Shown: positions 1 to 56,094 of the stretch, piece after piece
How positions within the stretch are numbered: position 1 is the stretch's first letter
Layout: each line of letters begins with the position of its first letter
Virus record (IMG/VR): IMGVR_UViG_3300033145_000771
Span: 1-56,094 of that record
Direction: 5' to 3' (one strand)
Source: a virus
Length of the DNA stretch: 56,094 nucleotides
Notes under the pieces: model-generated
Seen by the model: only the letters and a program-made list of their open reading frames with translations
The model's database searches: none
Told to the model about the DNA's origin: nothing
Program-made: the position numbers and the translations under genes

Positions 1-114
1 TAAATTTCGTGACGGGCCATAATTTCGAATTATAAAGCGCTCTGCCATTTCTAATCTCCTTACTTCTCGAATAGGTTAGGATGTGGTCAGTCTTTCCAGC
101 AACACACATGCGTT
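1..114. repeat. Terminal redundancy (left copy)
   Basis: Bases 1-114 are identical to 55981-56094. A gene reads through the right-hand copy (start codon at 56028, equal to position 48 here), and the capsid gene follows at once, so the repeat most likely reflects closure of a circular map or an assembly overlap, not a packaged direct repeat. Confidence 0.95.
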
Positions 115-1350
115 GACGTTTTCGATTGCACAGTCGGCTCGAATACTGTAGAACCAATAGGTAGCCTCATCAGCAGCAACTCTCTGAGCTTCAATTTTAA
201 TAGCTCGTTGAATACCGATAATCAGGTTGCCTTTCGGAGTCAACAGACAATCGCCGTATTCTCCACCACCAAGTACACCTTGAGCGGCAGCAGACATCGT
301 TACTGGCATAGCAGGAACCGATACGATAGGCACGGTTCCATACTGAAGCGGGGCCTTGCCGAGAATTGCACTATCGCCGAGAATTGTTGACCTGGCAGCA
401 AGTGCGTCAACGTAATCCTGTGTAATCTGATCCGAGTTGAAGAACCTTAAATTGGCCATGCCGACTTTTTTGTACTTGGACGGTAGTCTTTTCAGCATTT
501 GACCATATTTGAACTCCCAGTTATACGGAGCGGAAGCATTTTGCTGGGCAATCATTCCATGCAAAGTAGTATCATAAGCATGGCATCTCCATGTTGCCGT
601 GCCGTCAACAACCGTCTGTCCCAAAGTAGTAGGCCATACTGGATGTGCAGCACCCGTCGTTCCAGCAACAGAACAGATGTAAATGAACCCATTAGCTGTA
701 TCAGGTTCACACATTACTCCTTGTGCAACAGCAGTAGAGGCACCCGGAGTTGTTGCCCAATCATCATGGTTCAAAGCTGTGATCAATGTTGCCCTACCGG
801 ATACATCGTTGTAATGCGTGCTAAGATAACCTGTAGCAGCTTGACTGTTGATAATTCGATATCGCCAACCGTCGTATAAACTTCGAGTATCAGTTGCAGC
901 AAATCCGCCGATACTTCCGGTATCGCCGATCCAGAAGATCTCTTCCAGTTCATTTGCGATCTTCGCGGTGACCATACGCATCACATGGTCTGCAAATGCG
1001 TTGCCTTCGATGTTATCCTCAAGGTCATCGTCATAGATAGCAACTGCTCCTCGCATCTTCTTACTGGTTAGCGGAATCTTTTGATCCGTCAAAGTCTTCA
1101 GATAATCGCCTGAAGTGAACGTTGTGCCTGGATATAAGAATCGATTATCGCCAAGCCCCAACGCTCGAACATTTTTCGTTTCTTTTGCCATCTTGACATA
1201 ACGAACACTGTCCTTCATAACTGATTCATCGACAATATAGTCAATGAATTGATCTGCCTCTTCTGCTTCAAGAGAAATGGCCGGTAACGAAACCATTTTC
1301 ACAAAAGACTTTTTATCATGAGGCATTAACAGTTTTTTATTTGTGAACAT
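76..1350 (-). CDS. Major capsid protein, HK97-fold-like, with surface insertion
   Basis: A 424-aa protein placed directly after a protease-like and a scaffold-like gene, the usual slot of the major capsid protein. The N-terminal part has features common in coat proteins (a FIDYIVDESV segment, then GDNRFLYPG and DDLEDN), and the C-terminus (about 320-424) reads like a P-domain and A-domain segment ending in AIENVNACVLLERL. Roughly residues 225-262 (GTTGAAHPVWPTTLG and VDGTATW) resemble a small beta-rich module inserted in many phage surface proteins, so a surface-exposed insertion domain is inferred. The ATG is preceded by an AAGGAGC-type ribosome site. The capsid assignment rests on context plus general features; the fold was not tested. 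Confidence 0.8.
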   Translation of the reverse strand: MFTNKKLLMPHDKKSFVKMVSLPAISLEAEEADQFIDYIVDESVMKDSVRYVKMAKETKNVRALGLGDNRFLYPGTTFTSGDYLKTLTDQKIPLTSKKMRGAVAIYDDDLEDNIEGNAFADHVMRMVTAKIANELEEIFWIGDTGSIGGFAATDTRSLYDGWRYRIINSQAATGYLSTHYNDVSGRATLITALNHDDWATTPGASTAVAQGVMCEPDTANGFIYICSVAGTTGAAHPVWPTTLGQTVVDGTATWRCHAYDTTLHGMIAQQNASAPYNWEFKYGQMLKRLPSKYKKVGMANLRFFNSDQITQDYVDALAARSTILGDSAILGKAPLQYGTVPIVSVPAMPVTMSAAAQGVLGGGEYGDCLLTPKGNLIIGIQRAIKIEAQRVAADEATYWFYSIRADCAIENVNACVLLERLTTS

Positions 1351-1393
1351 TTTTAGCTCCTTATTAACTTACATTAAACTTCGTTAGATATAC

Positions 1394-2365
1394 TTACTCA
1401 TCTTCAGATTCGCCTACTAAGCTTGGCCAGCTACCGATAGCCCGACCTTGGTCGTCTTTTTTGACTTCTCTCTTAGCAGGAGCAGGGTCTTCTTCAAGGC
1501 TCTTTTTGGTTCCGGCGGGTTGGCCTTCAATAGTTTTCAGCCTCTTAGAAACGTCGGTCAGCTGCTCGGTAATCGTTGTTAGCTGGTCAGAAGTTTCCTT
1601 CTTTTCAAGTTGGCCGGTGATAGCAGCTACCGATTTAGCTAAATCCTCAACAGTCTGTTTGAGTTCCGAGGAATTATCATCGGTCTTCGATGTATCTGCT
1701 TTCTTTGTGGGCAGCAACGCCTGAGCTTCTGCAATCAAAGTCTCAAGCTTCTTCGTTTGCTCATCAGAAGCTTTATCAACTTTTTCCGAATCTGCTTTTT
1801 CTGTCGGCTTGTAACCTTGACCAGCATGAATAGCAATTAAACCAATTGCCGCACCGAGGTCAGTTGGAAAGTCGTCTTTGTAACCTTCAATAGTCTCCAG
1901 AGCCTTTACGATTTCGGTTATCGTCGCTTCGTTAAACTCTGCTTTTTCGAATTTGGTGATCTTCTCACCGAACGTCTTTTCTATAATTTTCTTAATTCTT
2001 TCGTCCATAGGACTGTCTCCTTTTGCGAGGTAGTAAGATTCGGTACGTTGAAAGCCACCTTCAGATTCTACGAGTTTGGAGTAAGAACAGCTAACCGAAG
2101 AATCATCAGGAGATTCACTCCAGACGCTGAAATTAAAGCTCTTCATATTAGCTATTTTTTCACCGTTAACTGTAACCGTAGTATTTTTCTTTGTACCGTC
2201 ACTTTCTATCTCAATGTTAATTTTCTTTTTTGCCTTCAAGAGAGAACCATCGCTTGGCTTCCCTTCTTGTTTGAACAATAGAAATGGTCTCTTGTTCGCA
2301 GGTTTGTCTACAAGAGACACTTCTTTAAGCGTGATATCTTTCATCTTTCTGCTTTTTTCAATCAT
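1394..2365 (-). CDS. Scaffold-like / prohead core protein
   Basis: The protein is about 323 aa. The ATG at 2365 is chosen over an upstream TTG because AGGAG lies eight bases before it. The N-terminus has the segment EVSLVDKPANKRPF, common in phage prohead protease and scaffold proteins. The rest is Lys/Glu/Thr-rich with a predicted coiled coil (about 220-290, with repeated KKLETLIAEAQ and QLTTITEQLTDVSKRL stretches), and it ends in an acidic tail, GESEDE. Sitting between the XkdF-like protease and the capsid gene, it most likely acts as an internal scaffold that the protease digests. A structural core protein is the alternative. Confidence 0.65.
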   Translation of the reverse strand: MIEKSRKMKDITLKEVSLVDKPANKRPFLLFKQEGKPSDGSLLKAKKKINIEIESDGTKKNTTVTVNGEKIANMKSFNFSVWSESPDDSSVSCSYSKLVESEGGFQRTESYYLAKGDSPMDERIKKIIEKTFGEKITKFEKAEFNEATITEIVKALETIEGYKDDFPTDLGAAIGLIAIHAGQGYKPTEKADSEKVDKASDEQTKKLETLIAEAQALLPTKKADTSKTDDNSSELKQTVEDLAKSVAAITGQLEKKETSDQLTTITEQLTDVSKRLKTIEGQPAGTKKSLEEDPAPAKREVKKDDQGRAIGSWPSLVGESEDE

Positions 2366-2376
2366 TAGCAAAACTC

Positions 2377-3354
2377 CTAATCTGTTCTTGCGTAACCTGC
2401 CATTGAATAACCTGTCAACTTGCCCTTCTTGATCGCTTTCCAGATCTTGTTGTCAAGTATTCTGGTAACTAATACCCATGAGCCTTTCTTGACCGACTTT
2501 CCTTCGATCACAAAGTCTACAGGAGCAAGATAGTTCTCCAGTATTCGTACCTTAACATTCTTACCTTTGTGCATCACCTTGAAGGTTTGTACTTTTTCCA
2601 TAAACTGATACGCAGCTTTACGGATTTCCTCTGCATTCGCTTCGTCGCCTTGACTGTCTTCTTCATCCGGCTCGTACACAATACCGTAGACAATGCGCTC
2701 CTCTTTCTTAGTAGCTTTAAGAAGAGGTATAAAAGACACTTCTTTCTCAAACATCGGCTTACCGAGTTTGGAAGAACTTTCTACTTTTGGCATTTCTACC
2801 TTCTCTACTTTACAAGCTGGACGCAAAACCTTATCGAACAATGGAATGCAGTCACCACTAAAATCGGTCGTATAGACAAACACACAAGGCTTATCAAGCT
2901 GTTCACCAAGCATCTTGGTAATCGATTCTTCTAAAACCTCGTTTGGCTCGTCTTCATTAGACCATATAACAACCTCTACATCGTCGTTCTCCGCGGTAGC
3001 GAAATCTTCTTTGATAAGCACGGCCACTTTATCTAAGACAATTGGTTTGAATTGAGCAATATCTAAACCGACTCTCTTTATCTCCATCGCTTTTTTGAAT
3101 GCCTGCCGATCGATTGGCTCAGTGCTGTTCTCTAAATCTCGATTACGCATTACTTTCAACAGCATTCTGTATTTCGCTATAACGTCATTACGGTTAAGAC
3201 TTCCAACAACAATATCTTCGCTCTTCTCAAAGTGTTTGTTCCATAGGCCCATGAATCTCAATTTAAGCACATGCAACTCTCTGTCAGAAGCTTTGTTCAA
3301 CTGTTCATGTTCCAAGTCTTCTATACGTAATTTAATCTTATCGAACATATTCAT
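2377..3354 (-). CDS. XkdF-like prohead protease
   Basis: A 325-aa protein whose C-terminal half (about 215-325) carries the XkdF-type pattern: RIVYGIVYEPDEEDSQGD, EIRKAAYQFMEK, a VRILENYLAPVDF strand, then GSWVLVTRI and the closing KLTGYSMAGYA. XkdF-family proteins are putative serine proteases of phage heads. The N-terminal half is a helical extension of unknown role. The start codon overlaps the stop of the MuF-like gene (TAATG), which suggests coupled translation. It precedes the scaffold-like and capsid genes, the expected position for a maturation protease. The catalytic residues cannot be fixed from sequence alone. Confidence 0.7.
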   Translation of the reverse strand: MNMFDKIKLRIEDLEHEQLNKASDRELHVLKLRFMGLWNKHFEKSEDIVVGSLNRNDVIAKYRMLLKVMRNRDLENSTEPIDRQAFKKAMEIKRVGLDIAQFKPIVLDKVAVLIKEDFATAENDDVEVVIWSNEDEPNEVLEESITKMLGEQLDKPCVFVYTTDFSGDCIPLFDKVLRPACKVEKVEMPKVESSSKLGKPMFEKEVSFIPLLKATKKEERIVYGIVYEPDEEDSQGDEANAEEIRKAAYQFMEKVQTFKVMHKGKNVKVRILENYLAPVDFVIEGKSVKKGSWVLVTRILDNKIWKAIKKGKLTGYSMAGYARTD

Positions 3355-5279
3355 TATCCTTTGATTTTTTGGTTTGGAACTCTATGTCTAACTTTCGGCT
3401 TTGCTACAACAGGCTTCGTAGGCTTAACCGTAGGTATCTTCCCAACAGGAGGTTTACCACTAAGCCCTCCTTTGTGACCAAGCTTGCGTAGAGCACGGCT
3501 GATCTTGCTTGATTCGGCAGGACCTGCCTCCTCTAATTTATTGAGCAGACTCTGCACTTGTCCATCATGCAGTCTATCCGGCATAATACACGATGCGTTT
3601 GCCACTTCTCCCGGAGACCCCTGGCAGGGAGGTAAATCATTAACAACGGGCAGCATGGCACATCGGCAATTATGACTTGCAATTCCATTAGCAATATAGT
3701 ATGATTCGGTTGTTTCTAAATTGTAAACATAATTACTGAAATTAAAGGAGTTGATATGTACAACCGAATCGACAAAGAAATCGTTACACAAATTGTCAAT
3801 TTGTACGTTTCCGGATGGTCCGAAAATAGTGTTGCTCTGCATTTTGGATATAGCAGACGCTGTATTCGCAAACGTCTTTTGGATTCCGGTATTCATATCA
3901 GGAACCAAAGCGAGGCCGAAGCACTCAAATGGTCGCAAATGAGTCTTGAGCAACGAAAGGAACAAATTAAAGCTGCTCATGATGCGGCTAAGGGTCGGAC
4001 TGTAAGCTGGTCTACCAAATGCAAACATGCAAAAACGGTCGAAAAGAGACCAAGCAATGTCTCTGAATACGAGATTGTTGTTCAACGAAAGCTGTTTGTT
4101 AGAGGCATTCCGACCATCGCTCAGAAGGCTATCGGTGCCTATAATTGCGATATTGCTGCCAGTCCCGTCATAGTGGAAGTCTGGGGCGGAAACTGGCACT
4201 TCTTTGGTGATCACGCCCGGCGATGCGAAGAACGACTCAGCTATATCCTCAATTGTGGTTGGTTTGTTTATATCCTGCCAATCACTAAAAGATTCCCCCT
4301 GACGGAGGCCATGGCTGATAACTTGGCTTCCTATATCAAGCGAATTCGCAGGGACAAACCCTCTATTCGAGAGTATAGGATGGTTTGGTGTGGCTCTGAT
4401 TATACGACCAGTGGCTGTCTTGATAATATGAATTTTCCCCTTGTACCAACGTTTACTGGCCGCCGTAATCCTGCCTCTGGGAGATATGAGAGAATCGCCC
4501 GGTAGGCAATTTGGGTGGACAGGTATTATCCCTTTTGCCTCCGCTGCGGAATATCTTGTTTCATCCAAACCTAAACAATCGCCACAAGCACCCGGAGAAG
4601 CTGAGAATTCAACTTCAGTGACTCCCACATCTTCTAAGCCTTGTACATAGCCTATATTCTGGGCACGGGCCGTTTCGGTCCGGGCTATGGTAGCTGCACG
4701 CCTTCGGTGGGTCTTGCCGGCATATCGCTGGACCTTCTTATTAATATCGGCCGGCTTTAACTTTGGATACTTTTCTTTGTTCTCAAGAAGCCTGCGATAA
4801 TTGATAATCGACTGCGTTTGATTCTCTGTCAAGCCTACTAAGGGACGGAGTTCGCGGGCAATTTTCGGCATTCCCCGGCCTTCCTTTATCCCGGTTTTAA
4901 TGTAGGTACGAATGCCCATCTTCGTTTTCTTCGTGACTTCTCGTACCAATTCAGCGGTAAATTTTTCAGCAGCAGTAACTGCATTGACATTAAGTACGTC
5001 AAAAGCACCCTTTACCTGAAGTAACTTATAGGCATTATTTCCGCCTGTCTGCATGATTTTTAATGTAGCGGGTTTAAGCATCTCCCGTCCACGTTCCTCG
5101 ATGAAACCCCAATCGGATAACTCGGATGTAATATCCTTAATAAATTTATGTGTTAAGTCGTGACGGATCTGCTTATGGGCAAAATAAAACCAACTACGCA
5201 CAGCAATTAGCATAGTATTCTTATTCCTGCCTACTAAGCTGCTTAAATCACTCTGAATTGTCTTAGCTATAGTAATCAC
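3354..5279 (-). CDS. MuF/SPP1 gp7-like head protein interrupted by an intein
   Basis: A 641-aa precursor. Residues 1-257 and 538-641 form a 361-aa extein with the head-morphogenesis signature RTETARAQNIGY, then EFSASPGACGDCLGLDETRY and GIIPVHPN|CRCAMLPVV, where the HPNCRC motif is restored by splicing. Family members are minor head proteins near the portal that affect DNA delivery or head assembly. Residues 258-537 are an intein (separate entry), inserted before the first Cys of CRC in the most conserved part of the domain. The C-terminal tail is basic and Pro/Lys-rich. It starts four bases inside the end of the preceding gene, as expected in a tightly packed head operon. Confidence 0.88.
   Translation of the reverse strand: MITIAKTIQSDLSSLVGRNKNTMLIAVRSWFYFAHKQIRHDLTHKFIKDITSELSDWGFIEERGREMLKPATLKIMQTGGNNAYKLLQVKGAFDVLNVNAVTAAEKFTAELVREVTKKTKMGIRTYIKTGIKEGRGMPKIARELRPLVGLTENQTQSIINYRRLLENKEKYPKLKPADINKKVQRYAGKTHRRRAATIARTETARAQNIGYVQGLEDVGVTEVEFSASPGACGDCLGLDETRYSAAEAKGIIPVHPNCLPGDSLISPRGRITAASKRWYKGKIHIIKTATGRIIRATPNHPILSNRGFVPANSLDIGSQVISHGLRQGESFSDWQDINKPTTIEDIAESFFASPGVITKEVPVSAPDFHYDGTGSNIAIIGTDSLLSDGRNASNKQLSLNNNLVFRDIAWSLFDRFCMFAFGRPAYSPTLSRIMSSFNLFLSLLKTHLRPFECFGLALVPDMNTGIQKTFANTASAISKMQSNTIFGPSGNVQIDNLCNDFFVDSVVHINSFNFSNYVYNLETTESYYIANGIASHNCRCAMLPVVNDLPPCQGSPGEVANASCIMPDRLHDGQVQSLLNKLEEAGPAESSKISRALRKLGHKGGLSGKPPVGKIPTVKPTKPVVAKPKVRHRVPNQKIKG
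3677..3705 (+). promoter_or_regulatory. Candidate sigma70 promoter for the antisense endonuclease in intein 1
   Basis: TTGCAA at 3677-3682 and TATGAT at 3700-3705 are separated by exactly 17 bp. They lie inside the intein's C-terminal coding region and point toward the endonuclease start at 3756. An AAAGGAG ribosome site follows at 3744-3750. Based on consensus match and position only. Confidence 0.55.
3756..4505 (+). CDS. Vsr/EDxHD-like homing endonuclease, antisense inside intein 1
   Basis: A 249-aa protein read on the plus strand entirely within intein 1, in register with the intein codons. A helix-turn-helix lies at the N-terminus (about 17-46, SENSVALHFGYSRRCIRKRLL). The core at about 100-165 has SEYEIVVQRKL, then YNCDIAASPVIVEVWGGNWH, FGDHARRCEERLSYIL and GWFVYIL. 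This fits the Vsr-fold/EDxHD pattern of an acidic strand pair, WH, a conserved Asp/Arg helix and GW. AAAGGAG at 3744-3750 precedes the ATG. Its TAG stop is the complement of the CTA Leu codon that is the second codon of the intein. The last 40 or so residues lie opposite the N-terminal splicing motifs and may be a fortuitous extension. It presumably drives intein homing. Confidence 0.85.
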   Translation: MYNRIDKEIVTQIVNLYVSGWSENSVALHFGYSRRCIRKRLLDSGIHIRNQSEAEALKWSQMSLEQRKEQIKAAHDAAKGRTVSWSTKCKHAKTVEKRPSNVSEYEIVVQRKLFVRGIPTIAQKAIGAYNCDIAASPVIVEVWGGNWHFFGDHARRCEERLSYILNCGWFVYILPITKRFPLTEAMADNLASYIKRIRRDKPSIREYRMVWCGSDYTTSGCLDNMNFPLVPTFTGRRNPASGRYERIAR

Positions 5280-5521
5280 CGGCTTATAATTACCCCCTGA
5301 CGAATCAGTTTATTAAAATTATAAGCTTCAATTCCTTCAACAACTACACTCTGCACTGCCCGTTCAAACTGTTGCTGCTCAAGCTCTTTAGCCCGGGCAA
5401 CTCGCTTATTGGCAGGTTTGCATTTGTGCATCTTTTTCTTCTCTTCAAATTCTGCAAGACAAGCTGCCTCGAATTCTTCGCCACAATCACTACAAACAAA
5501 AGTTTCGATTTTTACGGTCAT
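5276..5521 (-). CDS. Small protein with Cys pairs, unknown function
   Basis: An 81-aa protein. The N-terminus has CSDCGEEFEAAC and a later HKC, suggesting a zinc-binding knuckle, followed by a charged helical segment (KRVARAKELEQQQFE). It overlaps both neighbours by a few bases, so it is translationally coupled in the head operon between the exported protein and the MuF-like protein. I do not recognise a family. Confidence 0.7.
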   Translation of the reverse strand: MTVKIETFVCSDCGEEFEAACLAEFEEKKKMHKCKPANKRVARAKELEQQQFERAVQSVVVEGIEAYNFNKLIRQGVIISR

Positions 5522-5660
5522 GTTCGGCTTTAGCCTCTTTTATACTTGCTTCTTCATCGAAAAATTTCACAGTCTTTACTCTGTCTTTTCTGAAGTTGAC
5601 AGTTCGTTCACAAAGATACGTTTGAGCTACTTTCACTCCACTTCTATCAGTATCAGACAT
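5490..5660 (-). CDS. Small 56-aa protein in the head operon
   Basis: The ATG at 5660 follows GGGGAATAG and comes directly after the stop of the 200-aa gene. The product begins MSDTDRSGVKVAQ and is charged (RKDRVKTVKFFDEEASIKEAK). It ends inside the start region of the next gene in another frame. Without it there would be a 140-base gap in an otherwise gapless operon. Function unknown. Confidence 0.6.
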   Translation of the reverse strand: MSDTDRSGVKVAQTYLCERTVNFRKDRVKTVKFFDEEASIKEAKAEHDRKNRNFCL

Positions 5661-6263
5661 CTATTCCCCAAAATCAGTCGATGGAAAGAACGCGCCGTCT
5701 GCCAATCTCCCAGTGCGTAATGATTTAGTAGGCAATGTGACCCTCTGCCTGTTTTTCACAGCCTGAACCCACACACGTTGCGCTCCTTTGGAATAGGCAT
5801 CAGTAAGAACCGGAGGTTCGGCTGGATACAATATTGGCGGACTATCAGTAACAGCTAAAACTAAAAGTGTTCGGCTATCACTTAAACCGATAATATTCGT
5901 AGCAGTCAAATTCAAATAATGAACGCCAACTACTGGTGCCATAAAAATGAAGTCAAAGTGTTGGCTCCATCCGCCTCCCAACTCCTTGACTTTATCTCCT
6001 TTGGTTACTGTTATTCCTTCCATGCCGGTAATAGTCAACTCTGTATCAAGCCCCCATTCGTTCCAAGCCGCCACATGATACACACTTGAAATATTTGGCC
6101 CGGTAATCGTCCACGCCATTACATCGCTATCGCAACAATTGACGTCATATTCAAACGGAACGTCGTATGGAATCGGAGGTCGTTCAATAGCTCCAGCTAA
6201 ATTTACCAGTCCATACATTAGCATGAATATAACAAAAGCAATCAACCAGATGTACAACTTCAT
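5661..6263 (-). CDS. Exported or membrane-anchored Ig-like protein in the head module
   Basis: A 200-aa protein with an N-terminal hydrophobic segment (residues 4-26, LYIWLIAFVIFMLMYGLVNLAGA), which could be a signal peptide or membrane anchor. The middle (about 45-140) alternates beta-type stretches such as WTITGPNISSVYHVAAWNEWG and VGVHYLNLTATNIIGLSDS, suggesting an Ig-like fold. It starts four bases before the end of the portal gene and has a GGAG ribosome site. A secreted protein between portal and head genes is unusual; superinfection exclusion or surface modification is possible but not shown. Confidence 0.7.
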   Translation of the reverse strand: MKLYIWLIAFVIFMLMYGLVNLAGAIERPPIPYDVPFEYDVNCCDSDVMAWTITGPNISSVYHVAAWNEWGLDTELTITGMEGITVTKGDKVKELGGGWSQHFDFIFMAPVVGVHYLNLTATNIIGLSDSRTLLVLAVTDSPPILYPAEPPVLTDAYSKGAQRVWVQAVKNRQRVTLPTKSLRTGRLADGAFFPSTDFGE

Positions 6264-7621
6264 TCTATTTCTCCTTCCAAAAATACTTCTTCTGCTTTGC
6301 TTAACAATTCGTCCGGTTCTCCCACTTCAACAAAGGCAGAACCTATGTAAAATTTATCGCCTTCTGGATATCCTTTTCCTATGCCTAAATCTCTTCGTGC
6401 TTCATTCGGTGTTTCAATACCATGCTCAACTAAGGAATTATGTTGTGTTACCTCAGCATCGTAGTTGCGGCAATCTATATCATTGAATTTGAACTCATAA
6501 ATTTCCGATTGCAATAGTTTATCGTTTATAATTTCTTCGAGGTCCAACTGCAATGGCTCAATTACGCTTTGCACATAGATCTTTGTCGCCTCAGATGCAA
6601 CATTACCACCTAACTTGCCTATTACTCTAACCCCTATTCTTTCAGGCGGCATAGAATATGCGATCATAATATTGTTCCGGCGCTCCTGTTCGTACAGCTT
6701 AAAACTACCTTCTTTTGGATTTCCTACGAGAGGTGTGTATATGAACTTGCATCCATCCGGTTGTTTAACGACCATAGTGCTATGAGCATTTTCTGTTCCT
6801 CGAAGTCTATTATTAACAAATTGCTTTACTTGCTTATCAGATCCTTCTTCCCACTCTCCTTCAAGAACAATAATAGCAGCAGGGATGCCATAATTCTGAA
6901 AGAACGCTAAGTTATAATCTCGTTGACTGATTGCTCCAATCACATCTCCAATAGCAGGAAGCACGTCTGGGACACCGTAGTAATCCGAACGAGGGTAGTA
7001 ATTCTTATGAAAGATTAATTCGTTAGCGGCATTTGATTTAGTTTTGCTTTCTCTTCCGTCCTTCGCTGTAATATCTTTTTCGTAGCCGAACTTTTTGAAC
7101 CATACCTTTTTGGTGTCCCGAATCTGGCAGTATTTGTTTTTCTCTCGATGGACTTTTATAGTATAAGCAGGTACATGATAAATTTCCGCTACATGCTCTT
7201 TATCTTTAGCGCGAATAACTTCTAAACCGAACCATCCGATTGAGCCCCAATCAATAAGCAGCTCCTTCAATACGGCACGAAAAGAACAACCTGGATTAGG
7301 GTGTTCTAAGAATGCTTGAATCCTTTCGAGTTCTGTTTTGTCATCCTTCTTATCTGTTCGAAGTTGCAGTGACCAACCAAGTCCTGCTACGTCGATTGCA
7401 ATCTGCTTAACACAACGAGCGAAAGTAACGTTGGACTCAAGCAACACTAAGAACGCTGCAGGAGAATACGGAGGTTCAACTAAGCCTGCCTGAGTCAAAA
7501 ACTGTTGGTTTTGCTTAAGCTGCTTGCTGCTCTCTTTCTTTGCTTTGGCCAATAGATCGTAAGCGTAAATACCTTTAGTTGTCTGAACCAATACGTTGCC
7601 TTTTTTCTTTTCCTCAGCCAT
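6260..7621 (-). CDS. Portal protein
   Basis: A 453-aa protein matching phage portals of the HK97/SPP1 type: an N-terminal segment leading to PPYSPAAFLVLLESNVTFARCVKQIAIDVAGLGW, then PGCSFRAVLKELLIDWGSIGWFGLEVIR, YHVPAYTIKVHREK and a central YYPRSDYYGVPDVLPAIGDVIGAI (stem/clip region), followed by PPERIGV. Twelve copies normally form the DNA channel at the head vertex. It overlaps its neighbours at ATGA-type junctions and lies between the terminase genes and the MuF-like head protein, the classic order. Confidence 0.9.
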   Translation of the reverse strand: MAEEKKKGNVLVQTTKGIYAYDLLAKAKKESSKQLKQNQQFLTQAGLVEPPYSPAAFLVLLESNVTFARCVKQIAIDVAGLGWSLQLRTDKKDDKTELERIQAFLEHPNPGCSFRAVLKELLIDWGSIGWFGLEVIRAKDKEHVAEIYHVPAYTIKVHREKNKYCQIRDTKKVWFKKFGYEKDITAKDGRESKTKSNAANELIFHKNYYPRSDYYGVPDVLPAIGDVIGAISQRDYNLAFFQNYGIPAAIIVLEGEWEEGSDKQVKQFVNNRLRGTENAHSTMVVKQPDGCKFIYTPLVGNPKEGSFKLYEQERRNNIMIAYSMPPERIGVRVIGKLGGNVASEATKIYVQSVIEPLQLDLEEIINDKLLQSEIYEFKFNDIDCRNYDAEVTQHNSLVEHGIETPNEARRDLGIGKGYPEGDKFYIGSAFVEVGEPDELLSKAEEVFLEGEIE

Positions 7622-7866
7622 TATTTTTTCTCTGATGCTGGTTCGAATCTAATATATGATTGCTTGTGGTCTTTCAACCACTTCTTTGCTTGCTTGATTG
7701 TGAATTTACTTTTCGGAAAACGTATAGATTGCAACGTTGTTGTTGTTTTTCCTTTCAAAGGTCCACCATAGAACATGATACCTTCTTTACTGGTATTGAA
7801 CACACGAACTCGTGCAAACAACCCCGGACTCTTTATTCGGGCACTATGAAAATTTGGATACGGCAT
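7621..7866 (-). CDS. Small basic protein upstream of portal, unknown
   Basis: About 81 aa from the ATG at 7866 (MPYPNFHSARIKSP), which has AAGGAAAG upstream. An in-frame TTG at 7899 is less likely. It is Lys-rich and contains FYGGPLKGKTTTTLQSIRFPK, so it could bind nucleic acid. It ends directly at the portal start. No family recognised. Confidence 0.6.
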   Translation of the reverse strand: MPYPNFHSARIKSPGLFARVRVFNTSKEGIMFYGGPLKGKTTTTLQSIRFPKSKFTIKQAKKWLKDHKQSYIRFEPASEKK

Positions 7867-7907
7867 TTGTTGGCTTCTTTCCTTGATGTAATATTTCAAA
7901 CTCTTGT

Positions 7908-8186
7908 TTAAGGATTTCTTGATATCCTTGTTTTATTATTAGCATCTTCAACAGTAACACCTACTTTCTTCAACCCTTCTCTTATGCGATCGGCAAGCTC
8001 ATATTCGGCTTTCTCTCTCAACACCCGACGAACACTGATGAGAAGATTTTCCATGATAATCATCTTTTCTTTTTCTGATTTTCTTTGCTGTTCGATACGA
8101 CCGAATTCTTCCTCTAAATAATCGAAAAGACCCATCAAGGATTCTACCTTGTACCTCGCCTCTTTTTTGATTTCCTGGAAATCCAT
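7908..8186 (-). CDS. Small coiled-coil protein, unknown
   Basis: A 92-aa protein that is almost entirely charged helix (KVESLMGLFDYLEEEFGRIEQQ and EKEKMIIMENLLISVRRVLREKAEYELADRIREGL), so a coiled coil is predicted. It sits between terL and portal. Head-assembly or terminase-associated roles are possible by position only. Confidence 0.6.
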   Translation of the reverse strand: MDFQEIKKEARYKVESLMGLFDYLEEEFGRIEQQRKSEKEKMIIMENLLISVRRVLREKAEYELADRIREGLKKVGVTVEDANNKTRISRNP

Positions 8187-8204
8187 ATCAAAACTTCTTT
8201 ACGT

Positions 8205-8384
8205 TTAACCGTAATTCTGCCACCAAGTTAACAATCTTTTCAAACGATAAGTATTACGACGTCCCCAAGAGCCTCTCATCTTTTCATTTAGCGACGAATA
8301 AAAGCCGGAGTCTATCTTCGGTTCTTTCGGCTCATCCTCGTATGTCATCTCAGATACACTGTTTGGATAACTTGTAGCACTCAT
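8205..8384 (-). CDS. Small 59-aa protein coupled to terL
   Basis: The ATG at 8384 overlaps the terL stop in an ATGA junction. The product begins MSATSYPNSVSEMTYED and ends with a basic, aromatic tail (RRNTYRLKRLLTWWQNYG). It fills what would otherwise be a 195-base gap. Function unknown. Confidence 0.6.
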   Translation of the reverse strand: MSATSYPNSVSEMTYEDEPKEPKIDSGFYSSLNEKMRGSWGRRNTYRLKRLLTWWQNYG

Positions 8385-11300
8385 GCTGACACCGAACCTT
8401 TCTTTCTTGGTCTGTCTACGGTGTACAATATGTACCGTACAACGTCAAGCGTATGGTCGTTTTTCGCCAAAGGTAAATCTTTAGGATCCCTAGAGGCGGA
8501 GCCCTTTGGGTATTGGTACATGGCCATCTCCCGAGCTGTATTCCGGCAGGACTTAAAGATATATAAGCTCGGCTTCCCATTCGCCTTAACTTTGAGTTTA
8601 CTTTGTACAAGTTCAATACCACGAGCCACATCGTTTCGAGCTATCAGAGTAGGTATGCCGGCTTTGCGAAGCTCGCCTCTGTCCTCAGCATTTTCAGGGT
8701 CTGCGTAAGTTCCTTGATATTTCTCATTAGAACTTCTCGCTTTGATATTAGCAATATGCTCCTGAATGCCGGTTTTGGCTCTGTAATATTCGCGATATAC
8801 ATACCAGTTCTCATCCTTATCCTTAGCAAGCCACAGACAATTGCCACAAACCATCGGCCTGCCTCTACGCCTAACGACTAAAGTATTATACTTAGGAACT
8901 TCAACACAAAATATCATATCGTTATAATCTATTGACATGATTTTCATTTTTTGTACCGCAGCCAACTTAGCTTTGCAAATAGTAAGAATATAATAATCTC
9001 GCATTCCAGAATAACCTGCTGTCTTTGACGTTTTGATAGTCGTAGATTTTCCCAACAAAGCATAAACTTCCTGTAAATCATCTATTAGATTTTTACAAGT
9101 AGAAAAGTGCTGCATTCTATTTCTATCGCTTACTCCATCCCCCATCAAATGTCCTTTGACTAAGTTTTCTAATTCATCCCGACCCCAACTATAAATTTCT
9201 CTTGGAATATTCTTATTCTTATTCGGCGACCATTTTGTATTATTTAAGAACCAACTCCATAAATCTTTGCTTTGAATCCGATAATCTTTTACTCTATTAT
9301 CTGAGATTGCAGTTGTATATTTCCAACCGAGATTATTTAGTATTCTTTCCACTTCCTTACATTTTGTTTTTTGAGCAATTCTTACAAACCAACCGGCTTT
9401 ACCTTTAAGAAGCGATCCGTCAGCAAGCCATAATCCTACAAATTCAGCGAATGCGGTCTTATTTACAGGAGATAGAATGGTCTTAGAACGTTTTCCATGA
9501 GGTACTATAAAATCAACAGTCTTTTTGGCTGATATAGTGTTCCACCCTACAGGTATATCATAACAAGACAATTTTTCAGCAGGTACAAATTTCCATTTCT
9601 TTGGCTTTCTTCTATCTACAACCACCATCTTATGATTGGGCGTTACACAAAAGTTAGCACTTTCAACTCTAGGTGTACTAATTAACATTTTCCCTTTGTA
9701 TCGCTGTTTAATATATTTAACTGGTTTTTGATATTTTATTATTTTTGAAAGAGGATCTATAGTGGCAACTTTTTCTTTTTTATTAAGGTTAGCAAACAAT
9801 TTCCACCCTTCGTTAGTTAATATCTCTGTTTCTTTATCGTAGCAGACGAAAGGATTGGTAAAACCAAAATCAATACCTCGGTAGAGTGTCCAACCATCTG
9901 GAATCCTGAAAGGCTTTATAACATGTATCGAACGGTTGAAGTTTTTATATACAGCGCCATAATAGCTTGCGAACTTACCCTCAATACGAGTAGCCTGCAC
10001 TCCGTCCGGCCACTCAGCAATCATATTATCTATTCGTTGATCCTCTATAAACCCTCCTCGACTCTTCCTGTTATCGTTTAAGTTGAAATGAAATATTTCG
10101 TCTGTTGCGGGTAGTTCCTCTATTCTTTCTTCTAAAAAGGTTTGAGGCATAATAGGTGTCATGCTCCAACTGAGATAACCCTGATAAGTTATCAGTCGTG
10201 CTTGAGTTTCATGTAGTATGCCTTCGAAATCATGGAGACACTGTTCGTCGTAATGAGCAGATTTTATTGCTCTTCCCTGAAACAATGTTCGTCCCTGGTT
10301 GAATGCTTTGAACTCAATGGTATTGCCTGTATTTAAATATATTTTACGAGGCACTTTGTCCTGACCATAACGAATATCAATAATATGATGTTGAGGAATG
10401 AATTTCTGAAGATACTGTTCCCATAGAATATCTCGAACTTGTTCCCAGGTCTCAATTCCTACCCAATGAATTCCTTTAGCTTGCTTAAAAGGATGAATAT
10501 TGAGAGCTAACTGTGCGAGATCCATCATATTGGTATATGTTTTCCCGCTGTTGTGATGAATAACGCCACCTGACAAATAATTGTGATAAATAGGCACATT
10601 AAAATCCCAAATATCATCAAATCTCTTTACATCCAAACTAATTACCGCTATACTGTCATTTGATTTTAATTTAGGAGAATTACATGAAACGTAAGCATCC
10701 TGTTCGTGATCGTGGCCTACCACGGAAATGTTATGATTACCCAGTCGATTCAATCCGCCAATGGATTGCTGAGGGCAAAACTCAGGCATGGATTGGCAGT
10801 AAACTTGGAGTTGATGCAAAGTTAATTCATAAAGTTTGCAAAAAGCATGGCATAAAGTGCCAAAGAACCGGTCCGCGTTCCGGGCCTGAATGCCTATTTT
10901 GGAAAGGAGGTCGAATAATCGATAAAGACGGCTATGTCTCTGTCTATTGTCCGGGGCATCCTTATGCCAAAAAGCCAAACAAGAAGTATGTCCTTGAACA
11001 TCGCTTGATAATGGAACTTTCTCTTGGCCGTTACTTAAAGAGATACGAAATTGTCCATCACAAAAATGGGATAAGAAATGATAACCGTCTTGTAAATCTT
11101 GAGCTTTTTCATTCAAATGCAGAACATCTTCACAAGGAACTAAAGGGTCATTGCCCGAAATGGACGAAGGCTGGAAGAGAAAGGATGTTGGCTGGAGTTG
11201 TGAAATACTGGTCCAATTACAAAAAGAATCTAAAACCAAATGATTCGCCGAGCAAACAATAGATTGCCCATTTGACAGCTTGAGTTCATATAGCTGCGCC

Positions 11301-11572
11301 GGTGTTTTCTTAAATGGCTTATCTGCTTTTGCAATAACCTTCTTTTGTCCATCGAAAGCGTAAACATGAAATGGCTTATCTATGCTGGATACTTCTTTTT
11401 CTATTTTTTCTACAGGATCGTAAATCAATTGTTCTCCGCCTAAACACAAGTTGCCTCCGAACATCCATTGAATAGCGGCCTGCGATTTGAAATAAGCTCG
11501 TTGATCCTCGCTAAGAGGCTTATATAAAGCAATGTGTTTGCCTACTCGCTTTATTTGTTCCACACTAAGCAT
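8381..11572 (-). CDS. terL: Large terminase subunit with two inteins
   Basis: A 1063-aa precursor. Removing residues 43-341 and 577-911 leaves a 429-aa TerL. Intein 2 splits the Walker A motif, which is restored as GGN-L-SGKT. Walker B is SAHYDEQ (about 439-445). The nuclease domain has GIDFGFTNPF (split after V576 by the LAGLIDADG intein), YADPENAEDRGEL and the closing NDHTLDVVRYILY. TerL is the ATP-driven packaging motor and the nuclease that cuts the concatemer, docking on the portal. It starts eight bases inside terS. Both catalytic centres are interrupted, so activity should depend entirely on protein splicing. Confidence 0.93.
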   Translation of the reverse strand: MLSVEQIKRVGKHIALYKPLSEDQRAYFKSQAAIQWMFGGNLCLGGEQLIYDPVEKIEKEVSSIDKPFHVYAFDGQKKVIAKADKPFKKTPAQLYELKLSNGQSIVCSANHLVLDSFCNWTSISQLQPTSFLFQPSSISGNDPLVPCEDVLHLNEKAQDLQDGYHFLSHFCDGQFRISLSNGQEKVPLSSDVQGHTSCLAFWHKDAPDNRQRHSRLYRLFDLLSKIGIQARNADRFFGTLCHAFCKLYELTLHQLQVYCQSMPEFCPQQSIGGLNRLGNHNISVVGHDHEQDAYVSCNSPKLKSNDSIAVISLDVKRFDDIWDFNVPIYHNYLSGGVIHHNSGKTYTNMMDLAQLALNIHPFKQAKGIHWVGIETWEQVRDILWEQYLQKFIPQHHIIDIRYGQDKVPRKIYLNTGNTIEFKAFNQGRTLFQGRAIKSAHYDEQCLHDFEGILHETQARLITYQGYLSWSMTPIMPQTFLEERIEELPATDEIFHFNLNDNRKSRGGFIEDQRIDNMIAEWPDGVQATRIEGKFASYYGAVYKNFNRSIHVIKPFRIPDGWTLYRGIDFGFTNPFVCYDKETEILTNEGWKLFANLNKKEKVATIDPLSKIIKYQKPVKYIKQRYKGKMLISTPRVESANFCVTPNHKMVVVDRRKPKKWKFVPAEKLSCYDIPVGWNTISAKKTVDFIVPHGKRSKTILSPVNKTAFAEFVGLWLADGSLLKGKAGWFVRIAQKTKCKEVERILNNLGWKYTTAISDNRVKDYRIQSKDLWSWFLNNTKWSPNKNKNIPREIYSWGRDELENLVKGHLMGDGVSDRNRMQHFSTCKNLIDDLQEVYALLGKSTTIKTSKTAGYSGMRDYYILTICKAKLAAVQKMKIMSIDYNDMIFCVEVPKYNTLVVRRRGRPMVCGNCLWLAKDKDENWYVYREYYRAKTGIQEHIANIKARSSNEKYQGTYADPENAEDRGELRKAGIPTLIARNDVARGIELVQSKLKVKANGKPSLYIFKSCRNTAREMAMYQYPKGSASRDPKDLPLAKNDHTLDVVRYILYTVDRPRKKGSVSA
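8840..9844 (-). other. Intein 3, LAGLIDADG intein in the TerL nuclease domain
   Basis: Encodes residues 577-911 (335 aa). Block A is CYDKETEILTNEGWK; block B is FCVTPNHKMVVVDRR. The two dodecapeptide motifs are FVGLWLADGSL (711-721) and LVKGHLMGDGVSD (804-816), so this is a conventional intein with a sense-strand LAGLIDADG endonuclease. Blocks F and G are YNDMIFCVEVPKYNTLVV and PMVCGN, ending in Gly910-Asn911 (the usual penultimate His is missing), with Cys912 as +1. It interrupts the nuclease motif after GIDFGFTNPFV. Confidence 0.93.
10626..10654 (+). promoter_or_regulatory. Sigma70-like promoter for the antisense HNH gene in intein 2
   Basis: TTTACA at 10626-10631 and TATACT at 10649-10654, each five of six to consensus, with a 17-bp spacer. 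It is embedded in the sequence encoding the intein's C-terminal splicing region and reads into the HNH gene 30 bases downstream. Confidence 0.65.
10684..11262 (+). CDS. HNH homing endonuclease, antisense inside intein 2
   Basis: A 192-aa protein on the plus strand, opposite intein residues 104-297, the place where a sense-strand homing endonuclease would normally sit. An N-terminal helix-turn-helix is seen (TQAWIGSKLGVDAKLIHKVCKKHG, about 33-58). The nuclease segment is GYVSVYCPGHPYA, VLEHRLIMELSLGRYLKRYEIVHHKNGIRNDNRLVNLELF, with the HH, N and N residues of HNH_3-type enzymes. AGGAG at 10673-10677 precedes the ATG, and a good promoter lies just upstream. It is out of register with the intein codons by one base, unlike the antisense gene in intein 1. 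Confidence 0.9.
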   Translation: MKRKHPVRDRGLPRKCYDYPVDSIRQWIAEGKTQAWIGSKLGVDAKLIHKVCKKHGIKCQRTGPRSGPECLFWKGGRIIDKDGYVSVYCPGHPYAKKPNKKYVLEHRLIMELSLGRYLKRYEIVHHKNGIRNDNRLVNLELFHSNAEHLHKELKGHCPKWTKAGRERMLAGVVKYWSNYKKNLKPNDSPSKQ

Positions 11573-11915
11573 GATTCATTTTCAGCTCATCTTGAATTGC
11601 TTTAGCTTCTTCGTCGGACATTACAGCATGAGCAATTCCAAATTCACCGCTTACTGAACTAAGATCGGGTATGCGTTTTCGCATTACAGCAACTAAAATA
11701 GTTTTGTCTTCAAAAGCCTGCTCGACGAAATGCTCGGTTAAATTCATTCCTTTTCGCTTCTCGACTCTCGCGATAGCTTCTTCGAATTGAGCAATGGTTA
11801 TTCGATTACGGGTACCCTTTGGTCTGCCAGCAGGATTACCTGATTGCCCCTTCTGGAAGCGGTGTTTGTACTTAACAGAATTATCAGGCTTCTTTGTTTT
11901 TCCTTTTGTATCCAT
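11565..11915 (-). CDS. terS: Small terminase subunit-like protein
   Basis: A 116-aa protein with the N-terminal signature FQKGQSGNPAGRPKGTRN typical of the DUF5681 group that lies just before phage large terminases, followed by a short helical region (ITIAQFEEAIARVEKRKGM) and an acidic C-terminus. It overlaps the terL start by eight bases. TerS proteins normally recognise packaging sites and regulate TerL. This one is short, and the DNA-binding fold is not obvious, so the role is inferred from context and signature. Confidence 0.75.
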   Translation of the reverse strand: MDTKGKTKKPDNSVKYKHRFQKGQSGNPAGRPKGTRNRITIAQFEEAIARVEKRKGMNLTEHFVEQAFEDKTILVAVMRKRIPDLSSVSGEFGIAHAVMSDEEAKAIQDELKMNHA

Positions 11916-11916
11916 A

Positions 11917-11976
11917 TTAGGCTCTATCTAAATCTACGTCCCGCCTAATCGGTTTGTTTGTTCTTCTGTACCTCAT
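11917..11976 (-). CDS. Possible 19-aa leader peptide before terS
   Basis: The ATG at 11976 is preceded by AAAGGAAG at good spacing. The product MRYRRTNKPIRRDVDLDRA is strongly basic at its N-terminus, and its TAA stop ends one base before the terS ATG, implying coupled translation. It could be the first cistron of the late operon. Confidence 0.45.
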   Translation of the reverse strand: MRYRRTNKPIRRDVDLDRA

Positions 11977-12058
11977 AATACTTCCTTTCGGTTTGGATTA
12001 TTCACCTATTTCCTGACAACCCCGATTAAAGACCAAAATCAACGGTACGTGTCAAGGA

Positions 12059-12087
12059 TCTATCCTACAACCTGGTTGTAGGATAGA
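12059..12087. promoter_or_regulatory. 29-bp perfect palindrome, candidate operator
   Basis: TCTATCCTACAACC and GGTTGTAGGATAGA are 14-bp perfect arms around one central T. There is no U-tract on either side, so it is more likely a protein-binding site than a terminator. It is about 85 bases upstream of the leader and terS starts. GGTACG (12045) and CGTACC (about 12113) flank it as an outer inverted pair. Confidence 0.6.
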
Positions 12088-12188
12088 CCCCAATACAAGC
12101 CCAATATCCACGATTCGTACCAAAATTATTGCCAGATATTACCAAATCCACCATTTTTCCCACCTTGACAATACGCCGCTCTAAAAAA

Positions 12189-12201
12189 CCTCGTTACGAG
12201 G
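12189..12201. promoter_or_regulatory. 13-bp palindrome CCTCGT-T-ACGAGG
   Basis: Perfect 6-bp arms around a central T, in the same control region as the 29-bp palindrome. Possible second operator. Confidence 0.4.
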
Positions 12202-12566
12202 CCAAAAATCCATGTTAACGTCACCACCATAACACAAACAACCTACAATATAAACTATCGGCATATAATGTCAAATCTAATTCCACTTTATTCCAGATAT
12301 GACGACTAACGCTATGACTGTTTCAGGGCTTGACGACCGTCGCCTCACTGATAAGTTGCATAAAACCAAGTGTCCACTTATAATTATCAAACTTTTATTT
12401 ATTTTTTATATCCTTGCTACGTCATGGGTTATGACTGTTTTAGGCACTTGGTCATTTGCTATATGGGATTTTCTCCTTATACTATAGGTGTAAACTGTCG
12501 ATAAGGCATGAGTCATTGACAATTAACATTAGCATTTTCCGGCTTGTAGCTGGGAATAGCAGGGAG

Positions 12567-12586
12567 AATAGACCAATAAGTCTATT
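12567..12586 (+). promoter_or_regulatory. Hairpin just upstream of the first accessory-operon ribosome site
   Basis: AATAGAC, a six-base loop and GTCTATT, followed by TTGAGAGG and the ATG at 12603. It may shape the 5' leader of the plus-strand operon. Confidence 0.35.
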
Positions 12587-12602
12587 TTGAGAGGATAGTA
12601 AG

Positions 12603-12782
12603 ATGAGAGACAGAAGCAAAGACGGTTATATGTTTTTGGTGGCGTTTGCCGCCGGGTTCCTGATGGGGCTGATTATGCTCTTGCAGGGATGCGGAACCGC
12701 AAAAGGTGTGTGCGGGGACGCTGAGTATTTCTTTCATGGCGCCGGAACGTTGGCCGGTGATATGGAGGATGCATACAAGTAA
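12603..12782 (+). CDS. Small entericidin-like lipoprotein
   Basis: A 59-aa protein. The ATG follows GAGAGGATAGTAAG. A hydrophobic segment FLVAFAAGFLMGLIMLLQG leads to Cys30 (lipobox LLQGC), then GTAKGVCGDAEYFFHGAGTLAGDMEDAYK, which resembles the small entericidin lipoproteins (GC-T-G-G-D-G pattern). It is the first gene of the plus-strand operon and is followed by a hairpin. A membrane-modifying or toxin-like role is possible; the resemblance is short. Confidence 0.6.
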   Translation: MRDRSKDGYMFLVAFAAGFLMGLIMLLQGCGTAKGVCGDAEYFFHGAGTLAGDMEDAYK

Positions 12783-12795
12783 TGTTTTCAAGCTC

Positions 12796-12834
12796 TGGCC
12801 CTTCGGCTCGTGGTCGGGGGGCCAGGCTTTATTA
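12796..12834 (+). terminator. Hairpin after the lipoprotein gene
   Basis: CTGGCC (12796-12801) pairs with GGCCAG (12821-12826), followed by the T-rich GCTTTATT. It lies between the first and second genes of the operon and may act as a partial terminator giving higher expression of the lipoprotein. Confidence 0.5.
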
Positions 12835-12871
12835 GCTGTAACTATTAACTCAAACTGAAAGGAGAATTACG

Positions 12872-13213
12872 ATGGGATTAGGCTTTACAAGAGGAAATGC
12901 ACATTGGAGTTATGGTGGTTTTATGACTTTTAGGCGCAGGCTGGCCGAGAGCATTGGCTTCGTTCTTGGCGATATGTATGGATTCGGCGGCGACATACAA
13001 TTTTGCACTATCAACGATCCGATTGTGCCCCTGTTAGATCACAGCGATTGCGAAGGCTTGTTGACTGCCGAGCAATGCCAGACAATTGCGCCAAGACTTG
13101 CTGAGATCGTCAAGGATTGGCCAGACGATGATTACGATAAGATCAATGCTCTTGAGCTTGTCGAAGGAATGAAACAAGCTGTCGAGGACGATACTAGCCT
13201 TATATTTTGTTAG
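12872..13213 (+). CDS. Conserved-looking hypothetical protein (113 aa)
   Basis: Begins MGLGFTRGNAHWSYGGFMTFRRRLAE after AAAGGAG. The N-terminal half is Gly/aromatic-rich and the C-terminal half acidic-helical (IAPRLAEIVKDWPDDDYDKINALELVEGMKQAVEDD). It has the look of a soluble cytoplasmic protein. I do not recognise a family. Confidence 0.75.
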   Translation: MGLGFTRGNAHWSYGGFMTFRRRLAESIGFVLGDMYGFGGDIQFCTINDPIVPLLDHSDCEGLLTAEQCQTIAPRLAEIVKDWPDDDYDKINALELVEGMKQAVEDDTSLIFC

Positions 13214-13312
13214 ATAGTTGCCAAGAACGTGAGCAAACGCCGGACTAATAGCCCCGCATCTGGAAGTTAACGGCTTAGGTAAGGAGTTAGGCTTTTATGA
13301 AAGGATAGGATT

Positions 13313-13534
13313 ATGAAATATTTAGTAGCACAGTGGAGGCCAGAAGAATCTCATTATAATATGGCCCTGTATGTTGTTATTTCAAATCATCCCCGCTTTG
13401 TCGAAGGTTCAAGGTTTGACTTCGGATTCCTGAACATTGCGTCTTGTGAGGGATACACGATTACAATCCTGCCGTCAGAGCAGACAATTGACAAGCGGAT
13501 AAAGGACGGCCATTTCAAAGTGGAGAAAGGATAG
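13313..13534 (+). CDS. Hypothetical protein (73 aa)
   Basis: Begins MKYLVAQWRPEESHYNMALYVVISNH after GAAAGGATAGG. Mixed alpha/beta composition, no motif recognised. It is the first of a run of short genes, each with its own GGAAAGGA-type ribosome site. Confidence 0.6.
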   Translation: MKYLVAQWRPEESHYNMALYVVISNHPRFVEGSRFDFGFLNIASCEGYTITILPSEQTIDKRIKDGHFKVEKG

Positions 13535-13538
13535 GACT

Positions 13539-13784
13539 ATGGGAGCAGAATATTTTCTACCAACAGGCGTAATATGCCCCGTTTGCCACAAAGAAATTAG
13601 CTCTAACGATATTATCGACTTGAGTCTTATTAAAAAGGCAAACTCTCAGCCGGAACTGTTGGAAGAATTAAAGACGATGACAGCATTAACCAGAATCAAA
13701 TATGGCAATTTGGAGTCAGACGTCTATGTAGAGATTAAGAAAGCCGAAGCTATTATCGCCAATTGCGAGAAAGTAAAGCCATGA
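13539..13784 (+). CDS. Hypothetical protein with one Cys pair (81 aa)
   Basis: Near the N-terminus it has GVICPVCHKEISSNDIIDLS, a CPVC knuckle, then a helical region (ELLEELKTMTALTRIKYG). Only one Cys pair is present, so it may dimerise to bind zinc. It starts four bases after its neighbour and overlaps the next start by four. Confidence 0.6.
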   Translation: MGAEYFLPTGVICPVCHKEISSNDIIDLSLIKKANSQPELLEELKTMTALTRIKYGNLESDVYVEIKKAEAIIANCEKVKP

Positions 13785-14047
13785 AAACTATTACCTTATT
13801 GCTATTGCTGCTGATAACAGGGTGTATGACGATAGAAAAACAGCGAGGGGAGCAAGCAAAGGCTGAATGGGTTAGACGACATAGAGAGAAAGAATCAGCA
13901 TGGAAACGTCAATGCGATAAAGCCATAATGGATGTATTGAGTAAGATAATACAAAAGAATACGCCTGAGCATAAACAAGCCATAAGAGAATATGAAGCAG
14001 CTATTGAGGCAAAAACAGACGTTGCGAGAAAGGTTAGCCCGTATTAA
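13781..14047 (+). CDS. Small lipoprotein with charged helix, Rz1- or spanin-like in style
   Basis: 88 aa. MKTITLLLLLLITGC is a clear lipoprotein signal with lipobox ITGC (Cys15). The mature part is a long charged helix (EKQRGEQAKAEWVRRHREKESAWKRQCDKAIMDVLSKIIQ). Coupled to the preceding gene by an ATGA-type overlap. Outer-membrane spanin subunits look like this but are usually next to lysis genes, so the role is open. Confidence 0.65.
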   Translation: MKTITLLLLLLITGCMTIEKQRGEQAKAEWVRRHREKESAWKRQCDKAIMDVLSKIIQKNTPEHKQAIREYEAAIEAKTDVARKVSPY

Positions 14048-14064
14048 GGGCGGAAAGGAATAAC

Positions 14065-14289
14065 ATGAATGTGGGATTAGCTCAATTGGAAATATGTGGT
14101 AGATTGGTACATCTCGGCGATTACGTTATTGTGGAATATACAAGCGGCGTTAGGATAAAAGGTAGCCGAATCAAAGGCCGTATTAAAAAATTATGGAGTT
14201 TGGAACATGGCGATGGCGTCAAGCAGGCCCAACTGGATAGTGGCTGGTGTTTCCATGAAGGCGATAAAATTATAACGCATTCAGATTAG
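14065..14289 (+). CDS. Hypothetical protein (74 aa)
   Basis: Begins MNVGLAQLEICGRLVHLGDYVIVEYTSG after GGCGGAAAGGAATAAC. The beta-rich composition with GDYVIVEYTSG and a basic stretch (IKGSRIKGRIKKL) suggests a small SH3-like or OB-like barrel. No family recognised. Confidence 0.6.
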   Translation: MNVGLAQLEICGRLVHLGDYVIVEYTSGVRIKGSRIKGRIKKLWSLEHGDGVKQAQLDSGWCFHEGDKIITHSD

Positions 14290-14303
14290 CGGAAAGGAAT
14301 AAC

Positions 14304-14564
14304 ATGAATAAGTGCACACACGAACAAGGCAAATACTGTCGGCATAATTTAAGGGGTAAATGCCATTACGGAGCCGACGAGAGCCTAAAACAGCACACAA
14401 GGTGTCTCTATGACGGCTACTCGGCAATATCCGGAACAAGCTATTACGACAAAAAGGAACAGAAGAACATGGAGCTGGTTGATGCCTGGCTGTGGGCTAT
14501 CGGAATAATCGTCCTGTTGGTTATTGGCTGGCGACTGATTGTATATCTATGGGGGGTACTATGA
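14304..14564 (+). CDS. Cys-rich single-pass membrane protein (86 aa)
   Basis: The N-terminal 45 residues are Cys/His-rich (MNKCTHEQGKYCRHNLRGKCHYG). Then comes SYYDKKEQKNMELVDAW and a transmembrane helix (about 61-84, IGIIVLLVIGWRLIVYLWG). Its C-terminal half is clearly paralogous to the 43-aa protein at 16499-16630. The same GGCGGAAAGGAATAACATG ribosome site as its neighbour is present. Confidence 0.65.
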   Translation: MNKCTHEQGKYCRHNLRGKCHYGADESLKQHTRCLYDGYSAISGTSYYDKKEQKNMELVDAWLWAIGIIVLLVIGWRLIVYLWGVL

Positions 14565-14725
14565 GAGGCTTAACGTATTGGAAAGCCCGTAAGATTGACC
14601 TGCGAGAAATCCTAAAGACAATTGATAGGCGGAGTAGTTATTATGGTGAAATCCAGCAAGCGTATCTGTACGCTGTGAAAAAGGTAATTGCAGGCGAGAA
14701 ACATTTGAAGGTGAGGATATACTAA
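14561..14725 (+). CDS. Small basic protein (54 aa)
   Basis: The ATG at 14561 overlaps the preceding stop in ATGA fashion and follows GGGGGG. The sequence MRGLTYWKARKIDLREILKTIDRR is basic and helical. Unknown function. Confidence 0.6.
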   Translation: MRGLTYWKARKIDLREILKTIDRRSSYYGEIQQAYLYAVKKVIAGEKHLKVRIY

Positions 14726-14877
14726 TGACTTGGAAAGAATTTAAGGCTAAGGTTGAAGCCGAAGGTGCAAAAGATGATATGGTAATAGGGTGGATTAACG
14801 TTTCTGGATGCGATTGTCCCGAACTGGACGAATTAGACATTTTTGTTGAGGATAATGAGTTAATGATCCAAATGTAA
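14725..14877 (+). CDS. Small acidic protein (50 aa)
   Basis: The start overlaps the preceding TAA (TAATG). MTWKEFKAKVEAEGAKDDMVIGW is followed by INVSGCDCPELDELDIFVEDNE; strongly acidic C-terminus. It is coupled to its neighbour and reads continuously with no gap. Unknown function. Confidence 0.6.
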   Translation: MTWKEFKAKVEAEGAKDDMVIGWINVSGCDCPELDELDIFVEDNELMIQM

Positions 14878-14911
14878 CATATATCCCATAAGGGTAGAAA
14901 GAAGGTGAAAC

Positions 14912-15094
14912 ATGGGTAGGGAGTATTTATTGGATGAAGAAAGAATAGAGTGGACAGAGCTTATAAAAAGAGCAAAAGAGATAGACGAGGATTTCGGGAA
15001 CCAGTTCTACCAATCTACATCACAGGCCGCTCAAATTCTCCGCGACCACGGCCACGAGGTTAGCGATGTTTGGCCCATAAGGGCGGAAAGATAG
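14912..15094 (+). CDS. Hypothetical protein (60 aa)
   Basis: Begins MGREYLLDEERIEWTELIKRA. An acidic helix, then SQAAQILRDHGHEVSDVW, which looks like a small helix-turn-helix or ACP-like bundle. Its leader contains the repeated CCCATAAGGG boundary motif. Confidence 0.55.
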   Translation: MGREYLLDEERIEWTELIKRAKEIDEDFGNQFYQSTSQAAQILRDHGHEVSDVWPIRAER

Positions 15095-15097
15095 ATA

Positions 15098-15175
15098 ATG
15101 AACGTATGTAAAGACTGTGGTGGGCCTTGTATACAGGGCTATTGCTGTACTCGTTGCAAATCAAATAACCCATAA
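15098..15175 (+). CDS. Possible 25-aa Cys-rich micro-protein
   Basis: MNVCKDCGGPCIQGYCCTRCKSNNP has seven Cys in CxxC-like spacing. The ATG follows GGCGGAAAGATAGATA. The stop lies inside the next CCCATAAGGG motif, as for other genes of this operon, which supports its being a real gene. It may be a minimal zinc knuckle. Confidence 0.45.
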   Translation: MNVCKDCGGPCIQGYCCTRCKSNNP

Positions 15176-15229
15176 GGGCAGAAAGTTAGCTTTGAACTGG
15201 GGCGTTAAAAATCTGAAAGTGAGGATATT

Positions 15230-16000
15230 ATGACCGGCGAGTTAAGAGTAGCAATAGAATCCGACAAAGTTCTTAGCGATACATGGCCAATGATGAAATT
15301 GGTGGGTTACCGTGGAAGCATAGCACATGGAACAGCGGGCGATATAATCGACGACATAGATATTTGTGGCGTTTTCATTTCTAAGCCCAGTCACTATTTT
15401 GGGCTACACCAATTTGAGCATATTGAACGGATTGGGGTTGTTGATAAGTACGATTTTGCCTTATTTGAAATACGTAAATATTTCAAGCTCCTTTTGAAAT
15501 CCAATCCAAACGTCCTGTCGCTTTTGTGGCTGCCCCAGAACCTGTATATTGTCCAGGCTGATTGGGGTCACTGTCTCATAGAAAATAGACAGATATTTAT
15601 GAGCAAGGTTCTATATAAGAGTTTTGGCGGTTATGCTTATGGCCAGTTAAAGCGCATGACGCATAGCTGTACGTCACAGGCATACCAGGGAGCAAGGCGC
15701 AAAGAACGATTTGAGAAATTTGGATATGACTGCAAAAACGCAGCTCACTTAATCAGGTTGTTAAGAATGGGTATAGAGGCATTGACGACGGGCGAAATCA
15801 ACGTAACAAGACATGACGCGAAACAGTTAAAGGAAATAAAGTCTGGCCAATGGAAGCTGGAACAGGTGGAAACCGAAGCTAATAGACTGCAAATATTACT
15901 GGACGAAGCTTTTGTTCGCAGCAAACTACCAAACAAGCCGGACTACAAAAAGGCCGAAGGCATTCTAATTGACATTTTGAAAAAGGAATTACTTGCTTAG
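15230..16000 (+). CDS. RlaP/MNT-type nucleotidyltransferase
   Basis: A 256-aa protein. The motif GYRGSIAHGT (about 28-37), followed by DDIDICGVFI (about 42-51), gives the hG[GS] plus DxD signature of the DNA polymerase beta superfamily, in the layout of the RNA-repair-linked RlaP family (PF10127). The rest is helical (YGQLKRM, FGYDCKNAAHLIRLLRMGIEAL). Such enzymes are thought to add nucleotides to RNA ends. Here it could restore tRNA cut by host defence; that is inference, and no ligase gene is seen nearby. Confidence 0.8.
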   Translation: MTGELRVAIESDKVLSDTWPMMKLVGYRGSIAHGTAGDIIDDIDICGVFISKPSHYFGLHQFEHIERIGVVDKYDFALFEIRKYFKLLLKSNPNVLSLLWLPQNLYIVQADWGHCLIENRQIFMSKVLYKSFGGYAYGQLKRMTHSCTSQAYQGARRKERFEKFGYDCKNAAHLIRLLRMGIEALTTGEINVTRHDAKQLKEIKSGQWKLEQVETEANRLQILLDEAFVRSKLPNKPDYKKAEGILIDILKKELLA

Positions 16001-16027
16001 CCCATAAGGGCGGAAAGAAGATGTAAA

Positions 16028-16279
16028 ATGAGTATTAACACCGGTTTAATTAAGCTTACGCAAATCGATTCGGGCTTGCCATGTTTTATCAGGGCAACAG
16101 ACATAGTCGCGATAGTAGAGCTTGAGGAGATAATTAATAGGGTGGACTGTCCTAAACGAACGCGAATAGACACTAAGGACTATGCGGGCATAGTTCTCGT
16201 TAAGGAAACTGCGAACTATATAAATGTTCAAATAGCAACTATAACGGCCATCGCCGAGCAGAAAGAAGGTGTAAAATGA
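16028..16279 (+). CDS. Hypothetical protein (83 aa)
   Basis: MSINTGLIKLTQIDSGLPCFIRATDIVAIVELEE, then a VLVKETANYINVQIATITAIAEQ stretch: alternating beta strands, resembling small beta-roll proteins of the flagellar FlbD-like kind, where a site such as IxRxT and VxEx occurs. The relation is tentative. GGCGGAAAGAAG precedes the start. Confidence 0.55.
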   Translation: MSINTGLIKLTQIDSGLPCFIRATDIVAIVELEEIINRVDCPKRTRIDTKDYAGIVLVKETANYINVQIATITAIAEQKEGVK

Positions 16280-16536
16280 AAACGGAAATTATTCGCGTGC
16301 AAGGCGTTTATCCGTTAGCGCCCGAAGATACGAATAGCGCAATGCTTACTTCGTGTTGTGGAGCTGCAATTTGTGACAGTGAAGGGCGTTGCCCTCGATG
16401 CAATAAGAATGTAATTGGATGGGACGCAGAAACAAATCACGAACGCTACAGAATACGTTGGTCTTATGCTACTGCCCATTGGAACAGAAGGAAGCCATAT
16501 GAACTATTACGACAGGCAGGAACAGAAAAACATTGA
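16276..16536 (+). CDS. Zinc-knuckle hypothetical protein (86 aa)
   Basis: Overlaps the preceding stop (ATGA). It contains TSCCGAAICDSEGRCPRCNKNVIGWD, with CC...C...CPRC typical of a zinc ribbon, followed by a basic C-terminus. No catalytic motif. Unknown function. Confidence 0.6.
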   Translation: MKTEIIRVQGVYPLAPEDTNSAMLTSCCGAAICDSEGRCPRCNKNVIGWDAETNHERYRIRWSYATAHWNRRKPYELLRQAGTEKH

Positions 16537-16630
16537 ACTGGTCGAAACGTGGGCACTGGCCCTTTTTTACGCCGCTGTCATTGCGTTCTGTGGTGGCTGT
16601 TGGTACGGGCTTTACAAACTTTCCAATTAG
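16499..16630 (+). CDS. Short single-pass membrane protein (43 aa)
   Basis: MNYYDRQEQKNIELVETW, then a transmembrane helix LALFYAAVIAFCGGCWYGLY. Paralogous to the end of the 86-aa protein at 14304-14564 (YYD-EQKN-ELV-W is shared). The start lies inside the preceding gene in another frame with GGAAGCCAT upstream. Confidence 0.55.
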   Translation: MNYYDRQEQKNIELVETWALALFYAAVIAFCGGCWYGLYKLSN

Positions 16631-16663
16631 GTCAACAAATGCATAGGCTGAAAGAAGGAGTAA

Positions 16664-17248
16664 ATGATTATGGAAATCAAGGTTTACATCCAAAAAATTA
16701 AAGAGCTTGGCGCGTGCGGTGAGGCACTGAAAGAAGCACTGGCGTATGAGACATCGGAAGAACTATGGGCCAATTGCAAACGTGGCGATTGGATGCTTTG
16801 GCTCGTCGGCAGATTGTCAGGAGCGGCTGGTTGTGAAAAACGAAAACAGTTGGCGCTTACTTCTTGCAAATGCGCCAGACTTTCTTTGCGATATATTCCG
16901 CAAAATGAATTACGGCCTTTGAAAGCCATTGAAACGGCCGAGCAATGGGCAAGGGGAGAAAATAGCGTGACCCTTAAAGACGTGCGAGCTGCTGCTGCTG
17001 CCGCTGCTTATGATACTGTTGCTGCTGCTGCTGCTTATGCTTCTGCTGCTGCTTATTCTGCTGCTGCTTATTCTGCTGCTGCTGCTTATTCTGCTGCTGC
17101 TTATGCTGCTTATGCTTCTGCTGCTGCCGCCGCTGCTTCGGATGCTGATGCTTATGCTGCTGCTGCTGATGCAAAGATCCTATCTCAATGTGCAGATATA
17201 GTCAGGGCGGACTATCTAGATGTTGATGATTTATGGAAAGAAGAATGA
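16664..17248 (+). CDS. Imm-5-like protein with Ala/Tyr/Ser repeat
   Basis: A 194-aa protein. The N-terminal 100 residues are helical (ELWANCKRGDWMLWLVGRLSG; LTSCKCARLSL; AIETAEQWARGENSVTLKDVRAA) and resemble the putative Imm-5-like immunity and phage proteins that share the W-C-A-R and A-E-W-G-V-R pattern. Residues about 108-175 are a low-complexity run of AAAYS/AAYA units encoded by imperfect GCTGCTGCTTATTCT repeats. The ribosome site AAGGAG is strong. Function unknown; the repeat copy number could vary in replication. Confidence 0.65.
   Translation: MIMEIKVYIQKIKELGACGEALKEALAYETSEELWANCKRGDWMLWLVGRLSGAAGCEKRKQLALTSCKCARLSLRYIPQNELRPLKAIETAEQWARGENSVTLKDVRAAAAAAAYDTVAAAAAYASAAAYSAAAYSAAAAYSAAAYAAYASAAAAAASDADAYAAAADAKILSQCADIVRADYLDVDDLWKEE
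16985..17175 (+). repeat. Imperfect GCT-rich tandem repeat
   Basis: Long run of GCT codons interspersed with TAT and TCT in 12-18-bp imperfect units, inside the 194-aa gene. Period is a multiple of three, so unit gain or loss would keep the frame. Confidence 0.8.
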
Positions 17249-17979
17249 TTATGGAAGAAAAACGTAAAGCCATATTATATAGTCGGTTCAGCCCCCGAAA
17301 AAACGAAAACGAATGTGAATCCATCGAGGCTCAGTTCGACTTCTGCCGGAAATATTGCAAGGATAACGATATTGAGATCGTAGCTGAGTTTTCAGACCGG
17401 GCGCTGTCGGGCGGCGACGAGGAGCGTCCGGGACTGTGGGCGGCAATACACGCTCTCAAGAAGGGTTACGTGCTGGTTGTTTATCGGCTCGACAGACTGG
17501 CTCGCAGCGTGTATCTCAGCGTAATTATCGAAAGGACAATCAAGAAAAGGAACGCGACTTTTCTAAGTACCGTTGGCGAAAGGACGTGGAATGATAGCAA
17601 TGAGGATTTCCTTACTCGTAATCTCCTGCAAGTATTCGCTGAATTTGAGCGCAGGGTGATTTCCGCCCGGACCAGTGCTGTCATGCTCAGACATCAAGCT
17701 AATGGAAGGTTGATGGGCTCTGTACCGCCTTATGGCTGGCAACTCGATCCTGAGAATCCCAAACGGATTATCGAGAATCCTAAAGAGCGTATTATCGCAA
17801 ACCAAATACTGAGACTACACCGCAAGGGACTGTCATTGCGTAAAATCGCTGCTGAATTGCACAGGCTGAATTACTTGCCGAGGAAGGTGAGGAAGAAGTT
17901 TAAAGGTCGCACAGTCTACGTTAAAGGCCATTGGCAGCCACAGACAATTTCCGCTATCCTTAAACGAATGAAAAAATAA
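17245..17979 (+). CDS. Serine recombinase (resolvase/invertase type)
   Basis: About 244 aa from the ATG at 17245 (GGAAAG upstream; ATG 17251 is also possible). The resolvase domain is recognisable: KAILYSRFSPRKN with the catalytic Ser in YSRFS, ESIEAQFDFCRKYC, FSDRALSGGDEERPGL, VVYRLDRLARS and FAEFERRVISART, then a partial recombinase-type region (GSVPPYGWQ, LHRKGLSLRKIAAEL). It is shorter than large serine integrases and has no long Cys-rich C-terminal domain, so site-specific resolution or inversion is more likely than integration. It is the last gene of the plus-strand operon. Confidence 0.85.
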   Translation: MIMEEKRKAILYSRFSPRKNENECESIEAQFDFCRKYCKDNDIEIVAEFSDRALSGGDEERPGLWAAIHALKKGYVLVVYRLDRLARSVYLSVIIERTIKKRNATFLSTVGERTWNDSNEDFLTRNLLQVFAEFERRVISARTSAVMLRHQANGRLMGSVPPYGWQLDPENPKRIIENPKERIIANQILRLHRKGLSLRKIAAELHRLNYLPRKVRKKFKGRTVYVKGHWQPQTISAILKRMKK

Positions 17980-17980
17980 A

Positions 17981-18025
17981 ACCTGCCCCCGGACAAGTCG
18001 GCGTGAGACCGCCGAGAGCAGGCCA
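17981..18025. terminator. Bidirectional terminator-like hairpins between converging operons
   Basis: CCTGC at about 17982 pairs with GCAGG at about 18019, with an inner CGGCG/CGCCG hairpin, between the end of the serine recombinase gene (plus) and the end of the early operon (minus). An A/T-rich tail lies on both sides. Confidence 0.6.
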
Positions 18026-18036
18026 TAAAAAGATAA

Positions 18037-18201
18037 CTATTCGATTTTGCCATATCTCACTTTAATCATCGCATAAGTCTCTTTATAACAGTTGACGACG
18101 TTCTCGCCACCACACTCTATGCACTTGCAGTTCCGCTTATCGCTCACAAACGGCCAGTGGCAGTCTTTGCAGTATTGAGGGTAGAAGATTCGCTCGGTCA
18201 T
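18037..18201 (-). CDS. Zinc-ribbon protein (54 aa)
   Basis: The start is taken at the ATG at 18201, after AAGGAAG. MTERIFYPQYCKDCHWPF has CxxC and ends with CKCIECGGENVVNCY, giving a two-knuckle zinc ribbon. Last gene of the early operon. Confidence 0.6.
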   Translation of the reverse strand: MTERIFYPQYCKDCHWPFVSDKRNCKCIECGGENVVNCYKETYAMIKVRYGKIE

Positions 18202-18225
18202 TGCTTCCTTACCATTCAAAGTTTT

Positions 18226-18540
18226 TCATTTGTCCAGTACCCCCTTAATCAATTCAATAGCATCCCAGACGTTCCTATGGCACTGCTCTCCGTCCCGCCG
18301 GGCTATTAGGAATTCCCGGACTATTACTACAGGCTTCTTTTGATGACCCTTTATCCTTGCAATGGCATCGTCTATTGTGAGTGCGTTCTTGTGATGATCC
18401 CTGACAGATACCAAGAAGCTCAGGACTTCAACCAAGGCGTCCTCCCACCTCTCTTCCGGCGTTATACAATCATTAACCTTTGCCAGTTTTATATTTACCT
18501 GACTGTCAGACATTATAGGGTTTGTCGAGTGTTTTGGCAT
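18226..18540 (-). CDS. Hypothetical helical protein (104 aa)
   Basis: The ATG at 18540 (MPKHSTNPIMSDSQ) follows GGGAGG. Mostly helical (EERWEDALVEVLSFLVSVRDHHKN and VIVREFLIARRDGEQCHRNVWDAIELIKGVLDK). It starts inside the end of the preceding gene. Unknown function. Confidence 0.6.
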   Translation of the reverse strand: MPKHSTNPIMSDSQVNIKLAKVNDCITPEERWEDALVEVLSFLVSVRDHHKNALTIDDAIARIKGHQKKPVVIVREFLIARRDGEQCHRNVWDAIELIKGVLDK

Positions 18541-18712
18541 TTTGTTTTGCCTCCCTTCTTGCAGGATCAACGCTGTCCATACATCTTTGCGAACACCAAT
18601 ACTCATCTTCATCCGGCAGGTAAATTGGATTATCAAGCGGATCCCTGAGTTTCTTCCTACATCCCTTACACTGGCATAAAAACTGCCTGGATTGTTGTGC
18701 TTTGCGTCTCAT
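18506..18712 (-). CDS. Zinc-finger-like protein (68 aa)
   Basis: MRRKAQQSRQFLCQCKGCRKKLRDP and EDEYWCSQRCMDSVDP form two CxxC-type pairs, a layout seen in small phage zinc ribbons. It overlaps the dcm stop. Unknown partner. Confidence 0.6.
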   Translation of the reverse strand: MRRKAQQSRQFLCQCKGCRKKLRDPLDNPIYLPDEDEYWCSQRCMDSVDPARREAKQNAKTLDKPYNV

Positions 18713-19509
18713 TCGAATAACGCTCCTAATGTCCTAATCGCCTTTTCCGCTTGAGCAGGAATTACCCCGTTGCCCAGGAGCCTAAGTCTGTCCATCCAAT
18801 AGGCAAGCCCATCATCCATTCTCGGAACATCGGAGATTTCTCTAAGTCTCGGCGGCCAAGGTGGAGGAGTACATCTCGTAATTTTGGTCCGCGTCGTAAT
18901 CCGCTCGTTTTGCTTATACGAGACCAAGTATTCCCCTCTGTAATTACTGGGCAACTGCCCCCCTGGGATTCCGCTGTTCGTGGCGTTGGCAAGCACAAAT
19001 AGCCGTTGCCGTGTCGCCGGGGCTCCAACTTCCCACGCTGTAAACAGTCCTGCCTCAACTGAGTAACCCATATTTCGTAGGCTTCGATAAACTTCGGGGA
19101 ATCCGAGGGTAAGGTGTCCGGCGACGTTCTCGAAGACGCACCAAACAGGTCTAACTGCCTCGACGATTCGAGCAATATGCGGCCAAAGGTGTCGGGGATC
19201 GTCGGTTCCCTGTCTCTTGCCAGCGAGGCTGAACGGCTGGCACGGAAATCCTCCCATAACGATGTCCACCCGTCCTCGAAAAGGCTCCGCATTGAAGGTT
19301 TTAAGATCCGTCCAGATAGGTGCTGCATCCATTTTACCCGCTTCAATCTTTGAAACCAAGTTCGCGCAAGCGAACATTTCGATCTCCACATAGCAGATTG
19401 TTCTAAGAGAGGGCATAACTCTTTTGACTCCAAGCTCAAGACCTCCATAGCCCGTGCAGAGGGATAAACAGGTAAATTCTTTGGTAAAATCCACATTAGT
19501 TCTTGACAC
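18709..19509 (-). CDS. dcm: C5-cytosine DNA methyltransferase, short form
   Basis: A 266-aa protein. Motif I is CLSLCTGYGGLELGV (14-28), motif IV is GGFPCQPFSLAGKRQG (86-101) with catalytic Cys90, motif VI is ENVAG (127-131), motif VIII is QRLF, and motifs IX/X are LLGNGVIPAQAEKAI. It is shorter than typical enzymes (about 320 aa or more), mainly in the target-recognition region. It transfers a methyl group from AdoMet to cytosine, presumably to protect phage DNA. The start is a GTG at 19509, with AAAGG upstream. An HNH gene lies just upstream on the other strand, with a second diverged copy of this gene's first codons beyond it (19929-19994). Confidence 0.9.
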   Translation of the reverse strand: MSRTNVDFTKEFTCLSLCTGYGGLELGVKRVMPSLRTICYVEIEMFACANLVSKIEAGKMDAAPIWTDLKTFNAEPFRGRVDIVMGGFPCQPFSLAGKRQGTDDPRHLWPHIARIVEAVRPVWCVFENVAGHLTLGFPEVYRSLRNMGYSVEAGLFTAWEVGAPATRQRLFVLANATNSGIPGGQLPSNYRGEYLVSYKQNERITTRTKITRCTPPPWPPRLREISDVPRMDDGLAYWMDRLRLLGNGVIPAQAEKAIRTLGALFE

Positions 19510-19531
19510 CTGTCAACCTTTCTATTATTGT
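19503..19531 (+). promoter_or_regulatory. Candidate promoter for the HNH gene beside dcm
   Basis: TTGACA (19503-19508, perfect -35) and TATTGT (19526-19531) with a 17-bp spacer. It reads to the HNH start at 19556, away from the dcm gene it overlaps. Confidence 0.5.
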
Positions 19532-19555
19532 AATAGTATTTATGAAAGGAATACG

Positions 19556-19966
19556 ATGAGTTGTATACCAGATATTAAAACTACCAAGAAAATGTATAAG
19601 CTTTATCAACAGGGATTTAGTTTGGCTCAAGTAGGAAAAGCGTTTGGAGTAAGCAGACAAGCAGTATATGACCGCTTTCATGTTCGCAATCTTGAGTTGC
19701 GCACAGTCAAGCCATTGCCATTTATTATGTTTGAAGGCAAAAAATATACGCGTAGAAAATTGGGATATTATGCCTGCACTAACGGCGACAGACACTACCT
19801 GCATCGAGTTATATGGAAGTCTATAAATGGCAAAATACCACCAGGTTATGACATTCACCATATAGATGGTGATAGAACCAATAATCATATTGATAATCTT
19901 GAATTGATTACAAAATCTGAACATTCGTCTAAATATCCTCACCACAAAAATCAGTACACAAGCTGA
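19556..19966 (+). CDS. HNH endonuclease inserted antisense at the 5' end of dcm
   Basis: A 136-aa protein; start at ATG 19556 after AAAGGAATACG. The N-terminal helix-turn-helix is SLAQVGKAFGVSRQAVYDRF (about 22-42). The nuclease region is HRVIWKSINGKIPPGYDIHHIDGDRTNNHIDNLELIT, with HH-D-N-N of HNH_3-type homing enzymes. It lies on the plus strand amid minus-strand early genes and has its own promoter. Two versions of the dcm start codons flank it, so it looks like a free-standing homing gene that rebuilt the 5' end of the gene it entered. Confidence 0.88.
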   Translation: MSCIPDIKTTKKMYKLYQQGFSLAQVGKAFGVSRQAVYDRFHVRNLELRTVKPLPFIMFEGKKYTRRKLGYYACTNGDRHYLHRVIWKSINGKIPPGYDIHHIDGDRTNNHIDNLELITKSEHSSKYPHHKNQYTS

Positions 19967-19994
19967 TACATCTAAGTTCTTCGGTATTATCCAC
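19929..19994 (-). pseudogene. Orphan copy of the dcm N-terminus
   Basis: From a GTG at 19994 the frame reads VDNTEELRCISLCTDFCGEDI then stops. Aligned with dcm residues 5-19, ten of fifteen residues are identical (NVD-T-E-C-SLCT). It overlaps the 3' end of the HNH gene on the other strand. GGGG lies at ribosome-site distance upstream, so it is likely the original dcm start, now cut off. Confidence 0.6.
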
Positions 19995-20004
19995 ATTCCA
20001 GCCC

Positions 20005-20199
20005 CTATTCCAGCGCCTTTATCACCAACTGTATGCAGTCATGGGTTATAACAGACTGTCCAGCGAGCAAAGCTTCGTCGGCTTGCCGTAATATCGTAAC
20101 AGATTCTCTTACCTCTTTAACCATCTCGGCCAACAACTCGTTAATCTTCCAGAGCTTCTCTGCGTTTTCCAATGTATTCTGAGTCAATATTGTATCCAT
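20005..20199 (-). CDS. Small helical protein (64 aa)
   Basis: MDTILTQNTLENAEKLWKINELLAEMVKEVRESV and LRQADEALLAGQSV: amphipathic helices, probably a coiled coil. It overlaps the end of the HNH-type gene upstream. Unknown function. Confidence 0.6.
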   Translation of the reverse strand: MDTILTQNTLENAEKLWKINELLAEMVKEVRESVTILRQADEALLAGQSVITHDCIQLVIKALE

Positions 20200-20701
20200 T
20201 TTTTATTGCCCCTTCCAGTTTTCTAACTATTACCAACATTTCGTCGAGGTCGGGCTTCACGCTCGGATCATCCCTGTGCAGTTCGAACCAGGCCCATTGC
20301 TCCTTATGAGTTTTTTTCATCCAATCAGCGAACCGCTCTACGACGTCTGTCGCTCCGTGTGCTGCGATATCGCTCCCGAGGGCATGATAGTATGCGTTGA
20401 GGCATATTCCGTTCTCTACCGTCCACCTGTGGCTTAGGTTGCCCCTATGAATTAAATGGTGCGCCTCCAGATTGTCTGTTTTGTTAGAATAAGCACACTT
20501 CCAGCCGAACCTGACCTTGACAGCCGAAGACCACAACGAATCCGCCAGTGTGATCAGATGCTTGCGTATAGCGGCACGAATGCTGACTTTGGTGATCTTA
20601 GGGGATTTCACCCTGATCTTTGCATGAATCTCGTCAATGCCAGCACCACCCTTGTACAGCTTCGTGATAAAGCCCTTAGTTCCTGGTTTCATTTTTGCCA
20701 T
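20141..20701 (-). CDS. HNH-family nuclease of the early operon
   Basis: A 186-aa protein; the start at 20701 has GGAGG six bases upstream. The motif FGWKCAYSNKTDNLEAHHLIHRGNLSHRWTVENGICLNAYYH contains C, HH, N and H in an HNH arrangement similar to phage HNH proteins of the NinG-like or Gp56-like type. The N-terminus is basic (MAKMKPGTKGFITKLYKGG). It is coupled to the neighbours on both sides and is in operon direction, so it may be a resident recombination nuclease and not a homing enzyme. Confidence 0.7.
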   Translation of the reverse strand: MAKMKPGTKGFITKLYKGGAGIDEIHAKIRVKSPKITKVSIRAAIRKHLITLADSLWSSAVKVRFGWKCAYSNKTDNLEAHHLIHRGNLSHRWTVENGICLNAYYHALGSDIAAHGATDVVERFADWMKKTHKEQWAWFELHRDDPSVKPDLDEMLVIVRKLEGAIKNGYNIDSEYIGKRREALED

Positions 20702-21050
20702 CCTTGGCCTCCAATTCCTTTTCGTGGATGTTGCTGATGACTTCAAACCATTTATCCGCATCGTATAAACAATGGACTTCATCTGGGTGAATACCTATAA
20801 AGCTACAATCATCTTGATTCCACGTTATTACAATTCCATCTTTGTCAAAATCTCCCTCGTATATATCAATCCCATTCCTGTCCTTGAGGCCGATGAACTG
20901 CTCAAGAATTGCATTGGGGACGGGCCGAAAATTTCCATCCTCCTCTGCGAACTCAATCTCCATTCCTCCACCACCCAAGCAGCAGATATACGGTTGTTCC
21001 TGCATTTCTTTTTTGTCTGGATCCCATGCTCTAAACTTTATCTCTCGCAT
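20676..21050 (-). CDS. YopX-family protein
   Basis: 124 aa from the ATG at 21050 (AAGGAGAACGAAG upstream). It shows the YopX pattern: MREIKFRAWDPDKKEM at the start, EQFIGLKDRNGIDIYEGDF in the middle and a beta-rich end. YopX proteins are common in phage early operons and have no agreed function. A second YopX gene lies just upstream. Confidence 0.85.
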   Translation of the reverse strand: MREIKFRAWDPDKKEMQEQPYICCLGGGGMEIEFAEEDGNFRPVPNAILEQFIGLKDRNGIDIYEGDFDKDGIVITWNQDDCSFIGIHPDEVHCLYDADKWFEVISNIHEKELEAKDGKNETRN

Positions 21051-21104
21051 CTTCGTTCTCCTTACATTCATGCTTATTAATGCATCACTGGCACTTCCCC
21101 AAGC

Positions 21105-21548
21105 CTATAATAACTCTGGGTTATCGGACTTGTTGCCGATGATTTTAAGGCTGCCAGCAAATTCCCCAACAATTACGCAATCAGACTCGCTATCTTCGTA
21201 ATCAATAACGAAAGCTCCTTTGCGGAAGATTACTTCAAGTACTTGAGGTTCTTCGTCGCAATAAATTGAAGCCTCGACCATATCCCCTTGGCATATCTCC
21301 AGACCTTTTGGATATTCTTCTGTTCGCTTGCTGTCCATTTGGCCAATGAATTGGCCTACGGTTTCGGGAATGACTTCGATTGCACCATATATCGCTCTAT
21401 CGTTTTGTTCGACATCAAAAAAATCCCAAGCATCTTCGAGCGGTATTATAAAACAAGCAATATAACTCTCGTGTTTAACTTTGATTAACGATCCATACGC
21501 CCATTCCCCATTGTTTACACGCTTGCCTCTAAACTTTATCGTTCTCAT
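21105..21548 (-). CDS. YopX-family protein
   Basis: 147 aa from the ATG at 21548. MRTIKFRGKRVNNGEWAYGSLIK, then ETVGQFIGQMDSKRTEEYPKGLEICQGDMVEA, is the YopX signature, with the end GEFAGSLKIIGNKSDNPELL. The 2-gene YopX cluster suggests duplication, but the two differ greatly in sequence. Confidence 0.85.
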   Translation of the reverse strand: MRTIKFRGKRVNNGEWAYGSLIKVKHESYIACFIIPLEDAWDFFDVEQNDRAIYGAIEVIPETVGQFIGQMDSKRTEEYPKGLEICQGDMVEASIYCDEEPQVLEVIFRKGAFVIDYEDSESDCVIVGEFAGSLKIIGNKSDNPELL

Positions 21549-21711
21549 TTTTCTCCTTTTTCTGGCAACACTTAGGAACTCGGGCAAGAATTTCTTCGTC
21601 AGTCCGATCATCCATAGCTGTTGTGAACTGATCAATGAATTCGCCGTTGACGATCCTGTGAAGCGATTCCATCCTGTTAATCCTATCTCGGATTCTCTGA
21701 CTTGATCTCAT
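21529..21711 (-). CDS. Small protein (60 aa)
   Basis: MRSSQRIRDRINRMESLHRIVNGEFIDQF with RTDEEILARVPKCCQKKEK. Basic and helical, ends within the following YopX start. Unknown. Confidence 0.5.
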   Translation of the reverse strand: MRSSQRIRDRINRMESLHRIVNGEFIDQFTTAMDDRTDEEILARVPKCCQKKEKNENDKV

Positions 21712-21858
21712 TTCAGCTTTCCTTTCTTCTGATTTCCAGAAATTTCCAGCTTCCCTTCTAGGGATAGTAATACCTTGACTAGCGTATTCAATCTGCTAGC
21801 TTTTTATGCTTCTGCATCTGCCCTGGCCTCTGCTCCAGCAGAGGCTCTGCCTCTGCTT

Positions 21859-21898
21859 GGGCTTACTTTGGCTTACTTTGGCTTACTTTGGCTTACTT
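21859..21898 (-). repeat. Four tandem copies of a 10-bp unit at a gene end
   Basis: Four copies of AGTAAGCCAA (minus strand) cover the C-terminal codons and stop of the replication-organizer-like gene. Ten is not a multiple of three, so each gain or loss shifts the reading frame of the tail. Confidence 0.8.
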
Positions 21899-22265
21899 TT
21901 TGCTTACTCCTGAATCGTTCTTGTGCTTTACGGTTTTGTTCTCGCCGCTTTTCGGGATCGCGTTTCTGTCGATACTTGGCATAATTGACGATTAGCCAGC
22001 CTCCATCAGCTTCAATAAGCCGCCGACCTTCATATTCTTTAGACCTGCTGTGTGGATCAGGAGCACAAAGGGCATCGATACTCTCCTGAGCATCTTTTAA
22101 ACTCATCCGAGCAATAGCAGCCATTCCGGGGATCGAGCCCGTTACGTAACCATCGGCATCGGTACTCGCGAGAAAAGTAATCCACATAATTCGTGTCTTA
22201 TCATCTTCCGACCAGATGCTGGAAGTAATGATATTGTTGAAAAGTTTTGTGAAACCGCCATTCAT
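21873..22265 (-). CDS. Replication organizer-like DNA-binding protein
   Basis: About 130 aa from the ATG at 22265 (CGGATGC upstream; other in-frame ATGs exist). FTKLFNNIITSSIWSEDDKTRIMWITFLASTDADGYVTGSIPGMAAIARMSLKDAQESIDAL is typical of the phage replisome-organizer and helix-turn-helix N-domain group, which recruit host replication proteins. The C-terminal tail is basic (RQKRDPEKRREQNRKAQERFRSK) and ends in codons made of the 10-bp tandem repeat. It lies upstream of the YopX genes and downstream of primase. Confidence 0.7.
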   Translation of the reverse strand: MNGGFTKLFNNIITSSIWSEDDKTRIMWITFLASTDADGYVTGSIPGMAAIARMSLKDAQESIDALCAPDPHSRSKEYEGRRLIEADGGWLIVNYAKYRQKRDPEKRREQNRKAQERFRSKQKVSQSKPK

Positions 22266-22451
22266 TATAAGCATCCGTGCAAAAAATATCCCCCAGAGCA
22301 TGAACGCCGAATACCACAAGGGCATGGGCCTCTGAGGGATAATTGAAGCTGATTCTATTGTAATATCCAACGTTCATAATCACAAATATACAACAAATTT
22401 CCTATATGTCAAGTGTTTTTTTGTTTAACTGCTTGTTAGTCTTTGTCCTGC

Positions 22452-22628
22452 TTAGTTTGCTGTTTCTTCATACTTATTGCATTGTTCGACAATATCACGT
22501 ATCAGGGGCCACCACTGGAATGCCTCTGCCGTTAATTCGACCTCATCTTTTCTTGCTGAACAAGAAAAAGTCTCAAGCTCGTTGCCCTGAAACTCAAACT
22601 TCCAGCCTAATCTCATTAGTTCTTCCAT
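22452..22628 (-). CDS. Small hypothetical protein (58 aa)
   Basis: MEELMRLGWKFEFQGNELETFSCSARKDEVEL, then TAEAFQWWPLIRDIVEQCNKY. ATG at 22628 with GGAG some 12 bases upstream. The composition (Trp/Phe-rich, alpha/beta) looks real and fills a gap between early genes. Function unknown. Confidence 0.55.
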   Translation of the reverse strand: MEELMRLGWKFEFQGNELETFSCSARKDEVELTAEAFQWWPLIRDIVEQCNKYEETAN

Positions 22629-22714
22629 TATCCGTCAATCTCCATATTTACCCTTTCGGGAAAAAAACTTCCCTTCACCCATACCCCATAACACCTAATT
22701 CGCCTTTTCTTTTC

Positions 22715-22741
22715 CCAGAGTGCCTGTAGTGGCCACTCTGG
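22715..22741. other. 8-bp inverted repeat between early genes
   Basis: CCAGAGTG and CACTCTGG separated by 11 bases, just after the stop of the 72-aa gene (in minus direction). No T-tract follows, so it is probably an mRNA-stabilising or processing hairpin, not a terminator. Confidence 0.45.
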
Positions 22742-22751
22742 CGTCAGGAAA

Positions 22752-22970
22752 CTATACGTACGGTCGGTACTTGAACAGTGGGCAGGTTACAACGGTACAT
22801 CTTTTGATCTCGGCTGCCTCCCAGCACATACAATCGAGACATTTGCTATTTATCGCAGCACGTATAGAATGCCCTTTCATAGCCTTATCGTACTGCCTGC
22901 GATATGAACCGTGAAACAAATCCGGGATTTTCTCCCGAAACAACTTTCTCTGTTCTTCTGTCGCGCTCAT
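22752..22970 (-). CDS. Conserved-type small zinc protein (72 aa)
   Basis: MSATEEQRKLFREKIPDL... with IRAAINSKCLDCMCWEAAEIKRCTVVTCPLFKYRPYV. The pattern C-x2-C-x-C ... C ... CPL-YRP is seen in many small phage proteins of unknown function. It probably binds one zinc ion. Confidence 0.7.
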   Translation of the reverse strand: MSATEEQRKLFREKIPDLFHGSYRRQYDKAMKGHSIRAAINSKCLDCMCWEAAEIKRCTVVTCPLFKYRPYV

Positions 22971-23006
22971 GTTAATATCATTCCTTTCTATTATATAAAT
23001 TTAGCA

Positions 23007-23198
23007 TTACATCCTGAGCCATTCTGCCCGGGTTTTCAAATGTGCGAGAATCTGTTTTTCAAGATCAGGGTCAAGCCAGTCTTGCCCAATAAGCCAATCC
23101 AAATAACCAACATCGATATCGCTTGCATAATTGCCGGCGTGTTTTCCAAATGGGATTATTGGGTCTGGCGTATCACTCATTAGTTCCTCAAAGTTCAT
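23007..23198 (-). CDS. DUF3820/ExoX-C-like protein (63 aa)
   Basis: MNFEELMSDTPDPIIPFGKHAGNYASDIDVGYLDWLIGQDWLDPDLEKQILAHL matches the MPFGKYKG...YLdWL-gqdwl pattern of DUF3820 (putative quorum-sensing-regulated) proteins and the ExoX C-terminal domain. Start at 23198 after AGGTGG. Likely a DNA-replication accessory; role unproven. Confidence 0.7.
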   Translation of the reverse strand: MNFEELMSDTPDPIIPFGKHAGNYASDIDVGYLDWLIGQDWLDPDLEKQILAHLKTRAEWLRM

Positions 23199-23237
23199 AT
23201 AAACCACCTGCACTTTGCCATAATCTTTTCCTTTTGC

Positions 23238-24084
23238 TTAAACAAATTTACTGTTCTTTACAAGCGCCAAGACCGCATCCCTGGTACAACCGGCCTGAAG
23301 CCACGCCCGTATATCCTTCTTTTGAGGCGGTTTGATAATCCTAACACTGCTCACGAACAGCTTGATGGAGCGAGCCAACTTTAACCCTCCGGAATACCCT
23401 GGAAAGAACTTCCTGCCGTCAGGCGTATATTTAGCTTCATCCTTGTCGGCAAACACCACGACCTGCCGGTTAGCATGCTCAATCATTTCTTTAATATACT
23501 TGTACCCTGTACCACAACTTGCCCTGCCGATAGCTGGAAATCCCAAATCCAATAGAGCTGCAGTGTCAGTCGGGCCTTCGGCGATGAATAGCAAGTCGTC
23601 GGACTCAGCCTTTATACTGCCTGGAATGAACAGGCCATTCTTCGAGCCTGGAACGCTAAACTTTTTACCTGTCAGCGTTCGCAGCCTAATCCCGATGATA
23701 TTCCCCTTACCGTCTTTCATCGGAAAGCAGTGGACTTTCTTCTGAGGATCCCAGCCAACAAGCAGGTCGTCAAGAGCCATCGCACTGAGCCCGAACATAG
23801 CAACTGCCTTTATTATATCCACATTATTGCGATAAGAGGCAACCAGTTTGCCCCAATTCGGCACAAGCGTCGGCTTAGGATTGCGCTTCGGAACGTATTT
23901 CCGTTTCTGTTTTGGCGGTCTGTCTATCAGATTATGAAGCCAGCCTGCACCTTTATCCCCAACTATACATACAGAGCCTTCCGATACCCGTGCGCAAATA
24001 GCAGCAGAGCCATCCTCGGCGTATAGGCACCAGTCAAAACCTTCCACAAATGACACAAGGATGATTTTTATTTACCCTAAGCAT
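23238..24084 (-). CDS. TOPRIM primase, zinc motif and body in two frames
   Basis: An ATG at 24084 with AAAGGAG seven bases upstream opens MLRVNKNHPCVICGRF and stops at UGA (24036-24034). A +1 shift at UUU UGA C gives DWCLYAEDGSAAICARV and the rest: a 281-aa protein with Cys10, Cys13, Cys19 and Cys30 of a primase zinc ribbon. The TOPRIM core follows (LLFIAEGPTDTAALLDLGFPAIG; VVVFADKDEA). The only alternative start for the long frame is a GTG at 24056 without a good ribosome site, which loses half of the zinc motif. The shift site resembles prfB; a single extra T or a sequencing error is the other explanation. Confidence 0.8.
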
Positions 24085-24136
24085 TTGATAGTCTCCTTTC
24101 CGCTGACACATAAAGCATTTTAGGTCGAATCATTGT

Positions 24137-24397
24137 CTAAACTCCTTCGTTTGGGATTCCTGCCGCTGCCAAAGCTTCGTCAAGAATGTATGGCTCCGAG
24201 CCGTCCCAGAGCTTTTGGCCTTCGTCGTATTTTTTGTCCTGAAATTCTTCAAACGCATCTGGAAATTTTTCGTAATCGGGACATTCGCCTCGCCAGTCAA
24301 GGTGGGTACTATCATTGTCCACCATAAGAACCCAGCCTTCTAATTTGCCTGACTTAAATGCGTTTGCCAATTCTTGTATGTTTTTGTATTTAGCCAT
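24137..24397 (-). CDS. Small acidic hypothetical protein (86 aa)
   Basis: MAKYKNIQELANAFKSGKLEGWVLMVDNDSTHLDWRG then DAFEEFQDKKYDEGQKLWDGSEPYILDEALAAAGIP. Acidic, alpha/beta, no motif recognised. It uses the recurring GACAATGGC start context of this gene run. Confidence 0.6.
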   Translation of the reverse strand: MAKYKNIQELANAFKSGKLEGWVLMVDNDSTHLDWRGECPDYEKFPDAFEEFQDKKYDEGQKLWDGSEPYILDEALAAAGIPNEGV

Positions 24398-24408
24398 TGT
24401 CTTAGTCC

Positions 24409-24591
24409 TTAAGAATTTAATGCACGTTCAATCGAATCAAAATCTTCATGCGAAGATGTTAAATATTGTAACCGCTTCAACTCAGTCTCCATAGCTTCAA
24501 GCTTTGCCCCGATACACGAATTACACAGCCCAATATTCAAGGCGTAGTTGTAATTGTCTTCGCTTCCGCACTTTTCACATTTGTTAGCCAT
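24409..24591 (-). CDS. Zinc-knuckle protein (60 aa)
   Basis: MANKCEKCGSEDNYNYALNIGLCNSCIGAKLEAMETELKRL: two CxxC pairs (CEKC, CNSC) and then a coiled-coil helix. A small zinc ribbon likely to bind nucleic acid or protein. Confidence 0.65.
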   Translation of the reverse strand: MANKCEKCGSEDNYNYALNIGLCNSCIGAKLEAMETELKRLQYLTSSHEDFDSIERALNS

Positions 24592-24601
24592 TGTCTTTAC
24601 C

Positions 24602-24868
24602 CTATGGAAAGTTGTAGGTTATTGATGTCAATATATTGCAATGCTTACAATAATGGCCAGTGACTTCACTAACTTCAATACCGTCTGCTATTTCACTGTC
24701 TAATTCAACCGTCTCACCATTTTTATACGGCTCATCGTCCACCCGCCATTCGTCGTAAGGATAAACAAGCATCGTTTTGCCCCCGCACTCATCACATAGC
24801 GAATAGCCATCCTTTTTTTGCTCACCAATTATCTGGATAGTGAACCCTCTAACTTTTGCCTTAGCCAT
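24602..24868 (-). CDS. Zinc-ribbon hypothetical protein (88 aa)
   Basis: MAKAKVRGFTIQIIGEQ, then YSLCDECGGKTMLVYPYDEW and GHYCKHCNILTSITYNFP: CDEC and CKHC pairs separated by 42 residues. Start at 24868. Role unknown. Confidence 0.6.
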   Translation of the reverse strand: MAKAKVRGFTIQIIGEQKKDGYSLCDECGGKTMLVYPYDEWRVDDEPYKNGETVELDSEIADGIEVSEVTGHYCKHCNILTSITYNFP

Positions 24869-25055
24869 TGTCTTTCTCCTCAATGAGTTCTTTTCTGTAA
24901 AATCCCATAATCTTATCTCTTATACGGGGATTGTCTCTGAGAACTATAATCCTGTATTCCATATTGAGATTTGTCTCCCCAATCATCTTTCCTTTTTCCC
25001 CTCTCAATCGGCCTTTGCATATTACTATGCGACGTCCATATTTGTATTTAAGCAT
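24861..25055 (-). CDS. Small basic protein (64 aa)
   Basis: MLKYKYGRRIVICKGRLRGEKGKMIGETNLNMEYRIIVLRDNP: basic beta-strand pattern like a small KOW/SH3 module. It overlaps both neighbours. Unknown. Confidence 0.55.
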   Translation of the reverse strand: MLKYKYGRRIVICKGRLRGEKGKMIGETNLNMEYRIIVLRDNPRIRDKIMGFYRKELIEEKDNG

Positions 25056-25293
25056 TGTCTTCGTCCTCGTTCAGTCGGTCAAATTCTTTTATAGCGTTTC
25101 CCGTATCCGCCAGGAATTCGTCTAACTCGGCAGCGCACATATCGGGATGGGCTGTGATGAAGCCGAGAGTCTCCTTAACGGTTCCAACTATTAAATCGAT
25201 ACGCGAGATATCGCCCCTTCGAGAAGCGTGCGACATTCTCACGGTTAATTTGTAAATATCAATCTTATCTTTGTCTGTCAGCATATTTACCAC
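25048..25293 (-). CDS. Small helical protein (81 aa)
   Basis: MVNMLTDKDKIDIYKLTVRMSHASRRGDISRIDLIVGTVKETLGF, AELDEFLADTGNAIKEFDRL. GTG start at 25293 (AAAGG six bases upstream) or ATG 25284. The frame remains open upstream through the repeat-rich 25300-25400 region but has no clear start there. Confidence 0.55.
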   Translation of the reverse strand: MVNMLTDKDKIDIYKLTVRMSHASRRGDISRIDLIVGTVKETLGFITAHPDMCAAELDEFLADTGNAIKEFDRLNEDEDNA

Positions 25294-25296
25294 ACA

Positions 25297-25405
25297 ATAC
25301 CTTTGCTTTGCCTTTGCTGTGCGATGCTTCGCCGGGCCAAGCTTTGCCTTTGCTTTGCCGTGCCTCGCGCTGCCTTTGCACTCGGCTTCGTCTTTGGGTA
25401 TATAA
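25297..25405. repeat. Low-complexity region of AAAGGCAAAGC units
   Basis: In the minus direction, AAAGGCAAAGC and GGCAAAGCAAAGGC recur about five times over 100 bases between the exported barrel gene and the 81-aa gene. The region is open in frame with the downstream gene but has no start codon of its own. Confidence 0.55.
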
Positions 25406-25450
25406 TTATCTTCTTTCTTAGAAAAATGTAAGCAAGGCCATGTTAGTTTA

Positions 25451-26380
25451 TTAGAATCGATAGACGATATTTATACCAAGACAGTCGGCGTCGTTGGCAA
25501 ACTCCGCTTCAAGGCCCATCATCAAGGCTTTGCTCAAATGAAATTGCATACCTACGATGACGCCTACATCTTCTATGCTGAGTCTTGAATCTTCACGCAT
25601 GGATACAGTTCGTGTTTCAGAAGTACAAAGACCGTAACCATCTTCAGTTCTATCGTCGGTTATAGTATTTGAAACATCAACCCACGCTGTATAGTCTCCT
25701 CGCATAACATTGTAGCAAGGCCCGCCATAAACAACACACTGATTCGTCAGCCGATAAGTCGGTCCGACCAGGAATTTCAATTCATCGTATCTCATGTCCC
25801 ATTCCGCACAGTACACATTCAAAGGTGGTTCTGCATCTAAATCGAAATCAGCTTGCCATTGAGCTCCTATCCATCGGGCCGATGCACCTATGGTGAGTTT
25901 ATCTTTTTGGTAGAGATTCATTCTCAAACCGAATCCTCCCGCATATCCGGTGTCATGTTTCAAGTCACCGCTGGGATCGAGTTCTGAACCGCCGAGATAA
26001 ATATCTACACTCAAATCTTTAGTTACACCAATTCCCATTCGGCCAAGATATGAAGTAGTATTGAAACCTTTAGACTTGAATTTGAACTTCGTAGTTTCAG
26101 TTGGCAAAGTTGTAATTTCAGTCGTTGTTTCTTCGGAGTCGGGAACATAAAGACCATATTTAGTCATACCGCCTTGATATGTCATAGTTTCTGTAAATTC
26201 AACTTGACCGCTTAATGTTAATTTCCCAGTCGTATCAAAATCGTCAAGCTTGAATTCTGAAAAACCAAAACCATACTCAAACTGGCCTTGCTTCAAATCT
26301 GCCATAGGCGGACCCATGACTGCTATTGCTGTTGAACTGAATAATGCTACCAACATTATTGTTGTCATTAACCATTTCAT
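25451..26380 (-). CDS. Outer-membrane beta-barrel-like exported protein
   Basis: A 309-aa protein with a standard signal peptide (MKWLMTTIMLVALFSSTAIA, cleavage near residue 20). The mature part is a string of amphipathic beta strands (FEYGFGFSEFKL; TIGASARWIGAQWQADFDL; LKFLVGPTYRLTNQCVVYGGPCY; VGVIVGMQFHLSKALMMGLEAEF) and ends in NIVYRF, the C-terminal Phe expected for BAM-dependent insertion. Outer-membrane proteins are rare in phages. It may alter the host surface, for example by excluding other phages. It lies in the early operon between small genes and the helicase. Confidence 0.75.
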   Translation of the reverse strand: MKWLMTTIMLVALFSSTAIAVMGPPMADLKQGQFEYGFGFSEFKLDDFDTTGKLTLSGQVEFTETMTYQGGMTKYGLYVPDSEETTTEITTLPTETTKFKFKSKGFNTTSYLGRMGIGVTKDLSVDIYLGGSELDPSGDLKHDTGYAGGFGLRMNLYQKDKLTIGASARWIGAQWQADFDLDAEPPLNVYCAEWDMRYDELKFLVGPTYRLTNQCVVYGGPCYNVMRGDYTAWVDVSNTITDDRTEDGYGLCTSETRTVSMREDSRLSIEDVGVIVGMQFHLSKALMMGLEAEFANDADCLGINIVYRF

Positions 26381-26535
26381 TTTTTTTCCTTAAATTTAAT
26401 TTCGGTTATTGTTTCGTACGTCAACATCTAACATGTTCTACAAGGCGAACGACACCTTTTTGTCTTCATTCTATTTTACCTCCTTTACGGGCTTTCATGC
26501 GCCGCATAGCATCAAACAATTAAGCTGTGCCATTT

Positions 26536-28221
26536 TTATTTTGCTCCCGGCTGCAGATTCTTAGGCAGTCGCCATCTTTGCCAGCCACATTTTGCCAACG
26601 CGCCTATTCTCTTGCTGGCATCCGCGAAAGACATTTCGGTAGTGTCAAATCCGGCCTTCTGGAGGCACTTGGCCTGCTTATAAGTACACGTACCCCCTTC
26701 ACGCCGCTTAATCATAACGTCAATGATCTGCGAGGCGTGAGAAAACGACAGGCCATCGGTAGGGACGCCGCTTTTTTCAAGATACGCAAGCTGTCTTTGA
26801 GACGGCGGCTTGCCTTTGTGCCAGGGTGCTTCTCTTACAGGGTCGATATCGAGTACGTTGAAGGGATTGATTTTCGCAGTCGAATACTTTGCCCTGAGCA
26901 GTAGGTGATCTCGGGCAATAGCATCTTCCCTGTCCCTGTGCCTTTTTGCTATCTCCCGCTCGGCCTTCTGCAGCTCAGTAGCGACATCGACAGGCATTTT
27001 GTTTTCGTCCGATTTCTTGGCGGCGTTTTCATTCGCAAGCTCCACGACTTCATCGGAATAATTACCACCGAGGATATCGGCCGGACATATCAGTTTATGC
27101 CTACCAGCGTTGCCCACAAAGTCCAAAATTGTCGCAAAGGGCTTTGCACTATTCATTATAGCCTCTCTGCGTGCCTCCACGGAATCATATTGGTCGATAT
27201 CTATTTCTGTTAGTACGCGGCCAGCCCTGCCCACCATCTGCGTGTAGAGACTTCTACTCTTCGTTGGCCTGGCGAGAACAACGGCCATGATCGAGGGATC
27301 ATCGTAACCCTCAGTAAAGCAAGAAACATTAACAAGATACTGGAATTTATTCCTGGCGTAATCCGTAACGATAATTCGTCGCAACTCTTTTGGTGTGGCG
27401 CCACAAACGAATCGTGCGGAGTCTCTTTTGTGTCGATTGATAATCTCTGTCAGTCTTTCAGCTTGGGCCACGGACGCTGCGAATACCAATGTCTTTTTGT
27501 CGTCGGTCAACTGCACGGTCGGGTCCGCTATGCCGTGCAGATTTTCCTCGAATTCGAGCACCGCAGCCAGATCCTTGCCGTTCAAGTCACCGGCGGTCGT
27601 CTTGACATTCGAGTAATCCAGCCCTTCTACGAAAACGCTCTGCTGCTCGAACGGGGTAAGCCAGCCATCACTGATACCATCTTTGATGTCATACTCATAA
27701 GCCACTTCTTCAAATATCTGGCCCATCGCCTTCTTATCGTGTCTGTCAGGCGTCGCTGTCAAGCCGAGAACTTTCAGCTTGGGATTTTGTTTGTAATAGT
27801 CAATGACCTTTTTCCATGAAGTCGAGACTCCGTGATGCGCTTCGTCTGCTATCAAAAGTGAAAATTCATTCGGATCGAACCTGGTCATGCGCCCGCCGTT
27901 CCTGCCTGCGATTTGCGTCTGAACAGTGGACACTACGATATCGGATTTGAAAGAATCGAACGCCGTTGCCCACTGGCTCCCCATCTCGATATCACCGACA
28001 CAGCCGGTAACTCTTTCGATTTTATCCTGCGCCTGTGTTATCAATTCTTCTCGATGGGCAATCACCATAATCCGACCGGATTCCTGAAAATGCTTTACGA
28101 GGTGGGCCGCTATAATAGTTTTTCCCAACGAAGTTGCAAGGACACACAAAGCGGTATCGTTCTTTTCAAAAGCCTTGAGTACACAGTCGTATGCTTCCTT
28201 TTGATAAGAACGCATAATCAT
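26536..28221 (-). CDS. DEAH-box SF2 helicase (SSL2/UvrB-like)
   Basis: A 561-aa protein. Motif I is ATSLGKTIIAA (29-39), motif Ia is VIAHREELITQA, motif II is ADEAHHG (about 122-128), motif III is LTATPDRHDK, and the C-terminal helicase core has LVFAASVAQAERL, VNVSCFTEGYDDP and TQMVGRAGRVL (motif VI). The tail after about 420 has two short repeats (PPSQRQLAYLEKSGVPTDGLSFSHASQIID and TYKQAKCLQKAGFDTTEMSFADASKRI), typical of phage helicase C-ends. It unwinds DNA during replication or recombination. Confidence 0.88.
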   Translation of the reverse strand: MIMRSYQKEAYDCVLKAFEKNDTALCVLATSLGKTIIAAHLVKHFQESGRIMVIAHREELITQAQDKIERVTGCVGDIEMGSQWATAFDSFKSDIVVSTVQTQIAGRNGGRMTRFDPNEFSLLIADEAHHGVSTSWKKVIDYYKQNPKLKVLGLTATPDRHDKKAMGQIFEEVAYEYDIKDGISDGWLTPFEQQSVFVEGLDYSNVKTTAGDLNGKDLAAVLEFEENLHGIADPTVQLTDDKKTLVFAASVAQAERLTEIINRHKRDSARFVCGATPKELRRIIVTDYARNKFQYLVNVSCFTEGYDDPSIMAVVLARPTKSRSLYTQMVGRAGRVLTEIDIDQYDSVEARREAIMNSAKPFATILDFVGNAGRHKLICPADILGGNYSDEVVELANENAAKKSDENKMPVDVATELQKAEREIAKRHRDREDAIARDHLLLRAKYSTAKINPFNVLDIDPVREAPWHKGKPPSQRQLAYLEKSGVPTDGLSFSHASQIIDVMIKRREGGTCTYKQAKCLQKAGFDTTEMSFADASKRIGALAKCGWQRWRLPKNLQPGAK

Positions 28222-28433
28222 TTGTCATTCTCCTTTAGGGCTTGTCTACCTTTTGCAGTTATCGTAAAATACTCATCGGGAGCCCATGTCCCTTTTTTGC
28301 CCTCTGATATCATCAATCCCTGAGATACAAGAGCTTGCATATCGGCAGAATCGCCACAGTAATAGTTACTTGCCGCTCTGTATAATGTGTGGCTAAGTAT
28401 CTCTCGTTGACTTTTTGATATTGCCATTGTCAT
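28218..28433 (-). CDS. Small winged-helix-like protein (71 aa)
   Basis: MTMAISKSQREILSHTLYRAASNYYCGDSADMQALVSQGLMISEGKKGTWAPDEYFTITAKGRQAL. The pattern L-Q-G-L ... YF-T-G-AL is like phage winged-helix proteins that resemble PadR/MarR wings. Coupled to the helicase by ATGA overlap. DNA binding is inferred. Confidence 0.6.
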   Translation of the reverse strand: MTMAISKSQREILSHTLYRAASNYYCGDSADMQALVSQGLMISEGKKGTWAPDEYFTITAKGRQALKENDK

Positions 28434-28761
28434 TCTCCTTGATAGAAGGATCTATCTTTGAGGTTGCTATCCAAGTTGCAGAATAGGTAGGAACCATTTC
28501 ACCAGACACTTCATACTCTTCGATACCATCTTTTGTCTGTACACGTACTGTCGTAGTTTCCCCTTTCAGTAAATCGTAATCTCCGGCGTCAATCCTCTCA
28601 GCCCTAAGTCTTGCCGCTTCTTCCACCGTATGAGCATATACTTCCGTCCATTCGTCCTCTTCAAAAGTAGGTACATTAGTTTTCCATAACGGCGGACACT
28701 TATGATCGCCGCGAGAAAACATAAAGCCTTTACATTTTGGACACCAATTACCCATTGTCAT
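28393..28761 (-). CDS. Hypothetical protein with N-terminal zinc knuckle (122 aa)
   Basis: MTMGNWCPKCKGFMFSRGDHKCPPLWK, then a CPKC...H-C motif, followed by DEWTEVYAHTVEEAARLRAERIDAG and beta strands. It starts with the shared AGGAGAATGACAATG module. Unknown. Confidence 0.6.
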   Translation of the reverse strand: MTMGNWCPKCKGFMFSRGDHKCPPLWKTNVPTFEEDEWTEVYAHTVEEAARLRAERIDAGDYDLLKGETTTVRVQTKDGIEEYEVSGEMVPTYSATWIATSKIDPSIKENDNGNIKKSTRDT

Positions 28762-28942
28762 TCTCCTTGCGTTGCATTTCTACGAGTTCCTGTTGTTCTC
28801 GTCGGCGTTCTTCTTCTCGTTGGTGTTCTTGTCGTTCATATTCTTCTGGGTTTGCATCGTAAGCGGCTTGTTTTTCTCGTATTCCCCTGATTACTCCGGG
28901 CGTCATAATGCAATTGAGATATTCAGGTCTACTCATCGTCAT
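28748..28942 (-). CDS. Short charged-helix protein (64 aa)
   Basis: MTMSRPEYLNCIMTPGVIRGIREKQAAYDANPEEYERQEHQREEERRREQQELVEMQRKENDNG. Long charged helix, probably a coiled coil. Same start module as its neighbours. Confidence 0.55.
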   Translation of the reverse strand: MTMSRPEYLNCIMTPGVIRGIREKQAAYDANPEEYERQEHQREEERRREQQELVEMQRKENDNG

Positions 28943-28948
28943 TCTCCT

Positions 28949-29266
28949 TTAGGACTTAGGATATTCTCCTTTTAGTAAATCTCTGCCTATTTGTTCGTGG
29001 TCGTCCAACAGTAGAAGTAATTTGCTATTCGCTTCGTCCCAATTTTCTACTGGAATGTATGTTTCAAATATTTCATTATACGCATCTTTCATCTTGGCGT
29101 TCTCGTCTTCGAGGTCATTATATTCCAGTTGTAGTTCACAGAGTTCGGCAACAGCCTCATTATATTTCTTTTTGAGGTCCTCGTTCTCGGGGTAAACCTT
29201 CATAAAACTGTCCAAGTTTCTCTGGCTTAGTTTTTCTGCTTTTGTTGAGTCTTTAGCCATTGTCAT
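28949..29266 (-). CDS. Coiled-coil hypothetical protein (105 aa)
   Basis: MTMAKDSTKAEKLSQRNLDSFMK, then LKKKYNEAVAELCELQLEYNDLEDENAKMKDAYNEIFETY: heptad-rich helix. Possible DNA- or helicase-associated protein, but no family recognised. Confidence 0.6.
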   Translation of the reverse strand: MTMAKDSTKAEKLSQRNLDSFMKVYPENEDLKKKYNEAVAELCELQLEYNDLEDENAKMKDAYNEIFETYIPVENWDEANSKLLLLLDDHEQIGRDLLKGEYPKS

Positions 29267-29324
29267 TCTCCTATCAAAAAGCGGCGGCCGCCATCCCTGG
29301 CTTGAGAAGGCAATCTGGCGTAGG

Positions 29325-29870
29325 TTAAGGCATTTGGCTTCCTGCCGACCTGCCTACAGGTTCTGCCGCCGTAAGTTTCATATAATCATTTGGGAAGTTT
29401 ATTAAAGCAAATTCACCGAAGAACTCTATTGCTGCTTTGTCGTAGGCTTTAGCAGCTTCTTCCTCAGTTGCCCGAGTACCGAGATGCGTCATTTTGCCCT
29501 GGAACTTAATTCTTGCCTCCCACCCTTTTCCTGTTCTGCCCGGCCTTATCCCCTTAAATCTGGACGCCTTGGTTTTCCATGGATGAGAGTTCATCGCATT
29601 TTCCCCCTTCGAACATGCCCTGATGTTGGATTTGCGGTTATTGAGTCCATTATGGTCCCGGTGGTCTGTTGATATGCCATCTTTGGGTTGCAAGCCGAGA
29701 ATCTCGCGGTGCATATAAAAATATAATGTCTTTTTCCCTACCCTCTTACTCCTGATAGCATAAAAAGTGTATGGGGTTTTTAGTACACGCCACTTGTACT
29801 GGTTTATTCGCTCATAATCCTCATCATCAACCACTGCAACTTTGCCTTGCGTTAGTGGAATTGTTTTCAT
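29325..29870 (-). CDS. HNH endonuclease with AP2 domain (first of two)
   Basis: A 181-aa protein. N-terminal MKTIPLTQGKVAVVDDEDYERINQYKW module (shared with 36548-36994), then HREILGL...STDHRDHNGLNNRKSNIRACS (HNH-type: H, N, N), then KASRFKGIRPGRTGKGWEARIKFQGKMTHLGTRATEEEAAKAYDKAAIEFFGEFALINFP, an AP2 DNA-binding domain. This is the common phage HNH-AP2 homing endonuclease. Its ATG overlaps the stop of the ParB-like gene. Confidence 0.92.
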   Translation of the reverse strand: MKTIPLTQGKVAVVDDEDYERINQYKWRVLKTPYTFYAIRSKRVGKKTLYFYMHREILGLQPKDGISTDHRDHNGLNNRKSNIRACSKGENAMNSHPWKTKASRFKGIRPGRTGKGWEARIKFQGKMTHLGTRATEEEAAKAYDKAAIEFFGEFALINFPNDYMKLTAAEPVGRSAGSQMP

Positions 29871-30781
29871 TTGAACTCCTTTGGAGTAGCCTTGAAAGTG
29901 ATCTCATTGACCCATCCGCACCCGTCACAGGCCCGGCATTCTGCGTTATTCTCATCAGCTTGGCAATAGCCACAGACAGCAAAAGGCATAGCGAACTTGA
30001 ATATCCTCTTGACGTTCCCGATCTGTGCTGTCAGGTTCTCGATCTTGATGTACCTATAGAACAGGTCACCCTTTTCCTTTCCCTCCCGAACAGTCCTGAG
30101 CTGGTCGTTGAGCTGCTTAATCATCGCCCTGTATTCGTTGGCCCGCTCGAAATACTTGATAAGGTGTTTGGGCACCTGTTTGCCTGTCGCATCGAGGACT
30201 TTTTTCTCCGGAACGGTAACTTCGCATTCGCCATCGCCTCGCCTGACTGTTCGGGTTTTTGCCCGAGAAAGTTGATTATTGGGCTTAGAATCAGGTTTGA
30301 GGTATGAACTGTTCATACCTCGATTTTCTCCGGAAGTATCCTGTTTTTTTAAGTCAGCCTGAATCTTGAATACATACCTCTCGGTACATCCGACATGGTC
30401 TGCAATCCCCCTCGCCGACATTGTCGCCCATTCCTCATCCTTCAAAATCTTCTCGATAATGCCCTTGGCTGTACCGGGCTGGCGTGGGAAGGCGTTCGTC
30501 TTGTTCGCCGCGAACGAAAAGAATATGGCGTCTCGCCGAGTGCCTTTTTCGACGGTGGCCGAGATGTACTTCTTTCCGAGCTTCAAGTGGGCGAAATAAC
30601 GATGATAACCGTCCCATAAGTATTTGTTATTGCCATCGGTTATGATGGATACAGATGGAAATTCAAAGCCCTCCTTTATCAGAGCCTTGTAGCGCTTCAT
30701 TGTATCGTCGTCAACTGGACGTTGCTGAGTTCCACCGTCAATTACTATGTCTTTTAAAGGAACTTCTTTTGTTGCTGCCAT
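29867..30781 (-). CDS. ParB-like nuclease/adaptor with zinc finger
   Basis: 304 aa. EVPLKDIVIDGGTQQRPVDDDTMKRYKALIKEGFEFP and KYLWDGYHRYFAHLKLGK are ParB/Srx motifs. FSFAANKTNAFPRQPGTAKGIIEKIL, then WATMSARGIADHVGCTERYVFKIQADL is a ParB-type HTH. The C-terminus has CGYCQADENNAECRACDGCGW, a zinc ribbon. Such proteins act as early replication or transcription regulators. It is the first gene after pseudoknot copy C. Confidence 0.8.
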   Translation of the reverse strand: MAATKEVPLKDIVIDGGTQQRPVDDDTMKRYKALIKEGFEFPSVSIITDGNNKYLWDGYHRYFAHLKLGKKYISATVEKGTRRDAIFFSFAANKTNAFPRQPGTAKGIIEKILKDEEWATMSARGIADHVGCTERYVFKIQADLKKQDTSGENRGMNSSYLKPDSKPNNQLSRAKTRTVRRGDGECEVTVPEKKVLDATGKQVPKHLIKYFERANEYRAMIKQLNDQLRTVREGKEKGDLFYRYIKIENLTAQIGNVKRIFKFAMPFAVCGYCQADENNAECRACDGCGWVNEITFKATPKEFK

Positions 30782-30801
30782 CAGTGAATCCTTTCAGGTA
30801 G

Positions 30802-30893
30802 AAAAAAACCGATGCAGGGCTGAGAAGCACTATAGGGGGTTCTACAGAACGACCCTGCATCGGCTTTGTTTAGTATTGGTTTCGTGCTTCTCA
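30802..30893 (-). ncRNA. 5' leader pseudoknot RNA element, copy C
   Basis: Minus strand, in order: stem X (30893-30884), A-rich spacer, stem Y (30863-30853), hairpin GUUC-UGUA-GAAC (30850-30839), X' (30830-30821), one base, Y' (30819-30809), then seven U (30808-30802). X pairs 10 bp with X' and Y pairs 11 bp with Y', giving an H-type pseudoknot. It ends 21 bases before the ParB-like gene. Confidence 0.75.
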
Positions 30894-30910
30894 TGGCATT
30901 CTCTACTTCC

Positions 30911-30940
30911 ATTATCGGCTACCTGTACCAGATAAGTCCA
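30911..30940 (-). promoter_or_regulatory. Weak candidate promoter before pseudoknot copy C
   Basis: Minus strand TGGACT (30940-30935) and GATAAT (30916-30911), 18-bp spacer. The predicted start is about ten bases before stem X. Confidence 0.35.
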
Positions 30941-30999
30941 GTAAAATCCGGCCACAGGAATATTCCTTCACGCCTGCAGCCGGCCCGTCCGTCCGTGGC

Positions 31000-32319
31000 C
31001 TACTTTCCGTCCTTGAAAAGCTCGCCATCCTTGTCTGGAGCTACTACGCTGCCGTCTTCTATAATGAACCCCGTCTTTCCTTCCCCGGTTATCCTCTCGA
31101 TCCAAACCTGATAATCCTTTTCCTCGGCCATCTTGCAAACAGCTTCGAGATTGGCTTCGTCCAAGTCGTTTCCCTTCATCAAGATCACTTTCAGCTTGGG
31201 ATTCAGTGCCATTGAGATAGCCACAGCGATTTGAAGCTGCATTGATTCGTTCACCTGAGCAAGAGGTATGCCTTCAAAGAGGATGGTATCTTCCCCGACA
31301 GACAGGCCCTCGATAGGCATCTTCACCGCGGCCAATCTTTCCGCCTTCTTCGCTTCCAGGGTCTTTATCTCTTTGCCGAGAGTAGCGAATTCCTTGCTTT
31401 TGCCAGCCGATTTACTGACCAATTCCTTCTCGTGAACCTTCCGCCGAACATTATCGTTAATGGCTTCCGCATTTTGGATTTCCCCGTTGATCGATCCTAA
31501 ATCTATTAGCGGCTCCAGTGTTTCAGCCAATTTCACTTGGTCGGCTTGAGCCTTGATAAGCGCATCCTGTCCCTGCTTCTGCACTCTCTCCGCCTTCGCC
31601 AACTTTAGTCTCAAGTCTGCTATGAGCTGGAGGTTGTCGCTCAGGCTTTCTTTGAGGCGTTCGATTTCATCTTCCCCTGCGTCTATCGCCCGGGCAGTCT
31701 CGCCTTGTTTTTCGTTATGCCGTGTGGCTTCCGTCAGCTTCTCTGTCAACGCTGTCATTGACACCAGTTCCTCTGGCGTATCTTCCGGGACTTCAATCTT
31801 GCCGGCCTCGTAGTCGTAGGTTTCCTTCTCGGTCTTAACTGTGGAACGCTGCTGTTTGACTTTCGCTATATCTGCATTGATATCGTCGAAGTCCAGACCG
31901 ACCAGCTTCATCAGCGCGTGGAGCTGCTCACGCTGCTTCTTTACGTCCTTGCAGTCTTTGAAGAACGCCATCGGTTCGAAAGCGATTTCCCCGACCAGCT
32001 TATCGAGCAGGCCCTGCGGGGAAGACGCCTTCATGCCTTCGGCGTTCGATATCGTTACCGACCCACCGCCCTTGGCAGTGAAAGTGCGTTTGATGATGAA
32101 ATTATCAGTTTCAACAACAATCTCCGCTGATTTTTCTCCATCACGGATGGGCTTAGCCGGTGTACACTTCTTGCCACAAAAAGCGCTCATTACGGCATCT
32201 AACACGGAACTCTTCCCCGCTCCATTCTTCCCAGTTATGAGAATCGCATTCCCTTTGGGACTTATCTCGACAGCCCGCAATTTCATAAAGTTTTCTACAG
32301 TCAGCTTTATAATCTTCAT
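31000..32319 (-). CDS. SbcC/RecN-type SMC-like ATPase
   Basis: A 439-aa protein. MKIIKLTVENFMKLRAVEISPKGNAILITGKNGAGKSSVLDAVMSAF has the Walker A of SMC-type ATPases at 30-40. A central coiled coil (about 165-330) is followed by FEGIPLAQVNESMQLQIAVAISMALNPKLKVILMKGNDLDEANLEAV, a degenerate signature plus Walker B/D-loop. SbcC-like proteins pair with nucleases to process DNA ends. The start at 32319 follows AAAGGATT. The frame is open upstream to a segment resembling the end of the RecB-like gene (32388-32325). Confidence 0.82.
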   Translation of the reverse strand: MKIIKLTVENFMKLRAVEISPKGNAILITGKNGAGKSSVLDAVMSAFCGKKCTPAKPIRDGEKSAEIVVETDNFIIKRTFTAKGGGSVTISNAEGMKASSPQGLLDKLVGEIAFEPMAFFKDCKDVKKQREQLHALMKLVGLDFDDINADIAKVKQQRSTVKTEKETYDYEAGKIEVPEDTPEELVSMTALTEKLTEATRHNEKQGETARAIDAGEDEIERLKESLSDNLQLIADLRLKLAKAERVQKQGQDALIKAQADQVKLAETLEPLIDLGSINGEIQNAEAINDNVRRKVHEKELVSKSAGKSKEFATLGKEIKTLEAKKAERLAAVKMPIEGLSVGEDTILFEGIPLAQVNESMQLQIAVAISMALNPKLKVILMKGNDLDEANLEAVCKMAEEKDYQVWIERITGEGKTGFIIEDGSVVAPDKDGELFKDGK

Positions 32320-32341
32320 TTTCAATCCTTTCAGTTTGGGT

Positions 32342-32809
32342 TTAAGTTCTAAGTCTTGCGAAGACTTTGTTATCTTGGTCTCTTGCATTGGATACGTCAG
32401 AATAAAGCACTTTGCATTCCTTCCCGGTCAAGTCATCGGTGAACCAGAATTTATTGAAGTTCGGCAGGCTCGGTAAACAGTGAAGATGGGTGAAAGTATA
32501 GGGTAGAAACTTATGACCCTTTCTCCACACTCCGAGCCAACTATCGTGACTGTCCTGGTAATCTCTTACTATTTCCAAGTCCACGTACTCCGGATCCGGC
32601 TCCGGTTCCGGTTGGTAGTCGGGATTGATGCTGTAGACTAATTGTGGGGAATCAAACATCCAAGATCCCGATTTCCATTTTCCTGGACCACGGTATACCA
32701 CAACAGCCTTTTTCTTATTTACCTGCCTGAGACATTCCTGTTCTTCCAGCGACAATAAGCCGAAGGGCTTTTCGTTCTTTTTGAGTTTTTCAATCATTTC
32801 GTTATTCAT
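32342..32809 (-). CDS. Hypothetical protein (155 aa)
   Basis: MNNEMIEKLKKNEKPFGLLSLEEQECLRQVNKKKAVVVYRGPGKW, GSWMFDSPQLVYSINPDYQPEP and a C-terminal FTDDLTGKECKVLYSDVSNA. The first part resembles many phage proteins with an LSxEEQ-L motif; no function assigned. It is coupled to the ACP-like gene by a 4-base overlap and ends over the RecB-tail-like remnant. Confidence 0.65.
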   Translation of the reverse strand: MNNEMIEKLKKNEKPFGLLSLEEQECLRQVNKKKAVVVYRGPGKWKSGSWMFDSPQLVYSINPDYQPEPEPDPEYVDLEIVRDYQDSHDSWLGVWRKGHKFLPYTFTHLHCLPSLPNFNKFWFTDDLTGKECKVLYSDVSNARDQDNKVFARLRT

Positions 32810-33042
32810 GGTTTCTCCTTACGAAGAATAAGATTAAGGGCTTCTTGGACAGTTTTGATGGACTCTGCTTCTTCATCTGTTATGCTAATATCAAACACGT
32901 CCTCACATTCCATAACCAATTCGACACAGTCAAGCGAATCCATAGTAAAATCTTCAGCGAGATTCTTATCAAGTGTGACTTCATGTATATCAATGCCAAA
33001 TTGCTCTGAGATAATAATTTTAAGGCGTTCTATCTCTTTCAT
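32806..33042 (-). CDS. Acyl carrier protein-like protein
   Basis: A 78-aa protein. The fold-typical sequence is MKEIERLKIIISEQFGIDIHEVTLDKNLAEDFTMDSLDCVELVMECEDVFDISITDEEAESIKTVQEALN. DSLDCVEL contains the phosphopantetheine attachment Ser (Ser36), and helix II/III and the VxExL pattern are kept. ACPs carry acyl chains in lipid and polyketide synthesis. A stand-alone ACP is unusual in a phage; it may modify host lipid metabolism or act as an adaptor. Confidence 0.88.
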   Translation of the reverse strand: MKEIERLKIIISEQFGIDIHEVTLDKNLAEDFTMDSLDCVELVMECEDVFDISITDEEAESIKTVQEALNLILRKEKP

Positions 33043-33069
33043 AGTTTCTCCTTTATTTGGGTTTACTTG

Positions 33070-33678
33070 TTATCCGAATAATCTTAACTGTCCCTTATTT
33101 GTCGCGTTCTTGCCTAAATTGCATCTCAGATGCGTTGCCTGCACATTTACTGGTGAATCGTTGCCGCCTCTACTGAGCGGAACGATATGGTCAATGCTCC
33201 CTGAGCGGGGATTCGGGTATTTCAGTCTTTTGTTTATCTTCCGTCCGCAAAGCTGGCAAATCCAACCATCACGTTCAAAAACATAATTGGTTGCATAGGG
33301 CTTATGTTTAACTCCACACCTGAAGGCTTTCCGTTTTCTGTCATGAAGCTTGCTTTGTTCTAAATGGGCTTTGCGATATTCCCTTGCACGTTTCTTACAT
33401 TTTTCGGCGTGTTTTTTATAAAAAGCTTTTCTGCGTATTTTTATCTTTTCGCTATTGGCTAACTGGTTTGCTTTAGCGGCTGCTTTCATCTTTTCTGAAT
33501 TAGCTTTGTAATAAGCTTTGCGAATAATCTTAAGGTGGACTGAATTCGCCAAATTATAAGCTTTATCGTATGCTTTCTGGCAAGATTTGCAGAAACTATT
33601 TAGGCCGTCCTTTTTAGTCTTGTTTTTGTGAAATTCCGACAATGGTTTGATTTCTTGACATTTCGAGCAAGTTTTCAT
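33070..33678 (-). CDS. HNH endonuclease with zinc and tandem helical repeats (first of two)
   Basis: A 202-aa protein; the ATG at 33678 has GGAG upstream. MKTCSKCQEIKPLSEFHKNKTKKDGLNSFCKSCQ is a zinc motif (CxxC ... CxxC). KAYNLANSVHLKIIRKAYYKANSEKMKAAAKANQLANSEKIK is 13-residue repeats. The nuclease part is WICQLCGRKINKRLKYPNPRSGSIDHIVPLSRGGNDSPVNVQATHLRCN, an HNH/McrA type with CxxC. It is paralogous to 34950-35525 and is preceded by pseudoknot copy B. Confidence 0.9.
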   Translation of the reverse strand: MKTCSKCQEIKPLSEFHKNKTKKDGLNSFCKSCQKAYDKAYNLANSVHLKIIRKAYYKANSEKMKAAAKANQLANSEKIKIRRKAFYKKHAEKCKKRAREYRKAHLEQSKLHDRKRKAFRCGVKHKPYATNYVFERDGWICQLCGRKINKRLKYPNPRSGSIDHIVPLSRGGNDSPVNVQATHLRCNLGKNATNKGQLRLFG

Positions 33679-33681
33679 GTT

Positions 33682-33811
33682 ATCTCCAATAAAAAAGCCA
33701 ATCAGGTTGATACCAGCGCGGACAAAGTGCGTCCTCGAACTGACCTGATTGACTTTAGTATTCTTATTAACGCTGGTATCATACATATAAGATAAATCTT
33801 TTATTGGAGAT
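33682..33811. repeat. Outer inverted repeat around pseudoknot copy B
   Basis: ATCTCCAATAAAA..AG (33682-33697) and CTTTTATTGGAGAT (33798-33811) are complementary. The left arm holds the ribosome site of the HNH gene, so pairing would hide it. A weaker version (ATCTCTAA / TTTAGAGAT) flanks copy A at 36999 and 37142. Confidence 0.6.
33691..33780 (-). ncRNA. 5' leader pseudoknot RNA element, copy B
   Basis: Minus strand, in order: X (33780-33771), A/U-rich spacer containing AAUACUAAA, Y (33751-33743), hairpin GGAC-GUCC (33734-33720), X' (33718-33709), one base, Y' (33707-33699), GC and six U (33696-33691). X-X' is 10 bp and Y-Y' 9 bp. The SD GGAG and the HNH start follow directly. Confidence 0.78.
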
Positions 33812-33817
33812 CGTCAA
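33789..33817 (-). promoter_or_regulatory. Candidate promoter starting at pseudoknot copy B
   Basis: Minus strand TTGACG (33817-33812, five of six) and TATCTT (33794-33789), 17-bp spacer. The predicted start (about 33782) is at the first base of stem X. The -35 lies directly after the stop of the RecB-like gene. Confidence 0.55.
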
Positions 33818-34945
33818 CTATTTTTTTCCGAAATGTCCATCTAATTCTAAATCTTGCGAGGGTTTCAGCTTAGAGACACCTATATCTTGAAATTCGGTTG
33901 TAAAGCGTTCGGTAGGTTTTTTTTTGGTAAATACAACTTTACTACCTTCAATCGCTCCCCTACTCTTTACCCAGGCCGTGGCGGCCGCCTTCTGCCTTTT
34001 GAGCCACTCGGTAACTACCACAAGCCTGTCAACGTACGCTTTTGGATCGTCAGCTATTTCTTTCGCATCCATATCGGCCATCGGACAGAATCTAATCATA
34101 TCGCACCATGCGCAGCTCTGCGGCAAGGGCCACGGGTCTTTACAGTTCTTCATAAACAAGTCCACCGCGGACATTACTCTGCCTTGAATCGCTACCTCTG
34201 TTGTAAGCCCCGGCAATCGAGGGTGCTCCTCGGTTCTAACGAATTTCGCGTAGGCTTTAGTACCCCAAAGAGTTTCAAAGTACCAGAAGTGAACCGTATT
34301 GATTTCTTGGTACGGCTCCTGCCGGAACAGTAGCCATGAACCAAATTCCGCCTGAAAAGATTCAGCGGCTTCGGAGTTCGTCAGACGCTTAAAACCGGTC
34401 TTCCAATCCATCACATGAAGGTTGCCCTTCCCCGAACCGAGAAGGTCATATCTCATTGTTACTATGACCGCCGGTGTGGTTTCTGTTTCGGGAATAACGA
34501 CAAGCGAAACCTGATGCTCGACAGCAATCAAGTTGACGTGATATTCGCTTATTAGATCAGCTGCATGTCTGGCATGACGGATTGCCATCGGTTGTATGTT
34601 CGGCTTGATCTTGGGCAGGTTGTCTACGAACCATTCCGGAATGAGATGGAGATCATTCCGGCATTCTTCAAAAGCCCTTTTGAACAGATCGTGGATCTCT
34701 ACGCCACACTCGCTTAGACAGCCGTCTGTCGATTGCAAAGCAACGGCCTTCATCCGGTCTATTAACTCCGGGTCAGCTCCTTTGACACGTTCAACTTCCC
34801 ACGAAAACTGCTCCAGACCATTTGCTTTTGCCTTAATAGCATCCCATAACAATGTTAAATACGCCTGTCGGGGGCAAGTCGCGTATTGCTGTAGACGGGA
34901 TCGGTCCAATACGATTGGCTTTAACTTTAACTTATTTTCGTCCAT
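33818..34945 (-). CDS. PD-(D/E)XK exonuclease, RecB/Cas4-like with Fe-S Cys
   Basis: A 375-aa protein. LQQYATCPRQAYLTLLW (first Cys), then VEHQVSLVVIP, MRYDLLGSGKGNLHVMDWKTGFKR (D and DWKTG as catalytic D and K motifs) and SCAWCDMIRFCPMAD (the other three Cys of a 4Fe-4S cluster). This is the pattern of Cas4/AddB-like nucleases that act with RecT-type annealing proteins. The C-terminal KLKPSQDLELDGHFGKK shares SQDLEL with a segment 1.4 kb downstream (32388-32325). Confidence 0.85.
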   Translation of the reverse strand: MDENKLKLKPIVLDRSRLQQYATCPRQAYLTLLWDAIKAKANGLEQFSWEVERVKGADPELIDRMKAVALQSTDGCLSECGVEIHDLFKRAFEECRNDLHLIPEWFVDNLPKIKPNIQPMAIRHARHAADLISEYHVNLIAVEHQVSLVVIPETETTPAVIVTMRYDLLGSGKGNLHVMDWKTGFKRLTNSEAAESFQAEFGSWLLFRQEPYQEINTVHFWYFETLWGTKAYAKFVRTEEHPRLPGLTTEVAIQGRVMSAVDLFMKNCKDPWPLPQSCAWCDMIRFCPMADMDAKEIADDPKAYVDRLVVVTEWLKRQKAAATAWVKSRGAIEGSKVVFTKKKPTERFTTEFQDIGVSKLKPSQDLELDGHFGKK

Positions 34946-34949
34946 GTTA

Positions 34950-35525
34950 TTATCCTATCAACCTTAATTGCCCACCAGCACCAGCACTTTTGAGTTGATT
35001 ACATCTTAGATGTGAGGTTTGTAAATTATGTGGTGCATCCGCTCCGCCTTTTGAAATCGGAATAATGTGGTCGATTGATTTCGATAAGGGATTAGGGTGC
35101 TTCAATCTTTTGTTTACCTTTCGACCGCAAATACAGCATATCCAGCCATCACGTTCAAAAATATAATTGTCTGTGTACGGCTCGTGCTTACTGTTTCGTT
35201 TCAATGCTCGGCGTTTTCTACTATAGAATCTATACTTCTCAAGATTTTTTCGGTGATACTCCCTCTGCTGTTTAATCAGTTTTTTTGCATTAGCCAGATA
35301 TTTCGCTCTATCATATTCTGCTATTTCTTTTCTGTGAGTCAGATTATACACTTTGTGTCGGTCTGCTATTTCTTTCCTGTGAGCTAAATAATAAGCTCTG
35401 TCATATTCAGTTCTTTCTTTTTTGTGAGCCAAGCGATAAGCCTTGCTACGTGCGTTGTGCTCCTTTTTGTGCACAAGATAACGAGCTTTATCGTTTGCCT
35501 TTCTTTCTTCTTTGCTTAGAGCCAT
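34950..35525 (-). CDS. HNH endonuclease with tandem helical repeats (second)
   Basis: A 191-aa protein. Residues 1-90 are a 13-14-residue repeat (AYRLAHKKERTEYDRAYYLAHRKEIADRHKVYNLTHRKEIAEYDRAKYLANAKK). Then WICCICGRKVNKRLKHPNPLSKSIDHIIPISKGGADAPHNLQTSHLRCN. It is paralogous to 33070-33678 but lacks the N-terminal zinc motif. Its ATG overlaps the RecT-like stop. Confidence 0.9.
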   Translation of the reverse strand: MALSKEERKANDKARYLVHKKEHNARSKAYRLAHKKERTEYDRAYYLAHRKEIADRHKVYNLTHRKEIAEYDRAKYLANAKKLIKQQREYHRKNLEKYRFYSRKRRALKRNSKHEPYTDNYIFERDGWICCICGRKVNKRLKHPNPLSKSIDHIIPISKGGADAPHNLQTSHLRCNQLKSAGAGGQLRLIG

Positions 35526-36532
35526 TATGAAATCTCCACACCAGAGGTCTCGATATAAGCCTTAATCTGTTTTAGCTGCTCGTCGTTAAGCTTGTCCGGG
35601 CCAACTTCGTCCTCATCGACACAGAGGACAAAAGCTACAAACGCAACGAAGTCTTCGCCGCCCTTCTCAACATACAGTGCGTTGACCTCTATATATAAGT
35701 CCTTCACGTCTACGGGTTTTTCTTCCTTGGCAGGTTCGGCAGTGGATTCATCGTCTGGCACTATTCTTTTTACTCGACTATTCGGCAAATAAACTTCCGG
35801 TTCCGTCTCGACTTCCCGTATAGGCGCCGCCCCACCACATGGCCCATCGAGGCTTAGCGGGACGCCTTCCGTTTCTTCAACAGGCTTCCTCGTCGTATCG
35901 ACAGCCGAACTCGGCACAGCCAAACGCCGCTCGTCTCTGGGAGGTACATCGGACTCGGGGGCCGGTAATGGCTCTTCGCCAACCATTTCTTCTGTTATGT
36001 GCATCCCGAACAGAACATCGGGAAAGTTGTCACGCAAGTTGAATGCTCTTGCCTTGTATTTCAGCATGCGCTTCGGGTGGGTACACCACGGCCCCTTTTT
36101 TCCCCATAGACCCGCTGTCTTGGCGTCGGCTACAGAGAAGATGGAAACGACCTTATTGGAAAGCTCACCGTCCTTCCTAACACTCTCTACAAAGGCTACC
36201 ATTGAATCGCCTTCGCCAGTTACTTTCTCCGAGAAGGAATGCAACAGACCGCTCCTCTTTACCAACGCCAGAGCAGCATCGCCATACATCGTAGGCTTGC
36301 CGTGAATGACAGCGAAGGAATTAAGCGATTGCATAGGCGATAAATTTATCTCTGCACCTGTTTGAATTGCTATAAGAACTTGTTCTGAGGTTTGATAGCT
36401 ATCTGGCGCAAGACCAGATTTAATTACATATTGACCAAAACGATACATATCTTCCAAAGAGTTTAACTGCAATCCCCGATTGCCTATTGTTATCTGCTGT
36501 TTAACAATCTGTTTGTTTTCATCTTTTTCCAT
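35525..36532 (-). CDS. RecT-like ssDNA annealing protein
   Basis: A 335-aa protein. The core is GLQLNSLEDMYRFGQYVIKSGLAP, VLIAIQTGAEINLSPMQSLNSFAVIHGKPTMYGDAALALVKRSGLL, then KKGPWCTHPKRMLKYKARAFNLRDNFPDVLFGMHITEEM, the RecT-family signature. The rest is an acidic, disordered linker and a short C-terminal helix region. It would anneal ssDNA with the exonuclease encoded nearby. Confidence 0.85.
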   Translation of the reverse strand: MEKDENKQIVKQQITIGNRGLQLNSLEDMYRFGQYVIKSGLAPDSYQTSEQVLIAIQTGAEINLSPMQSLNSFAVIHGKPTMYGDAALALVKRSGLLHSFSEKVTGEGDSMVAFVESVRKDGELSNKVVSIFSVADAKTAGLWGKKGPWCTHPKRMLKYKARAFNLRDNFPDVLFGMHITEEMVGEEPLPAPESDVPPRDERRLAVPSSAVDTTRKPVEETEGVPLSLDGPCGGAAPIREVETEPEVYLPNSRVKRIVPDDESTAEPAKEEKPVDVKDLYIEVNALYVEKGGEDFVAFVAFVLCVDEDEVGPDKLNDEQLKQIKAYIETSGVEIS

Positions 36533-36547
36533 AATCTTTACCTTCTT

Positions 36548-36994
36548 TCAAATTTTATGATATATCTTCTTCGCTTCCAAGTAAGCATTGTGAGCTTCTT
36601 CGGCAGTCTGAAAATCTCCCAGATGTATGGACTTGCCGTTTAATCTTATCTGTGCTTGATATTTCTTTTTTCTTTTATGCCAATGATAACCTCTGGGATT
36701 CGTTTTATTCCATTGATTCTGACTATGGGTTACGATTCGTAGATTCGACCTGCAATTATTAAGGGTTATGTGATTTTCGTGGTCTGCTTGACGCTTATCG
36801 CCTCTTTTGAGTCCAAGGATTTCACGTGCCATATAAATCTTATGCTCCTTGCCATTTATTAGACCGTTATATCGCCTCGCATAGTAGCTTTTCGTATTTT
36901 TCCATTCGGCAAACCATTTCCATTGATTCAGCCATTCGTAATCTTCGTCATCGACTATTGCATATTGGCCTTGTGTAAGTGGTATTTGTTTCAT
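36548..36994 (-). CDS. HNH endonuclease with AP2 domain (second)
   Basis: A 148-aa protein. MKQIPLTQGQYAIVDDEDYEWLNQWKW, MAREILGLKRGDKRQADHENHITLNNCRSNLRI (HNH) and a degenerate AP2 domain (GYHWHKRKKKYQAQIRLNGKSIHLGDFQTAEEAHNAYLEAKKIY). Paralogue of 29325-29870. First gene of the early region, directly after pseudoknot copy A. Confidence 0.92.
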   Translation of the reverse strand: MKQIPLTQGQYAIVDDEDYEWLNQWKWFAEWKNTKSYYARRYNGLINGKEHKIYMAREILGLKRGDKRQADHENHITLNNCRSNLRIVTHSQNQWNKTNPRGYHWHKRKKKYQAQIRLNGKSIHLGDFQTAEEAHNAYLEAKKIYHKI

Positions 36995-37006
36995 TTTATC
37001 TCTAAT

Positions 37007-37097
37007 AAAAAAAGCCAGCCGAAGTTGTTACGCAGAATGGGATTGCTCCCGATTTGCCTTCGGCTGGTTGTATTTGAATCTTTTGTTCTGCGTAACA
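37007..37097 (-). ncRNA. 5' leader pseudoknot RNA element, copy A
   Basis: Minus strand, in order: X (37097-37086), A-rich spacer, Y (37067-37058), hairpin GGGA-GCAA-UCCC (37050-37039), X' (37037-37026), one base, Y' (37024-37015), G/C and seven U (37013-37007). X-X' is 12 bp and Y-Y' 10 bp. The ribosome site and HNH-AP2 start lie just beyond. Confidence 0.8.
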
Positions 37098-37104
37098 TGC
37101 CGTA

Positions 37105-37133
37105 ATAATATGTCTTCTATCGGCTTAGTGCAA
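37105..37133 (-). promoter_or_regulatory. Candidate early promoter starting at pseudoknot copy A
   Basis: Minus strand TTGCAC (37133-37128) and TATTAT (37110-37105, five of six), 17-bp spacer. The start would be near 37098, the first base of stem X. Confidence 0.55.
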
Positions 37134-37244
37134 CACAATTCTTTAGAGATTTTTGAAGTTTTTTCTAAGATGTGTATTGCGTGGAGGTTATGGCAATTAT
37201 TTTTTTCAATTACCTTTGCTCGTACTTCTCATACCGTATAGCAT

Positions 37245-37285
37245 ACAAAAGAAAGAGACGGCCAGCCGAACTGAATACCGCCTCT
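37245..37285 (-). terminator. Late operon terminator
   Basis: Minus strand: AGAGGCGG (37285-37278) pairs with CCGTCTCT (37261-37254), with one GU pair, followed by TTCTTTT. It lies after the last late gene (37308-37451) and before the early promoter. Confidence 0.65.
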
Positions 37286-37307
37286 ACCACCTTTGTTACA
37301 GAAGGGT

Positions 37308-37451
37308 TTACTTTCTATGCCTATTCCTGAATTCTTCCACTTTACGAATAGGCCATGCTATACCTTTTAGTAAAAAGATAATCCGATCCCACACATAGTT
37401 AACTATCTTTTCACCTTTAGTATAGTCAGGTTGTTTTCCAGGCCCAATCAT
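37308..37451 (-). CDS. Small basic protein at the end of the late operon (47 aa)
   Basis: MIGPGKQPDYTKGEKIVNYVWDRIIFLLKGIAWPIRKVEEF: amphipathic, basic, with a short hydrophobic stretch (VWDRIIFLLKGIAW). ATG at 37451 follows GAAAGATTGAAC. Possibly membrane-active. Followed by the terminator hairpin. Confidence 0.6.
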   Translation of the reverse strand: MIGPGKQPDYTKGEKIVNYVWDRIIFLLKGIAWPIRKVEEFRNRHRK

Positions 37452-37453
37452 GT

Positions 37454-37999
37454 TCAATCTTTCGGAAAAGGTATTCGCCAGCCGATACGAGTTATAAATT
37501 CATAATCCGTTCGACCGCCTAAATCACCGAACATAGAACCGTAACTTGTCTCTACTTCTATCGAAGAAGTTGCTTCCGGAGTCAACTTAATAGAGACACC
37601 CGCCATCGCTTCAATAAGACCAGCGTCTTTATCTATCAAATTTATAGTGCATTGACCGCCGAAGTATGGGCGCATTACAGCGTCTTCCGTTATCACTTTA
37701 AGCAACATTCCCGGCAATAACGGAATTTGACTTTCAGGATCAAGTACATCCGATAGTCTTTGGATAGCGCCAAGAGTTATTACTTGTGGAGTGTCTTCTC
37801 TGGGAAACCATACACATCCAATGAAGGGCTCTAACCCGCCGTTCTCATTTCCGAGATAATAACCGAGACGCGCTGTAAGAGCGTTATCAGAATTGACTGA
37901 CGTTACCTGCTCCGTCATCACTGCAACCGTTAGTCCGGCAGCTTGTACCATTGAACATGTTAGAATTATGATCCCTAGTATAAGTAGTAGTTTTTTCAT
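37454..37999 (-). CDS. Exported beta-rich protein (181 aa)
   Basis: Signal peptide MKKLLLILGIIILTCSMVQA (about 1-20), then beta-rich segments (TARLGYYLGNENGGLEPFIGCVWFP; MRPYFGGQCTINLID; ITRIGWRIPFP) resembling a small outer-membrane or periplasmic barrel. It lies between the holin-like genes and the operon end. A lysis- or surface-related role is possible. Confidence 0.65.
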   Translation of the reverse strand: MKKLLLILGIIILTCSMVQAAGLTVAVMTEQVTSVNSDNALTARLGYYLGNENGGLEPFIGCVWFPREDTPQVITLGAIQRLSDVLDPESQIPLLPGMLLKVITEDAVMRPYFGGQCTINLIDKDAGLIEAMAGVSIKLTPEATSSIEVETSYGSMFGDLGGRTDYEFITRIGWRIPFPKD

Positions 38000-38032
38000 C
38001 TTCTTATTTTCCTTTCTTGTATTTTCTGTAAG

Positions 38033-38260
38033 TTATTTAGGGCCGTATTTCTTAACCCCTCTTTTAAGATCAAGGCCAGTAACAACGTTTGCAATCTTGA
38101 GCCAACCTTGAAACTTCTTCATCCACTTGTTATCGGTCTCGTTAGGAGTGATAGCAACGATAACGCTTGCTATCCCATATACGAAACCAACAATAGCTAA
38201 AAATTCAGTGGTGCCAAATTTTGTAGTTGCATCGGCAACTACCATACTTAGATTAAGCAT
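38033..38260 (-). CDS. Holin-like membrane protein (75 aa)
   Basis: MLNLSMVVADATTKFGTTEFLAIVGFVYGIASVIVAITPNETDNKWMKKFQG: one strong transmembrane helix (about 19-38) followed by a basic tail. Size and position next to a second membrane protein at the end of the tail genes suggest a holin or antiholin. Confidence 0.55.
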   Translation of the reverse strand: MLNLSMVVADATTKFGTTEFLAIVGFVYGIASVIVAITPNETDNKWMKKFQGWLKIANVVTGLDLKRGVKKYGPK

Positions 38261-38275
38261 TGCTTCTCCTTTCTT

Positions 38276-38638
38276 TTATCCAGCTTCTTTTGAAACGTTA
38301 GTGCTATGATTTAGTTCAACCTTCTGAGTAGAACGAGCTTGATCACGATATATAAGTAACAGCCATCCAGCAAGGCTGATAATTGACGTGGCTATGACAA
38401 CTTTAAGAATACACAACCAGAAATCTTGCCACTTATTAAACTGTCCTTTAGATTGCACAAGGCGATCTACTTGCTTAACCATGCCATTATTCCCTTTCTC
38501 TCCGTAGATCGTACCTCTTAATTCTTCTATTTTAGCTTCATGGAAGACGTATCGTTGTTCAAAACTGGCTCGCCACAAAAGCATCGTGTCGAGTTTTTTA
38601 TCCATAGCGTCAAGTTTGTTTTCCATTGCTGTCGGCAT
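38276..38638 (-). CDS. Membrane protein with coiled coil, holin- or XhlA-like
   Basis: A 120-aa protein. N-terminal coiled coil (MENKLDAMDKKLDTMLLWRASFEQR), then a transmembrane helix (about 78-98, LCILKVVIATSIISLAGWLLLIY) and a polar tail. The layout resembles XhlA-type lysis accessory proteins. Confidence 0.55.
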   Translation of the reverse strand: MPTAMENKLDAMDKKLDTMLLWRASFEQRYVFHEAKIEELRGTIYGEKGNNGMVKQVDRLVQSKGQFNKWQDFWLCILKVVIATSIISLAGWLLLIYRDQARSTQKVELNHSTNVSKEAG

Positions 38639-38965
38639 TTATTTTTTCTCCAAGTTTGTTATTCGGTTGAATATTGCTTGTAGTTGTTCATTAGTGATTT
38701 TCGCAGGTTTTTGTGTTTCTGGTATTTCTGGTGGCTTTGGTGGTTTGTCCGCTTCAATTTCTTCTGACGTCTTATCAACTACCCGTGGATTAATAGGCTG
38801 TCCTTCGTCATCAAAACCGTCAAATTGTACTTTTTGAATACTGTCATTTGCCTCACCTTCAATTACAAATTCATCTGGTTTATGAGCTTCGGCATCAAAC
38901 AAAAAACCAGGGCAGCTTCCAGACCTTTGAATGTTTCCTTCTTTATTGTAGATAATATAGTTCAT
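38639..38965 (-). CDS. Tail-tip-associated protein (108 aa)
   Basis: MNYIIYNKEGNIQRSGSCPGFLFDAEAHKPDEFVIEGEAND, then a Pro-rich linker (EADKPPKPPEIPETQKPAK) and a C-terminal heptad helix (TNEQLQAIFNRITNLEKK). The N-terminal pattern Y-I-N-G-I-SG is like tail fiber assembly proteins. It directly follows the J-like gene with an overlap. Confidence 0.6.
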   Translation of the reverse strand: MNYIIYNKEGNIQRSGSCPGFLFDAEAHKPDEFVIEGEANDSIQKVQFDGFDDEGQPINPRVVDKTSEEIEADKPPKPPEIPETQKPAKITNEQLQAIFNRITNLEKK

Positions 38966-41900
38966 TATTTTTTCACCGCTATTGCAAACATTGAACGAAA
39001 TGTACAAGAAAATTGAGTACTACCATCTAATTGTATTGAATATGTCACTACTGCAGCACCTGGAATATCTGTGAATGTTACTGGCAGCTGTATGCCAAAA
39101 TTATTTAATATAGATATTCCTACAGCTGGCACATTATCGTATATAGTAGTTGGTGTGCCACCAACTGTTCGCAATATCTTTATTCCATCTATATGCTCTG
39201 TCTGCCCCGCTGTATTAATAACCGTACAAGTAAATGATATCCAAACAGGAACATCTGCTGCGACCTCAATAACAAGAGATTGAACAGTTGTGTACGAAGT
39301 CTGAACTGTAATCGACCCCGCAGTATAAGCAGACACAGGAATTGTTACCGCATTATTTGCAATTTTAAGTGTGTCAACCGCCAAGTCTTTGATATTACCA
39401 TATTCGACAGCTAACAACCCGATCTTGGCGCTCGTGACAGCAAGCGCCGCGATCTTGCCTTCACTCACAGCCAAGTTTGCAAGTTTAGTTGTGCCGACGG
39501 CTAAATCAGCAAGCTTTGCTTGAACGACGGCATTGTCCGCAAGTATCTCAGACGCCGCTGTGATCGCACCTTCTTCAATGTCGTCAGTCTGAGCTTGTCT
39601 TATCACTAAAGCATCGTCACAATACATGTATCCCGCAGTCATACTGTATGCGCGTATTCTAAGCATCCCGTACGCCGCGGTAGCTGGAACAGTTAAAATT
39701 TTGGACGCTTCTTGCCACGAAGTGCTGGGAGTAAGATTTACTCCATCGCCAGAAACATAAACATCTGCAGCAGTGTACCAATAAATATCAACACCAGAGC
39801 TTCCTGTCGCCGCAAAAGTTGCTGAAAACATCATCCAAGCAGACATGTGATATTTTTCGCCTGGAATTACATAAAACTTATTGCTGGTAAAAACTCTACT
39901 TCCCACTCCGGTTGCTCTTGCCATCCAGGCACCGGTACGACTACTGGCTGATTCATAAATTATACCATCCGTTGGTTTAGTCCAAACAACATCTCCTGCC
40001 TCAAAGCCCGGATTCTGGATTAGATTCGTGAAATTTGAAGCTACCAAGTGCTCTGGTAGAATTGCCAAATCTTGTATATTAGCAGCACCAACGGCCAATG
40101 CACCTATTTGTCCAAACTCAGCAGTAAGAGTACCAGCTTGTATTAGCCCACCGTGAATGATTTGGAAGGGTTGGGCACTGTGGACTACACCGTCTATATT
40201 AAAAGCCATGCACCAACCGCCAGCTAAAATAGCAGTCGTCACGTCACTGAAAAGGTTTGTTGTTGAAAATTGGTTTTCTGCTCCCGGATCCCAATAAATA
40301 TAAGAATCTGTAGTATTGTCTGCGGCTATCTCATATAAGACGCCTTTGATTCTGAGCATGATAGGGTCTTCGCCATCCGTGTTCGCCCATGAGACTGTAT
40401 CAACATCATTCCCGCTCCATGTGCAATTACTCATCAATGGTATATCATGTGAAGGTTCAATTGGAAGTACCCTATTAACATAAGCAGTCATTTCCTTCCA
40501 AGTTACAGGTCTTCCTACATCAAGTACTGGGCCAGGCCATATATAATTTACATTAGGATTTGCAGGATCAGCATCATCTGAGTCATAAAGTGCAACGTCA
40601 TAAGTCTCGACCACGACATCGAAATAGTTGTTGGTAGATGGATCGATGCTTTTGATTCGCCTTAGTTTAGTTGTCCCCACTGCCACTTGATTACCTTTGA
40701 TAGGTGTAACAGCCCAATTTATAGTTACTGTAATTACACGCCCTGATACAGAATCTACTATGTAATCTTCGGTACGGACAACTTTCATGGCGCCATCGTA
40801 TGTGCGGATATAAAGTGCATCGGCCGGAGATACTTCATCCTCAACATTTCTGTCAACAGTAATAGTATCTGCAGTTGCGCTCATGACTCTGAATGCTTTG
40901 CCCCAATTGGCAGGTCTATTTTGTAATCTTATCACGTCACCAAGTTTATAACGGAATCCTTCTTTATGTACCTGAAATTGGTTTACGTTACGAATCAATT
41001 TGTTGCGTGTAAGAAGATGATGTGCATAGTGCCAGGCAGCACCACGAGAAGTAAGTCCAACGCCTTCAAATTCTTTTATTTTTCTGAACCCACCAGCATC
41101 TGCCATTGCATCGTCTGCCGAAGTTCTCTCGTAACCTTGTTTTTCGTCAATGTACATCACTTTAATGACGCCTGGTAATTCAGAAGCTATAGCCCACGCG
41201 TTGCTCCACGTACCAGGCATTATGCTGTCCATCGTCACAAGATCGATTGGCGTCGCTACGGCTTGTTCAATCCAACCCGTGAGCTTATCAGAATAATAAA
41301 GATGTGCACGTCCGACTTCTGCTATCTTATGAGCAAGGTCAAAGATATTCGTAAATTCTTTGACTTTAATATTACAGTCGCATCGGTGCTCGGTGCCGCC
41401 ATAACCGTCATCAACGTTAACATCGCAAAAAGTAGCCCATGCAGTAAAAAATGTCGGGTCTAAATTACTTGGATCTAAACCATCATAACGTTCAATCGCG
41501 TATACACCTTCGCCACCACCATCGCCGTCACCACTAATACATGGTTGTGTCAATATATCCCAAGTAACAGAAGCTCTGTTATTGCAATATTCTAAATCAC
41601 CAGTTAACAAATTGTAAATAATTCTATCTTCACGCACGACCTTGATGTTAAGACTTCCACTTAGCCTATCTGTAGCTACTGCTGTAATACCAAGCAATGC
41701 TCTACCTGGATATGTATAAGCTATTTCAGATACTTCACGAACTGATCTAAGAGTTGCATCCAGTACAAAACGATCTGTAGTGTCCGCACTTAGTTTCTTG
41801 TAACTCAACTCATATTGCGTTCCTTTGACAACCCTGCCCGGACTTAACGTGTTTACGCTATATTGTTTGAAAAAAGGTTCTCTTGTTTCTCTTGTTATCG

Positions 41901-42504
41901 CAGCAGGAGAAATATCTTCCCAACTTCCGCCAACTGGACGGATTTTAATTTCGATGTCTACTGTCGTATATTTTGTACCACCATCACCCATGTTACGAAT
42001 CATACCGTTGGGATACATGATCGTAAATTCAATGTCATCAAAGAAATCATTCGGTGTTATAAATGTCTGAGTCTTGTTATATAACAACTCGGTATTTTGA
42101 CCATACTCAAGCTTAAGTTTCTCAAAACCCGTCATGCACGTCTGCTCCATAGTGCCAAGACGCTCTTGTATAGTTACATCACCGTAACTGGTATATGGCT
42201 GGTCGTTAATATAGACAATGTTATCGCCGATGCCTTTTGTTGGTCCGTCACCGTGATCAAGAATCATGTGCAAAATTTCACGTTCAGATCCATCGACACT
42301 TGTCCACCTTGCGATAATGTTTCCATGGTGTAAATTCTTACCATAATTACGAGGTCTTGGCGGACCTTCTATCTGTGACGAGCGATCTCTCCACGTACGA
42401 CTTCCTACACCTTCTATTGGATCTTCATCAAATTCGACATCAGGTTGAAGCCATTTCAAGATAGGCTTCAAAGGCCAAGTAATGAAATCCCAAAAATTAC
42501 TCAT
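38965..42504 (-). CDS. Tail tip attachment protein, lambda gpJ-like
   Basis: An 1179-aa protein. N-terminal ISVVGE-like gpJ features: WTSVDGSEREILHMILDHGDGPTKGIGDNIVYINDQPY. The middle has several FnIII/beta domains (FTNLIQNPGFEAGD leading to a jelly-roll carbohydrate-binding-like section, about 800-970). The C-terminal region (about 980-1100) is a repeat of LAVGTTKLANLAVSEGKIAALAVTSAKIGLLAV type, a beta-helical or trimeric stem, ending in a tip domain. It contacts the host receptor. Confidence 0.88.
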   Translation of the reverse strand: MSNFWDFITWPLKPILKWLQPDVEFDEDPIEGVGSRTWRDRSSQIEGPPRPRNYGKNLHHGNIIARWTSVDGSEREILHMILDHGDGPTKGIGDNIVYINDQPYTSYGDVTIQERLGTMEQTCMTGFEKLKLEYGQNTELLYNKTQTFITPNDFFDDIEFTIMYPNGMIRNMGDGGTKYTTVDIEIKIRPVGGSWEDISPAAITRETREPFFKQYSVNTLSPGRVVKGTQYELSYKKLSADTTDRFVLDATLRSVREVSEIAYTYPGRALLGITAVATDRLSGSLNIKVVREDRIIYNLLTGDLEYCNNRASVTWDILTQPCISGDGDGGGEGVYAIERYDGLDPSNLDPTFFTAWATFCDVNVDDGYGGTEHRCDCNIKVKEFTNIFDLAHKIAEVGRAHLYYSDKLTGWIEQAVATPIDLVTMDSIMPGTWSNAWAIASELPGVIKVMYIDEKQGYERTSADDAMADAGGFRKIKEFEGVGLTSRGAAWHYAHHLLTRNKLIRNVNQFQVHKEGFRYKLGDVIRLQNRPANWGKAFRVMSATADTITVDRNVEDEVSPADALYIRTYDGAMKVVRTEDYIVDSVSGRVITVTINWAVTPIKGNQVAVGTTKLRRIKSIDPSTNNYFDVVVETYDVALYDSDDADPANPNVNYIWPGPVLDVGRPVTWKEMTAYVNRVLPIEPSHDIPLMSNCTWSGNDVDTVSWANTDGEDPIMLRIKGVLYEIAADNTTDSYIYWDPGAENQFSTTNLFSDVTTAILAGGWCMAFNIDGVVHSAQPFQIIHGGLIQAGTLTAEFGQIGALAVGAANIQDLAILPEHLVASNFTNLIQNPGFEAGDVVWTKPTDGIIYESASSRTGAWMARATGVGSRVFTSNKFYVIPGEKYHMSAWMMFSATFAATGSSGVDIYWYTAADVYVSGDGVNLTPSTSWQEASKILTVPATAAYGMLRIRAYSMTAGYMYCDDALVIRQAQTDDIEEGAITAASEILADNAVVQAKLADLAVGTTKLANLAVSEGKIAALAVTSAKIGLLAVEYGNIKDLAVDTLKIANNAVTIPVSAYTAGSITVQTSYTTVQSLVIEVAADVPVWISFTCTVINTAGQTEHIDGIKILRTVGGTPTTIYDNVPAVGISILNNFGIQLPVTFTDIPGAAVVTYSIQLDGSTQFSCTFRSMFAIAVKK

Positions 42505-42512
42505 AATTTCCT

Positions 42513-43199
42513 CTATGTTCTAGAAACGCTTGGGTCGAGTCCAAGATTGCCACCCCAATGTGTAGCATTACTCTTCGTGATGCAGTCCTCAAGTTTACCA
42601 GTACATGTACCGTCGCCACCAGCGTATTGACACTCTGGACCTTTGAACAACCCAGGCAAAGCATAAGGACAAAGTTTGCTTGAGTAACGTCTTAACGGTA
42701 CTTTCATCAACAACGGATTCGGTAATCCACAGGAAATAGCAATAATCTTTTCATCACTTTCGGAGTTAAGTATGTCTATGGTTTGCTCTAACTCTTCAAT
42801 AGCAAAGGTAAGAAAGTCTTCATGTGTTCTTATTATTTTAATCGTGCCGCCATATCCACCTTCAGTCGCATTAAGTCTGTCTTCTAAAATATGGTCGGCA
42901 TCTTGAGTAAATAATATAGTCGTTCTTGGCACTGAACCTCCACCAGTTAAAGATGACATTCTTAGGTCGAAGTTGTATGCAACGTAAGTGATGCCACCAT
43001 AGACGATGTTCTCATTATTACGTGCGTAGTATAATGTATCATAACCAGATATGGTAATTTCAACTAACCATAACCATGCCCCCCCGCTATACGGATCTAT
43101 CAAGGCCGCGTGCATGGCGGGCGGCATCGTTGCAATATGAAGATATCCCTCAGAAACGTCTTCAGCTGTTGCTGCTTCAGTTATTGTAGCATTAGCCAT
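42513..43199 (-). CDS. Minor tail protein, lambda gpL-like
   Basis: A 228-aa protein. VEITISGYDTLYYARNNENIVYGGITYVAYNF near residues 47-80 fits gpL/BR0599-type proteins, and the C-terminal region has four Cys (CPYALPGLFKGPECQYAGGDGTCTGKLEDC), the likely Fe-S ligands of gpL. It lies between M-like and J-like genes, as in lambda. Confidence 0.85.
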   Translation of the reverse strand: MANATITEAATAEDVSEGYLHIATMPPAMHAALIDPYSGGAWLWLVEITISGYDTLYYARNNENIVYGGITYVAYNFDLRMSSLTGGGSVPRTTILFTQDADHILEDRLNATEGGYGGTIKIIRTHEDFLTFAIEELEQTIDILNSESDEKIIAISCGLPNPLLMKVPLRRYSSKLCPYALPGLFKGPECQYAGGDGTCTGKLEDCITKSNATHWGGNLGLDPSVSRT

Positions 43200-43273
43200 A
43201 ATTTATTCTCAGGTAATAATAAAGAGGCAGGAGGAACGATATACTACCCGCCTCACTCCGGATATTTCTGCAA

Positions 43274-43830
43274 TTAAAGTGAAGCTGTGTAGGTTACATT
43301 CAGTGTGTCAGTATCTGCAACAACTTTGTCGCCGCCTGTAAAGGCACCTGCGGAGTATAATACGCCACCGGTATTATCAACGGTTGATACAGCACCAGTG
43401 TGGAACACGATGAAACAACCCTTAACTGTACCTGCTCCTGTAATTGCAAAAGAAACTGCCGACGATAAAGCTTTACTCCCTGCTGCTGCGGCGTCCCATG
43501 AACAAGTCTTTCTTGGAACAGTGTAAGTCGGTGCATTGGTTACACCAGCTTCTTTCCAACCAGAGTGTGATGCCATTGTATCACCAGCGGCTACTGCTGA
43601 CCAATCAACGCTGCTAATCAAGCCAAGAAACGGGCCTGTGACCGTGTAAGACGATCCTTGCCTATCGTACAGACCACATTATCAATGGAAGCCTTCCATT
43701 TGAGCTTTCCGTTTTTGTCGAGACATTCGACATCGAATCTGCCATGAGCAGAGGCCTTTTCGCTATGGCCAGATCCACGAATGATACCAGCATCGCAGTG
43801 ATCCAATTCATTTGCTTTTTCTGTGTGCAT
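43274..43830 (-). pseudogene. Structural protein gene split by a frameshift
   Basis: Two frames. The first (43830-43618, 70 aa) has GRFDVECLDKNGKLKWKASIDNVVCTIGKD, then goes out of frame. The second reads GSSYTVTGPFLGLIS before its TTG at 43621, and continues SSVDWSAVAAGDTMASHSGWKEAG. Together these match a common phage virion protein that is normally one chain, with about ten residues missing near IGKD/GSSY. A small out-of-frame deletion is inferred. The second part could still be made from the TTG overlapping the TGA. Confidence 0.65.
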
Positions 43831-43842
43831 AACTATTCCTTT

Positions 43843-44193
43843 CTATAAGGGACTGTACTGAGTGAACATTAAATCGATTCGCCAACGTGTTTTAAGTCTA
43901 TCGAGAGCACATTTAGGTGGACGAGCAAAGATAACTTCATATTCTTCGCCGTCTTGATTATTAGTCCACTTAAATGGCACATCGCAATTAGCTTTATAAA
44001 ACGTTATAACACTTTCTTTATCAGTCTGTGTTACAAGATTCAACTGCACTGTAAAAGTTTTAGGGTCAAAGGTGAATAACTTATTCAACAATGGCAATCC
44101 ACTTGCTTTGTTGGCAACCTGAACAGCGTCTGTACTCTGTACTTCCATAAAATTATGTCCAGGTGTACGTGATAACACAGGAAAAGTTTCCAC
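43843..44193 (-). CDS. Minor tail protein, lambda gpM-like
   Basis: A 116-aa protein with a beta-rich composition: TFTVQLNLVTQTDKESVITFYKANCDVPFKWTNNQDGEEYEVIFARPPKCALD. Position between tape measure and gpL-like genes matches gpM. Function in tail-tip assembly. Confidence 0.75.
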   Translation of the reverse strand: METFPVLSRTPGHNFMEVQSTDAVQVANKASGLPLLNKLFTFDPKTFTVQLNLVTQTDKESVITFYKANCDVPFKWTNNQDGEEYEVIFARPPKCALDRLKTRWRIDLMFTQYSPL

Positions 44194-44194
44194 T

Positions 44195-46318
44195 TTAACT
44201 CCTTACTGTCTGTTTAATGGCTCTACGAAGTTTTCCATCGGTAGCCATAGCAGAGATAAATACATCCACCGTGTTTGGACCGCTGCGTTGTGCTGTGACT
44301 TCAACAGGCGCATTGTTGGTTATATTTACGACAATATTGCTACTTGCCGATTGTTCAGATTTCGTAAGAACCTTTTCACCTTCGTGCAGTCTGTATAAAC
44401 CAGTTTCTTCGATGTAACCACCTGTCTGTTTAGAAGGCACTGACATTGCCGCCAAAGATGAAAACAAATTTGATATTGCGGGCATGCCCGCGGTTACGTT
44501 GGCTCCAAATGTAAATACAGTTTGTAAGGCAACAGCTATCATAAGCGTGGCTATCATCACAAGAAGTTGCTTGACGACCATCTTTGCAAAATTCTTCCAT
44601 GCATCTTCGCCACCCATCAAAGCATCGACTACGACTGCTCCCATACTTCTGAAAGCATCAGTCAAAACTTCGCCTAATCGTGCACCCCAATTCATGGAAG
44701 ATTCATAGAATTCGGACATACTCATTTTGAGAGCGTCCCAACCTTCAATGCGTGACTGTTTATACCTATCATACTCCTCCTGAAGAAGACCCATTGCTTC
44801 ACTTTCCTCAGCCCACGTGCTGCGTTTTGCCTCCATATAGGTGTTGAGATTCATAATCTTTTCATCTAATGTCATCAAATCTTGAGTTCGTAGCCACTCT
44901 ATATGTTGTTGTGCCTCTGCGGTCGCCGCTGCAAAGTCAAAAGTAGGCATTACGTCTTGTGGTTCAGGCTGCCTACCTAAAATGTCTCCAATACCCGCAC
45001 CCCCAAAGATACCAGGCGTAGCGCCTACTTTAATTGCGGTCGTCCGTATTTCAGCAAGTTTTTCCGCTAACTCAGGTGGTATAAGTTTTTTTATTTCTAC
45101 TGTTGTTTCCTTGGCAAGTTCTTTGATCCTGCCAAGCGTTCCTTCTACCTCGATAAGAGGGTAAGCTTCTTCGAGCACCGGTTGAAAATAACCGGTACTG
45201 AGTTTTGCCGCAGCCATTTTTTGAGCACGAGCCAAATAAACTGCCTCTGCTTCTTTAGTTATCCCGCCTGAAATTTCCATTCCTTCTAAGAATTCTTTAG
45301 TAAGTTCACGAAACTCCAATCCTTGAGCAATCCCACGCTTAGTCCAAACACCAAGATTTCTGCCAATACTTGTAAACAAATCCTCCATGAGTACCATCAC
45401 CGATGCAGCAAAACCTTGAAAAAATACAACAGAAACTTCAAGAATAGTTTTCAATCCCTGCTTCCAATCGCCGTGCATAAATTTAATGAATGTCCATAAA
45501 ACATCTTTCACATAAGTAACTTTTTTGGCGACAATTTCAGCCCACTTGCCAATTCTTGCTTGATTCTTTTCTGCCCATTCCTTAATAGCTATAGCAGTAT
45601 TTTGTATTCCTGGTAGAAGAGCCTTGCCTATTACCTCGGCTACGTCGCCAAGGGCGTTCCACATCTGTCGCAAACTACCTGAAGTTGTCTTCGCTCTTTC
45701 TTCGGCAAGCTTGAACCCTGCAGCAGCAAACTCCGTTACAATTTTCAACTGTTCGGTAGCATCTGTAGTTGATCGTAAAGCAGGAATATATCTACGCAAC
45801 ATTGTAAATTCTCCCTGCTGAGCTAAAGCTATATACATAGCCATAGATTTAACATCTCGTCCGGTTGCTGTTGCCAAACCAATGGACATTTTAGCTGCTT
45901 CTTCTAATTTATCAGAAGTAACTCCAAGACTTTTTTGAAGTTGCATCAACGCCAACACTTCTTCGTCGCCATATATGGTTACTTGTTGTATGCTTGCTGC
46001 AAAGGCTTCAAACCGGTGTTGTAATTTCAATGTCCACTCACCGCTAATTTTCAAAGCTGCCGCCAGCAAGAATTGAGCATCCTCTTGCTTCATCGCTGCT
46101 TTCGTTGCAAGAGTCAAAGCTCCTACTATAGCAAGGGCACCCCACTTTGCATATCTTACCATCTTGTCAAAAGCTGCTTTGAATGAAACAGCCATCTTAC
46201 TAAAGGTTGTTTTGATAGCAGAGACGGTTCTTGTAACAGCTGTTTTAGCTTTAGCTAATTGAGCTGGCAAACCCTTGTCGTCCACAGCAATCTTTACGCT
46301 GGCTGAGAGAAAATTCAC
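44195..46318 (-). CDS. Tape measure protein
   Basis: A 707-aa protein with GTG start. N-terminal SASVKIAVDDKGLPAQLAKAKTAVTRTVSAIKTTFSKMAVSFKAAFDKM (helical), a membrane segment (WGALAIVGALTLATKAAM, about 58-75), a long helical body, and a second hydrophobic region (LLVMIATLMIAVALQTVFTFGANVTAGMP, about 594-622). C-terminus GGYIEETGLYRLHEGEKVLT is typical. It sets tail length and enters the host. Confidence 0.9.
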   Translation of the reverse strand: MNFLSASVKIAVDDKGLPAQLAKAKTAVTRTVSAIKTTFSKMAVSFKAAFDKMVRYAKWGALAIVGALTLATKAAMKQEDAQFLLAAALKISGEWTLKLQHRFEAFAASIQQVTIYGDEEVLALMQLQKSLGVTSDKLEEAAKMSIGLATATGRDVKSMAMYIALAQQGEFTMLRRYIPALRSTTDATEQLKIVTEFAAAGFKLAEERAKTTSGSLRQMWNALGDVAEVIGKALLPGIQNTAIAIKEWAEKNQARIGKWAEIVAKKVTYVKDVLWTFIKFMHGDWKQGLKTILEVSVVFFQGFAASVMVLMEDLFTSIGRNLGVWTKRGIAQGLEFRELTKEFLEGMEISGGITKEAEAVYLARAQKMAAAKLSTGYFQPVLEEAYPLIEVEGTLGRIKELAKETTVEIKKLIPPELAEKLAEIRTTAIKVGATPGIFGGAGIGDILGRQPEPQDVMPTFDFAAATAEAQQHIEWLRTQDLMTLDEKIMNLNTYMEAKRSTWAEESEAMGLLQEEYDRYKQSRIEGWDALKMSMSEFYESSMNWGARLGEVLTDAFRSMGAVVVDALMGGEDAWKNFAKMVVKQLLVMIATLMIAVALQTVFTFGANVTAGMPAISNLFSSLAAMSVPSKQTGGYIEETGLYRLHEGEKVLTKSEQSASSNIVVNITNNAPVEVTAQRSGPNTVDVFISAMATDGKLRRAIKQTVRS

Positions 46319-46374
46319 TTTGACTCCTGTTCAAGGTAATTTCCTGCGGCGTGTTTATAACCTTTTTTTGGCAT
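46315..46374 (-). CDS. Possible 19-aa basic minigene before tape measure
   Basis: MPKKGYKHAAGNYLEQESK. Its ATG overlaps the T-frame stop (TAATG) and its TGA overlaps the GTG of the tape measure gene. Could couple translation between the two. Confidence 0.35.
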   Translation of the reverse strand: MPKKGYKHAAGNYLEQESK

Positions 46375-47053
46375 TAGATATCCTTCTGAGAGCAATTCCA
46401 ACAAAATAAAATATCTTCAAACATTTGTTTACCTTCACCATAGAATTTTACAATCTCGATCACCGCCTGATGGTTGAGTCCTACGACTGTTCCATCCATA
46501 CCTGCCCGAAGCATTTGATTGCGACATAGAGAAAAAAGCTTCCATACTTTACGATTTTCTGGCCATAGTTCTACATAACAACCTTCGCATGGTGGTTCCT
46601 TGTCTCCATAAAGAGCTATGCAGTCTTCACAGCTGGCTGCTCGTCCGGACCACTTGACGAACCGTTCAAGTTTTTTAGTCGCGCCTCCTCAAGTGCCGCA
46701 TTTGTATCGACCAGTTTTTCTAGGCATGTTGCAACAAACTTTAAGAAATCAGTTACCTTGACCAGCTTCCATTTATTTTCCTTCGTACATGCCATCGTCT
46801 GACCGTCGAGTTGAATGCCTTTCCAATCGACGATGCAGTAGTCCCAACGAAGCTTGTTTGCAAGACTCTCGTTTACATCTGGGTCGTCGTAAGCGATTCC
46901 GCGTTTGACTTTCTTCTTGTGCTTCACAGTAAGACGCTCGATCTCTTCATACTTCTCAGATGAACATTCACGTAAGCACACACCACCAGCATCATGGTCT
47001 GCCTCATCGAAGTAAAACCATGTCCCAGAATTATCGCTATTGAAATTGATCAT
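46374..47053 (-). CDS. GT chaperone fusion by -1 frameshift
   Basis: The G frame is read to A AAA AAC (46676-46670), where a -1 shift continues as KLERFVKWSGRAASCEDCIALYGDKEPPCEGCYVELWPENRKVWKLFSLCRNQMLRAGMDGTVVGLNHQAVIEIVKFYG and ends at TAA (46376-46374). The T part has the CxxC...CxxC and W-L-CR-Q features of DUF1799-like T proteins. GT guides the tape measure during tail assembly. Confidence 0.85.
46616..47053 (-). CDS. Tail assembly chaperone G
   Basis: A 145-aa protein. TWFYFDEADHDAGGVCLRECSSEKYEEIERLTVKHKKKVKRG, then LRWDYCIVDWKGIQLDGQTMACT. This is a gpG-type chaperone fold of a Siphoviridae tail. Near its end lies A AAA AAC (46676-46670), which can send ribosomes into the T frame to make GT. 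Confidence 0.85.
   Translation of the reverse strand: MINFNSDNSGTWFYFDEADHDAGGVCLRECSSEKYEEIERLTVKHKKKVKRGIAYDDPDVNESLANKLRWDYCIVDWKGIQLDGQTMACTKENKWKLVKVTDFLKFVATCLEKLVDTNAALEEARLKNLNGSSSGPDEQPAVKTA
46670..46676 (-). promoter_or_regulatory. Slippery heptamer A AAA AAC
   Basis: In the G frame the codons are CTA AAA AAC. The T frame is open from this point back and forward, so tandem slippage to AAA AAA is possible. A downstream stimulatory structure was not checked. Confidence 0.85.
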
Positions 47054-47093
47054 ATTAAACTCCTGTAAAAACTCTAATTTACTAACTTAACGA

Positions 47094-47870
47094 TTACGAG
47101 TCTTTTGTGGTGAATGACATTGTTTCGCCATACACCAAGCTCGTATCAGCAAGCTTAGCGACCGCACGGTAGTAGTACACTGTTGGCGTGTCTGTAATCA
47201 AATCGGCTGCTGAATCTGCATCATATTCACCCTTATCGGGTGTAGCAAACGTAGTTTCAGAAGCATAAGTTGTCTCGCCGAAACTTTCAGTCGTACCGTA
47301 CTCGAAATAACATTCGATGTCGCCAGCTTCGCCACCACGATGGATAAGACTGCCCCAGAAGGTTACCTGCCCTGTATTACCAGCACCGTAAGTATTATCA
47401 ATCTCACCAAGAGTCTGAACCGCAACCGCTGTGGTTGAACCTACTTGCTCAAGAGAACCATTGACATGCAACGTAGCGCTGAATGTGCCGACACCTGCTT
47501 TATCGACACCAACGTTGTTTACATTGGTGACAATAACATGAGACTGGCCGCCATTTAGGCCGGTCGCACTTGGTGTCATGTAAATAGCATTATCTTTGTC
47601 AGTATAAAGTCTTAGATTAGTAATCTCTGTTGCAGCATCAAAATCAGTTTTGAGTTGCTTCTGGCCTTGGTCTGAATCGACAAGATAATGGCCACTGATG
47701 GTGATATCGCCTCCGACTATCTGCAACGGTAATTGTGGTATGACTTCATCTCCAAATTCATCGACGTCCACCATATTTCTGGTCTCGCCACTGTAATTCC
47801 AAGTACCGACACCGATTTTGTAATCTGTTCCGTACCAAACTGCGCCTTTGTAACCTGCCTTAACAGTCAT
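47094..47870 (-). CDS. Major tail tube protein with C-terminal Ig-like domain
   Basis: A 258-aa protein. The N-terminal 150 residues contain GAVWYGTDYKIGVGTWNYSGETRNMVDVDEFGDEVIPQLPLQIVGGDITISGHY, a typical tail-tube fold. The C-terminal 95 residues (LGEIDNTYGAGNTGQVTFWGSLIHRGGE to YYYRAVAKLADTSLVYGETMSF) form a fibronectin/Ig-like decoration domain. Confidence 0.88.
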   Translation of the reverse strand: MTVKAGYKGAVWYGTDYKIGVGTWNYSGETRNMVDVDEFGDEVIPQLPLQIVGGDITISGHYLVDSDQGQKQLKTDFDAATEITNLRLYTDKDNAIYMTPSATGLNGGQSHVIVTNVNNVGVDKAGVGTFSATLHVNGSLEQVGSTTAVAVQTLGEIDNTYGAGNTGQVTFWGSLIHRGGEAGDIECYFEYGTTESFGETTYASETTFATPDKGEYDADSAADLITDTPTVYYYRAVAKLADTSLVYGETMSFTTKDS

Positions 47871-47882
47871 AATAAAATCTCC

Positions 47883-48269
47883 TTAATTCTTTTGTAAATA
47901 AAGTTTGTAGGTCACGGCATAATGCCATACATTTTCTTCTTTGATGAGATTAGCAGGACCTCTTTCCATACTAATCGTAGTATAATCTGTTACTATCAAA
48001 TCAAACTTATCGAAAGCTGCTTTCAACAGTTCAAATAAGTTGCAGACTTCCGTTGAGTCAGACTTAACATCACTGAACAAGCTGAACTGTATCAAACAAT
48101 CTTCAAAATCTTCTCCGAAAGTCCAATCAGCTACAACACTCGGCAATGAAAAAACTCCATAAGGAAACACAGCGTCCGATCGAGCTTGAGTACAATAAAA
48201 ATCTGTCAACGAACCAGACAATTCTGTTGCTTCATACCGAGAGTAGATAGCTTGAAAAAGTGTTTTCAT
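47883..48269 (-). CDS. Tail terminator-like protein (DUF3168/gpU type)
   Basis: A 128-aa protein: LFQAIYSRYEATELSGSLTDFYCTQARSDAVFPYGVFSLPSV and YAVTYKLYLQKN. This is the usual protein between gp10-like and tail tube genes, closing the tail at its head-proximal end. Confidence 0.8.
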   Translation of the reverse strand: MKTLFQAIYSRYEATELSGSLTDFYCTQARSDAVFPYGVFSLPSVVADWTFGEDFEDCLIQFSLFSDVKSDSTEVCNLFELLKAAFDKFDLIVTDYTTISMERGPANLIKEENVWHYAVTYKLYLQKN

Positions 48270-48676
48270 TTTGCTTTGAATAACCTTTTAATTGCAGCCA
48301 TATTAGCCTCAAGAGCAGGACGTAAATAAGGTTTTGCTGCTTGATTATAATGCCTGCCTAATTTGTCTTTACCTGTAAACCCAAGTTCAATTCGTCTAGC
48401 GTATTCAATATTCGTTCCTATGACCGCCCTTTTATTACTTTGTGGATTGATTTTTGTCTTACCTGCTTTAATCCCTTTCTTTTTATTTTCTGACCATGAA
48501 ACACTGCGTGAACCTGCTGCCCCATACCAGTTTGAGATTATACTACGTTTCAAAGTTCCTGTTAACACAGGGCACATCTGTTTAGCTGTTCGCTCAACCA
48601 TCAAAGCTGCTTTTCTGAGCTTCTGACTGACTCGTTTATCAACCTCATTCAGTATATTTCGAGTATTGTCCTTCAT
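48266..48676 (-). CDS. HK97 gp10-like neck protein
   Basis: A 136-aa protein. KLRKAALMVERTAKQMCPVLTGTLKRSI is the gp10 signature, followed by AVIGTNIEYARRIELGF and AAKPYLRPALEAN. It joins head and tail. Confidence 0.85.
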   Translation of the reverse strand: MKDNTRNILNEVDKRVSQKLRKAALMVERTAKQMCPVLTGTLKRSIISNWYGAAGSRSVSWSENKKKGIKAGKTKINPQSNKRAVIGTNIEYARRIELGFTGKDKLGRHYNQAAKPYLRPALEANMAAIKRLFKAK

Positions 48677-48825
48677 TTAATTTTCCGATTCATCAGCTTT
48701 CGTAACAACTCCTCACCTTCATTTTTTATACGACTAAGAGTTACCTCAAGTTTGTGAATAGCGTCCAATAGTTTAACTGTTTCATTAGTCAAACCTTCAA
48801 GTTTTTTCTCATCTTTCTTGCTCAT
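48673..48825 (-). CDS. Short coiled-coil protein in the neck module (50 aa)
   Basis: MSKKDEKKLEGLTNETVKLLDAIHKLEVTLSRIKNEGEELLRKL is a continuous amphipathic helix. ATGA overlaps with the next gene. Role unknown. Confidence 0.6.
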   Translation of the reverse strand: MSKKDEKKLEGLTNETVKLLDAIHKLEVTLSRIKNEGEELLRKLMNRKIK

Positions 48826-48826
48826 T

Positions 48827-49135
48827 TTATTCTAACTTCCTTAAATCTAAAACTAACTGCCGGTTCAAATTATCGGTATTTTGCACGTCCACAATTTCGT
48901 ATTTCTTGTCATCATATACAACTCTATCATCTGTTGTAATATCAACAACTCTACAATATAGCCGTGCATCCGAAAAATGAGTTGTTTTATCAAAGAAGAT
49001 CTTTTCCGAACCACGTCGCCAAACAATTCGACAAGGCAAATTATTATGCAAGACATTCTCAACTTCTGTCCAACCGCCCATGCCATTGGAAGTTTTTGTT
49101 ATCCTAAGTATGTTGACTTTTATATTTAGTTGCAT
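48827..49135 (-). CDS. Head closure protein, Hc1/gp16-like
   Basis: 102 aa from the ATG at 49135 (GGAG upstream). KTSNGMGGWTEVENVLHNNLPCRIVWRRGSEKIFFDKTTHFSDARLYCRVVDITTDDRVVYDDKKYEIVDVQNTDNLNRQLVLDL is the classic small head-closure pattern. Confidence 0.82.
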   Translation of the reverse strand: MQLNIKVNILRITKTSNGMGGWTEVENVLHNNLPCRIVWRRGSEKIFFDKTTHFSDARLYCRVVDITTDDRVVYDDKKYEIVDVQNTDNLNRQLVLDLRKLE

Positions 49136-49797
49136 CAACAAGCTCCAAGCATCGGCTTACGCCTTATGAAATTTCTCAATAATCGATCACACTCGTGAAT
49201 GCCGGTAAGAAACTTCTTGGTTCCACGGCTATAACTTGCATCATCGAGCTTATCAGAAACAACATCGTCATAGGCAGTGTAAAGAGTTTCATCGTTTTCA
49301 AATCGGCAAAGAATTATAGCTGCTTGCTTGATTGCTGCAGGACAAGAAGCCCATCCATACGTACCGGTGATTTTGATATTGTTCGTTCCTTTCGGAAACA
49401 ATCCATGCGCATATTTTAAGCGTAGCATCAACTCCGGATCGTCAATTCCACCTGTCGCTGATTCGGGATCAAGGTAAACTGAACTGCTGTTATAAGTCCA
49501 CCAACTTGTATCCAAAGCTATCCCATGAATCAATATTTCGGTCACAGTGAGAATGTTCGGCTGTAAATTAAGAATAAGCAGATCTTGGCCGTTCCCATCG
49601 CAATAAATACTGAACGCTTTGGAGTAAAAATAATCGTGAGTGAGGCTTTCAATAAGCTGTTCCGCTCGATTGATAGTCGCTAACTTCTGCGCTGCAGTAG
49701 CATCGTCTGCCCAATTATCAATGTCAGTATTGTCAATGTAATTACCTTCGGCAGTTGGATCAGTTGCAGCAGTCCCGGTAGTTGTCCAATCACTCAT
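49135..49797 (-). CDS. Head-tail adaptor (Ad/gp6-like)
   Basis: A 220-aa protein of the adaptor type: NADDATAAQKLATINRAEQLIESLTHDYFY-like helix, then LLILNLQPNILTVTEILIHGIAL, LKYAHGLFPKGTNNIKITGTYGWASCPAAIKQAAIILCRFENDE. Binds the portal base. Confidence 0.8.
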   Translation of the reverse strand: MSDWTTTGTAATDPTAEGNYIDNTDIDNWADDATAAQKLATINRAEQLIESLTHDYFYSKAFSIYCDGNGQDLLILNLQPNILTVTEILIHGIALDTSWWTYNSSSVYLDPESATGGIDDPELMLRLKYAHGLFPKGTNNIKITGTYGWASCPAAIKQAAIILCRFENDETLYTAYDDVVSDKLDDASYSRGTKKFLTGIHECDRLLRNFIRRKPMLGAC

Positions 49798-50456
49798 TAT
49801 GGTGCTACCTCCGTTCCAGGATTAGTAAAATTGTAACCCGCTTTCTGAGACCACATATAGTAAGTTGTTCCACTGTCAAGCATAAACGTAACTTTCCCGC
49901 TATCGTTTGTCGTACCAGAAGCTACAATGTTCGTTCCTGCTTCATCTGTAGTCACCCATACAGCAACACCATCAATTGGATTTGAATCACCGTCTAAAAC
50001 AGTATAGGTTGTAGCAGTAGCTCCTGCTCCAAGTGTTGCAACTGCATCAAGCTGATCAGACAAAGTTTCCAATGTGTCGCCATCTGCTCCCATTATTGTA
50101 GTGATATCTGTTTGCACATCATCTACAACAGTTGAACGAGGCAATATATTCTCACCAACCGGGATGTGCAAGTCGCCATCTTCTTTAGCGTACAATAAAT
50201 AAGCAACATCTTTTGTCCACACGGCAGTAGGCAAAGACAAATACCAATGTCCGTCAGAACGATGAGTTGCTGCTCCAGCAATAGCTTCGGCGGCTTGCCA
50301 GGATGTATCAGCCCCACGATACCACTTGCCGGCATTGTCACCATCTTTAGCCAACAAGTAAAAATTTACCATGCCGGCAGTAATTGGAGTACCATCAGCT
50401 TTTGCAACTAAAGGTAATGACACTACATTAGTTTGTCCCACTAATACTTCAGCCAT
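49797..50456 (-). CDS. Virion protein with BppU-like and carboxypeptidase-regulatory-like domains
   Basis: A 219-aa protein. The first part (about 15-105) resembles BppU-like N-domains (GTPITAGMVNFYLLAKDGDNAGKWYRG); the end (about 150-215, YTVLDGDSNPIDGVAVWVTTDEAG) is a Ig/CarboxypepD_reg-like beta-sandwich. Probably a head or connector decoration. Confidence 0.7.
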   Translation of the reverse strand: MAEVLVGQTNVVSLPLVAKADGTPITAGMVNFYLLAKDGDNAGKWYRGADTSWQAAEAIAGAATHRSDGHWYLSLPTAVWTKDVAYLLYAKEDGDLHIPVGENILPRSTVVDDVQTDITTIMGADGDTLETLSDQLDAVATLGAGATATTYTVLDGDSNPIDGVAVWVTTDEAGTNIVASGTTNDSGKVTFMLDSGTTYYMWSQKAGYNFTNPGTEVAP

Positions 50457-50460
50457 GATA

Positions 50461-50877
50461 TTATCCAGTTAATGTGATTACAAAACTTACTTGAAGCGTA
50501 TCACCGTTTACCAAGAAACGTTCTACTGACAAAGCAGCACCACAAATCAATTTGCCAGCATCATCACCGGTCGTTCCCATGAAGGCATACAACGCACCGT
50601 TCCAAGTACCAGTAGCTGTAAATGTAACCGTTTTTGTAGTGACTTTTCTATCATTAGTTCCAGTTGAAGCTTCTGTGAAATCTGTACCATCAGAAGCCAC
50701 CTGTTGACGGTCATACCCATCAGCTTCAGCAAGTTCAGTTAAGTCTGTGAGCCCATCTGTTTCCAAGACTTCGTCCTCGCATAAACCAACTTCGAAATTA
50801 ACCGGGACAGATTGTACTTCTGTGAAAGCTGTTTCGAGTATATACTCCAAACCTTCTTCTACCACGTCATCTGGCAT
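50461..50877 (-). CDS. Virion structural protein (138 aa)
   Basis: MPDDVVEEGLEYILETAFTEVQSVPVNFEVGLCEDEVLE, then a beta-rich TVTFTATGTWNGALYAFMGTTGDDAGKL and LSVERFLVNGDTLQVSFVITLTG. The end resembles the end of the split gene at 43274-43830. Confidence 0.7.
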   Translation of the reverse strand: MPDDVVEEGLEYILETAFTEVQSVPVNFEVGLCEDEVLETDGLTDLTELAEADGYDRQQVASDGTDFTEASTGTNDRKVTTKTVTFTATGTWNGALYAFMGTTGDDAGKLICGAALSVERFLVNGDTLQVSFVITLTG

Positions 50878-50888
50878 GATTTAGCTCC

Positions 50889-51281
50889 TTAATCTTTCTT
50901 TGCTACTGATTTTGCAGCAACATGAATTTCTTCTTTAATTAAACGAGAACCGTCCTCACGAATCTCCACAGATGATTTGCCCGATTCTACTTTTGTAACC
51001 TTAAATCGAGATTTCTCTTTGGGAATTACAGTAGCAGTAGTTTCAGCATCAGCAGTAGCGCCACATCGGGGACAAGTGATCTTATCCGCAGTTGCTATTC
51101 TGGCCCACTTCTTGATGCCTATATTTCTACCACAAGCAGAGCACTTGAGCATGTCCTGGTCACAACCAGTACCATCTTTAATTCCAATTTGCTTTTTGAA
51201 ATTAGCGATGATCGGTTCTTCTTTTTTGTCTCTGTCCAAGCGTCTCTGGCGATGCATCGCCCGTCTTTCTTCTTCAGTCAT
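50889..51281 (-). CDS. Zinc-ribbon protein in virion operon (130 aa)
   Basis: DMLKCSACGRNIGIKKWARIATADKITCPRCGATAD has CSAC and CPRC, a zinc ribbon. The N-terminal part is strongly basic (MTEEERRAMHRQRRLDRDKKEE). Unclear role. Confidence 0.7.
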   Translation of the reverse strand: MTEEERRAMHRQRRLDRDKKEEPIIANFKKQIGIKDGTGCDQDMLKCSACGRNIGIKKWARIATADKITCPRCGATADAETTATVIPKEKSRFKVTKVESGKSSVEIREDGSRLIKEEIHVAAKSVAKKD

Positions 51282-51292
51282 AATTTACCTTT

Positions 51293-53107
51293 CTATGAAT
51301 GTGTTTGCCTCATTACCATAAATGCAGCCAAGTGGAATAACGTTCCACCAACCGGTGTATAGATTTCAGTTCCTATTGAGGGTAACATTGTCACTTCTAC
51401 TGCTTTCGCAAGCTCTACCATAGCATGCTTATCTATGCTCGTAACAATAGCAGCGGCAACAGAAACTGCTTTAGCGGTATCAACCATAGCCGATACATCA
51501 GTCTTAGTTATAGCAGCGGCAGCCGAGACATCTTTACCAGTGTCAATCATAGCAGAGATATCAGTATCTTTAGTGACGGATGCAGCAGCCGCGACTGCTT
51601 TACCGGTGTCGGCCATTTGATGTGTGTCAGAACCACGTTCAGTGTATGAACCGTAGGCATCAAAGATCGGGCCATTACCCCAATTTAACTCATTGCCGGC
51701 AACATCTTCAGTCTCTATAATTTCAACTTTAATGTATCGACCTGATTTATCTGTCGAATCATATTCCACCCAGTCATCCGTGTCTTGCCACGTATTGATA
51801 CCTTCAGCAACTGCTACACCCCAACTTTCCTTACTATCGGATACATAAATATCTACATCAATAGGATCATCTGTTTGATTGGAACGACTTCTGAATTTCG
51901 TTAGATTTACACTTTTACCTAAATCAAGAATAAACCAATGCGTATGCTCAGTTGAATGAAACCACCTATAGGCTCCGTCAAGTGCGTACGCTAACTGGGT
52001 TCCATCTTCTTGGCCACAAAGACTATCTATATGTTCACTACCAATACCGTACCATTCTGTGAATTCCTTGACCATAAAGATAGAAGCTGATACTGCTTTA
52101 TTCAAATCCTTCATCGCTGATGTATCGGTTTTAGAAACTGACGCAGCAGCAGAAACAGCTCTATTTGTTTCTAAGAATGTTCGTATATCCGTTTCAGTAA
52201 CAGAAGCAGCAAAAGAAACAGCTAACCCAGTGTCCGCTACATGCTTAGCGTCAATACCAGTAGTTACAGAAGCCGCAAAACTTAAAGCCTTCTCTGTATC
52301 TACCATAGCTGAAACATCAATGCCTTTAGTGGCTGAAGCAGAGAAGTCGATTGTCAATCCAGTCTCTATATATTCTATTCCGCCGGCAGCACCGCTTGCT
52401 GCTGCTGCTACAATAATCGGTAAATTATCCCGCTTGAACATCCGAAGGGAATTGACATAAAGTTGCTGGATTTCGGTGGCGGAGAGGGCACGTTCCCACA
52501 GCATCGGCATATCAATTATTTCTATCGCTGTACTACTAAAGCAGGGCACTGTTTCAAGTATCGAATGTGAGTCGATAACACCGCCAGGCCATGCGGTTGT
52601 ATCCCGAAGAACTCCATCGACATATATCCTAACAAACGCACCGTCCAGAGTACCAACTACATGATGCCAGCCTGGATTATTCTTAAACCCATCCGTCCAT
52701 TTTGCAATAATGTCATTATGTAAGGTATCATTAACGTTGAATATCACATCTTCTGTTACGTTAGTATAAAGACTAAAGGGGTCGTATCCAGCCCCACTCC
52801 ATGTAATCATATACACTGTGCCGGAAACAGCATTGCCAGGAATATAAACCCAACAGGCCGCACTCATAAAAGATTTACCTTCAATGAATGGTTTGAGTTC
52901 CATATTTACCCTGCCACCAAGTAACGCAGGGCCGAATTGCCCGGAAGTCCACTCAGCCGTATCTATTGTACCGTTCCAGTTATTCCCACTCACATCCTGA
53001 ACGGTATTCCCACCGGCCTCATTCATCAACCAATAGCCAACGAGATTCCTGGCGAGAGGATGTCCGCTAAGTTTAAGTAATCTGCCTTTTGGTGGTTTTA
53101 ATATCAT
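51293..53107 (-). CDS. Adhesin with LamG, 17-20-residue repeats and discoidin domain
   Basis: A 604-aa protein. Residues 22-215: LamG/concanavalin-like (GYWLMNEAGGNTVQDVSGNNWNGTI; GWHHVVGTLDGAFVRIYVDGVL). Residues 249-345: repeats of DTxKALSFAASVTTGID type. Residues 350-490: F5/8-type C (discoidin) domain (ALDGAYRWFHSTEHTHWFILDLGKSVNLTKFRSR; SGRYIKVEIIE). Residues 499-575: more repeats (DTGKAVAAAASVTKDTDISAMI). It is placed among head and connector genes, so it may be a head fiber. Confidence 0.82.
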   Translation of the reverse strand: MILKPPKGRLLKLSGHPLARNLVGYWLMNEAGGNTVQDVSGNNWNGTIDTAEWTSGQFGPALLGGRVNMELKPFIEGKSFMSAACWVYIPGNAVSGTVYMITWSGAGYDPFSLYTNVTEDVIFNVNDTLHNDIIAKWTDGFKNNPGWHHVVGTLDGAFVRIYVDGVLRDTTAWPGGVIDSHSILETVPCFSSTAIEIIDMPMLWERALSATEIQQLYVNSLRMFKRDNLPIIVAAAASGAAGGIEYIETGLTIDFSASATKGIDVSAMVDTEKALSFAASVTTGIDAKHVADTGLAVSFAASVTETDIRTFLETNRAVSAAASVSKTDTSAMKDLNKAVSASIFMVKEFTEWYGIGSEHIDSLCGQEDGTQLAYALDGAYRWFHSTEHTHWFILDLGKSVNLTKFRSRSNQTDDPIDVDIYVSDSKESWGVAVAEGINTWQDTDDWVEYDSTDKSGRYIKVEIIETEDVAGNELNWGNGPIFDAYGSYTERGSDTHQMADTGKAVAAAASVTKDTDISAMIDTGKDVSAAAAITKTDVSAMVDTAKAVSVAAAIVTSIDKHAMVELAKAVEVTMLPSIGTEIYTPVGGTLFHLAAFMVMRQTHS

Positions 53108-53110
53108 AAC

Positions 53111-53530
53111 TTAACTCGCCACTGGAACATCGGCTATTTGGAACTTGAATGTGGTAGTCAACGATTGACCAGACTCATTAAGCATCCATATCTTGACAGA
53201 ATCACCCCACTCATTAGCACACAATGTAAACCAATCTCTGATTGTCTTAGATTCAGTAGGTTCTATTTGAAAACTGTACGCAGGATCGTCAAGGTATATC
53301 TGGTAATCTCCATCCGCGACTTCATTCAAGACATAGATTGTCACAAGACCGTCAATAGCACCAGCACCTGCGGTTAAAGAATAGCCAATCTTCACTGATG
53401 TTTTAGTGGCAAATGCAATCGCTCCACTTCCGGCGTTCGCATTATCGATGACCGCCAAAGCCGTCCAATCACCGCCACCGGACTTTTGCACTGCTGCCCA
53501 AGCATCTCGACTAAATCCTGTATTTGCCAT
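53111..53530 (-). CDS. Virion protein, beta-rich (139 aa)
   Basis: MANTGFSRDAWAAVQKSGGGDWTALAVIDNANAGSG, ISYSLTAGAG-like strands, ending TTTFKFQIADVPVAS. Probably Ig-like. No precise family. Confidence 0.6.
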   Translation of the reverse strand: MANTGFSRDAWAAVQKSGGGDWTALAVIDNANAGSGAIAFATKTSVKIGYSLTAGAGAIDGLVTIYVLNEVADGDYQIYLDDPAYSFQIEPTESKTIRDWFTLCANEWGDSVKIWMLNESGQSLTTTFKFQIADVPVAS

Positions 53531-53829
53531 TATCTACTTGCCTCCCATGATTCAAGAGTTGACTTAGCTGCCTGCTCAAGATTCGTTATCATTTCATTGA
53601 TTCTTGTAGCCTCTTGCTCTGCTTCCAAGACTTTATTTTTAACAGTTTCCAACAATGCCTGCCGTATGGTTTGAGTTTCCTCCGGAGTGTCTCCCGCTAT
53701 AATCGCGTTTGAAAAACTAAACTCCATAGGAGTCAAAGCACTTTCCGTATCGGTTCGCGTGAAAGTTATAGTAGCTCTTTTAGCAGACACTTTTACATCG
53801 CTGATTTTGGGATCCCAGTTAATTGCCAT
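53530..53829 (-). CDS. Virion operon protein (99 aa)
   Basis: MAINWDPKISDVKVSAKRATITFTRTDTESALTPMEFSFSNAII, then an alpha-helical tail (QALLETVKNKVLEAEQEATRINEMITNLEQAAKSTLESW). Probably a small structural or assembly protein. Confidence 0.6.
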   Translation of the reverse strand: MAINWDPKISDVKVSAKRATITFTRTDTESALTPMEFSFSNAIIAGDTPEETQTIRQALLETVKNKVLEAEQEATRINEMITNLEQAAKSTLESWEASR

Positions 53830-53847
53830 TATTTACTCCTTTTTTCC

Positions 53848-54381
53848 TTAAACTACCCCTACGTTGCCATGAAAAGCTTTGTCAACATGTTCACACCAAT
53901 GCAAACGCATGGTTGCGTATACGTCAGCAAAAGTTTCAACAGCTACAATATATTTTGTGTTCGGCTTCAGAATATATGCTCGCCTTCCTTCTGATCCACC
54001 TGTAAGCGCACTAAATTTATCAGTTGCACCAATCCGAGAAGCTTTAATCGTGATAGCTCCATCTGTTGAACCTCCGGAAACGCCTCTATGCACTACAACA
54101 GTTGCAGCAGCAGGAATTCCAACACGATTTCTGTTAACAGGTGTTAACGCTGTTGTTCCTGTTCTGTCTGCTCCTTCGGTTACAAGAACAGACTGTTCGC
54201 CTGTGCACAAAAAGTCAAAGATTATACGAGCGTAAACTTTAGTATTCGGAGTAGTAATCATCCATTTTTGAGTAGTAGTGTTAACATTCAAAACATCATC
54301 TACCTTGAAGTCTTGACCTTCTCCAAGTTCATGTTCTTCATGTGTAACTATAACTACTGAACCTGTTGTTGGATCAACCAT
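53848..54381 (-). CDS. Beta-rich virion protein (177 aa)
   Basis: MVDPTTGSVVIVTHEEHELGEGQDFKVDDVLNVNTTTQKWMITTPNTKVYARIIFDFL; ends with TKYIVAVETFADVYATMRLHWCEHVDKAFH. Appears to be a jelly-roll-like structural protein; no firm family. Confidence 0.6.
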   Translation of the reverse strand: MVDPTTGSVVIVTHEEHELGEGQDFKVDDVLNVNTTTQKWMITTPNTKVYARIIFDFLCTGEQSVLVTEGADRTGTTALTPVNRNRVGIPAAATVVVHRGVSGGSTDGAITIKASRIGATDKFSALTGGSEGRRAYILKPNTKYIVAVETFADVYATMRLHWCEHVDKAFHGNVGVV

Positions 54382-54386
54382 TTCAA

Positions 54387-54485
54387 TTAGCTCTCGACGT
54401 CCAGCCTATCAACAGTCATATTTGTACCGGGTATAGTAATAACTCGTAAACTAACAGGTGTAATTTCAACATCGTAAATTTGCAT
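54387..54485 (-). CDS. Small 32-aa protein
   Basis: MQIYDVEITPVSLRVITIPGTNMTVDRLDVES with AGGAGATTGAAA upstream of its ATG. It sits without gap between its neighbours. Unknown. Confidence 0.5.
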   Translation of the reverse strand: MQIYDVEITPVSLRVITIPGTNMTVDRLDVES

Positions 54486-54487
54486 TT

Positions 54488-54784
54488 TCAATCTCCTATT
54501 AAATTACCCTGCCTATCTCTCGGCCAGATACTTAACTTTGATTTACCAATACCTCTGGCCATAATTTTCCGAGGTATCGGACCGCCTTCTCTGGTAGTAT
54601 ATCCTGCTTTGTGGCTACGAATATTTAATTCCTGCAAATAATCCCTTTGAGGCATACCTCGCAGTTCAGGATTTATAATATCCATCGTTCTTGGGTCATC
54701 AGCCATAATAGTATAATTCCGTGACAGCTGTTTTTCACGGCACAGCTGCCGAAGCCGTTTAGAAGGGGAATTATGTTTTTTCAC
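54488..54784 (-). CDS. Basic protein (98 aa)
   Basis: MKKHNSPSKRLRQLCREKQLSRNYTIMADDPRTMDIINPELRGMPQRDYLQELNIRSHKAGYTTREGGPIPRKIMARGIGKSKL. Strongly basic, may bind DNA or be a capsid-interior protein. Overlaps its neighbour by four bases. Confidence 0.6.
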   Translation of the reverse strand: MKKHNSPSKRLRQLCREKQLSRNYTIMADDPRTMDIINPELRGMPQRDYLQELNIRSHKAGYTTREGGPIPRKIMARGIGKSKLSIWPRDRQGNLIGD

Positions 54785-55620
54785 GGACTTATTTTCAGGA
54801 ACACCAAACCTGAATCAGTTGTATCTGTTACCCAACCAGAGTAACCAATTGCTTCATTAGTAAGTGCTCCATCATCAACTGCACATGAACCCGCAGCTGT
54901 TACATCACGTAATACGTTTGTTCCAGCAGTTAAAGCTGTCTTATTCAGGACGTTTGCTAGTCCCCATGTTTGCTGCCAATGATAATATTCAGATGTAACT
55001 GCTATAGTTGGAACTCCGACTATCATACCAGTTGGAGTCGTTACAGGAGCCTGTATAACAGCTTTATACAAATTCGTGCAGATAGTTATTCTGGAACTTG
55101 TTGTCCAAGCGGTTGACAATCCACGATCAAGTGTGAAGATTAATGCACCGGCAGCTCCACCTGTATGTGAAACAATACGATATTTTTCACCTTGACCAAT
55201 TGATGCTCCACCATCAGATATTATTAATGTCCCACCTGCAAAGAGGTTAGCTGCAATAGTGTCTGTAACTGTTGTAATAGTTACTTGTGTGGCTCCTATG
55301 GCTGCCGCTACTGGAGTTAGATCATGCTGATATGTAGTTGTACCACCTTCAGCAGCACTTTGCGATAGTTCACCCGCAGCTAAACTAGCGCCAGCGGAAG
55401 CATAACGATGTACTTCTCCATCCCATGTTACACGTCGAGTACCAAGAAGGCAATTTTGTGCAACAGATTCAGCATGCAACCCTTGAATATCGCTCTGGCC
55501 AGCTAATAATCCGCCAAAAATTAGATCATTAGTAAAACCATGTGCAAAGCCTTCCTGAATTTGCCGACCGATCATCTGCCCGATGTTGCGGTCTAGCGTT
55601 GCTAAATTTTGTCTACTCAT
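54781..55620 (-). CDS. Virion structural protein (279 aa)
   Basis: MSRQNLATLDRNIGQMIGRQIQEGFAHGFTNDLIFGGLLAGQSDIQGLHAESVAQNCLLGTRRVTWDGEVHRYASAG; centre beta-rich (GATQVTITTVTDTIAANLFAGGTLIISDGGASIGQGEKYRIVSHTG). Likely a decoration or fiber protein of the head. No family certain. Confidence 0.6.
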   Translation of the reverse strand: MSRQNLATLDRNIGQMIGRQIQEGFAHGFTNDLIFGGLLAGQSDIQGLHAESVAQNCLLGTRRVTWDGEVHRYASAGASLAAGELSQSAAEGGTTTYQHDLTPVAAAIGATQVTITTVTDTIAANLFAGGTLIISDGGASIGQGEKYRIVSHTGGAAGALIFTLDRGLSTAWTTSSRITICTNLYKAVIQAPVTTPTGMIVGVPTIAVTSEYYHWQQTWGLANVLNKTALTAGTNVLRDVTAAGSCAVDDGALTNEAIGYSGWVTDTTDSGLVFLKISP

Positions 55621-55647
55621 TTTATTTACTCCTTGTATATTGATATT

Positions 55648-56028
55648 TTACTTTTGTTTACGATTAGTCAACTTGGCGAGTTCTCGTTCGGTAGCAATCT
55701 CTTGAAGATCAGAAACACGCAGAGTCTCATAATCAATAGCGACAGCCTCTTCGACTTGGTCTTCGCCCTGATCGACTTTGTCTTTGACTTTGTCATCGTC
55801 ATCTTCAGGAGGCTCTGGACCTACAGGTGGTTGAGGCAAGATCGCAGGTCGGCCAAACTCTTCGCCTCTATCTGTCACATGTATCTGCGGATATGTAGCG
55901 AATAACTTCGCCATATTTGGGTCACTTGTAGCTCGCACTCTATCACGTTCGATAAAAATATACGAGCCCTTACCGTCTTTTAAATTTCGTGACGGGCCAT
56001 AATTTCGAATTATAAAGCGCTCTGCCAT
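55648..56028 (-). CDS. Head operon protein across the circle junction (126 aa)
   Basis: MAERFIIRNYGPSRNLKDGKGSYIFIERDRVRATSDPNMAKLFATYPQIHVTDRG, then an acidic Pro-rich linker (EPPEDDDDKVKDKVDQGEDQ) and a helix (YETLRVSDLQEIATERELAKL), the last part resembling a SAP-like helix-extended-loop-helix. Begins at position 48 of the left copy. Confidence 0.65.
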   Translation of the reverse strand: MAERFIIRNYGPSRNLKDGKGSYIFIERDRVRATSDPNMAKLFATYPQIHVTDRGEEFGRPAILPQPPVGPEPPEDDDDKVKDKVDQGEDQVEEAVAIDYETLRVSDLQEIATERELAKLTNRKQK

Positions 56029-56094
56029 TTCTAATCTCCTTACTTCTCGAATAGGTTAGGATGTGGTCAGTCTTTCCAGCAACACACATGCGTT
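55981..56094. repeat. Terminal redundancy (right copy)
   Basis: Exact copy of bases 1-114. It holds the start of the 126-aa gene (55648-56028) and the end of the major capsid protein gene, and it shows that the unique genome is 55,980 bp and circular or circularly permuted. Confidence 0.95.

Follow-up and report, generated by a model that had tools for sequence, protein, structure and literature searches.

Mobile inteins with in-frame LAGLIDADG or HNH domains resemble the two elements described here in their class-1 splicing blocks, their insertion at conserved motifs and their homing-type nuclease. However, the nuclease is here predicted to be a protein in its own right, with a gene that spans nearly all of the intein on the antisense strand and has its own promoter and Shine-Dalgarno (SD) sequence. 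Dassa and colleagues reportedly found, in 2009, fractured genes and split inteins accompanied by a free-standing Vsr-like (EDxHD) endonuclease, the control elements of which are said to have come along with the nuclease gene. In both settings a Vsr-related nuclease is tied to phage inteins, but there it lies between the split intein halves, whereas the present gene overlaps, on the opposite strand, an intein ORF that is unbroken. The genes of the T4 intron nucleases I-TevI, I-TevII and I-TevIII have middle or late promoters and ribosome-binding sites immediately ahead of them, within the intervening element (PMC2988022). This placement is shared by the elements described here; however, the T4 genes lie on the sense strand of RNA introns, and their control involves phage-stage promoters and RNA structure. 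Antisense homing nuclease genes occur in nuclear rDNA group I introns, e.g., I-DsqI (PMC9548176), where the gene is antisense to both element and host gene and is expressed separately, as proposed here. Unlike the present case, these systems are eukaryotic, and the nuclease gene sits in the intron periphery and overlaps no protein reading frame. A search of the open-access literature, the coverage of which leaves out most subscription papers, returned no paper that describes a homing-endonuclease gene antisense to an intein.

The window, i.e., the whole stretch of 56,094 nucleotides analysed here (IMG/VR record IMGVR_UViG_3300033145_000771), carries both elements in minus-strand genes. Intein A (280 aa, 3669-4508, minus strand; Intein_splicing PF14890, E 1.6e-10) interrupts a phage Mu F-like head morphogenesis (minor capsid) gene at 3354-5279 on the same strand (PF04233, E 7e-6, slightly below the curated cut-off; PHROG 'head protein', 6e-43). 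Its boundaries were taken from the translation, which contains C1 LPGDS, block B TPNH, block F YVYNLE and block G SHN followed by a +1 Cys, and which gives HPN-CRC as the rejoined host sequence. Intein B (299 aa, 10550-11446, minus strand; PF14890, E 1.9e-10; boundaries again from the translation) lies at the Walker A motif (GGNL-SGKT) of the terminase large subunit gene, terL (8381-11572, minus strand; PHROG terminase large subunit, E 8e-29 and 2e-16), and contains C1 LGGEQL, block B SANH, IWDFNV and HHN followed by a +1 Ser. Judged from their residues and from PF14890 matches that exceed the cut-off, both are class-1 inteins, with an N-terminal Cys, the block B His, a block F and a C-terminal His-Asn preceding Cys or Ser. 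The terL gene contains a second intein (8840-9844, minus strand; C1 YDKETEIL ... CGN, +1 Cys), in which a LAGLIDADG region lies in frame; of the two terL inteins, one is thus of the antisense-HNH kind and the other conventional.

Each of inteins A and B wholly encloses a plus-strand ORF. ORF A (249 aa, 3756-4505) is codon-aligned with the intein frame (phase 0) and extends from a start slightly sense-upstream of block F to a TAG stop opposite intein codon 2. The TAG lies opposite a Leu codon, CTA (4503-4508), so that the ends of nuclease gene and intein nearly coincide. Profile, structure model and homologues point to an N-terminal HTH followed by a Vsr/EDxHD-like nuclease. The profile of the ORF A family matches the catalytic domain of I-Bth0305I (3r3p; E 2.4e-7), and an AlphaFold (AF2) model built from the window and IMG/VR sequences (pLDDT 85) has 3r3p as its best PDB match (fold match E 9e-4), with the Vsr endonuclease (1vsr) a weak match among the next. 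Among the conserved acidic nuclease residues, D132 and E141 are invariant in two family alignments (A1 and A8) and E106 is invariant in A8. By sequence, predicted fold and conserved residues, ORF A is a putative EDxHD/Vsr-like homing endonuclease. ORF B (192 aa, 10684-11262) stands in relative phase 2 and is a predicted HNH_3 homing-endonuclease-like protein (PF13392, E 1.3e-8, 34.7 bits against a cut-off of 24.8).

In all, ~180 related phage sequences were compared, and in them promoter, ribosome site and start codon of the nuclease gene are conserved within or beside the DNA encoding the splicing machinery. ORF A was matched in 120 records of a phage collection (tblastn), with hosts including Aggregatibacter, Salmonella, Pseudomonas, Klebsiella, Vibrio and Gordonia. 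Loci were gathered by nuclease and not by arrangement, and an overlying ORF had to exceed 250 aa. Family A nucleases are antisense and in phase 0 at 174 of 176 loci and at all 43 further loci (217/219, a few being the same contigs fetched again). In nearly all fetched regions, with locus L027 as the exception, they oppose a long MuF/head-protein ORF, which is annotated as a minor capsid or head protein in most cases, while the nuclease frame is annotated in only two of the fetched records (PK1 and P1068). Family B nucleases are antisense at 100 of 103 homologous loci, all of these in phase 2 and mostly in TerL/P-loop inteins, Pectobacterium phages being among the carriers. Two separate, unrelated nuclease families thus have the same antisense arrangement. 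The constancy of relative phase in very divergent phages (0 in A, 2 in B) suggests that each arrangement arose once and was then inherited. These data also bear on whether the ORFs encode anything. Codon-aligned antisense frames tend to stay open, and most annotators omit these ORFs, as would be expected of mirror-image artefacts of the intein frame; yet the I-Bth0305I match of family A in profile and predicted fold, the HNH_3 identity of ORF B, the phase 2 of family B and the invariant nuclease residues make such an artefact exceedingly improbable. The antisense ORFs are instead, as far as homology can tell, conserved proteins of homing-nuclease families.

We consider it very probable that these are mobile inteins, each with a separate, antisense-encoded homing endonuclease and with transcription and translation signals of its own. 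The nuclease gene would occupy the opposite strand of the intein DNA rather than being fused in frame as LAGLIDADG domains are, and a sigma70-type promoter (extended -10, or -35/-10), an SD and a start codon on the antisense strand of the C-terminal splicing region would travel with the intein. From this promoter, host RNA polymerase would make an mRNA with a short leader, independently of the head or terminase transcript; the SD would drive translation, and the nuclease would cut intein-free alleles, the repair of which would copy the intein in. Transcription, translation, cutting and homing are what we infer from the DNA, as are early timing and any interference between the strands.

In the window, promoter A (TTGCAA-17-TATGAT; 3677-3705, plus strand; hexamers at 3677-3682 and 3700-3705) lies opposite block G/F residues, 50 bp before the ATG of ORF A, which is preceded by the SD AAAGGAG (3744-3750) with a 5-nt spacer (SD and ATG together 3744-3758). 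Promoter B (TTTACA-17-TATACT; 10626-10654, plus strand; hexamers at 10626-10631 and 10649-10654) lies 29 bp before the ATG of ORF B, with the SD TAGGAG (10672-10677) and a 6-nt spacer (together 10672-10686). A preliminary description of this DNA had called both 17-bp-spacer promoters at these positions, each accompanied by an SD, and had them directed into the nuclease genes within the inteins, and both points are borne out. It had also placed all of these signals inside the coding sequence of the splicing blocks, which is correct for promoter A; promoter B merely adjoins block F (~10550-10612) on its sense-upstream side, and both SD/ATG pairs fall slightly outside block F.

Such sites carry little weight by themselves. 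The window promoters score 9/12 and 10/12 against consensus, and bare consensus matches occur at chance density, with 38 promoter-like sites in 16 kb against 36.5 +/- 5.2 in shuffled sequences. When the sense protein was held constant, site A alone gave p = 0.15 for the promoter, because the Tyr-rich block F yields such hexamers easily, and p = 0.05 for the SD; site B alone gave p = 0.033-0.047 for the promoter and p = 0.24 for the SD. These values raise the question of whether hexamers and SD are incidental, i.e., reverse complements of the conserved Tyr-, Asn- and Ile-rich residues of blocks F and G and devoid of promoter function; block F 'VYNLE' alone readily yields an antisense GAG GTT.

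Synonymous codon choice across the families distinguishes the two readings. Family A aligns without gaps over the final 22 residues, block F through the +1 residue. In its most frequent layout, the sense residues H-V-Y-N-L-E correspond to antisense TTC-GAG-GTT-ATA-AAC-ATG, comprising SD, spacer and start codon, and G-I-I-[TA] corresponds to TGY-TAT-AAT, an extended -10; this -10, TGNTATAAT, lies opposite block G. Under the null model, sense amino acids were kept and codons redrawn from the usage of each phage. At fixed positions in 112 non-redundant family A loci, TAnnnT opposite codons idx17/16 was observed 51 times against 9.3 expected (z 15), and the extended form TGN+TAnnnT 31 times against 1.6. 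Similarly, the SD was present at 77 loci (26.3 expected) and the ATG, which requires His CAT over CAC, at 67 (34.4 expected), while the TGN/TAnnnT -10, SD and ATG occurred all together at 24 loci, for which 0.6 were expected. Where Ile at the -10 site is replaced by Val or Leu, the codons GTA and CTA/TTA are often chosen, giving TACAAT, TAGAAT or TAAAAT. Under the same null, the neighbouring family A codons idx19-21 show no bias. The uncommon codons (ATA, GTA, CTA/TTA) and the preference for CAT thus fall exactly at TAnnnT, TG and ATG, which already contradicts the incidental origin of these signals at family level and leaves it improbable overall.

A position-free score, which accepted an extended -10 or a -35/-10 pair 18-60 bp before the start, gave the same picture. 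Its promoter weights are E. coli-like and may not fit the RNA polymerase of this phage's host; with them, family A (132 loci) scored 9.05 against 5.93 expected (z 19.4) and family B (53 loci) 7.54 against 5.70 (z 8.7), z-scores that shared ancestry inflates. With one sequence per 50% protein identity cluster, z was 13 in family A (67 clusters) and, more weakly, 2.9 in family B (8 clusters). The SD was over-represented as well (z 10.4 in family A, 5.4 in family B), somewhat favoured by the choice of homologue start codons partly by SD, a bias from which the fixed-position test is free. A family-wide -35 was not required in scoring because the commonest layout puts it in the extein and because an extended -10 can replace it. 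The extended -10 is well suited to a mobile element for the same reason, as a -35 in that layout would lie beyond the element, within the host gene. Controls came from the host codons flanking the intein, from adjacent intein codons and from inteins with an in-frame LAGLIDADG domain; intein codons outside the nuclease overlap could not serve, since hardly any of the intein is left uncovered by the antisense ORF. The in-frame LAGLIDADG inteins, a small set of 8, showed no comparable bias (promoter z -1.5, SD z -0.9), which again argues against incidental matches.

The position of the promoter is not the same throughout. An Aaphi23/Vibrio-like clade has TTGACA-18-TATAAT at another, third position. 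The full-consensus TTGACA-18-TATAAT is found antisense inside the C-terminal coding sequence of the intein at loci L166 and L172. That layouts vary while a promoter is kept before the antisense start argues for function. Some loci, e.g., L193 and L196, have no recognisable promoter or SD, and several free-standing T4 nucleases are promoter-less cassettes (PMC2988022), so that a real nuclease might instead depend on plus-strand promoters outside the intein that read through into it, with little role for the internal sites. We regard this as unlikely, given the synonymous-site conservation of the -10 elements within the intein and the mostly opposite direction of the flanking genes in the phage regions that were fetched.

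The window sites gain from comparison with their closest relatives. Intein A and the window's five nearest homologues (L002, L102, L131, L157 and L174) form a small clade in which the usual start is lost (His to Tyr or Phe), as is the usual -10 (TGCAAT). All of these loci begin 27 nt further on, the position of the ORF A start relative to the usual family A start, and have in common an SD there and TTGCAA-17-TAnGAT 50 bp before the start. SD A is supported at clade level (p 0.001), promoter A only when slightly wider relatives are included (10 loci, p = 0.003), some of which have the standard layout. Promoter A is a derived version of the standard family A promoter, and the weaker evidence of the two, being alone no better than chance given the sense protein. 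Promoter B resembles TTGACA-17-TATACT (L183) and TTGGCA-17-TATACT (L201), and in its clade of 21 loci the promoter (p = 0.001) and the SD (p = 0.003) are both supported. A hand-picked set of family B loci with TATACT was discarded as circular, and clades defined by identity were used instead. At family and clade level, therefore, a predicted sigma70-type promoter is conserved beyond what protein coding demands, although site A of the window is not significant alone. The central proposal of the preliminary description, that the C-terminal splicing region carries an antisense sigma70-type promoter, SD and start which make the nuclease independent of the host-gene transcript, is accordingly upheld by homology, fixed architecture, synonymous-site conservation and recurrence in two unrelated families. 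Its suggestion that the nuclease would be made early is plausible given a promoter of the host-RNAP type, and convergent transcription from the two strands might, as it also held, interfere.

If this reading is true, many phage mini-inteins that appear to lack an endonuclease are fully equipped mobile elements with a nuclease unannotated on the other strand. The dual coding would be unusually clean, one strand specifying the residues for protein splicing and the other providing promoter, start codon and ribosome site, and synonymous codon choice offers a sequence test for selection on the functions of both strands. A 2004 genome paper (PMC517821) assigned no recognisable endonuclease to the Mu F intein of Methylococcus capsulatus and considered that intein probably immobile, which the antisense arrangement might explain. 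I-TevI represses its own synthesis through an operator that overlaps its promoter and resembles its homing site (PMC2988022). Half of the likely homing site is the intein/extein junction, with which the region slightly upstream of the -10 overlaps, and for this reason a similar control is conceivable here. Tentatively, and with the odds against it, blocks F (HVYNLE) and G (GIIxHN) may be dual-coded, kept partly as the reverse complement of SD-ATG and extended -10, and, after insertion of the intein, the nuclease may act as a repressor of its own promoter.

Two loci show the nuclease gene in other surroundings. In Acinetobacter phage P1068 (L027, 2309-3202), an annotated, intact family A nuclease ORF faces a broken intein frame, and the head gene annotated there stops beside the nuclease ORF; this is possibly a nuclease surviving without a working intein. 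In Pseudoalteromonas phage PHS3 (L279, 1700-3678), the annotation has a family B HNH gene that separates terL from terS and is oriented against them, and the terL call begins after it, so that the locus probably represents an unrecognised antisense intein.

Follow-up and report, generated by a model that had tools for sequence, protein, structure and literature searches.

The TerL locus

The window analysed here, i.e., the whole 56,094-nucleotide stretch of viral DNA in IMG/VR record IMGVR_UViG_3300033145_000771, encodes on its minus strand a terminase large subunit (TerL) with two inteins, the first of which (intein 1) has an HNH gene on the strand opposite to it. Another intein of the same genome, in a MuF-like head protein, also has an antisense nuclease gene. 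The relevant features are as follows.

8381..11572, minus: TerL ORF, 1063 residues, two inteins (PHROG terminase large subunit matches of 8.3e-29 and 2.2e-16)
10550..11446, minus: intein 1, 299 residues, from Cys1 to HHN/Ser+1, interrupting the P-loop at GGNL/SGKT (splicing profiles, empty sites in relatives, HINT fold)
11162..11446, minus: N-terminal splicing half of intein 1, residues 1-95, blocks A and B, with the invariant Cys1 and His69
10655..11161, minus: linker of intein 1, the back of the HNH gene in translation, missing from mini-inteins
10550..10654, minus: C-terminal splicing half of intein 1, residues 265-299, blocks F and G, with the invariant D281, Y290 and N299
10626..10631, plus: -35-like hexamer TTTACA, inside the block F coding region (intein residues 272-274)
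10649..10654, plus: -10-like hexamer TATACT, spacer 17, 29 nt ahead of the HNH start
10673..10677, plus: Shine-Dalgarno sequence AGGAG, 6 nt ahead of the ATG
10684..11262, plus: HNH_3 gene antisense to intein 1, candidate homing endonuclease, 192 residues (N-terminal HTH, HNH core, C-terminal helix)
8840..9844, minus: TerL intein 2, 335 residues, conventional, with a sense-strand LAGLIDADG nuclease, from Cys1 to VCGN/Cys+1 (context)
3669..4508, minus: MuF intein, 280 residues (host ORF 3354-5279)
3756..4505, plus: HTH and PD-(D/E)XK (MTES_1575/Vsr-like) nuclease ORF, 249 residues, antisense in the MuF intein

The intein in the P-loop

Intein 1 has the residues characteristic of inteins, viz., Cys1, the block B His, a terminal HN and Ser+1, and matches NCBIfam intein_Nterm (2.5e-10); a search with the whole TerL ORF gave a match to Pfam Intein_splicing (1.9e-10). 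Both these profiles and an AF2 model, one of the structure models built from the window and IMG/VR sequences, assign it a splicing domain of the HINT fold. The closest PDB folds to the model are those of the Npu and Ssp DnaB inteins and the Mtu RecA intein, the DnaB and RecA matches having E-values of ~2e-6. The two HINT halves are folded with high confidence (pLDDT ~97), and most of the linker that joins them is predicted to be disordered (pLDDT ~40-60 over most of its length). Across 54 aligned inteins of the family, Cys1, His69 and N299 are invariant and His298 is present in at least 90%, while Pfam Intein_splicing matches 49 of the 54, with no match at E 0.01 in five.

All 23 of the closest TerL relatives are free of the intein and uninterrupted exactly at the predicted junction (FGGNL/SGKTY or equivalent), such that precise removal of the insert restores an intact host protein. 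The sequence-only reading had placed an intein in the Walker A motif of TerL with an HNH gene on the opposite strand, and the splicing profiles and the plus-strand HNH_3 match bear this out, with 10550-11446 as the exact boundaries. A classical large intein carries its nuclease domain in frame, in the region from block B to block F. The corresponding sense-frame region of intein 1 gave no nuclease match, and the nuclease of intein 1 is on the other strand. When the window TerL was compared with GenBank phages, the matches listed span the second intein only, and no TerL relatives are among the best matches.

The antisense HNH gene and its conservation

The plus-strand ORF matches HNH_3 (PF13392) at 1.3e-8, with 34.7 bits against a cut-off of 24.8, as do 57 of 57 nucleases of the family to the same profile. 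It faces intein residues 62-255, with its codon position 1 opposite TerL codon position 1. An initial placement of the gene between splicing blocks B and F was roughly right, but its 3' end overlaps block B (the block B His is residue 69), and in some relatives the gene spans nearly all of block A. The predicted structure of the protein has a pLDDT of 89; its best PDB structure match, to I-HmuI, is weak (E 0.2, prob 0.93), and the sequence match to the same enzyme is 3.7e-4.

The embedded TTTACA-17-TATACT promoter that had been proposed is indeed present as a candidate with 10/12 consensus positions (10626-10654), but in the window alone three promoter-like matches were found against 3.1 expected, which is within chance. 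Since the match at this single site is not significant, enrichment was tested over 59 loci, where promoters of at least 10/12 occur in 25%, against 1.9% of shuffles. Strong promoters are thus limited to a quarter of the loci, and an obvious Shine-Dalgarno sequence is missing from some.

The sequence-only reading had staked itself beforehand on related inteins also having the reverse-strand ORF. The antisense HNH ORF is kept in position, register and sequence at 87 of 89 related loci (IMG/VR and one GTDB contig), and the antisense PD-(D/E)XK ORF is kept in all 12 of the MuF loci checked. Because the best 80 of 482 relatives were retained, the near-universal antisense layout is a claim for close homologues. 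The viral scan for intein relatives used the N-block alignment; a profile search of genome contigs with the HNH alignment gave a single match, apparently free-standing. The layout is common to seven Pectobacterium phages, Dickeya phage Setonix and Pseudoalteromonas phage PHS3, and the register is constant where checked. Similar HNH proteins also occur in TerLs without alignable similarity, i.e., as the same element in unrelated terminases.

In the family, H126, N134, N138 and H148 of the HNH protein are invariant. At 5-15% divergence, substitutions are concentrated in the third position of the HNH codons, which corresponds to the second position of the linker codons (0.179, the other two positions having 0.038 and 0.028), and identity is 0.94 for the HNH protein against 0.80 for the linker. 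Judged from these alignments, the changes show the HNH protein to be the constrained partner, under purifying selection, with the facing intein stretch needing only to remain open. HNH divergence co-varies with that of the splicing domain with a rho of 0.58 and with that of TerL with a rho of 0.36; these statistics were computed without L045, L049, L081 and L086, which have misplaced automatic splice-junction boundaries, and without L083, which has a short HNH match.

Proposed mechanism and decay of the nuclease gene

We propose, with a probability of roughly 0.88, that intein 1 is a homing intein and that its nuclease is produced independently of it, from the other strand. TerL mRNA would be translated straight through the intein, the ends of which would fold into a HINT splicing domain, with the reverse-strand translation of the nuclease gene as a dispensable loop, and splicing would restore the P-loop. 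A sigma-70-type promoter and a ribosome site, in or beside the block F coding DNA, would direct separate synthesis of the HTH-HNH nuclease, which probably cuts intein-free P-loop DNA, and repair would then copy the whole element in. We infer splicing, promoter use, P-loop cleavage and homing from the features described above. The patchy distribution and the empty alleles are consistent with a homing-endonuclease function, and the scattered occurrence of the element among relatives that lack it points to recent mobility.

It is unlikely, in our estimate, that the intein is real and the HNH gene is a relic or rarely expressed, having homed in the past and now persisting passively. Such decay does occur in the family: the HNH gene has been removed in L153 and six more mini-inteins, which retain exactly the protein splicing domain (L153 is L151 minus an exact in-frame 522 nt, with most of the HNH gene lost), L075 has a stop inside the HNH frame, and in the MuF family fEg-Eco06 has a stop in the nuclease frame with the MuF frame still open. 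However, the ORF of the window is intact, with its start, Shine-Dalgarno sequence, candidate promoter and all the invariant HNH residues, and the family-wide signs of purifying selection and of recent mobility also argue against a relic.

A mainly regulatory role, with the antisense transcript or the HTH protein damping TerL expression and nuclease activity secondary, has in our view a very low probability. A transcript started at the internal promoter would run against that of TerL, and the protein has an N-terminal HTH, although an HTH part is nothing unusual in a homing nuclease. Every invariant nuclease residue is, however, in or beside the HNH core, and alleles that have lost the gene, the mini-inteins, are viable.

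Coding on both strands

As the nuclease gene is on the opposite strand of the intein, the identical bases have to be readable both ways, and because the element is proposed to splice as a protein, both strands must code. Long antisense ORFs arise by chance in high-GC DNA and free-standing HNH genes are common in phages, such that the HNH gene alone might be functional and the TerL frame across it open by accident. In the window, the splicing register is free of stops, whereas the remaining antisense registers have 8 and 13, and synonymous recoding predicts 8-10 stops where none is observed (P < 2e-4). Over 59 representatives, stops by register number 331/0/498, with the zero in the facing frame, for which ~310 are expected, whereas eight free-standing HNH homologues are closed in all registers (65/66/73). 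The antisense layout is beyond chance. Thus, the recoding and register tests refute a chance ORF, a reading further opposed by the invariant splicing residues and the precise empty sites, and we give it next to no weight.

A self-splicing RNA intron in TerL with an antisense endonuclease, as known from some nuclear group I introns, would also fit the conserved insertion site, which is typical of introns and inteins alike, but the insert lengthens the TerL frame without closing it and has Cys1, the block B His and a terminal HN followed by Ser, Thr or Cys, its HINT model matches PDB inteins, what remains in its mini-forms is precisely the protein splicing domain, and no Rfam match, and thus no group I ribozyme core, was found on either strand over 8300-11700 at E up to 1, which rules this reading out for practical purposes.

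A second antisense-nuclease family in MuF

In the MuF intein, the stop codon of the nuclease ORF adjoins the Cys1 codon and the Shine-Dalgarno sequence is AAAGGAG. Relatives of this family are present in 115 GenBank phage records. Both the register and the endonuclease family had been noted as different between the two inteins, and they are: nuclease and MuF codons are aligned, unlike the TerL case, and the nuclease is PD-(D/E)XK/Vsr-like rather than HNH_3. Two independent origins, proposed on these grounds, are suggested by nuclease folds, host genes and registers that differ between the families and are each constant within a family. Two origins are nevertheless a tentative reading, as there is a weak resemblance between the N-terminal HTH parts of the TerL and MuF nucleases (hhalign 84.6%, 6.8e-6), and a domain as generic as the HTH does not settle whether there was one origin or two.

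Relation to known systems and implications

Inteins split into two halves that have a homing gene in between ('fractured genes') are said to have been described by Dassa in 2009. They resemble intein 1 in that the nuclease is apart from the splicing polypeptide and in their occurrence in phage-type genes, but they break the host gene in two, whereas TerL here is one continuous ORF. The I-HmuI gene is on the sense strand, in a group I intron. I-HmuI itself (PDB identifier 1u3e), an HNH homing endonuclease encoded by an intron in Bacillus phage SPO1, has the HNH core in common with the antisense protein.

The mycobacteriophage TerL P-loop inteins (Kelley 2016, PMC5050341) share with intein 1 the HINT domain, insertion site, mobility, mini-intein derivatives and a nuclease between the splicing halves. 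Their nuclease is in frame and part of the intein polypeptide, unlike the separate opposite-strand gene with its own predicted promoter and ribosome site seen here, and the terms antisense, opposite and reverse are all absent from the main text of that paper. The ShiLan domain/Pacc40 'hidden HNH' insertions in phage methylases (Arsenault 2025, PMC11855218) likewise have an HNH gene in another frame, an open host frame with a disordered translation and a patchy, homing-like distribution. However, they are on the same strand, in the third frame, without a splicing domain or a detectable ribosome site, whereas the gene described here lies within a genuine intein, in antisense orientation, and has a predicted promoter and Shine-Dalgarno sequence. 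In Didymium, I-DsqI (PMC9548176) is an antisense His-Cys homing gene in a nuclear group I intron and is thus also opposite a splicing element and separately transcribed, as proposed here, but that element is an RNA intron in rDNA, the antisense strand of which need not be open, while ours would act at the protein level. A literature search found no description of an antisense endonuclease in an intein, and the antisense-nuclease intein appears to be an old, widespread and apparently undescribed form of mobile element.

The layout explains misannotations, such as the TerL start of PHS3 placed after the intein and the TerL of Pectobacterium phage Ymer called a hypothetical protein. The family offers dozens of natural sequences in exact register for measuring two-strand coding constraint, with built-in controls in the free-standing HNH genes, the mini-inteins, the uninterrupted sites and the derivative with an in-frame deletion, and its mini-inteins and cultured-phage TerL inteins are added candidates for splicing tools. 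The separate promoter and ribosome site would be a different solution to the open problem of what drives the expression of hidden HNH genes (PMC11855218).

These inteins break the textbook layout in which the nuclease is a domain of the spliced-out protein. We lean towards the view that they form a distinct ancient class with at least two phage origins (HNH in P-loop ATPases and PD-(D/E)XK in MuF), in which the nuclease would be transcribed apart from the late host gene and its timing freed from splicing, and selection would keep both strands translatable over several hundred bp, a stretch that takes in the catalytic splicing blocks in some members. The antisense arrangement may thus be a route to uncouple nuclease expression from host-gene expression and splicing.

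Antisense HNH gene of the TerL intein

The terminase large subunit (TerL) ORF contains two inteins and the MuF-like head protein a further one, arranged as follows.

8381-11572, minus: TerL ORF with two inteins (PHROG 8.3e-29 and 2.2e-16)
10550-11446, minus: first TerL intein, 299 aa, with Cys at its start and HHN at its end before Ser+1
10684-11262, plus: HNH_3 protein, 192 aa (HNH_3 1.3e-8; PHROG HNH 9.9e-28)
8840-9844, minus: second TerL intein, conventional, with a sense-strand LAGLIDADG, at FGFTNPFV|C
3354-5279, minus: MuF-like head protein
3669-4508, minus: intein of the MuF-like head protein
3756-4505, plus: HTH and PD-(D/E)XK nuclease ORF in the MuF intein (MTES_1575)

The first TerL intein splits the Walker A motif into GGNL and SGKT and, as the sequence-only reading had it, carries its splicing motifs in the TerL frame and the HNH gene on the opposite strand. 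The placement of this gene between splicing blocks B and F holds in part: it faces intein residues 62-255, and its end therefore overlaps block B. The ATG start codon lies 6 nt 3' of AGGAG, and the embedded promoter sequence noted earlier, TTTACA-17-TATACT, is present 29 nt upstream of the gene. Across related loci, sigma-70-like promoters are enriched 5' of HNH starts (mean best score 8.44 of 12, shuffles 7.09; a score of 10 or higher in 25% of loci versus 1.9% of shuffles; a perfect TTGACA-18-TATAAT in locus L087), and a Shine-Dalgarno is also found at many of these starts. Together, these signals support expression of the HNH gene separately from TerL, its transcription being predicted from sequence.

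The TerL of another surveyed locus, L021, likewise combines an antisense-HNH P-loop intein with a LAGLIDADG intein downstream. The 56-kb phage contig has at least four HNH-type genes, including a second HNH_3 protein with HTH (6.6e-20) at 19454-19966 (+), which overlaps minus-strand ORFs 18709-19509 and 19496-19996, an AP2-HNH-like protein at 36548-36994 (-) and another, weak HNH_3 protein at 29325-29870 (-).

Open facing frame and selection

The TerL frame opposite the HNH gene has 0 stops, the remaining two antisense registers 8 and 13, and synonymous recoding (three models, 5000 trials each) gave a mean of 8-10 stops in the splicing register and never reached zero. Scans for HNH relatives in IMG/VR and in genome contigs, one taking the best 80 of 482, led to 89 examined loci; the facing frame is open in 87 of these, every one in the same register, in a survey weighted towards close HNH homologues and with loci not fully independent. 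The reverse-strand ORF is thus conserved in related inteins. The two exceptions (L084 and L100) are short, apparently free-standing HNH genes with stops in all antisense frames. Stops by register total 331, 0 and 498 over 59 representatives of <80% identity, against an expectation of 306-318 for the middle register and a minimum of 267 among 300 simulated totals; eight free-standing HNH homologues have 65, 66 and 73. The open TerL frame opposite the HNH gene is not due to chance.

Differences among 82 distinct HNH sequences are concentrated at HNH codon position 3, which faces intein codon position 2, a position with no silent substitutions. For divergence of 5-15%, the per-site rates are 0.038, 0.028 and 0.179 at HNH codon positions 1, 2 and 3, and identity is 0.94 for HNH versus 0.80 for the facing translation. 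Conservation of HNH is therefore at the protein level, and the constraint on the facing intein stretch is mainly to remain open. AlphaFold models agree with it: HNH has a mean pLDDT of 89, and intein residues 1-95 and 265-299 (pLDDT ~97) together form a HINT fold matching the DnaB and RecA inteins, with pLDDT mostly 40-60 between the halves and a single helix at 188-218. Cys1, the block B His, the block F Asp and the terminal Asn show no variation or almost none. The HNH C-terminus reaches 37 nt from the Cys1 codon in Pectobacterium phage Ymer, Pseudoalteromonas phage PHS3 and two relatives from IMG/VR, and conservation there is visible in both reading frames. In L094, L092 and L082, the HNH ORF extends nearly up to the intein N-terminus and its stop faces intein residue 6-8, so both strands code over most of block A.

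Mobility, hosts and decay

Both intein sites, the LAGLIDADG one included, are precisely empty in each of the 23 closest TerL relatives (58-79% identity), and similar HNH-intein units occur in TerLs lacking alignable similarity, such as those of the window and L021. HNH similarity correlates more strongly with the splicing domain (rho 0.58) than with TerL (0.36). Host proteins are of Terminase_6 type (Ymer) and Terminase_3 type (PHS3, L098); further hosts, named by reading the sequence, are a clamp-loader-like protein (L083, 1616-3451 minus), SNF2-like helicases (L068, L085) and a coupling-type ATPase (L069). The majority of insertions, with splice junctions located by pattern and then checked by eye, lie in P-loops, at GGNR|SGKT or at GK|T. 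We infer splicing, cleavage and homing for these inteins.

A scan limited to intein residues 1-62 recovered 80 loci, and many of them lie on contigs already in the HNH survey; 72 have an antisense HNH and none a sense HNH, the remainder being six mini-inteins (130-152 aa, without HNH), one form with an internal deletion and one truncated contig. The mini-intein L154 matches the full-length L160 at 95% DNA identity over the N block; the difference between them is the HNH cassette. L153 is L151 minus an exact in-frame 522 nt, which destroys HNH, and their flanking exteins are 99.9-100% identical. In L075, the HNH frame has a stop and TerL is still open; likewise, in Escherichia phage fEg-Eco06 (1501-2154), the antisense frame of a decaying nuclease has a stop and the MuF intein frame is open.

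Known systems and the MuF inteins

The large inteins with in-frame nucleases include the mycobacteriophage TerL P-loop inteins (PMC5050341), which have the splicing part in common with the first TerL intein, whose nuclease, however, is antisense. Phage methylases are known to carry HNH insertions on the same strand, out of frame and without splicing domains (PMC11855218), unlike this opposite-strand gene inside an intein. Antisense homing genes are known from nuclear group I introns (PMC9548176). Full-text searches of openly licensed papers, excluding bioRxiv preprints, turned up no account of an intein with an antisense endonuclease. GenBank annotates PHS3 TerL only from 1700-2875 and, on the opposite strand, an HNH gene at 2968-3678, missing the continuous intein-containing ORF at 1703-3826 (-). 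Some records, such as Escherichia phage Snoke, annotate the MuF intein as an intein but not its antisense gene, and Salmonella phage PK2 has the antisense MuF ORF as hypothetical.

The MuF nuclease lies antisense within MuF-type genes on eight IMG/VR contigs. In GenBank, 115 phage records (phages of Salmonella, Pseudomonas, Gordonia, Klebsiella, Escherichia and others) cover at least 80% of it; wherever the host gene is annotated, it is a head/MuF gene. MTES_1575 matches four of six family members (best 7.1e-9), the stop codon of the nuclease abuts the Cys1 codon, and the PHROG phrog_15127 'head protein' alignment spans the antisense-derived linker. The facing frame is open in 12/12 MuF loci checked, in the aligned-codon register; register and endonuclease family differ from those of the TerL HNH_3, as first read. 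Since nuclease fold, host gene and register are all unlike, the MuF and TerL antisense-nuclease inteins are likely of independent origin, though a weak HTH resemblance of the two nucleases qualifies the earlier proposal of two origins and leaves room for DNA-binding modules that the two families may share.

What the first reader, a model, noticed from the sequence alone, without database searches (positions are those of the whole stretch)
24030..24084. prfB-like +1 frameshift candidate in the primase zinc motif
A well-placed ATG and SD open HPCVICGRF then UGA. The sequence is UGU GGA AGG UUU UGA C, with a GGAAGG directly before UUU UGA C, much like the release-factor-2 site (SD, CUU UGA C). 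A +1 shift restores all four Cys of a primase zinc ribbon. If used, primase level would depend on release factor activity.
Basis: partly seen in the sequence, partly recalled or inferred. Interest (0 to 1): 0.7.

Follow-up and report, generated by a model that had tools for sequence, protein, structure and literature searches.

The report
Frame-interrupted phage primase zinc motif
A phage primase gene is split by a release-factor-like +1 shift site inside its zinc-binding motif, and its two nearest readable relatives are interrupted at the same spot in other ways, which suggests that the ribosome has to skip there to make the enzyme.

Summary
Observation confirmed, on the minus strand. ATG 24084 with a good Shine-Dalgarno (SD) opens MLRVNKNHPCVICGRF, then UGA. 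A +1 shift at UUU|U|GAC (24039-24033) joins 265 open codons and rebuilds C10, C13, C19 and C30, invariant in 20 aligned rows. The product is a primase (zinc ribbon plus Toprim). The two closest relatives with the site visible (about 50% identity) are broken in the same gap: L010 has UUU|C|GAU, a +1 site with CGA and no stop; L036 has an in-frame UAA and six extra bases. The three group together (94/99 with 25 rows, only 65/98 with 27). Twenty-five other viral contigs and four prophage-like copies next to the trio are in frame. Both gene halves look under purifying selection and other shared genes are unbroken, so a sequencing error is unlikely. The UUU slip codon fits two known +1 classes: RF2-type (UUU_UGA_C) and UUU_CGN. 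RF2 dependence could hold only for the window. Use by the ribosome is unproven; L036 and the in-frame neighbours are the main evidence against it.

The parts
24093..24098 (-). Shine-Dalgarno AAGGAG of the primase start
   Evidence: Sequence; anti-SD duplex -9.7 kcal/mol
24034..24084 (-). Zero-frame ORF: MLRVNKNHPCVICGRF then UGA; first Cys pair of the zinc ribbon
   Evidence: aligned to in-frame relatives
24033..24039 (-). Shift site UUU|U|GAC: slip codon UUU 24039-24037, zero-frame stop UGA 24036-24034 followed by C, +1 codon GAC 24035-24033
   Evidence: position fixed by the protein alignment; same place interrupted in L010 and L036
24040..24045 (-). GGAAGG, the proposed internal SD; 0 nt from the slip codon; probably only codons of conserved Gly-Arg
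23238..24035 (-). +1-frame ORF: second Cys pair (DWC...C.R) and Toprim primase domain

Best explanation
The window gene is a phage primase (zinc ribbon plus Toprim) made only when the ribosome shifts +1 at codon 16: peptidyl-tRNA(Phe) slips from UUU to the overlapping UUU while the A site holds the poor terminator UGA-C. The interruption is an inherited property of a small phage group and not an assembly error: the nearest relatives keep a slow or stop zero-frame codon in the same gap of the zinc motif (UGA in the window, CGA in L010, UAA in L036). Shown: the two frames, the conserved protein on both sides, the recurring place of interruption, purifying selection on both halves. Inferred: that the shift happens, its efficiency, that it limits primase level, and that L036 is also recoded (readthrough or a short hop).
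For: L010 (50% identity over the whole protein) has a +1 interruption after the same Phe codon, with a different base (AAA UUU C GAU UGG); its +1 frame has no ATG/GTG/TTG upstream of the site and none before +1 codon 59. L036 has UAA in the same gap. The three group together: 94/99 with 25 rows, 65/98 with 27 rows. NG86: synonymous sites mostly saturated while pN is 0.18-0.33 over the upstream 16 codons and 0.27-0.39 downstream within the trio; window against L003: pS 0.86, pN 0.13 over 63 codons. Starts with good SD in all three (-9.7, -8.5, -12.1), internal starts weak. Other shared genes are unbroken in L060-L062, and the L010 helicase keeps two inteins in frame. UUU_U at RF2 sites: PMC5009743; UUU_CGN +1 class: PMC3498833, PMC5052127. 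prfB genes of Planctomycetota genomes holding relatives of this primase show the +1 site (CUU UGA).
Against: L036 needs a different event, and its site has no recognised readthrough or hop signal. No RNA structure (z between -1.43 and 0.66) and no spaced SD was found. CGA is not rare in the L010 contig (43 of 297 Arg codons). All 25 other viral contigs and the four nearest prophage-like copies are in frame, so the family does not need recoding. With those copies added, support for the trio falls to 65/98, 66% of bootstraps. No reads, proteomics or reporter data.
Confidence: 0.5

Rival explanations
1. Hotspot lesions: the zinc-motif DNA is cut, for example by a homing endonuclease, and small insertions left at the site block re-cutting. 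The gene is impaired, or rescued only by background slippage, and there is no evolved regulation.
For: HNH_3 and AP2-HNH ORFs are common in these phages; in L010 one ends inside the start of the primase gene. Three different interruptions at one place. Precedents: T4 gene 60, whose 50-nt insert may protect against a homing endonuclease (PMC5009743), and 5% natural suppression of a +1 mutation in E. coli rpoB (PMC7022156 abstract).
Against: The window and L036 have no such ORF directly beside the primase (nearest in the window 29325-29870). No target site is known. Both halves stay under purifying selection.
Confidence: 0.25
2. Internal initiation: the functional product is a shorter Toprim protein without the zinc ribbon, and the 5' ORF is a leader or remnant.
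For: The window +1 frame has GTG codons 17 and 8 nt before the slip codon. T7 gene 4 makes two forms (recalled).
Against: Those GTGs lack an SD (-2.9 and -3.5 kcal/mol). L010 has no ATG/GTG/TTG in the +1 frame before codon 59, and the later in-frame starts tested in the three genomes are weak (-0.5 to -6.2). Cys and neighbouring residues of both halves are conserved.
Confidence: 0.12
3. Sequencing or assembly error in the four-T run of the window.
For: No reads are available; metagenome contig; a single-base homopolymer difference.
Against: The two nearest relatives with the site visible, from two other metagenomes, are interrupted in the same gap. By hand arithmetic, two further lesions falling in the same 4 of about 280 codons has a chance near 2 in 10,000. 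Other shared genes are intact.
Confidence: 0.08

Closest known systems
RF2 (prfB) +1 programmed frameshift
   Same: Short 5' ORF, YUU slip codon, zero-frame UGA followed by C, rest of the protein in +1. Candidate host genomes have CUU UGA in prfB, followed by C in most.
   Different: Different gene; slip codon UUU, which the review calls much less efficient than CUU; SD abuts the slip codon; relatives lack the UGA.
UUU_CGN +1 shift class (influenza PA-X, plant amalgaviruses)
   Same: L010 has UUU_CGA at the corresponding place, P-site UUU slipping to UUC.
   Different: Known in eukaryotic viruses; here phage DNA and a bacterial ribosome; untested.
T4 gene 60 translational bypass
   Same: L036 has a stop right after the last zero-frame codon, and a few extra bases in a phage replication gene.
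   Different: Six bases against 50; no matched landing codon; no structure seen. The homing ORF is adjacent only in L010.
Phage DnaG/T7 gp4-type primase (zinc ribbon plus Toprim)
   Same: Foldseek top hits are DnaG cores (E 8.6e-11), T7 gp4 among the hits; profile hit to 1nui; phrog_239.
   Different: 281 aa, no helicase domain; the gene is frame-interrupted.

Membership tests
RF2-type +1 frameshift site | YUU slip codon, then zero-frame stop, then C | tested here: met
   UUU UGA C at 24039-24033; UUU_U at RF2 sites in a minority of species (PMC5009743)
RF2-type +1 frameshift site | Internal SD about 3 nt before the slip codon (spacing recalled) | tested here: not met
   GGAAGG abuts UUU, 0 nt
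RF2-type +1 frameshift site | Stop codon conserved among homologues that shift | tested here: not met
   L010 has CGA, L036 UAA
RF2-type +1 frameshift site | Shift responds to RF2 level | not testable with these tools
   Needs a reporter assay
UUU_CGN +1 class (for L010) | UUU followed by a zero-frame CGN codon inside the overlap of the two frames | tested here: met
   AAA UUU CGA U in L010
T4 gene 60-type bypass (for L036) | Matched take-off and landing codons | tested here: not met
   After UGU UAA the codons are AGC GAG AGA GCT; none is UGY
DnaG/T7-type primase | Four-Cys zinc ribbon plus Toprim fold | tested here: met
   Invariant C10, C13, C19, C30; Foldseek and profile hits; model pLDDT 89.5
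Pseudogene | Further lesions and relaxed selection | tested here: not met
   No second stop or frame break in the three genes; pN well below pS. A very recent loss cannot be excluded.

The most novel reading that the evidence does not exclude
A group of Planctomycetota phages keeps a recoding checkpoint inside the primase zinc motif. The place is conserved but the device changes (UGA +1, CGA +1, UAA with six extra bases), so primase is made only by the few ribosomes that slip. This would be the first regulated +1 recoding known to me in a phage primase, perhaps born from homing-endonuclease scars.
Probability: 0.3. Interest if true: 0.8.

Novelty: new variant of a known kind. Interest (0 to 1): 0.6.

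Why it matters
In the literature seen here, programmed shifts in bacteria and phages are mostly those of prfB, dnaX, transposases and the phage tail assembly chaperone. A +1 shift that gates a primase would tie the start of phage DNA synthesis to translation state. It would also show UUU_CGN shifting in a bacterial system and give a natural series (stop, sense codon, stop with insertion) in which the origin of a recoding site can be studied. Gene callers would otherwise drop the zinc ribbon of such primases.

Tried and rejected
RNA stimulators: folds of 120-140 nt around or after the site in all three genomes gave z between -1.43 and 0.66; rejected. Suppressor tRNA: none in the window, L060-L062 nor in the whole records of the window, L010 and L036. 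Rfam near the site: nothing. Pattern searches for the bare +1 motif gave L007, L008 and L034, which are not primases. The phage collection had no match to the window protein at 1e-5 and only distant matches to L010. Rare-codon argument for CGA in L010: not supported. The first 25-row tree used L036 in a wrong frame and is replaced. One search failed and was replaced; one search failed and was replaced. One of my notebook entries miscounts the in-frame loci; the correct count is 19 of 20.

Bias to know: the junction-spanning peptide patterns favour uninterrupted relatives. The scan used only patterns away from the junction; it gave 2 interrupted of 8 contigs. In one search, seven related viral rows (L017, L021, L022, L024, L025, L031, L033) were dropped before the tree. 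In one search, 3 of 12 loci (L100-L102) did not show the motif to my pattern and were not counted.

Full report
What is there. The gene lies on the minus strand. An AAGGAG, 8 nt before ATG 24084, opens MLRVNKNHPCVICGRF and then UGA. The sequence at the site is UGU GGA AGG UUU UGA C UGG UGC. The +1 frame, starting at GAC 24035, is open to the stop at 23240-23238. Read across the site with a +1 step, the product has 281 residues.

What the product is. The downstream part matches phage primase/helicase families (phrog_239, E 1.9e-15). A profile of 20 relatives hits T7 gp4 (1nui) and E. coli DnaG chains. AlphaFold2 gives pLDDT 89.5, with 92-94 over the zinc region, and Foldseek puts DnaG catalytic cores first. 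C10, C13, C19 and C30 are invariant in all 20 rows. Cys 10 and 13 are encoded before the site, 19 and 30 after it.

Relatives. Scans of viral contigs gave 28 distinct relative contigs. One (L003, 79% identical over 63 residues) begins after the site and says nothing about it. Of the other 27, 25 carry the motif in one frame and 2 are interrupted (L010, L036). Four of the in-frame contigs (L017-L020) look identical in the stretch shown. L010 is 50% identical to the window protein and has GGG AAA UUU C GAU UGG: the zero frame matches through CGKF and the +1 frame from DWC, and its zero frame runs on through CGA to a stop 17 codons later. L036 (about 50% identity) has UGU UAA AGC GAG AGA GCU GAU UGG: an in-frame stop and six bases more than the family spacing. 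So in the window and its two nearest readable relatives the zinc motif is broken between the first Cys pair and DWC.

Prokaryotic genomes. Searches in one class and one order of Planctomycetota (the phylum is that of L004, Rhodopirellula; lower ranks are unnamed) found prophage-like relatives. The four closest (L084, L096, L097, L098) are in frame. With 25 rows the interrupted trio forms one group (94/99, 92% of bootstraps). With the four added it still holds together but weakly (65/98, 66%). One origin with later change of form is the simplest reading, but separate origins are not excluded.

Is the gene alive? Within the trio, synonymous sites are mostly saturated, while the nonsynonymous proportion is 0.18-0.33 upstream of the site (16 codons) and 0.27-0.39 downstream. 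Window against L003: pS 0.86, pN 0.13 over 63 codons. No second lesion was seen. Genes shared with the three related contigs are unbroken, and the L010 helicase carries two inteins in frame, so those assemblies are not indel-ridden. This argues against sequencing error and against an old pseudogene. It does not exclude recent separate losses.

How it may work. In the window, UUU can re-pair with the overlapping UUU while UGA followed by C waits in the A site. The Atkins review (passages read, PMC5009743) says that UUU_U occurs at RF2 sites in a small minority of species, that CUU_U is by far the most efficient, and that C after UGA is nearly always present. In L010 the same Phe codon can slip from UUU to UUC with CGA in the A site. 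That is the UUU_CGN class shown for influenza PA-X (abstract and passages, PMC3498833) and proposed for plant amalgaviruses, with about 1-2% efficiency in reticulocyte lysate for the influenza site (passages, PMC5052127). Two different known +1 contexts on one slip codon is the strongest mechanistic hint. prfB genes of Planctomycetota genomes that hold relatives show the UGG CUU UGA site in 5 of the 6 examined, with C next in 4 of the 5 (in the sixth my printed stretch did not cover the site), so that lineage does RF2-type shifting. The hosts of the three phages are inferred, not shown.

What fails. The proposed SD abuts the slip codon and spells the conserved Gly-Arg/Lys of the motif. Its pairing (-4.9 kcal/mol) is like that before the host prfB sites (-4.3 in four of five, -7.9 in one), but nearer to the slip codon than the recalled 3-nt spacing. 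No fold stands out. No suppressor tRNA exists in the three records. L036 would need readthrough or a six-base hop; a matched landing codon is absent. Regulation by RF2 is therefore at most a property of the window phage.

Rivals. Homing-endonuclease scars are a serious alternative: HNH/AP2 ORFs abound, and in L010 one overlaps the primase start. Internal initiation is weak. Sequencing error would need coincident errors in several metagenomes.

Prior reports. Searches of the held library listed no paper that I recognised from title and abstract as being on frameshifting in a phage primase. The word primase does not occur in the PRFect paper, in the GeneTack survey of prokaryotic frame transitions, or in the held part of the Atkins review. 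Only that library was searched.

Verdict. Recoding is the best explanation at about even odds; the RF2-control reading and the SD are not supported.

Noticed in passing
L010:2516-3001: HNH_3 homing-type ORF whose stop overlaps the start of the interrupted primase gene; related HNH/AP2 ORFs in the window at 29325-29870 and 36548-36994 and three places in L060.
   Followed up: partly
L060:2784-2851, 8794-8860 (minus): Two int-alpA RNA (RF02996) matches, each just upstream of an HNH-AP2-like ORF; a possible link between this RNA family and homing endonucleases.
   Followed up: no
L060:5399-5463: Type II hammerhead ribozyme match (42 bits, gathering 37) in the L036 phage contig.
   Followed up: no
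window 8381-11572 (minus): 1063-aa terminase large subunit; residues about 575-912 match other phage families such as thymidylate synthase and ribonucleotide reductase profiles, which looks like an intein.
   Followed up: no
L062:1118-4702: Helicase of the L010 phage is interrupted by two apparent in-frame inteins; the first also holds a long ORF in another frame.
   Followed up: partly
L010:3211-4347: The +1 primase frame has no stop at its usual end and runs into a methyltransferase-like ORF, so a fusion or a second recoding or overlap is possible there.
   Followed up: no
window 24085-24135 (minus): Upstream of the primase the zero frame reads FDLKCFMCQRKGDYQ, a Cys-pair peptide running into the primase start with its own in-frame ATG.
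   Followed up: no

Follow-up and report, generated by a model that had tools for sequence, protein, structure and literature searches.

Among the closest described systems is the Sinorhizobium meliloti trpLE(G) operon, in which an intrinsic terminator lies 5′ of the operon and termination releases the small RNA rnTrpL, an attenuator RNA that begins at its 5′ end with the ATG of its own leader peptide (PMC7298713). The phage element that we describe here resembles rnTrpL in its predicted 5′ end at the start codon of a leader frame and in the intrinsic terminator before the operon, but its stems are pseudoknotted and do not overlap, it stands before replication, ParB or HNH genes, and its leader peptides are unrelated, whereas the peptide frame of rnTrpL serves tryptophan-dependent attenuation. 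By analogy, the element may work like a leaderless leader-peptide attenuator minus the regulatory peptide and the exclusive antiterminator; the features of such attenuators that it lacks are regulatory codons or conserved residues, and an antiterminator and terminator that are mutually exclusive.

The preQ1 and SAM-II riboswitches likewise place a pseudoknot in a 5′ leader near a terminator or ribosome site and keep a conserved ligand-binding core, whereas the phage element has no sequence conserved between copies and no match in Rfam. The put sites of phage HK022 also sit just 3′ of early phage promoters; they consist of two plain stem-loops of conserved sequence, with neither pseudoknot nor U-tract. 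This description sets put apart, and an architecture scan of HK022 (positions 1-39800 of 40751) listed no copy, so that the put-like device proposed by an initial reading of the DNA (the sequence-only reading) is not supported. The T4 gene 32 leader also forms a phage mRNA leader pseudoknot, one whose structure is conserved more than its sequence, but that pseudoknot is a protein-binding autoregulatory site, present once per phage and without a terminator U-tract. The lambda tR′ late leader terminator, too, is a structured-loop terminator soon after a phage promoter, but judged from its sequence the hairpin in its loop is nested and not paired with the RNA 5′ end. In the literature searched, no description matched a phage leader pseudoknot with a terminator or a leaderless start. 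Rfam gave nothing at the gathering score and nothing relevant at E<=1, which bears out the earlier remark that no family has this layout. From sequence, the element looks like an undescribed on/off switch.

Four copies in one phage genome

The stretch of DNA analysed (the window) is the 56,094-base viral record IMGVR_UViG_3300033145_000771, from a tailed phage with genes for a portal, a lambda-J-like tail fibre, RecT, HNH nucleases and a ParB-like protein; a search for close relatives of its RecT or helicase found none. Direct reading and descriptor scans identify four copies of the element in the window, A to D, all on the minus strand. Each has the order stem X, spacer L1, stem Y, loop L2, X′, a gap of 0-1 nt (A or G), Y′ and a T-tract, and copies A, B and C each have a small hairpin within the loop. 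Y-Y′ and the T-tract constitute a predicted intrinsic terminator 5′ of the ribosome site of the first gene. The stem sequences of the four copies are unrelated to one another.

37105..37133, minus: promoter of copy A, TTGCAC and TATTAT, spacing 17 (sequence; promoter-anchored scan)
37015..37098, minus: copy A pseudoknot (reading, descriptor scans, folding); ATG at predicted +1 (37098)
37097-37086 with 37037-37026, minus: copy A stem X with X′, 12 bp
37085-37068, minus: copy A L1, 18 nt
37067-37058 with 37024-37015, minus: copy A stem Y with Y′, 10 bp; 1 nt (A) between X′ and Y′
37057-37038, minus: copy A L2 and small hairpin
37007..37014, minus: CT7 tract 3′ of copy A Y′ (sequence)
36991..37098, minus: leader ORF A, 35 codons; stop overlaps next start (ATGA)
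36548..36994, minus: HNH/AP2 endonuclease gene, first gene 3′ of copy A
33789..33817, minus: promoter of copy B, TTGACG and TATCTT, spacing 17 (sequence; promoter-anchored scan)
33699..33782, minus: copy B pseudoknot (reading, descriptor scans, folding); ATG at predicted +1
33781-33770 with 33719-33708, minus: copy B stem X with X′, 12 bp
33769-33752, minus: copy B L1, 18 nt
33751-33743 with 33707-33699, minus: copy B stem Y with Y′, 9 bp; 0 nt between X′ and Y′
33696-33691, minus: T6 of copy B, preceded by GC, 3′ of Y′
33702..33782, minus: leader ORF B, 26 codons; stop within Y′
33070..33678, minus: HNH endonuclease gene, first gene 3′ of copy B
30809..30894, minus: copy C pseudoknot (reading, descriptor scans, folding); ATG at 5′ edge of X
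30893-30884 with 30830-30821, minus: copy C stem X with X′, 10 bp
30883-30864, minus: copy C L1, 20 nt
30863-30853 with 30819-30809, minus: copy C stem Y with Y′, 11 bp; 1 nt (G) between X′ and Y′
30808-30802, minus: T7 of copy C
30781..30894, minus: leader ORF C, 37 codons; stop overlaps next start (TGATG)
29867..30781, minus: ParB-like protein gene, first gene 3′ of copy C
22385..22412, minus: promoter of copy D, TTGACA and TATATT, spacing 16 (sequence; promoter-anchored scan)
22287..22377, minus: copy D pseudoknot (descriptor scans, sequence, folding)
22377-22362 with 22315-22300, minus: copy D stem X with X′, 16 bp including G-U pairs; X begins ATG
22361-22342, minus: copy D L1
22341-22330 with 22298-22287, minus: copy D stem Y with Y′, 12 bp; 1 nt (G) between X′ and Y′
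22286-22281, minus: T6 of copy D
22201..22377, minus: leader ORF D, 58 codons; overlaps next gene in a different frame
21873..22274, minus: replication-initiation-like protein gene, first gene 3′ of copy D

Three of these leaders, at 30.8, 33.7 and 37.0 kb, were already described in the sequence-only reading and are real by direct reading, by descriptor scans and by scores far stronger than those of shuffles; copy D (22377-22287, minus), the start codon at the 5′ edge of X and the leaderless reading frame had been missed. The reported pairing over 9-12 bp stands for A, B and C. A promoter had been assigned to each copy: those at A and B (and also D) are good and sigma-70-like, whereas upstream of C there is only a weak one. 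The A-rich spacer sequence, given as AAUACUAAA or similar, is common to B and C only and absent from A, and the single unpaired base between X′ and Y′ is found in A and C but not in B. The claimed compensatory change within the window genome is not demonstrated, the stems being simply unrelated.

At copy B, a run of 13 nt between the -35 and -10 elements of the promoter (33811-33799, minus) is the exact reverse complement of 33694-33682 (minus), the ribosome-site region of the HNH gene 3′ of the copy, and pairing of the two could mask this site solely in read-through RNA. At A the match is weaker (8 nt); as a general feature this pairing was dropped, being clear at B alone.

Strength of the matches

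Matches in descriptor scans were scored by the stacking energy of X plus Y, in kcal/mol. In the window, copies A-D score -44.0 to -51.5, and the next-best T-tract matches score -30.3 or weaker, save for one of -39 on the opposite strand over copy C; 40 dinucleotide shuffles of the window gave 13 matches at or below -30 altogether, the best at -45.1, and a score of -40 was rare among them. A promoter-anchored scan, which accepted a match only if a sigma-70-like promoter set the start of X at about +1, found copies A, B, D, E, I and J at -41.7 to -51.7 in 1.9 Mb, the best match in three shuffles being -31.1. With the data enlarged to 3.5 Mb, copy N was added to give seven distinct matches at or below -41.7, while the strongest in shuffles of the same 3.5 Mb reached only -32.4. 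The +1 predicted from these consensus promoters falls no more than about 3 nt from where X begins; copies C, F and H have no strong promoter at the proper distance. When no promoter is demanded, weak matches are equally frequent in real and shuffled DNA, and the claimed set consists only of strong copies with promoter phasing or a start codon. High-scoring matches in the G+C-rich Vibaki, D29 and Sansa lack a promoter and were taken as chance.

Copies in other phages

Portal relatives and distant AAA-protein relatives were taken from IMG/VR, and long contigs were read further. The sequence-only reading had named a lack of further copies in related phages as evidence against itself, and this lack is not what was seen: the same architecture with unrelated stems is present in four phages related through their portal and, beyond these, in two other groups (G003, G018, G023, G032, G051 and G043/G044/G046).

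L071:10667: copy E, portal relative G003 (promoter-anchored scan)
L071:9678: copy F, portal relative G003 (scan; strong promoter absent)
L090:4321: copy H, portal relative G018 (scan; strong promoter absent)
L036:1634: copy I, portal relative G032 (promoter-anchored scan)
L135:518, minus: copy J, portal relative G023 (promoter-anchored scan)
L254:7554: copy M, G051 (scan)
L170:9643: copy N, G043/G044 (promoter-anchored scan; more elaborate form)
L170:4011-4110, plus: element N2, identical in L171 and L174

The more elaborate form is shared by G043/G044 and their relative G046 (L170:9643, L174). Several elements precede early-type or replication genes, namely replication initiators (D, J, M, N2), ParB and HNH. 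The element is absent from most genomes examined, and no copy was recognised in the scanned sequence of the cultured phages lambda, HK022 (1-39800 of 40751), T7, T4, D29, Vegas, Cellulophaga phi18:2, Vibrio D80, Javan253 or Sansa.

N2 is a second leaderless-looking element in the phages that carry N, with a strong promoter, an ATG, an 11-codon frame, a bulged X stem and a terminator 5′ of a primosomal-type gene. The AAA-ParB gene pair has its closest relative in L002, where the gap (L002:7990-8104) contains a similar small hairpin without the promoter-pseudoknot; this ParB ortholog without the element suggests gain or loss at a fixed gene junction.

Several candidates were set aside. Copy K (L148:234, G028) was rejected, its X′ being paired inside the terminator loop; its X-X′ match decays in G027/G028 and is lost in G027. 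L071:12019-11899 (minus) was left uncounted (long spacer, short X, promoter absent), and L152:3025 (plus), with a weak X, is tentative only; the gene that follows it is replication-like in look and has no PHROG match.

Start codons and leader reading frames

The 5′ edge of X is ATG in copies A, B, C, D, F, I and M, GTG in E and N, and TTG in H; copy J has no start codon at X. The start codon lies within a few nt of the predicted +1 in A, B, D, E, I and N, and J is the exception. After 6,060 promoter-like sites, ATG occurs at about 1.7% per single offset with no enrichment at +1, and for this reason the view that these phages commonly use a leaderless ATG was rejected. The idea of a start codon was drawn from A-D; by then E, F, H, I and J were known, and M and N were found afterwards without its use.

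Nine copies (A, B, C, D, F, H, I, M and N) have an uninterrupted frame of 26 codons or more, and those of A and C stop exactly at the start of the next gene. Frames that end before Y occur in E (2 codons), N2 (11) and the tentative L (4), so full transit of a ribosome is not general. The leader peptides have nothing in common between copies, lack conservation even between N and its ortholog, N′, and thus give no hint of an amino-acid sensor. As features read from sequence, the architecture and the placement of the start codon are well supported; the sequence likewise shows where X lies relative to the predicted +1, the shape of the terminator and the order of the genes.

Folding and covariation

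When the RNA is folded to the end of X′, X-X′ forms in all 14 of the 14 leaders examined; in pseudoknot-free prediction of full-length leaders, Y-Y′ predominates in most. The two helices do not overlap and could form together. N and N′ are 73% identical across the element, and their alignment contains two-sided compensatory changes, two in a nested stem P and one in stem Y. In alignment register, stem X has one-sided changes, and three of its pairs are broken; folded directly, the stem has 12 bp with a one-base bulge (-19.3 kcal/mol). X′ has a second possible partner inside the loop, and because it can pair there, N and N′ support the paired stems more than the pseudoknot itself. An HDV-like ribozyme was rejected, given the X′-Y′ gap of 0-1 nt in the window copies, the lack of a catalytic C or a P4/J4-2 region in this gap, and the lack of an Rfam match.

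A proposed mechanism and its alternatives

Of what the sequence-only reading had offered as interpretation, the evidence supports the pseudoknotted terminator leader, and we too read the element most readily as an attenuator. We favour a transcription attenuator gated by translation and sited at the 5′ ends of phage operons, a proposal that we hold at slightly less than even confidence and in which we infer the direction of control, the real start sites, leader translation and termination. Transcription would start at or just 5′ of the first bases of X, so that the transcript opens with a start codon, or a few bases before one, and is leaderless or nearly so. On ribosome-free RNA, X′ would take X once it is made, hiding the start codon; Y′ would then pair with Y inside the loop of the X-X′ hairpin and, with the U-tract, end transcription 5′ of the first gene. 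Because X′ and Y′ abut, the X and Y helices could stack as one long helix with the RNA 5′ end buried at the junction, and such burial would explain why X lies at +1. A ribosome that starts on the 5′ codon before X′ exists would cover X and then Y, the terminator could not form and the operon would be read. Where the leader frame ends on the next start codon, as in copies A and C, it would also pass ribosomes on. With no overlap between X′ and Y′, the element lacks the classic antiterminator that excludes its terminator.

More tentatively, the copies may represent a class of RNA from uncultured phages that is defined by structure alone: a 5′-terminal start codon is one arm of a pseudoknot, the other stem is a terminator, and both transcription and translation depend on whether a ribosome lands on the nascent 5′ end, the stems being freely replaced and pairing alone mattering. 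If true, this would be a compact regulator that homology searches cannot see, since only base pairing and the position at the transcript start are conserved. It would join leaderless initiation, co-transcriptional folding and intrinsic termination, would make the speed of ribosome loading on nascent leaderless RNA testable, and suggests that phage leaders harbour structured RNAs overlooked by sequence-based RNA families.

Control of the attenuator by a trans-acting factor (a phage protein or RNA, or a modified polymerase), with the start codon incidental, is unlikely. The pseudoknotted terminator would then shut operons until the factor arrives, in keeping with the early-type or replication genes that follow several elements, and the A-rich single-stranded L1, whose sequence B and C share, could be a binding site; but no sequence motif is common to all copies, and the start codon at +1 in ten copies, against an ATG background near 2% per position, is left unexplained. 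We give just as little credence to a constitutive terminator that protects the 5′ end and in which translation has no role, yielding either a structured RNA that is stable and about 85-105 nt long or, on read-through, a stabilised mRNA, with both ends buried. X within a few nt of the predicted +1 and the abutting X′ and Y′, which would bury the 5′ end, agree with protection, but a single 5′ hairpin would be enough for it, and it accounts for neither a start codon as the first bases nor long open frames.

Less probable again is a switch of opposite sign. In it, X-X′ would keep Y within a closed loop and so impede the terminator; once a ribosome occupied the 5′ end, X′ would be released, Y-Y′ would terminate, and leader translation would repress. 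X-X′ is indeed the stable fold before Y′ exists in all leaders, and the short frames of E, N2 and L would keep the ribosome to the region before Y; most frames, however, cross Y, and a ribosome moving through it would prevent Y-Y′ from forming. Chance, or ordinary nested terminators mistaken for pseudoknots, as is true of copy K (L148:234) and the lambda tR′ region with X′ paired within the terminator loop, is very improbable, being already contradicted for the main set by seven promoter-anchored matches against none in shuffles at equal strength and by four copies within one 56-kb genome.

Neighbouring features

In the window, four genes for HNH-type endonucleases lie within a span of 8 kb on the minus strand (36548-36994, 34950-35525, 33070-33678 and 29325-29870), two of the four being the first genes after copies A and B. 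The phage also encodes an acyl-carrier-like protein (32806-33042, minus).

A tRNA-like mini-helix, made up of an acceptor-like GCCCUG/CAGGGC and a T-arm with the D and anticodon arms absent, is found at L071:9636-9679 (+), L081:1813-1771 (-), and L089:15290-15333 and 15737-15780 (+). The Rfam tRNA model gave no match to it. It is conserved directly 5′ of genes in three phages, at 84-88% identity, and in L071 its 3′ end adjoins X of copy F directly, where processing could define the 5′ end.
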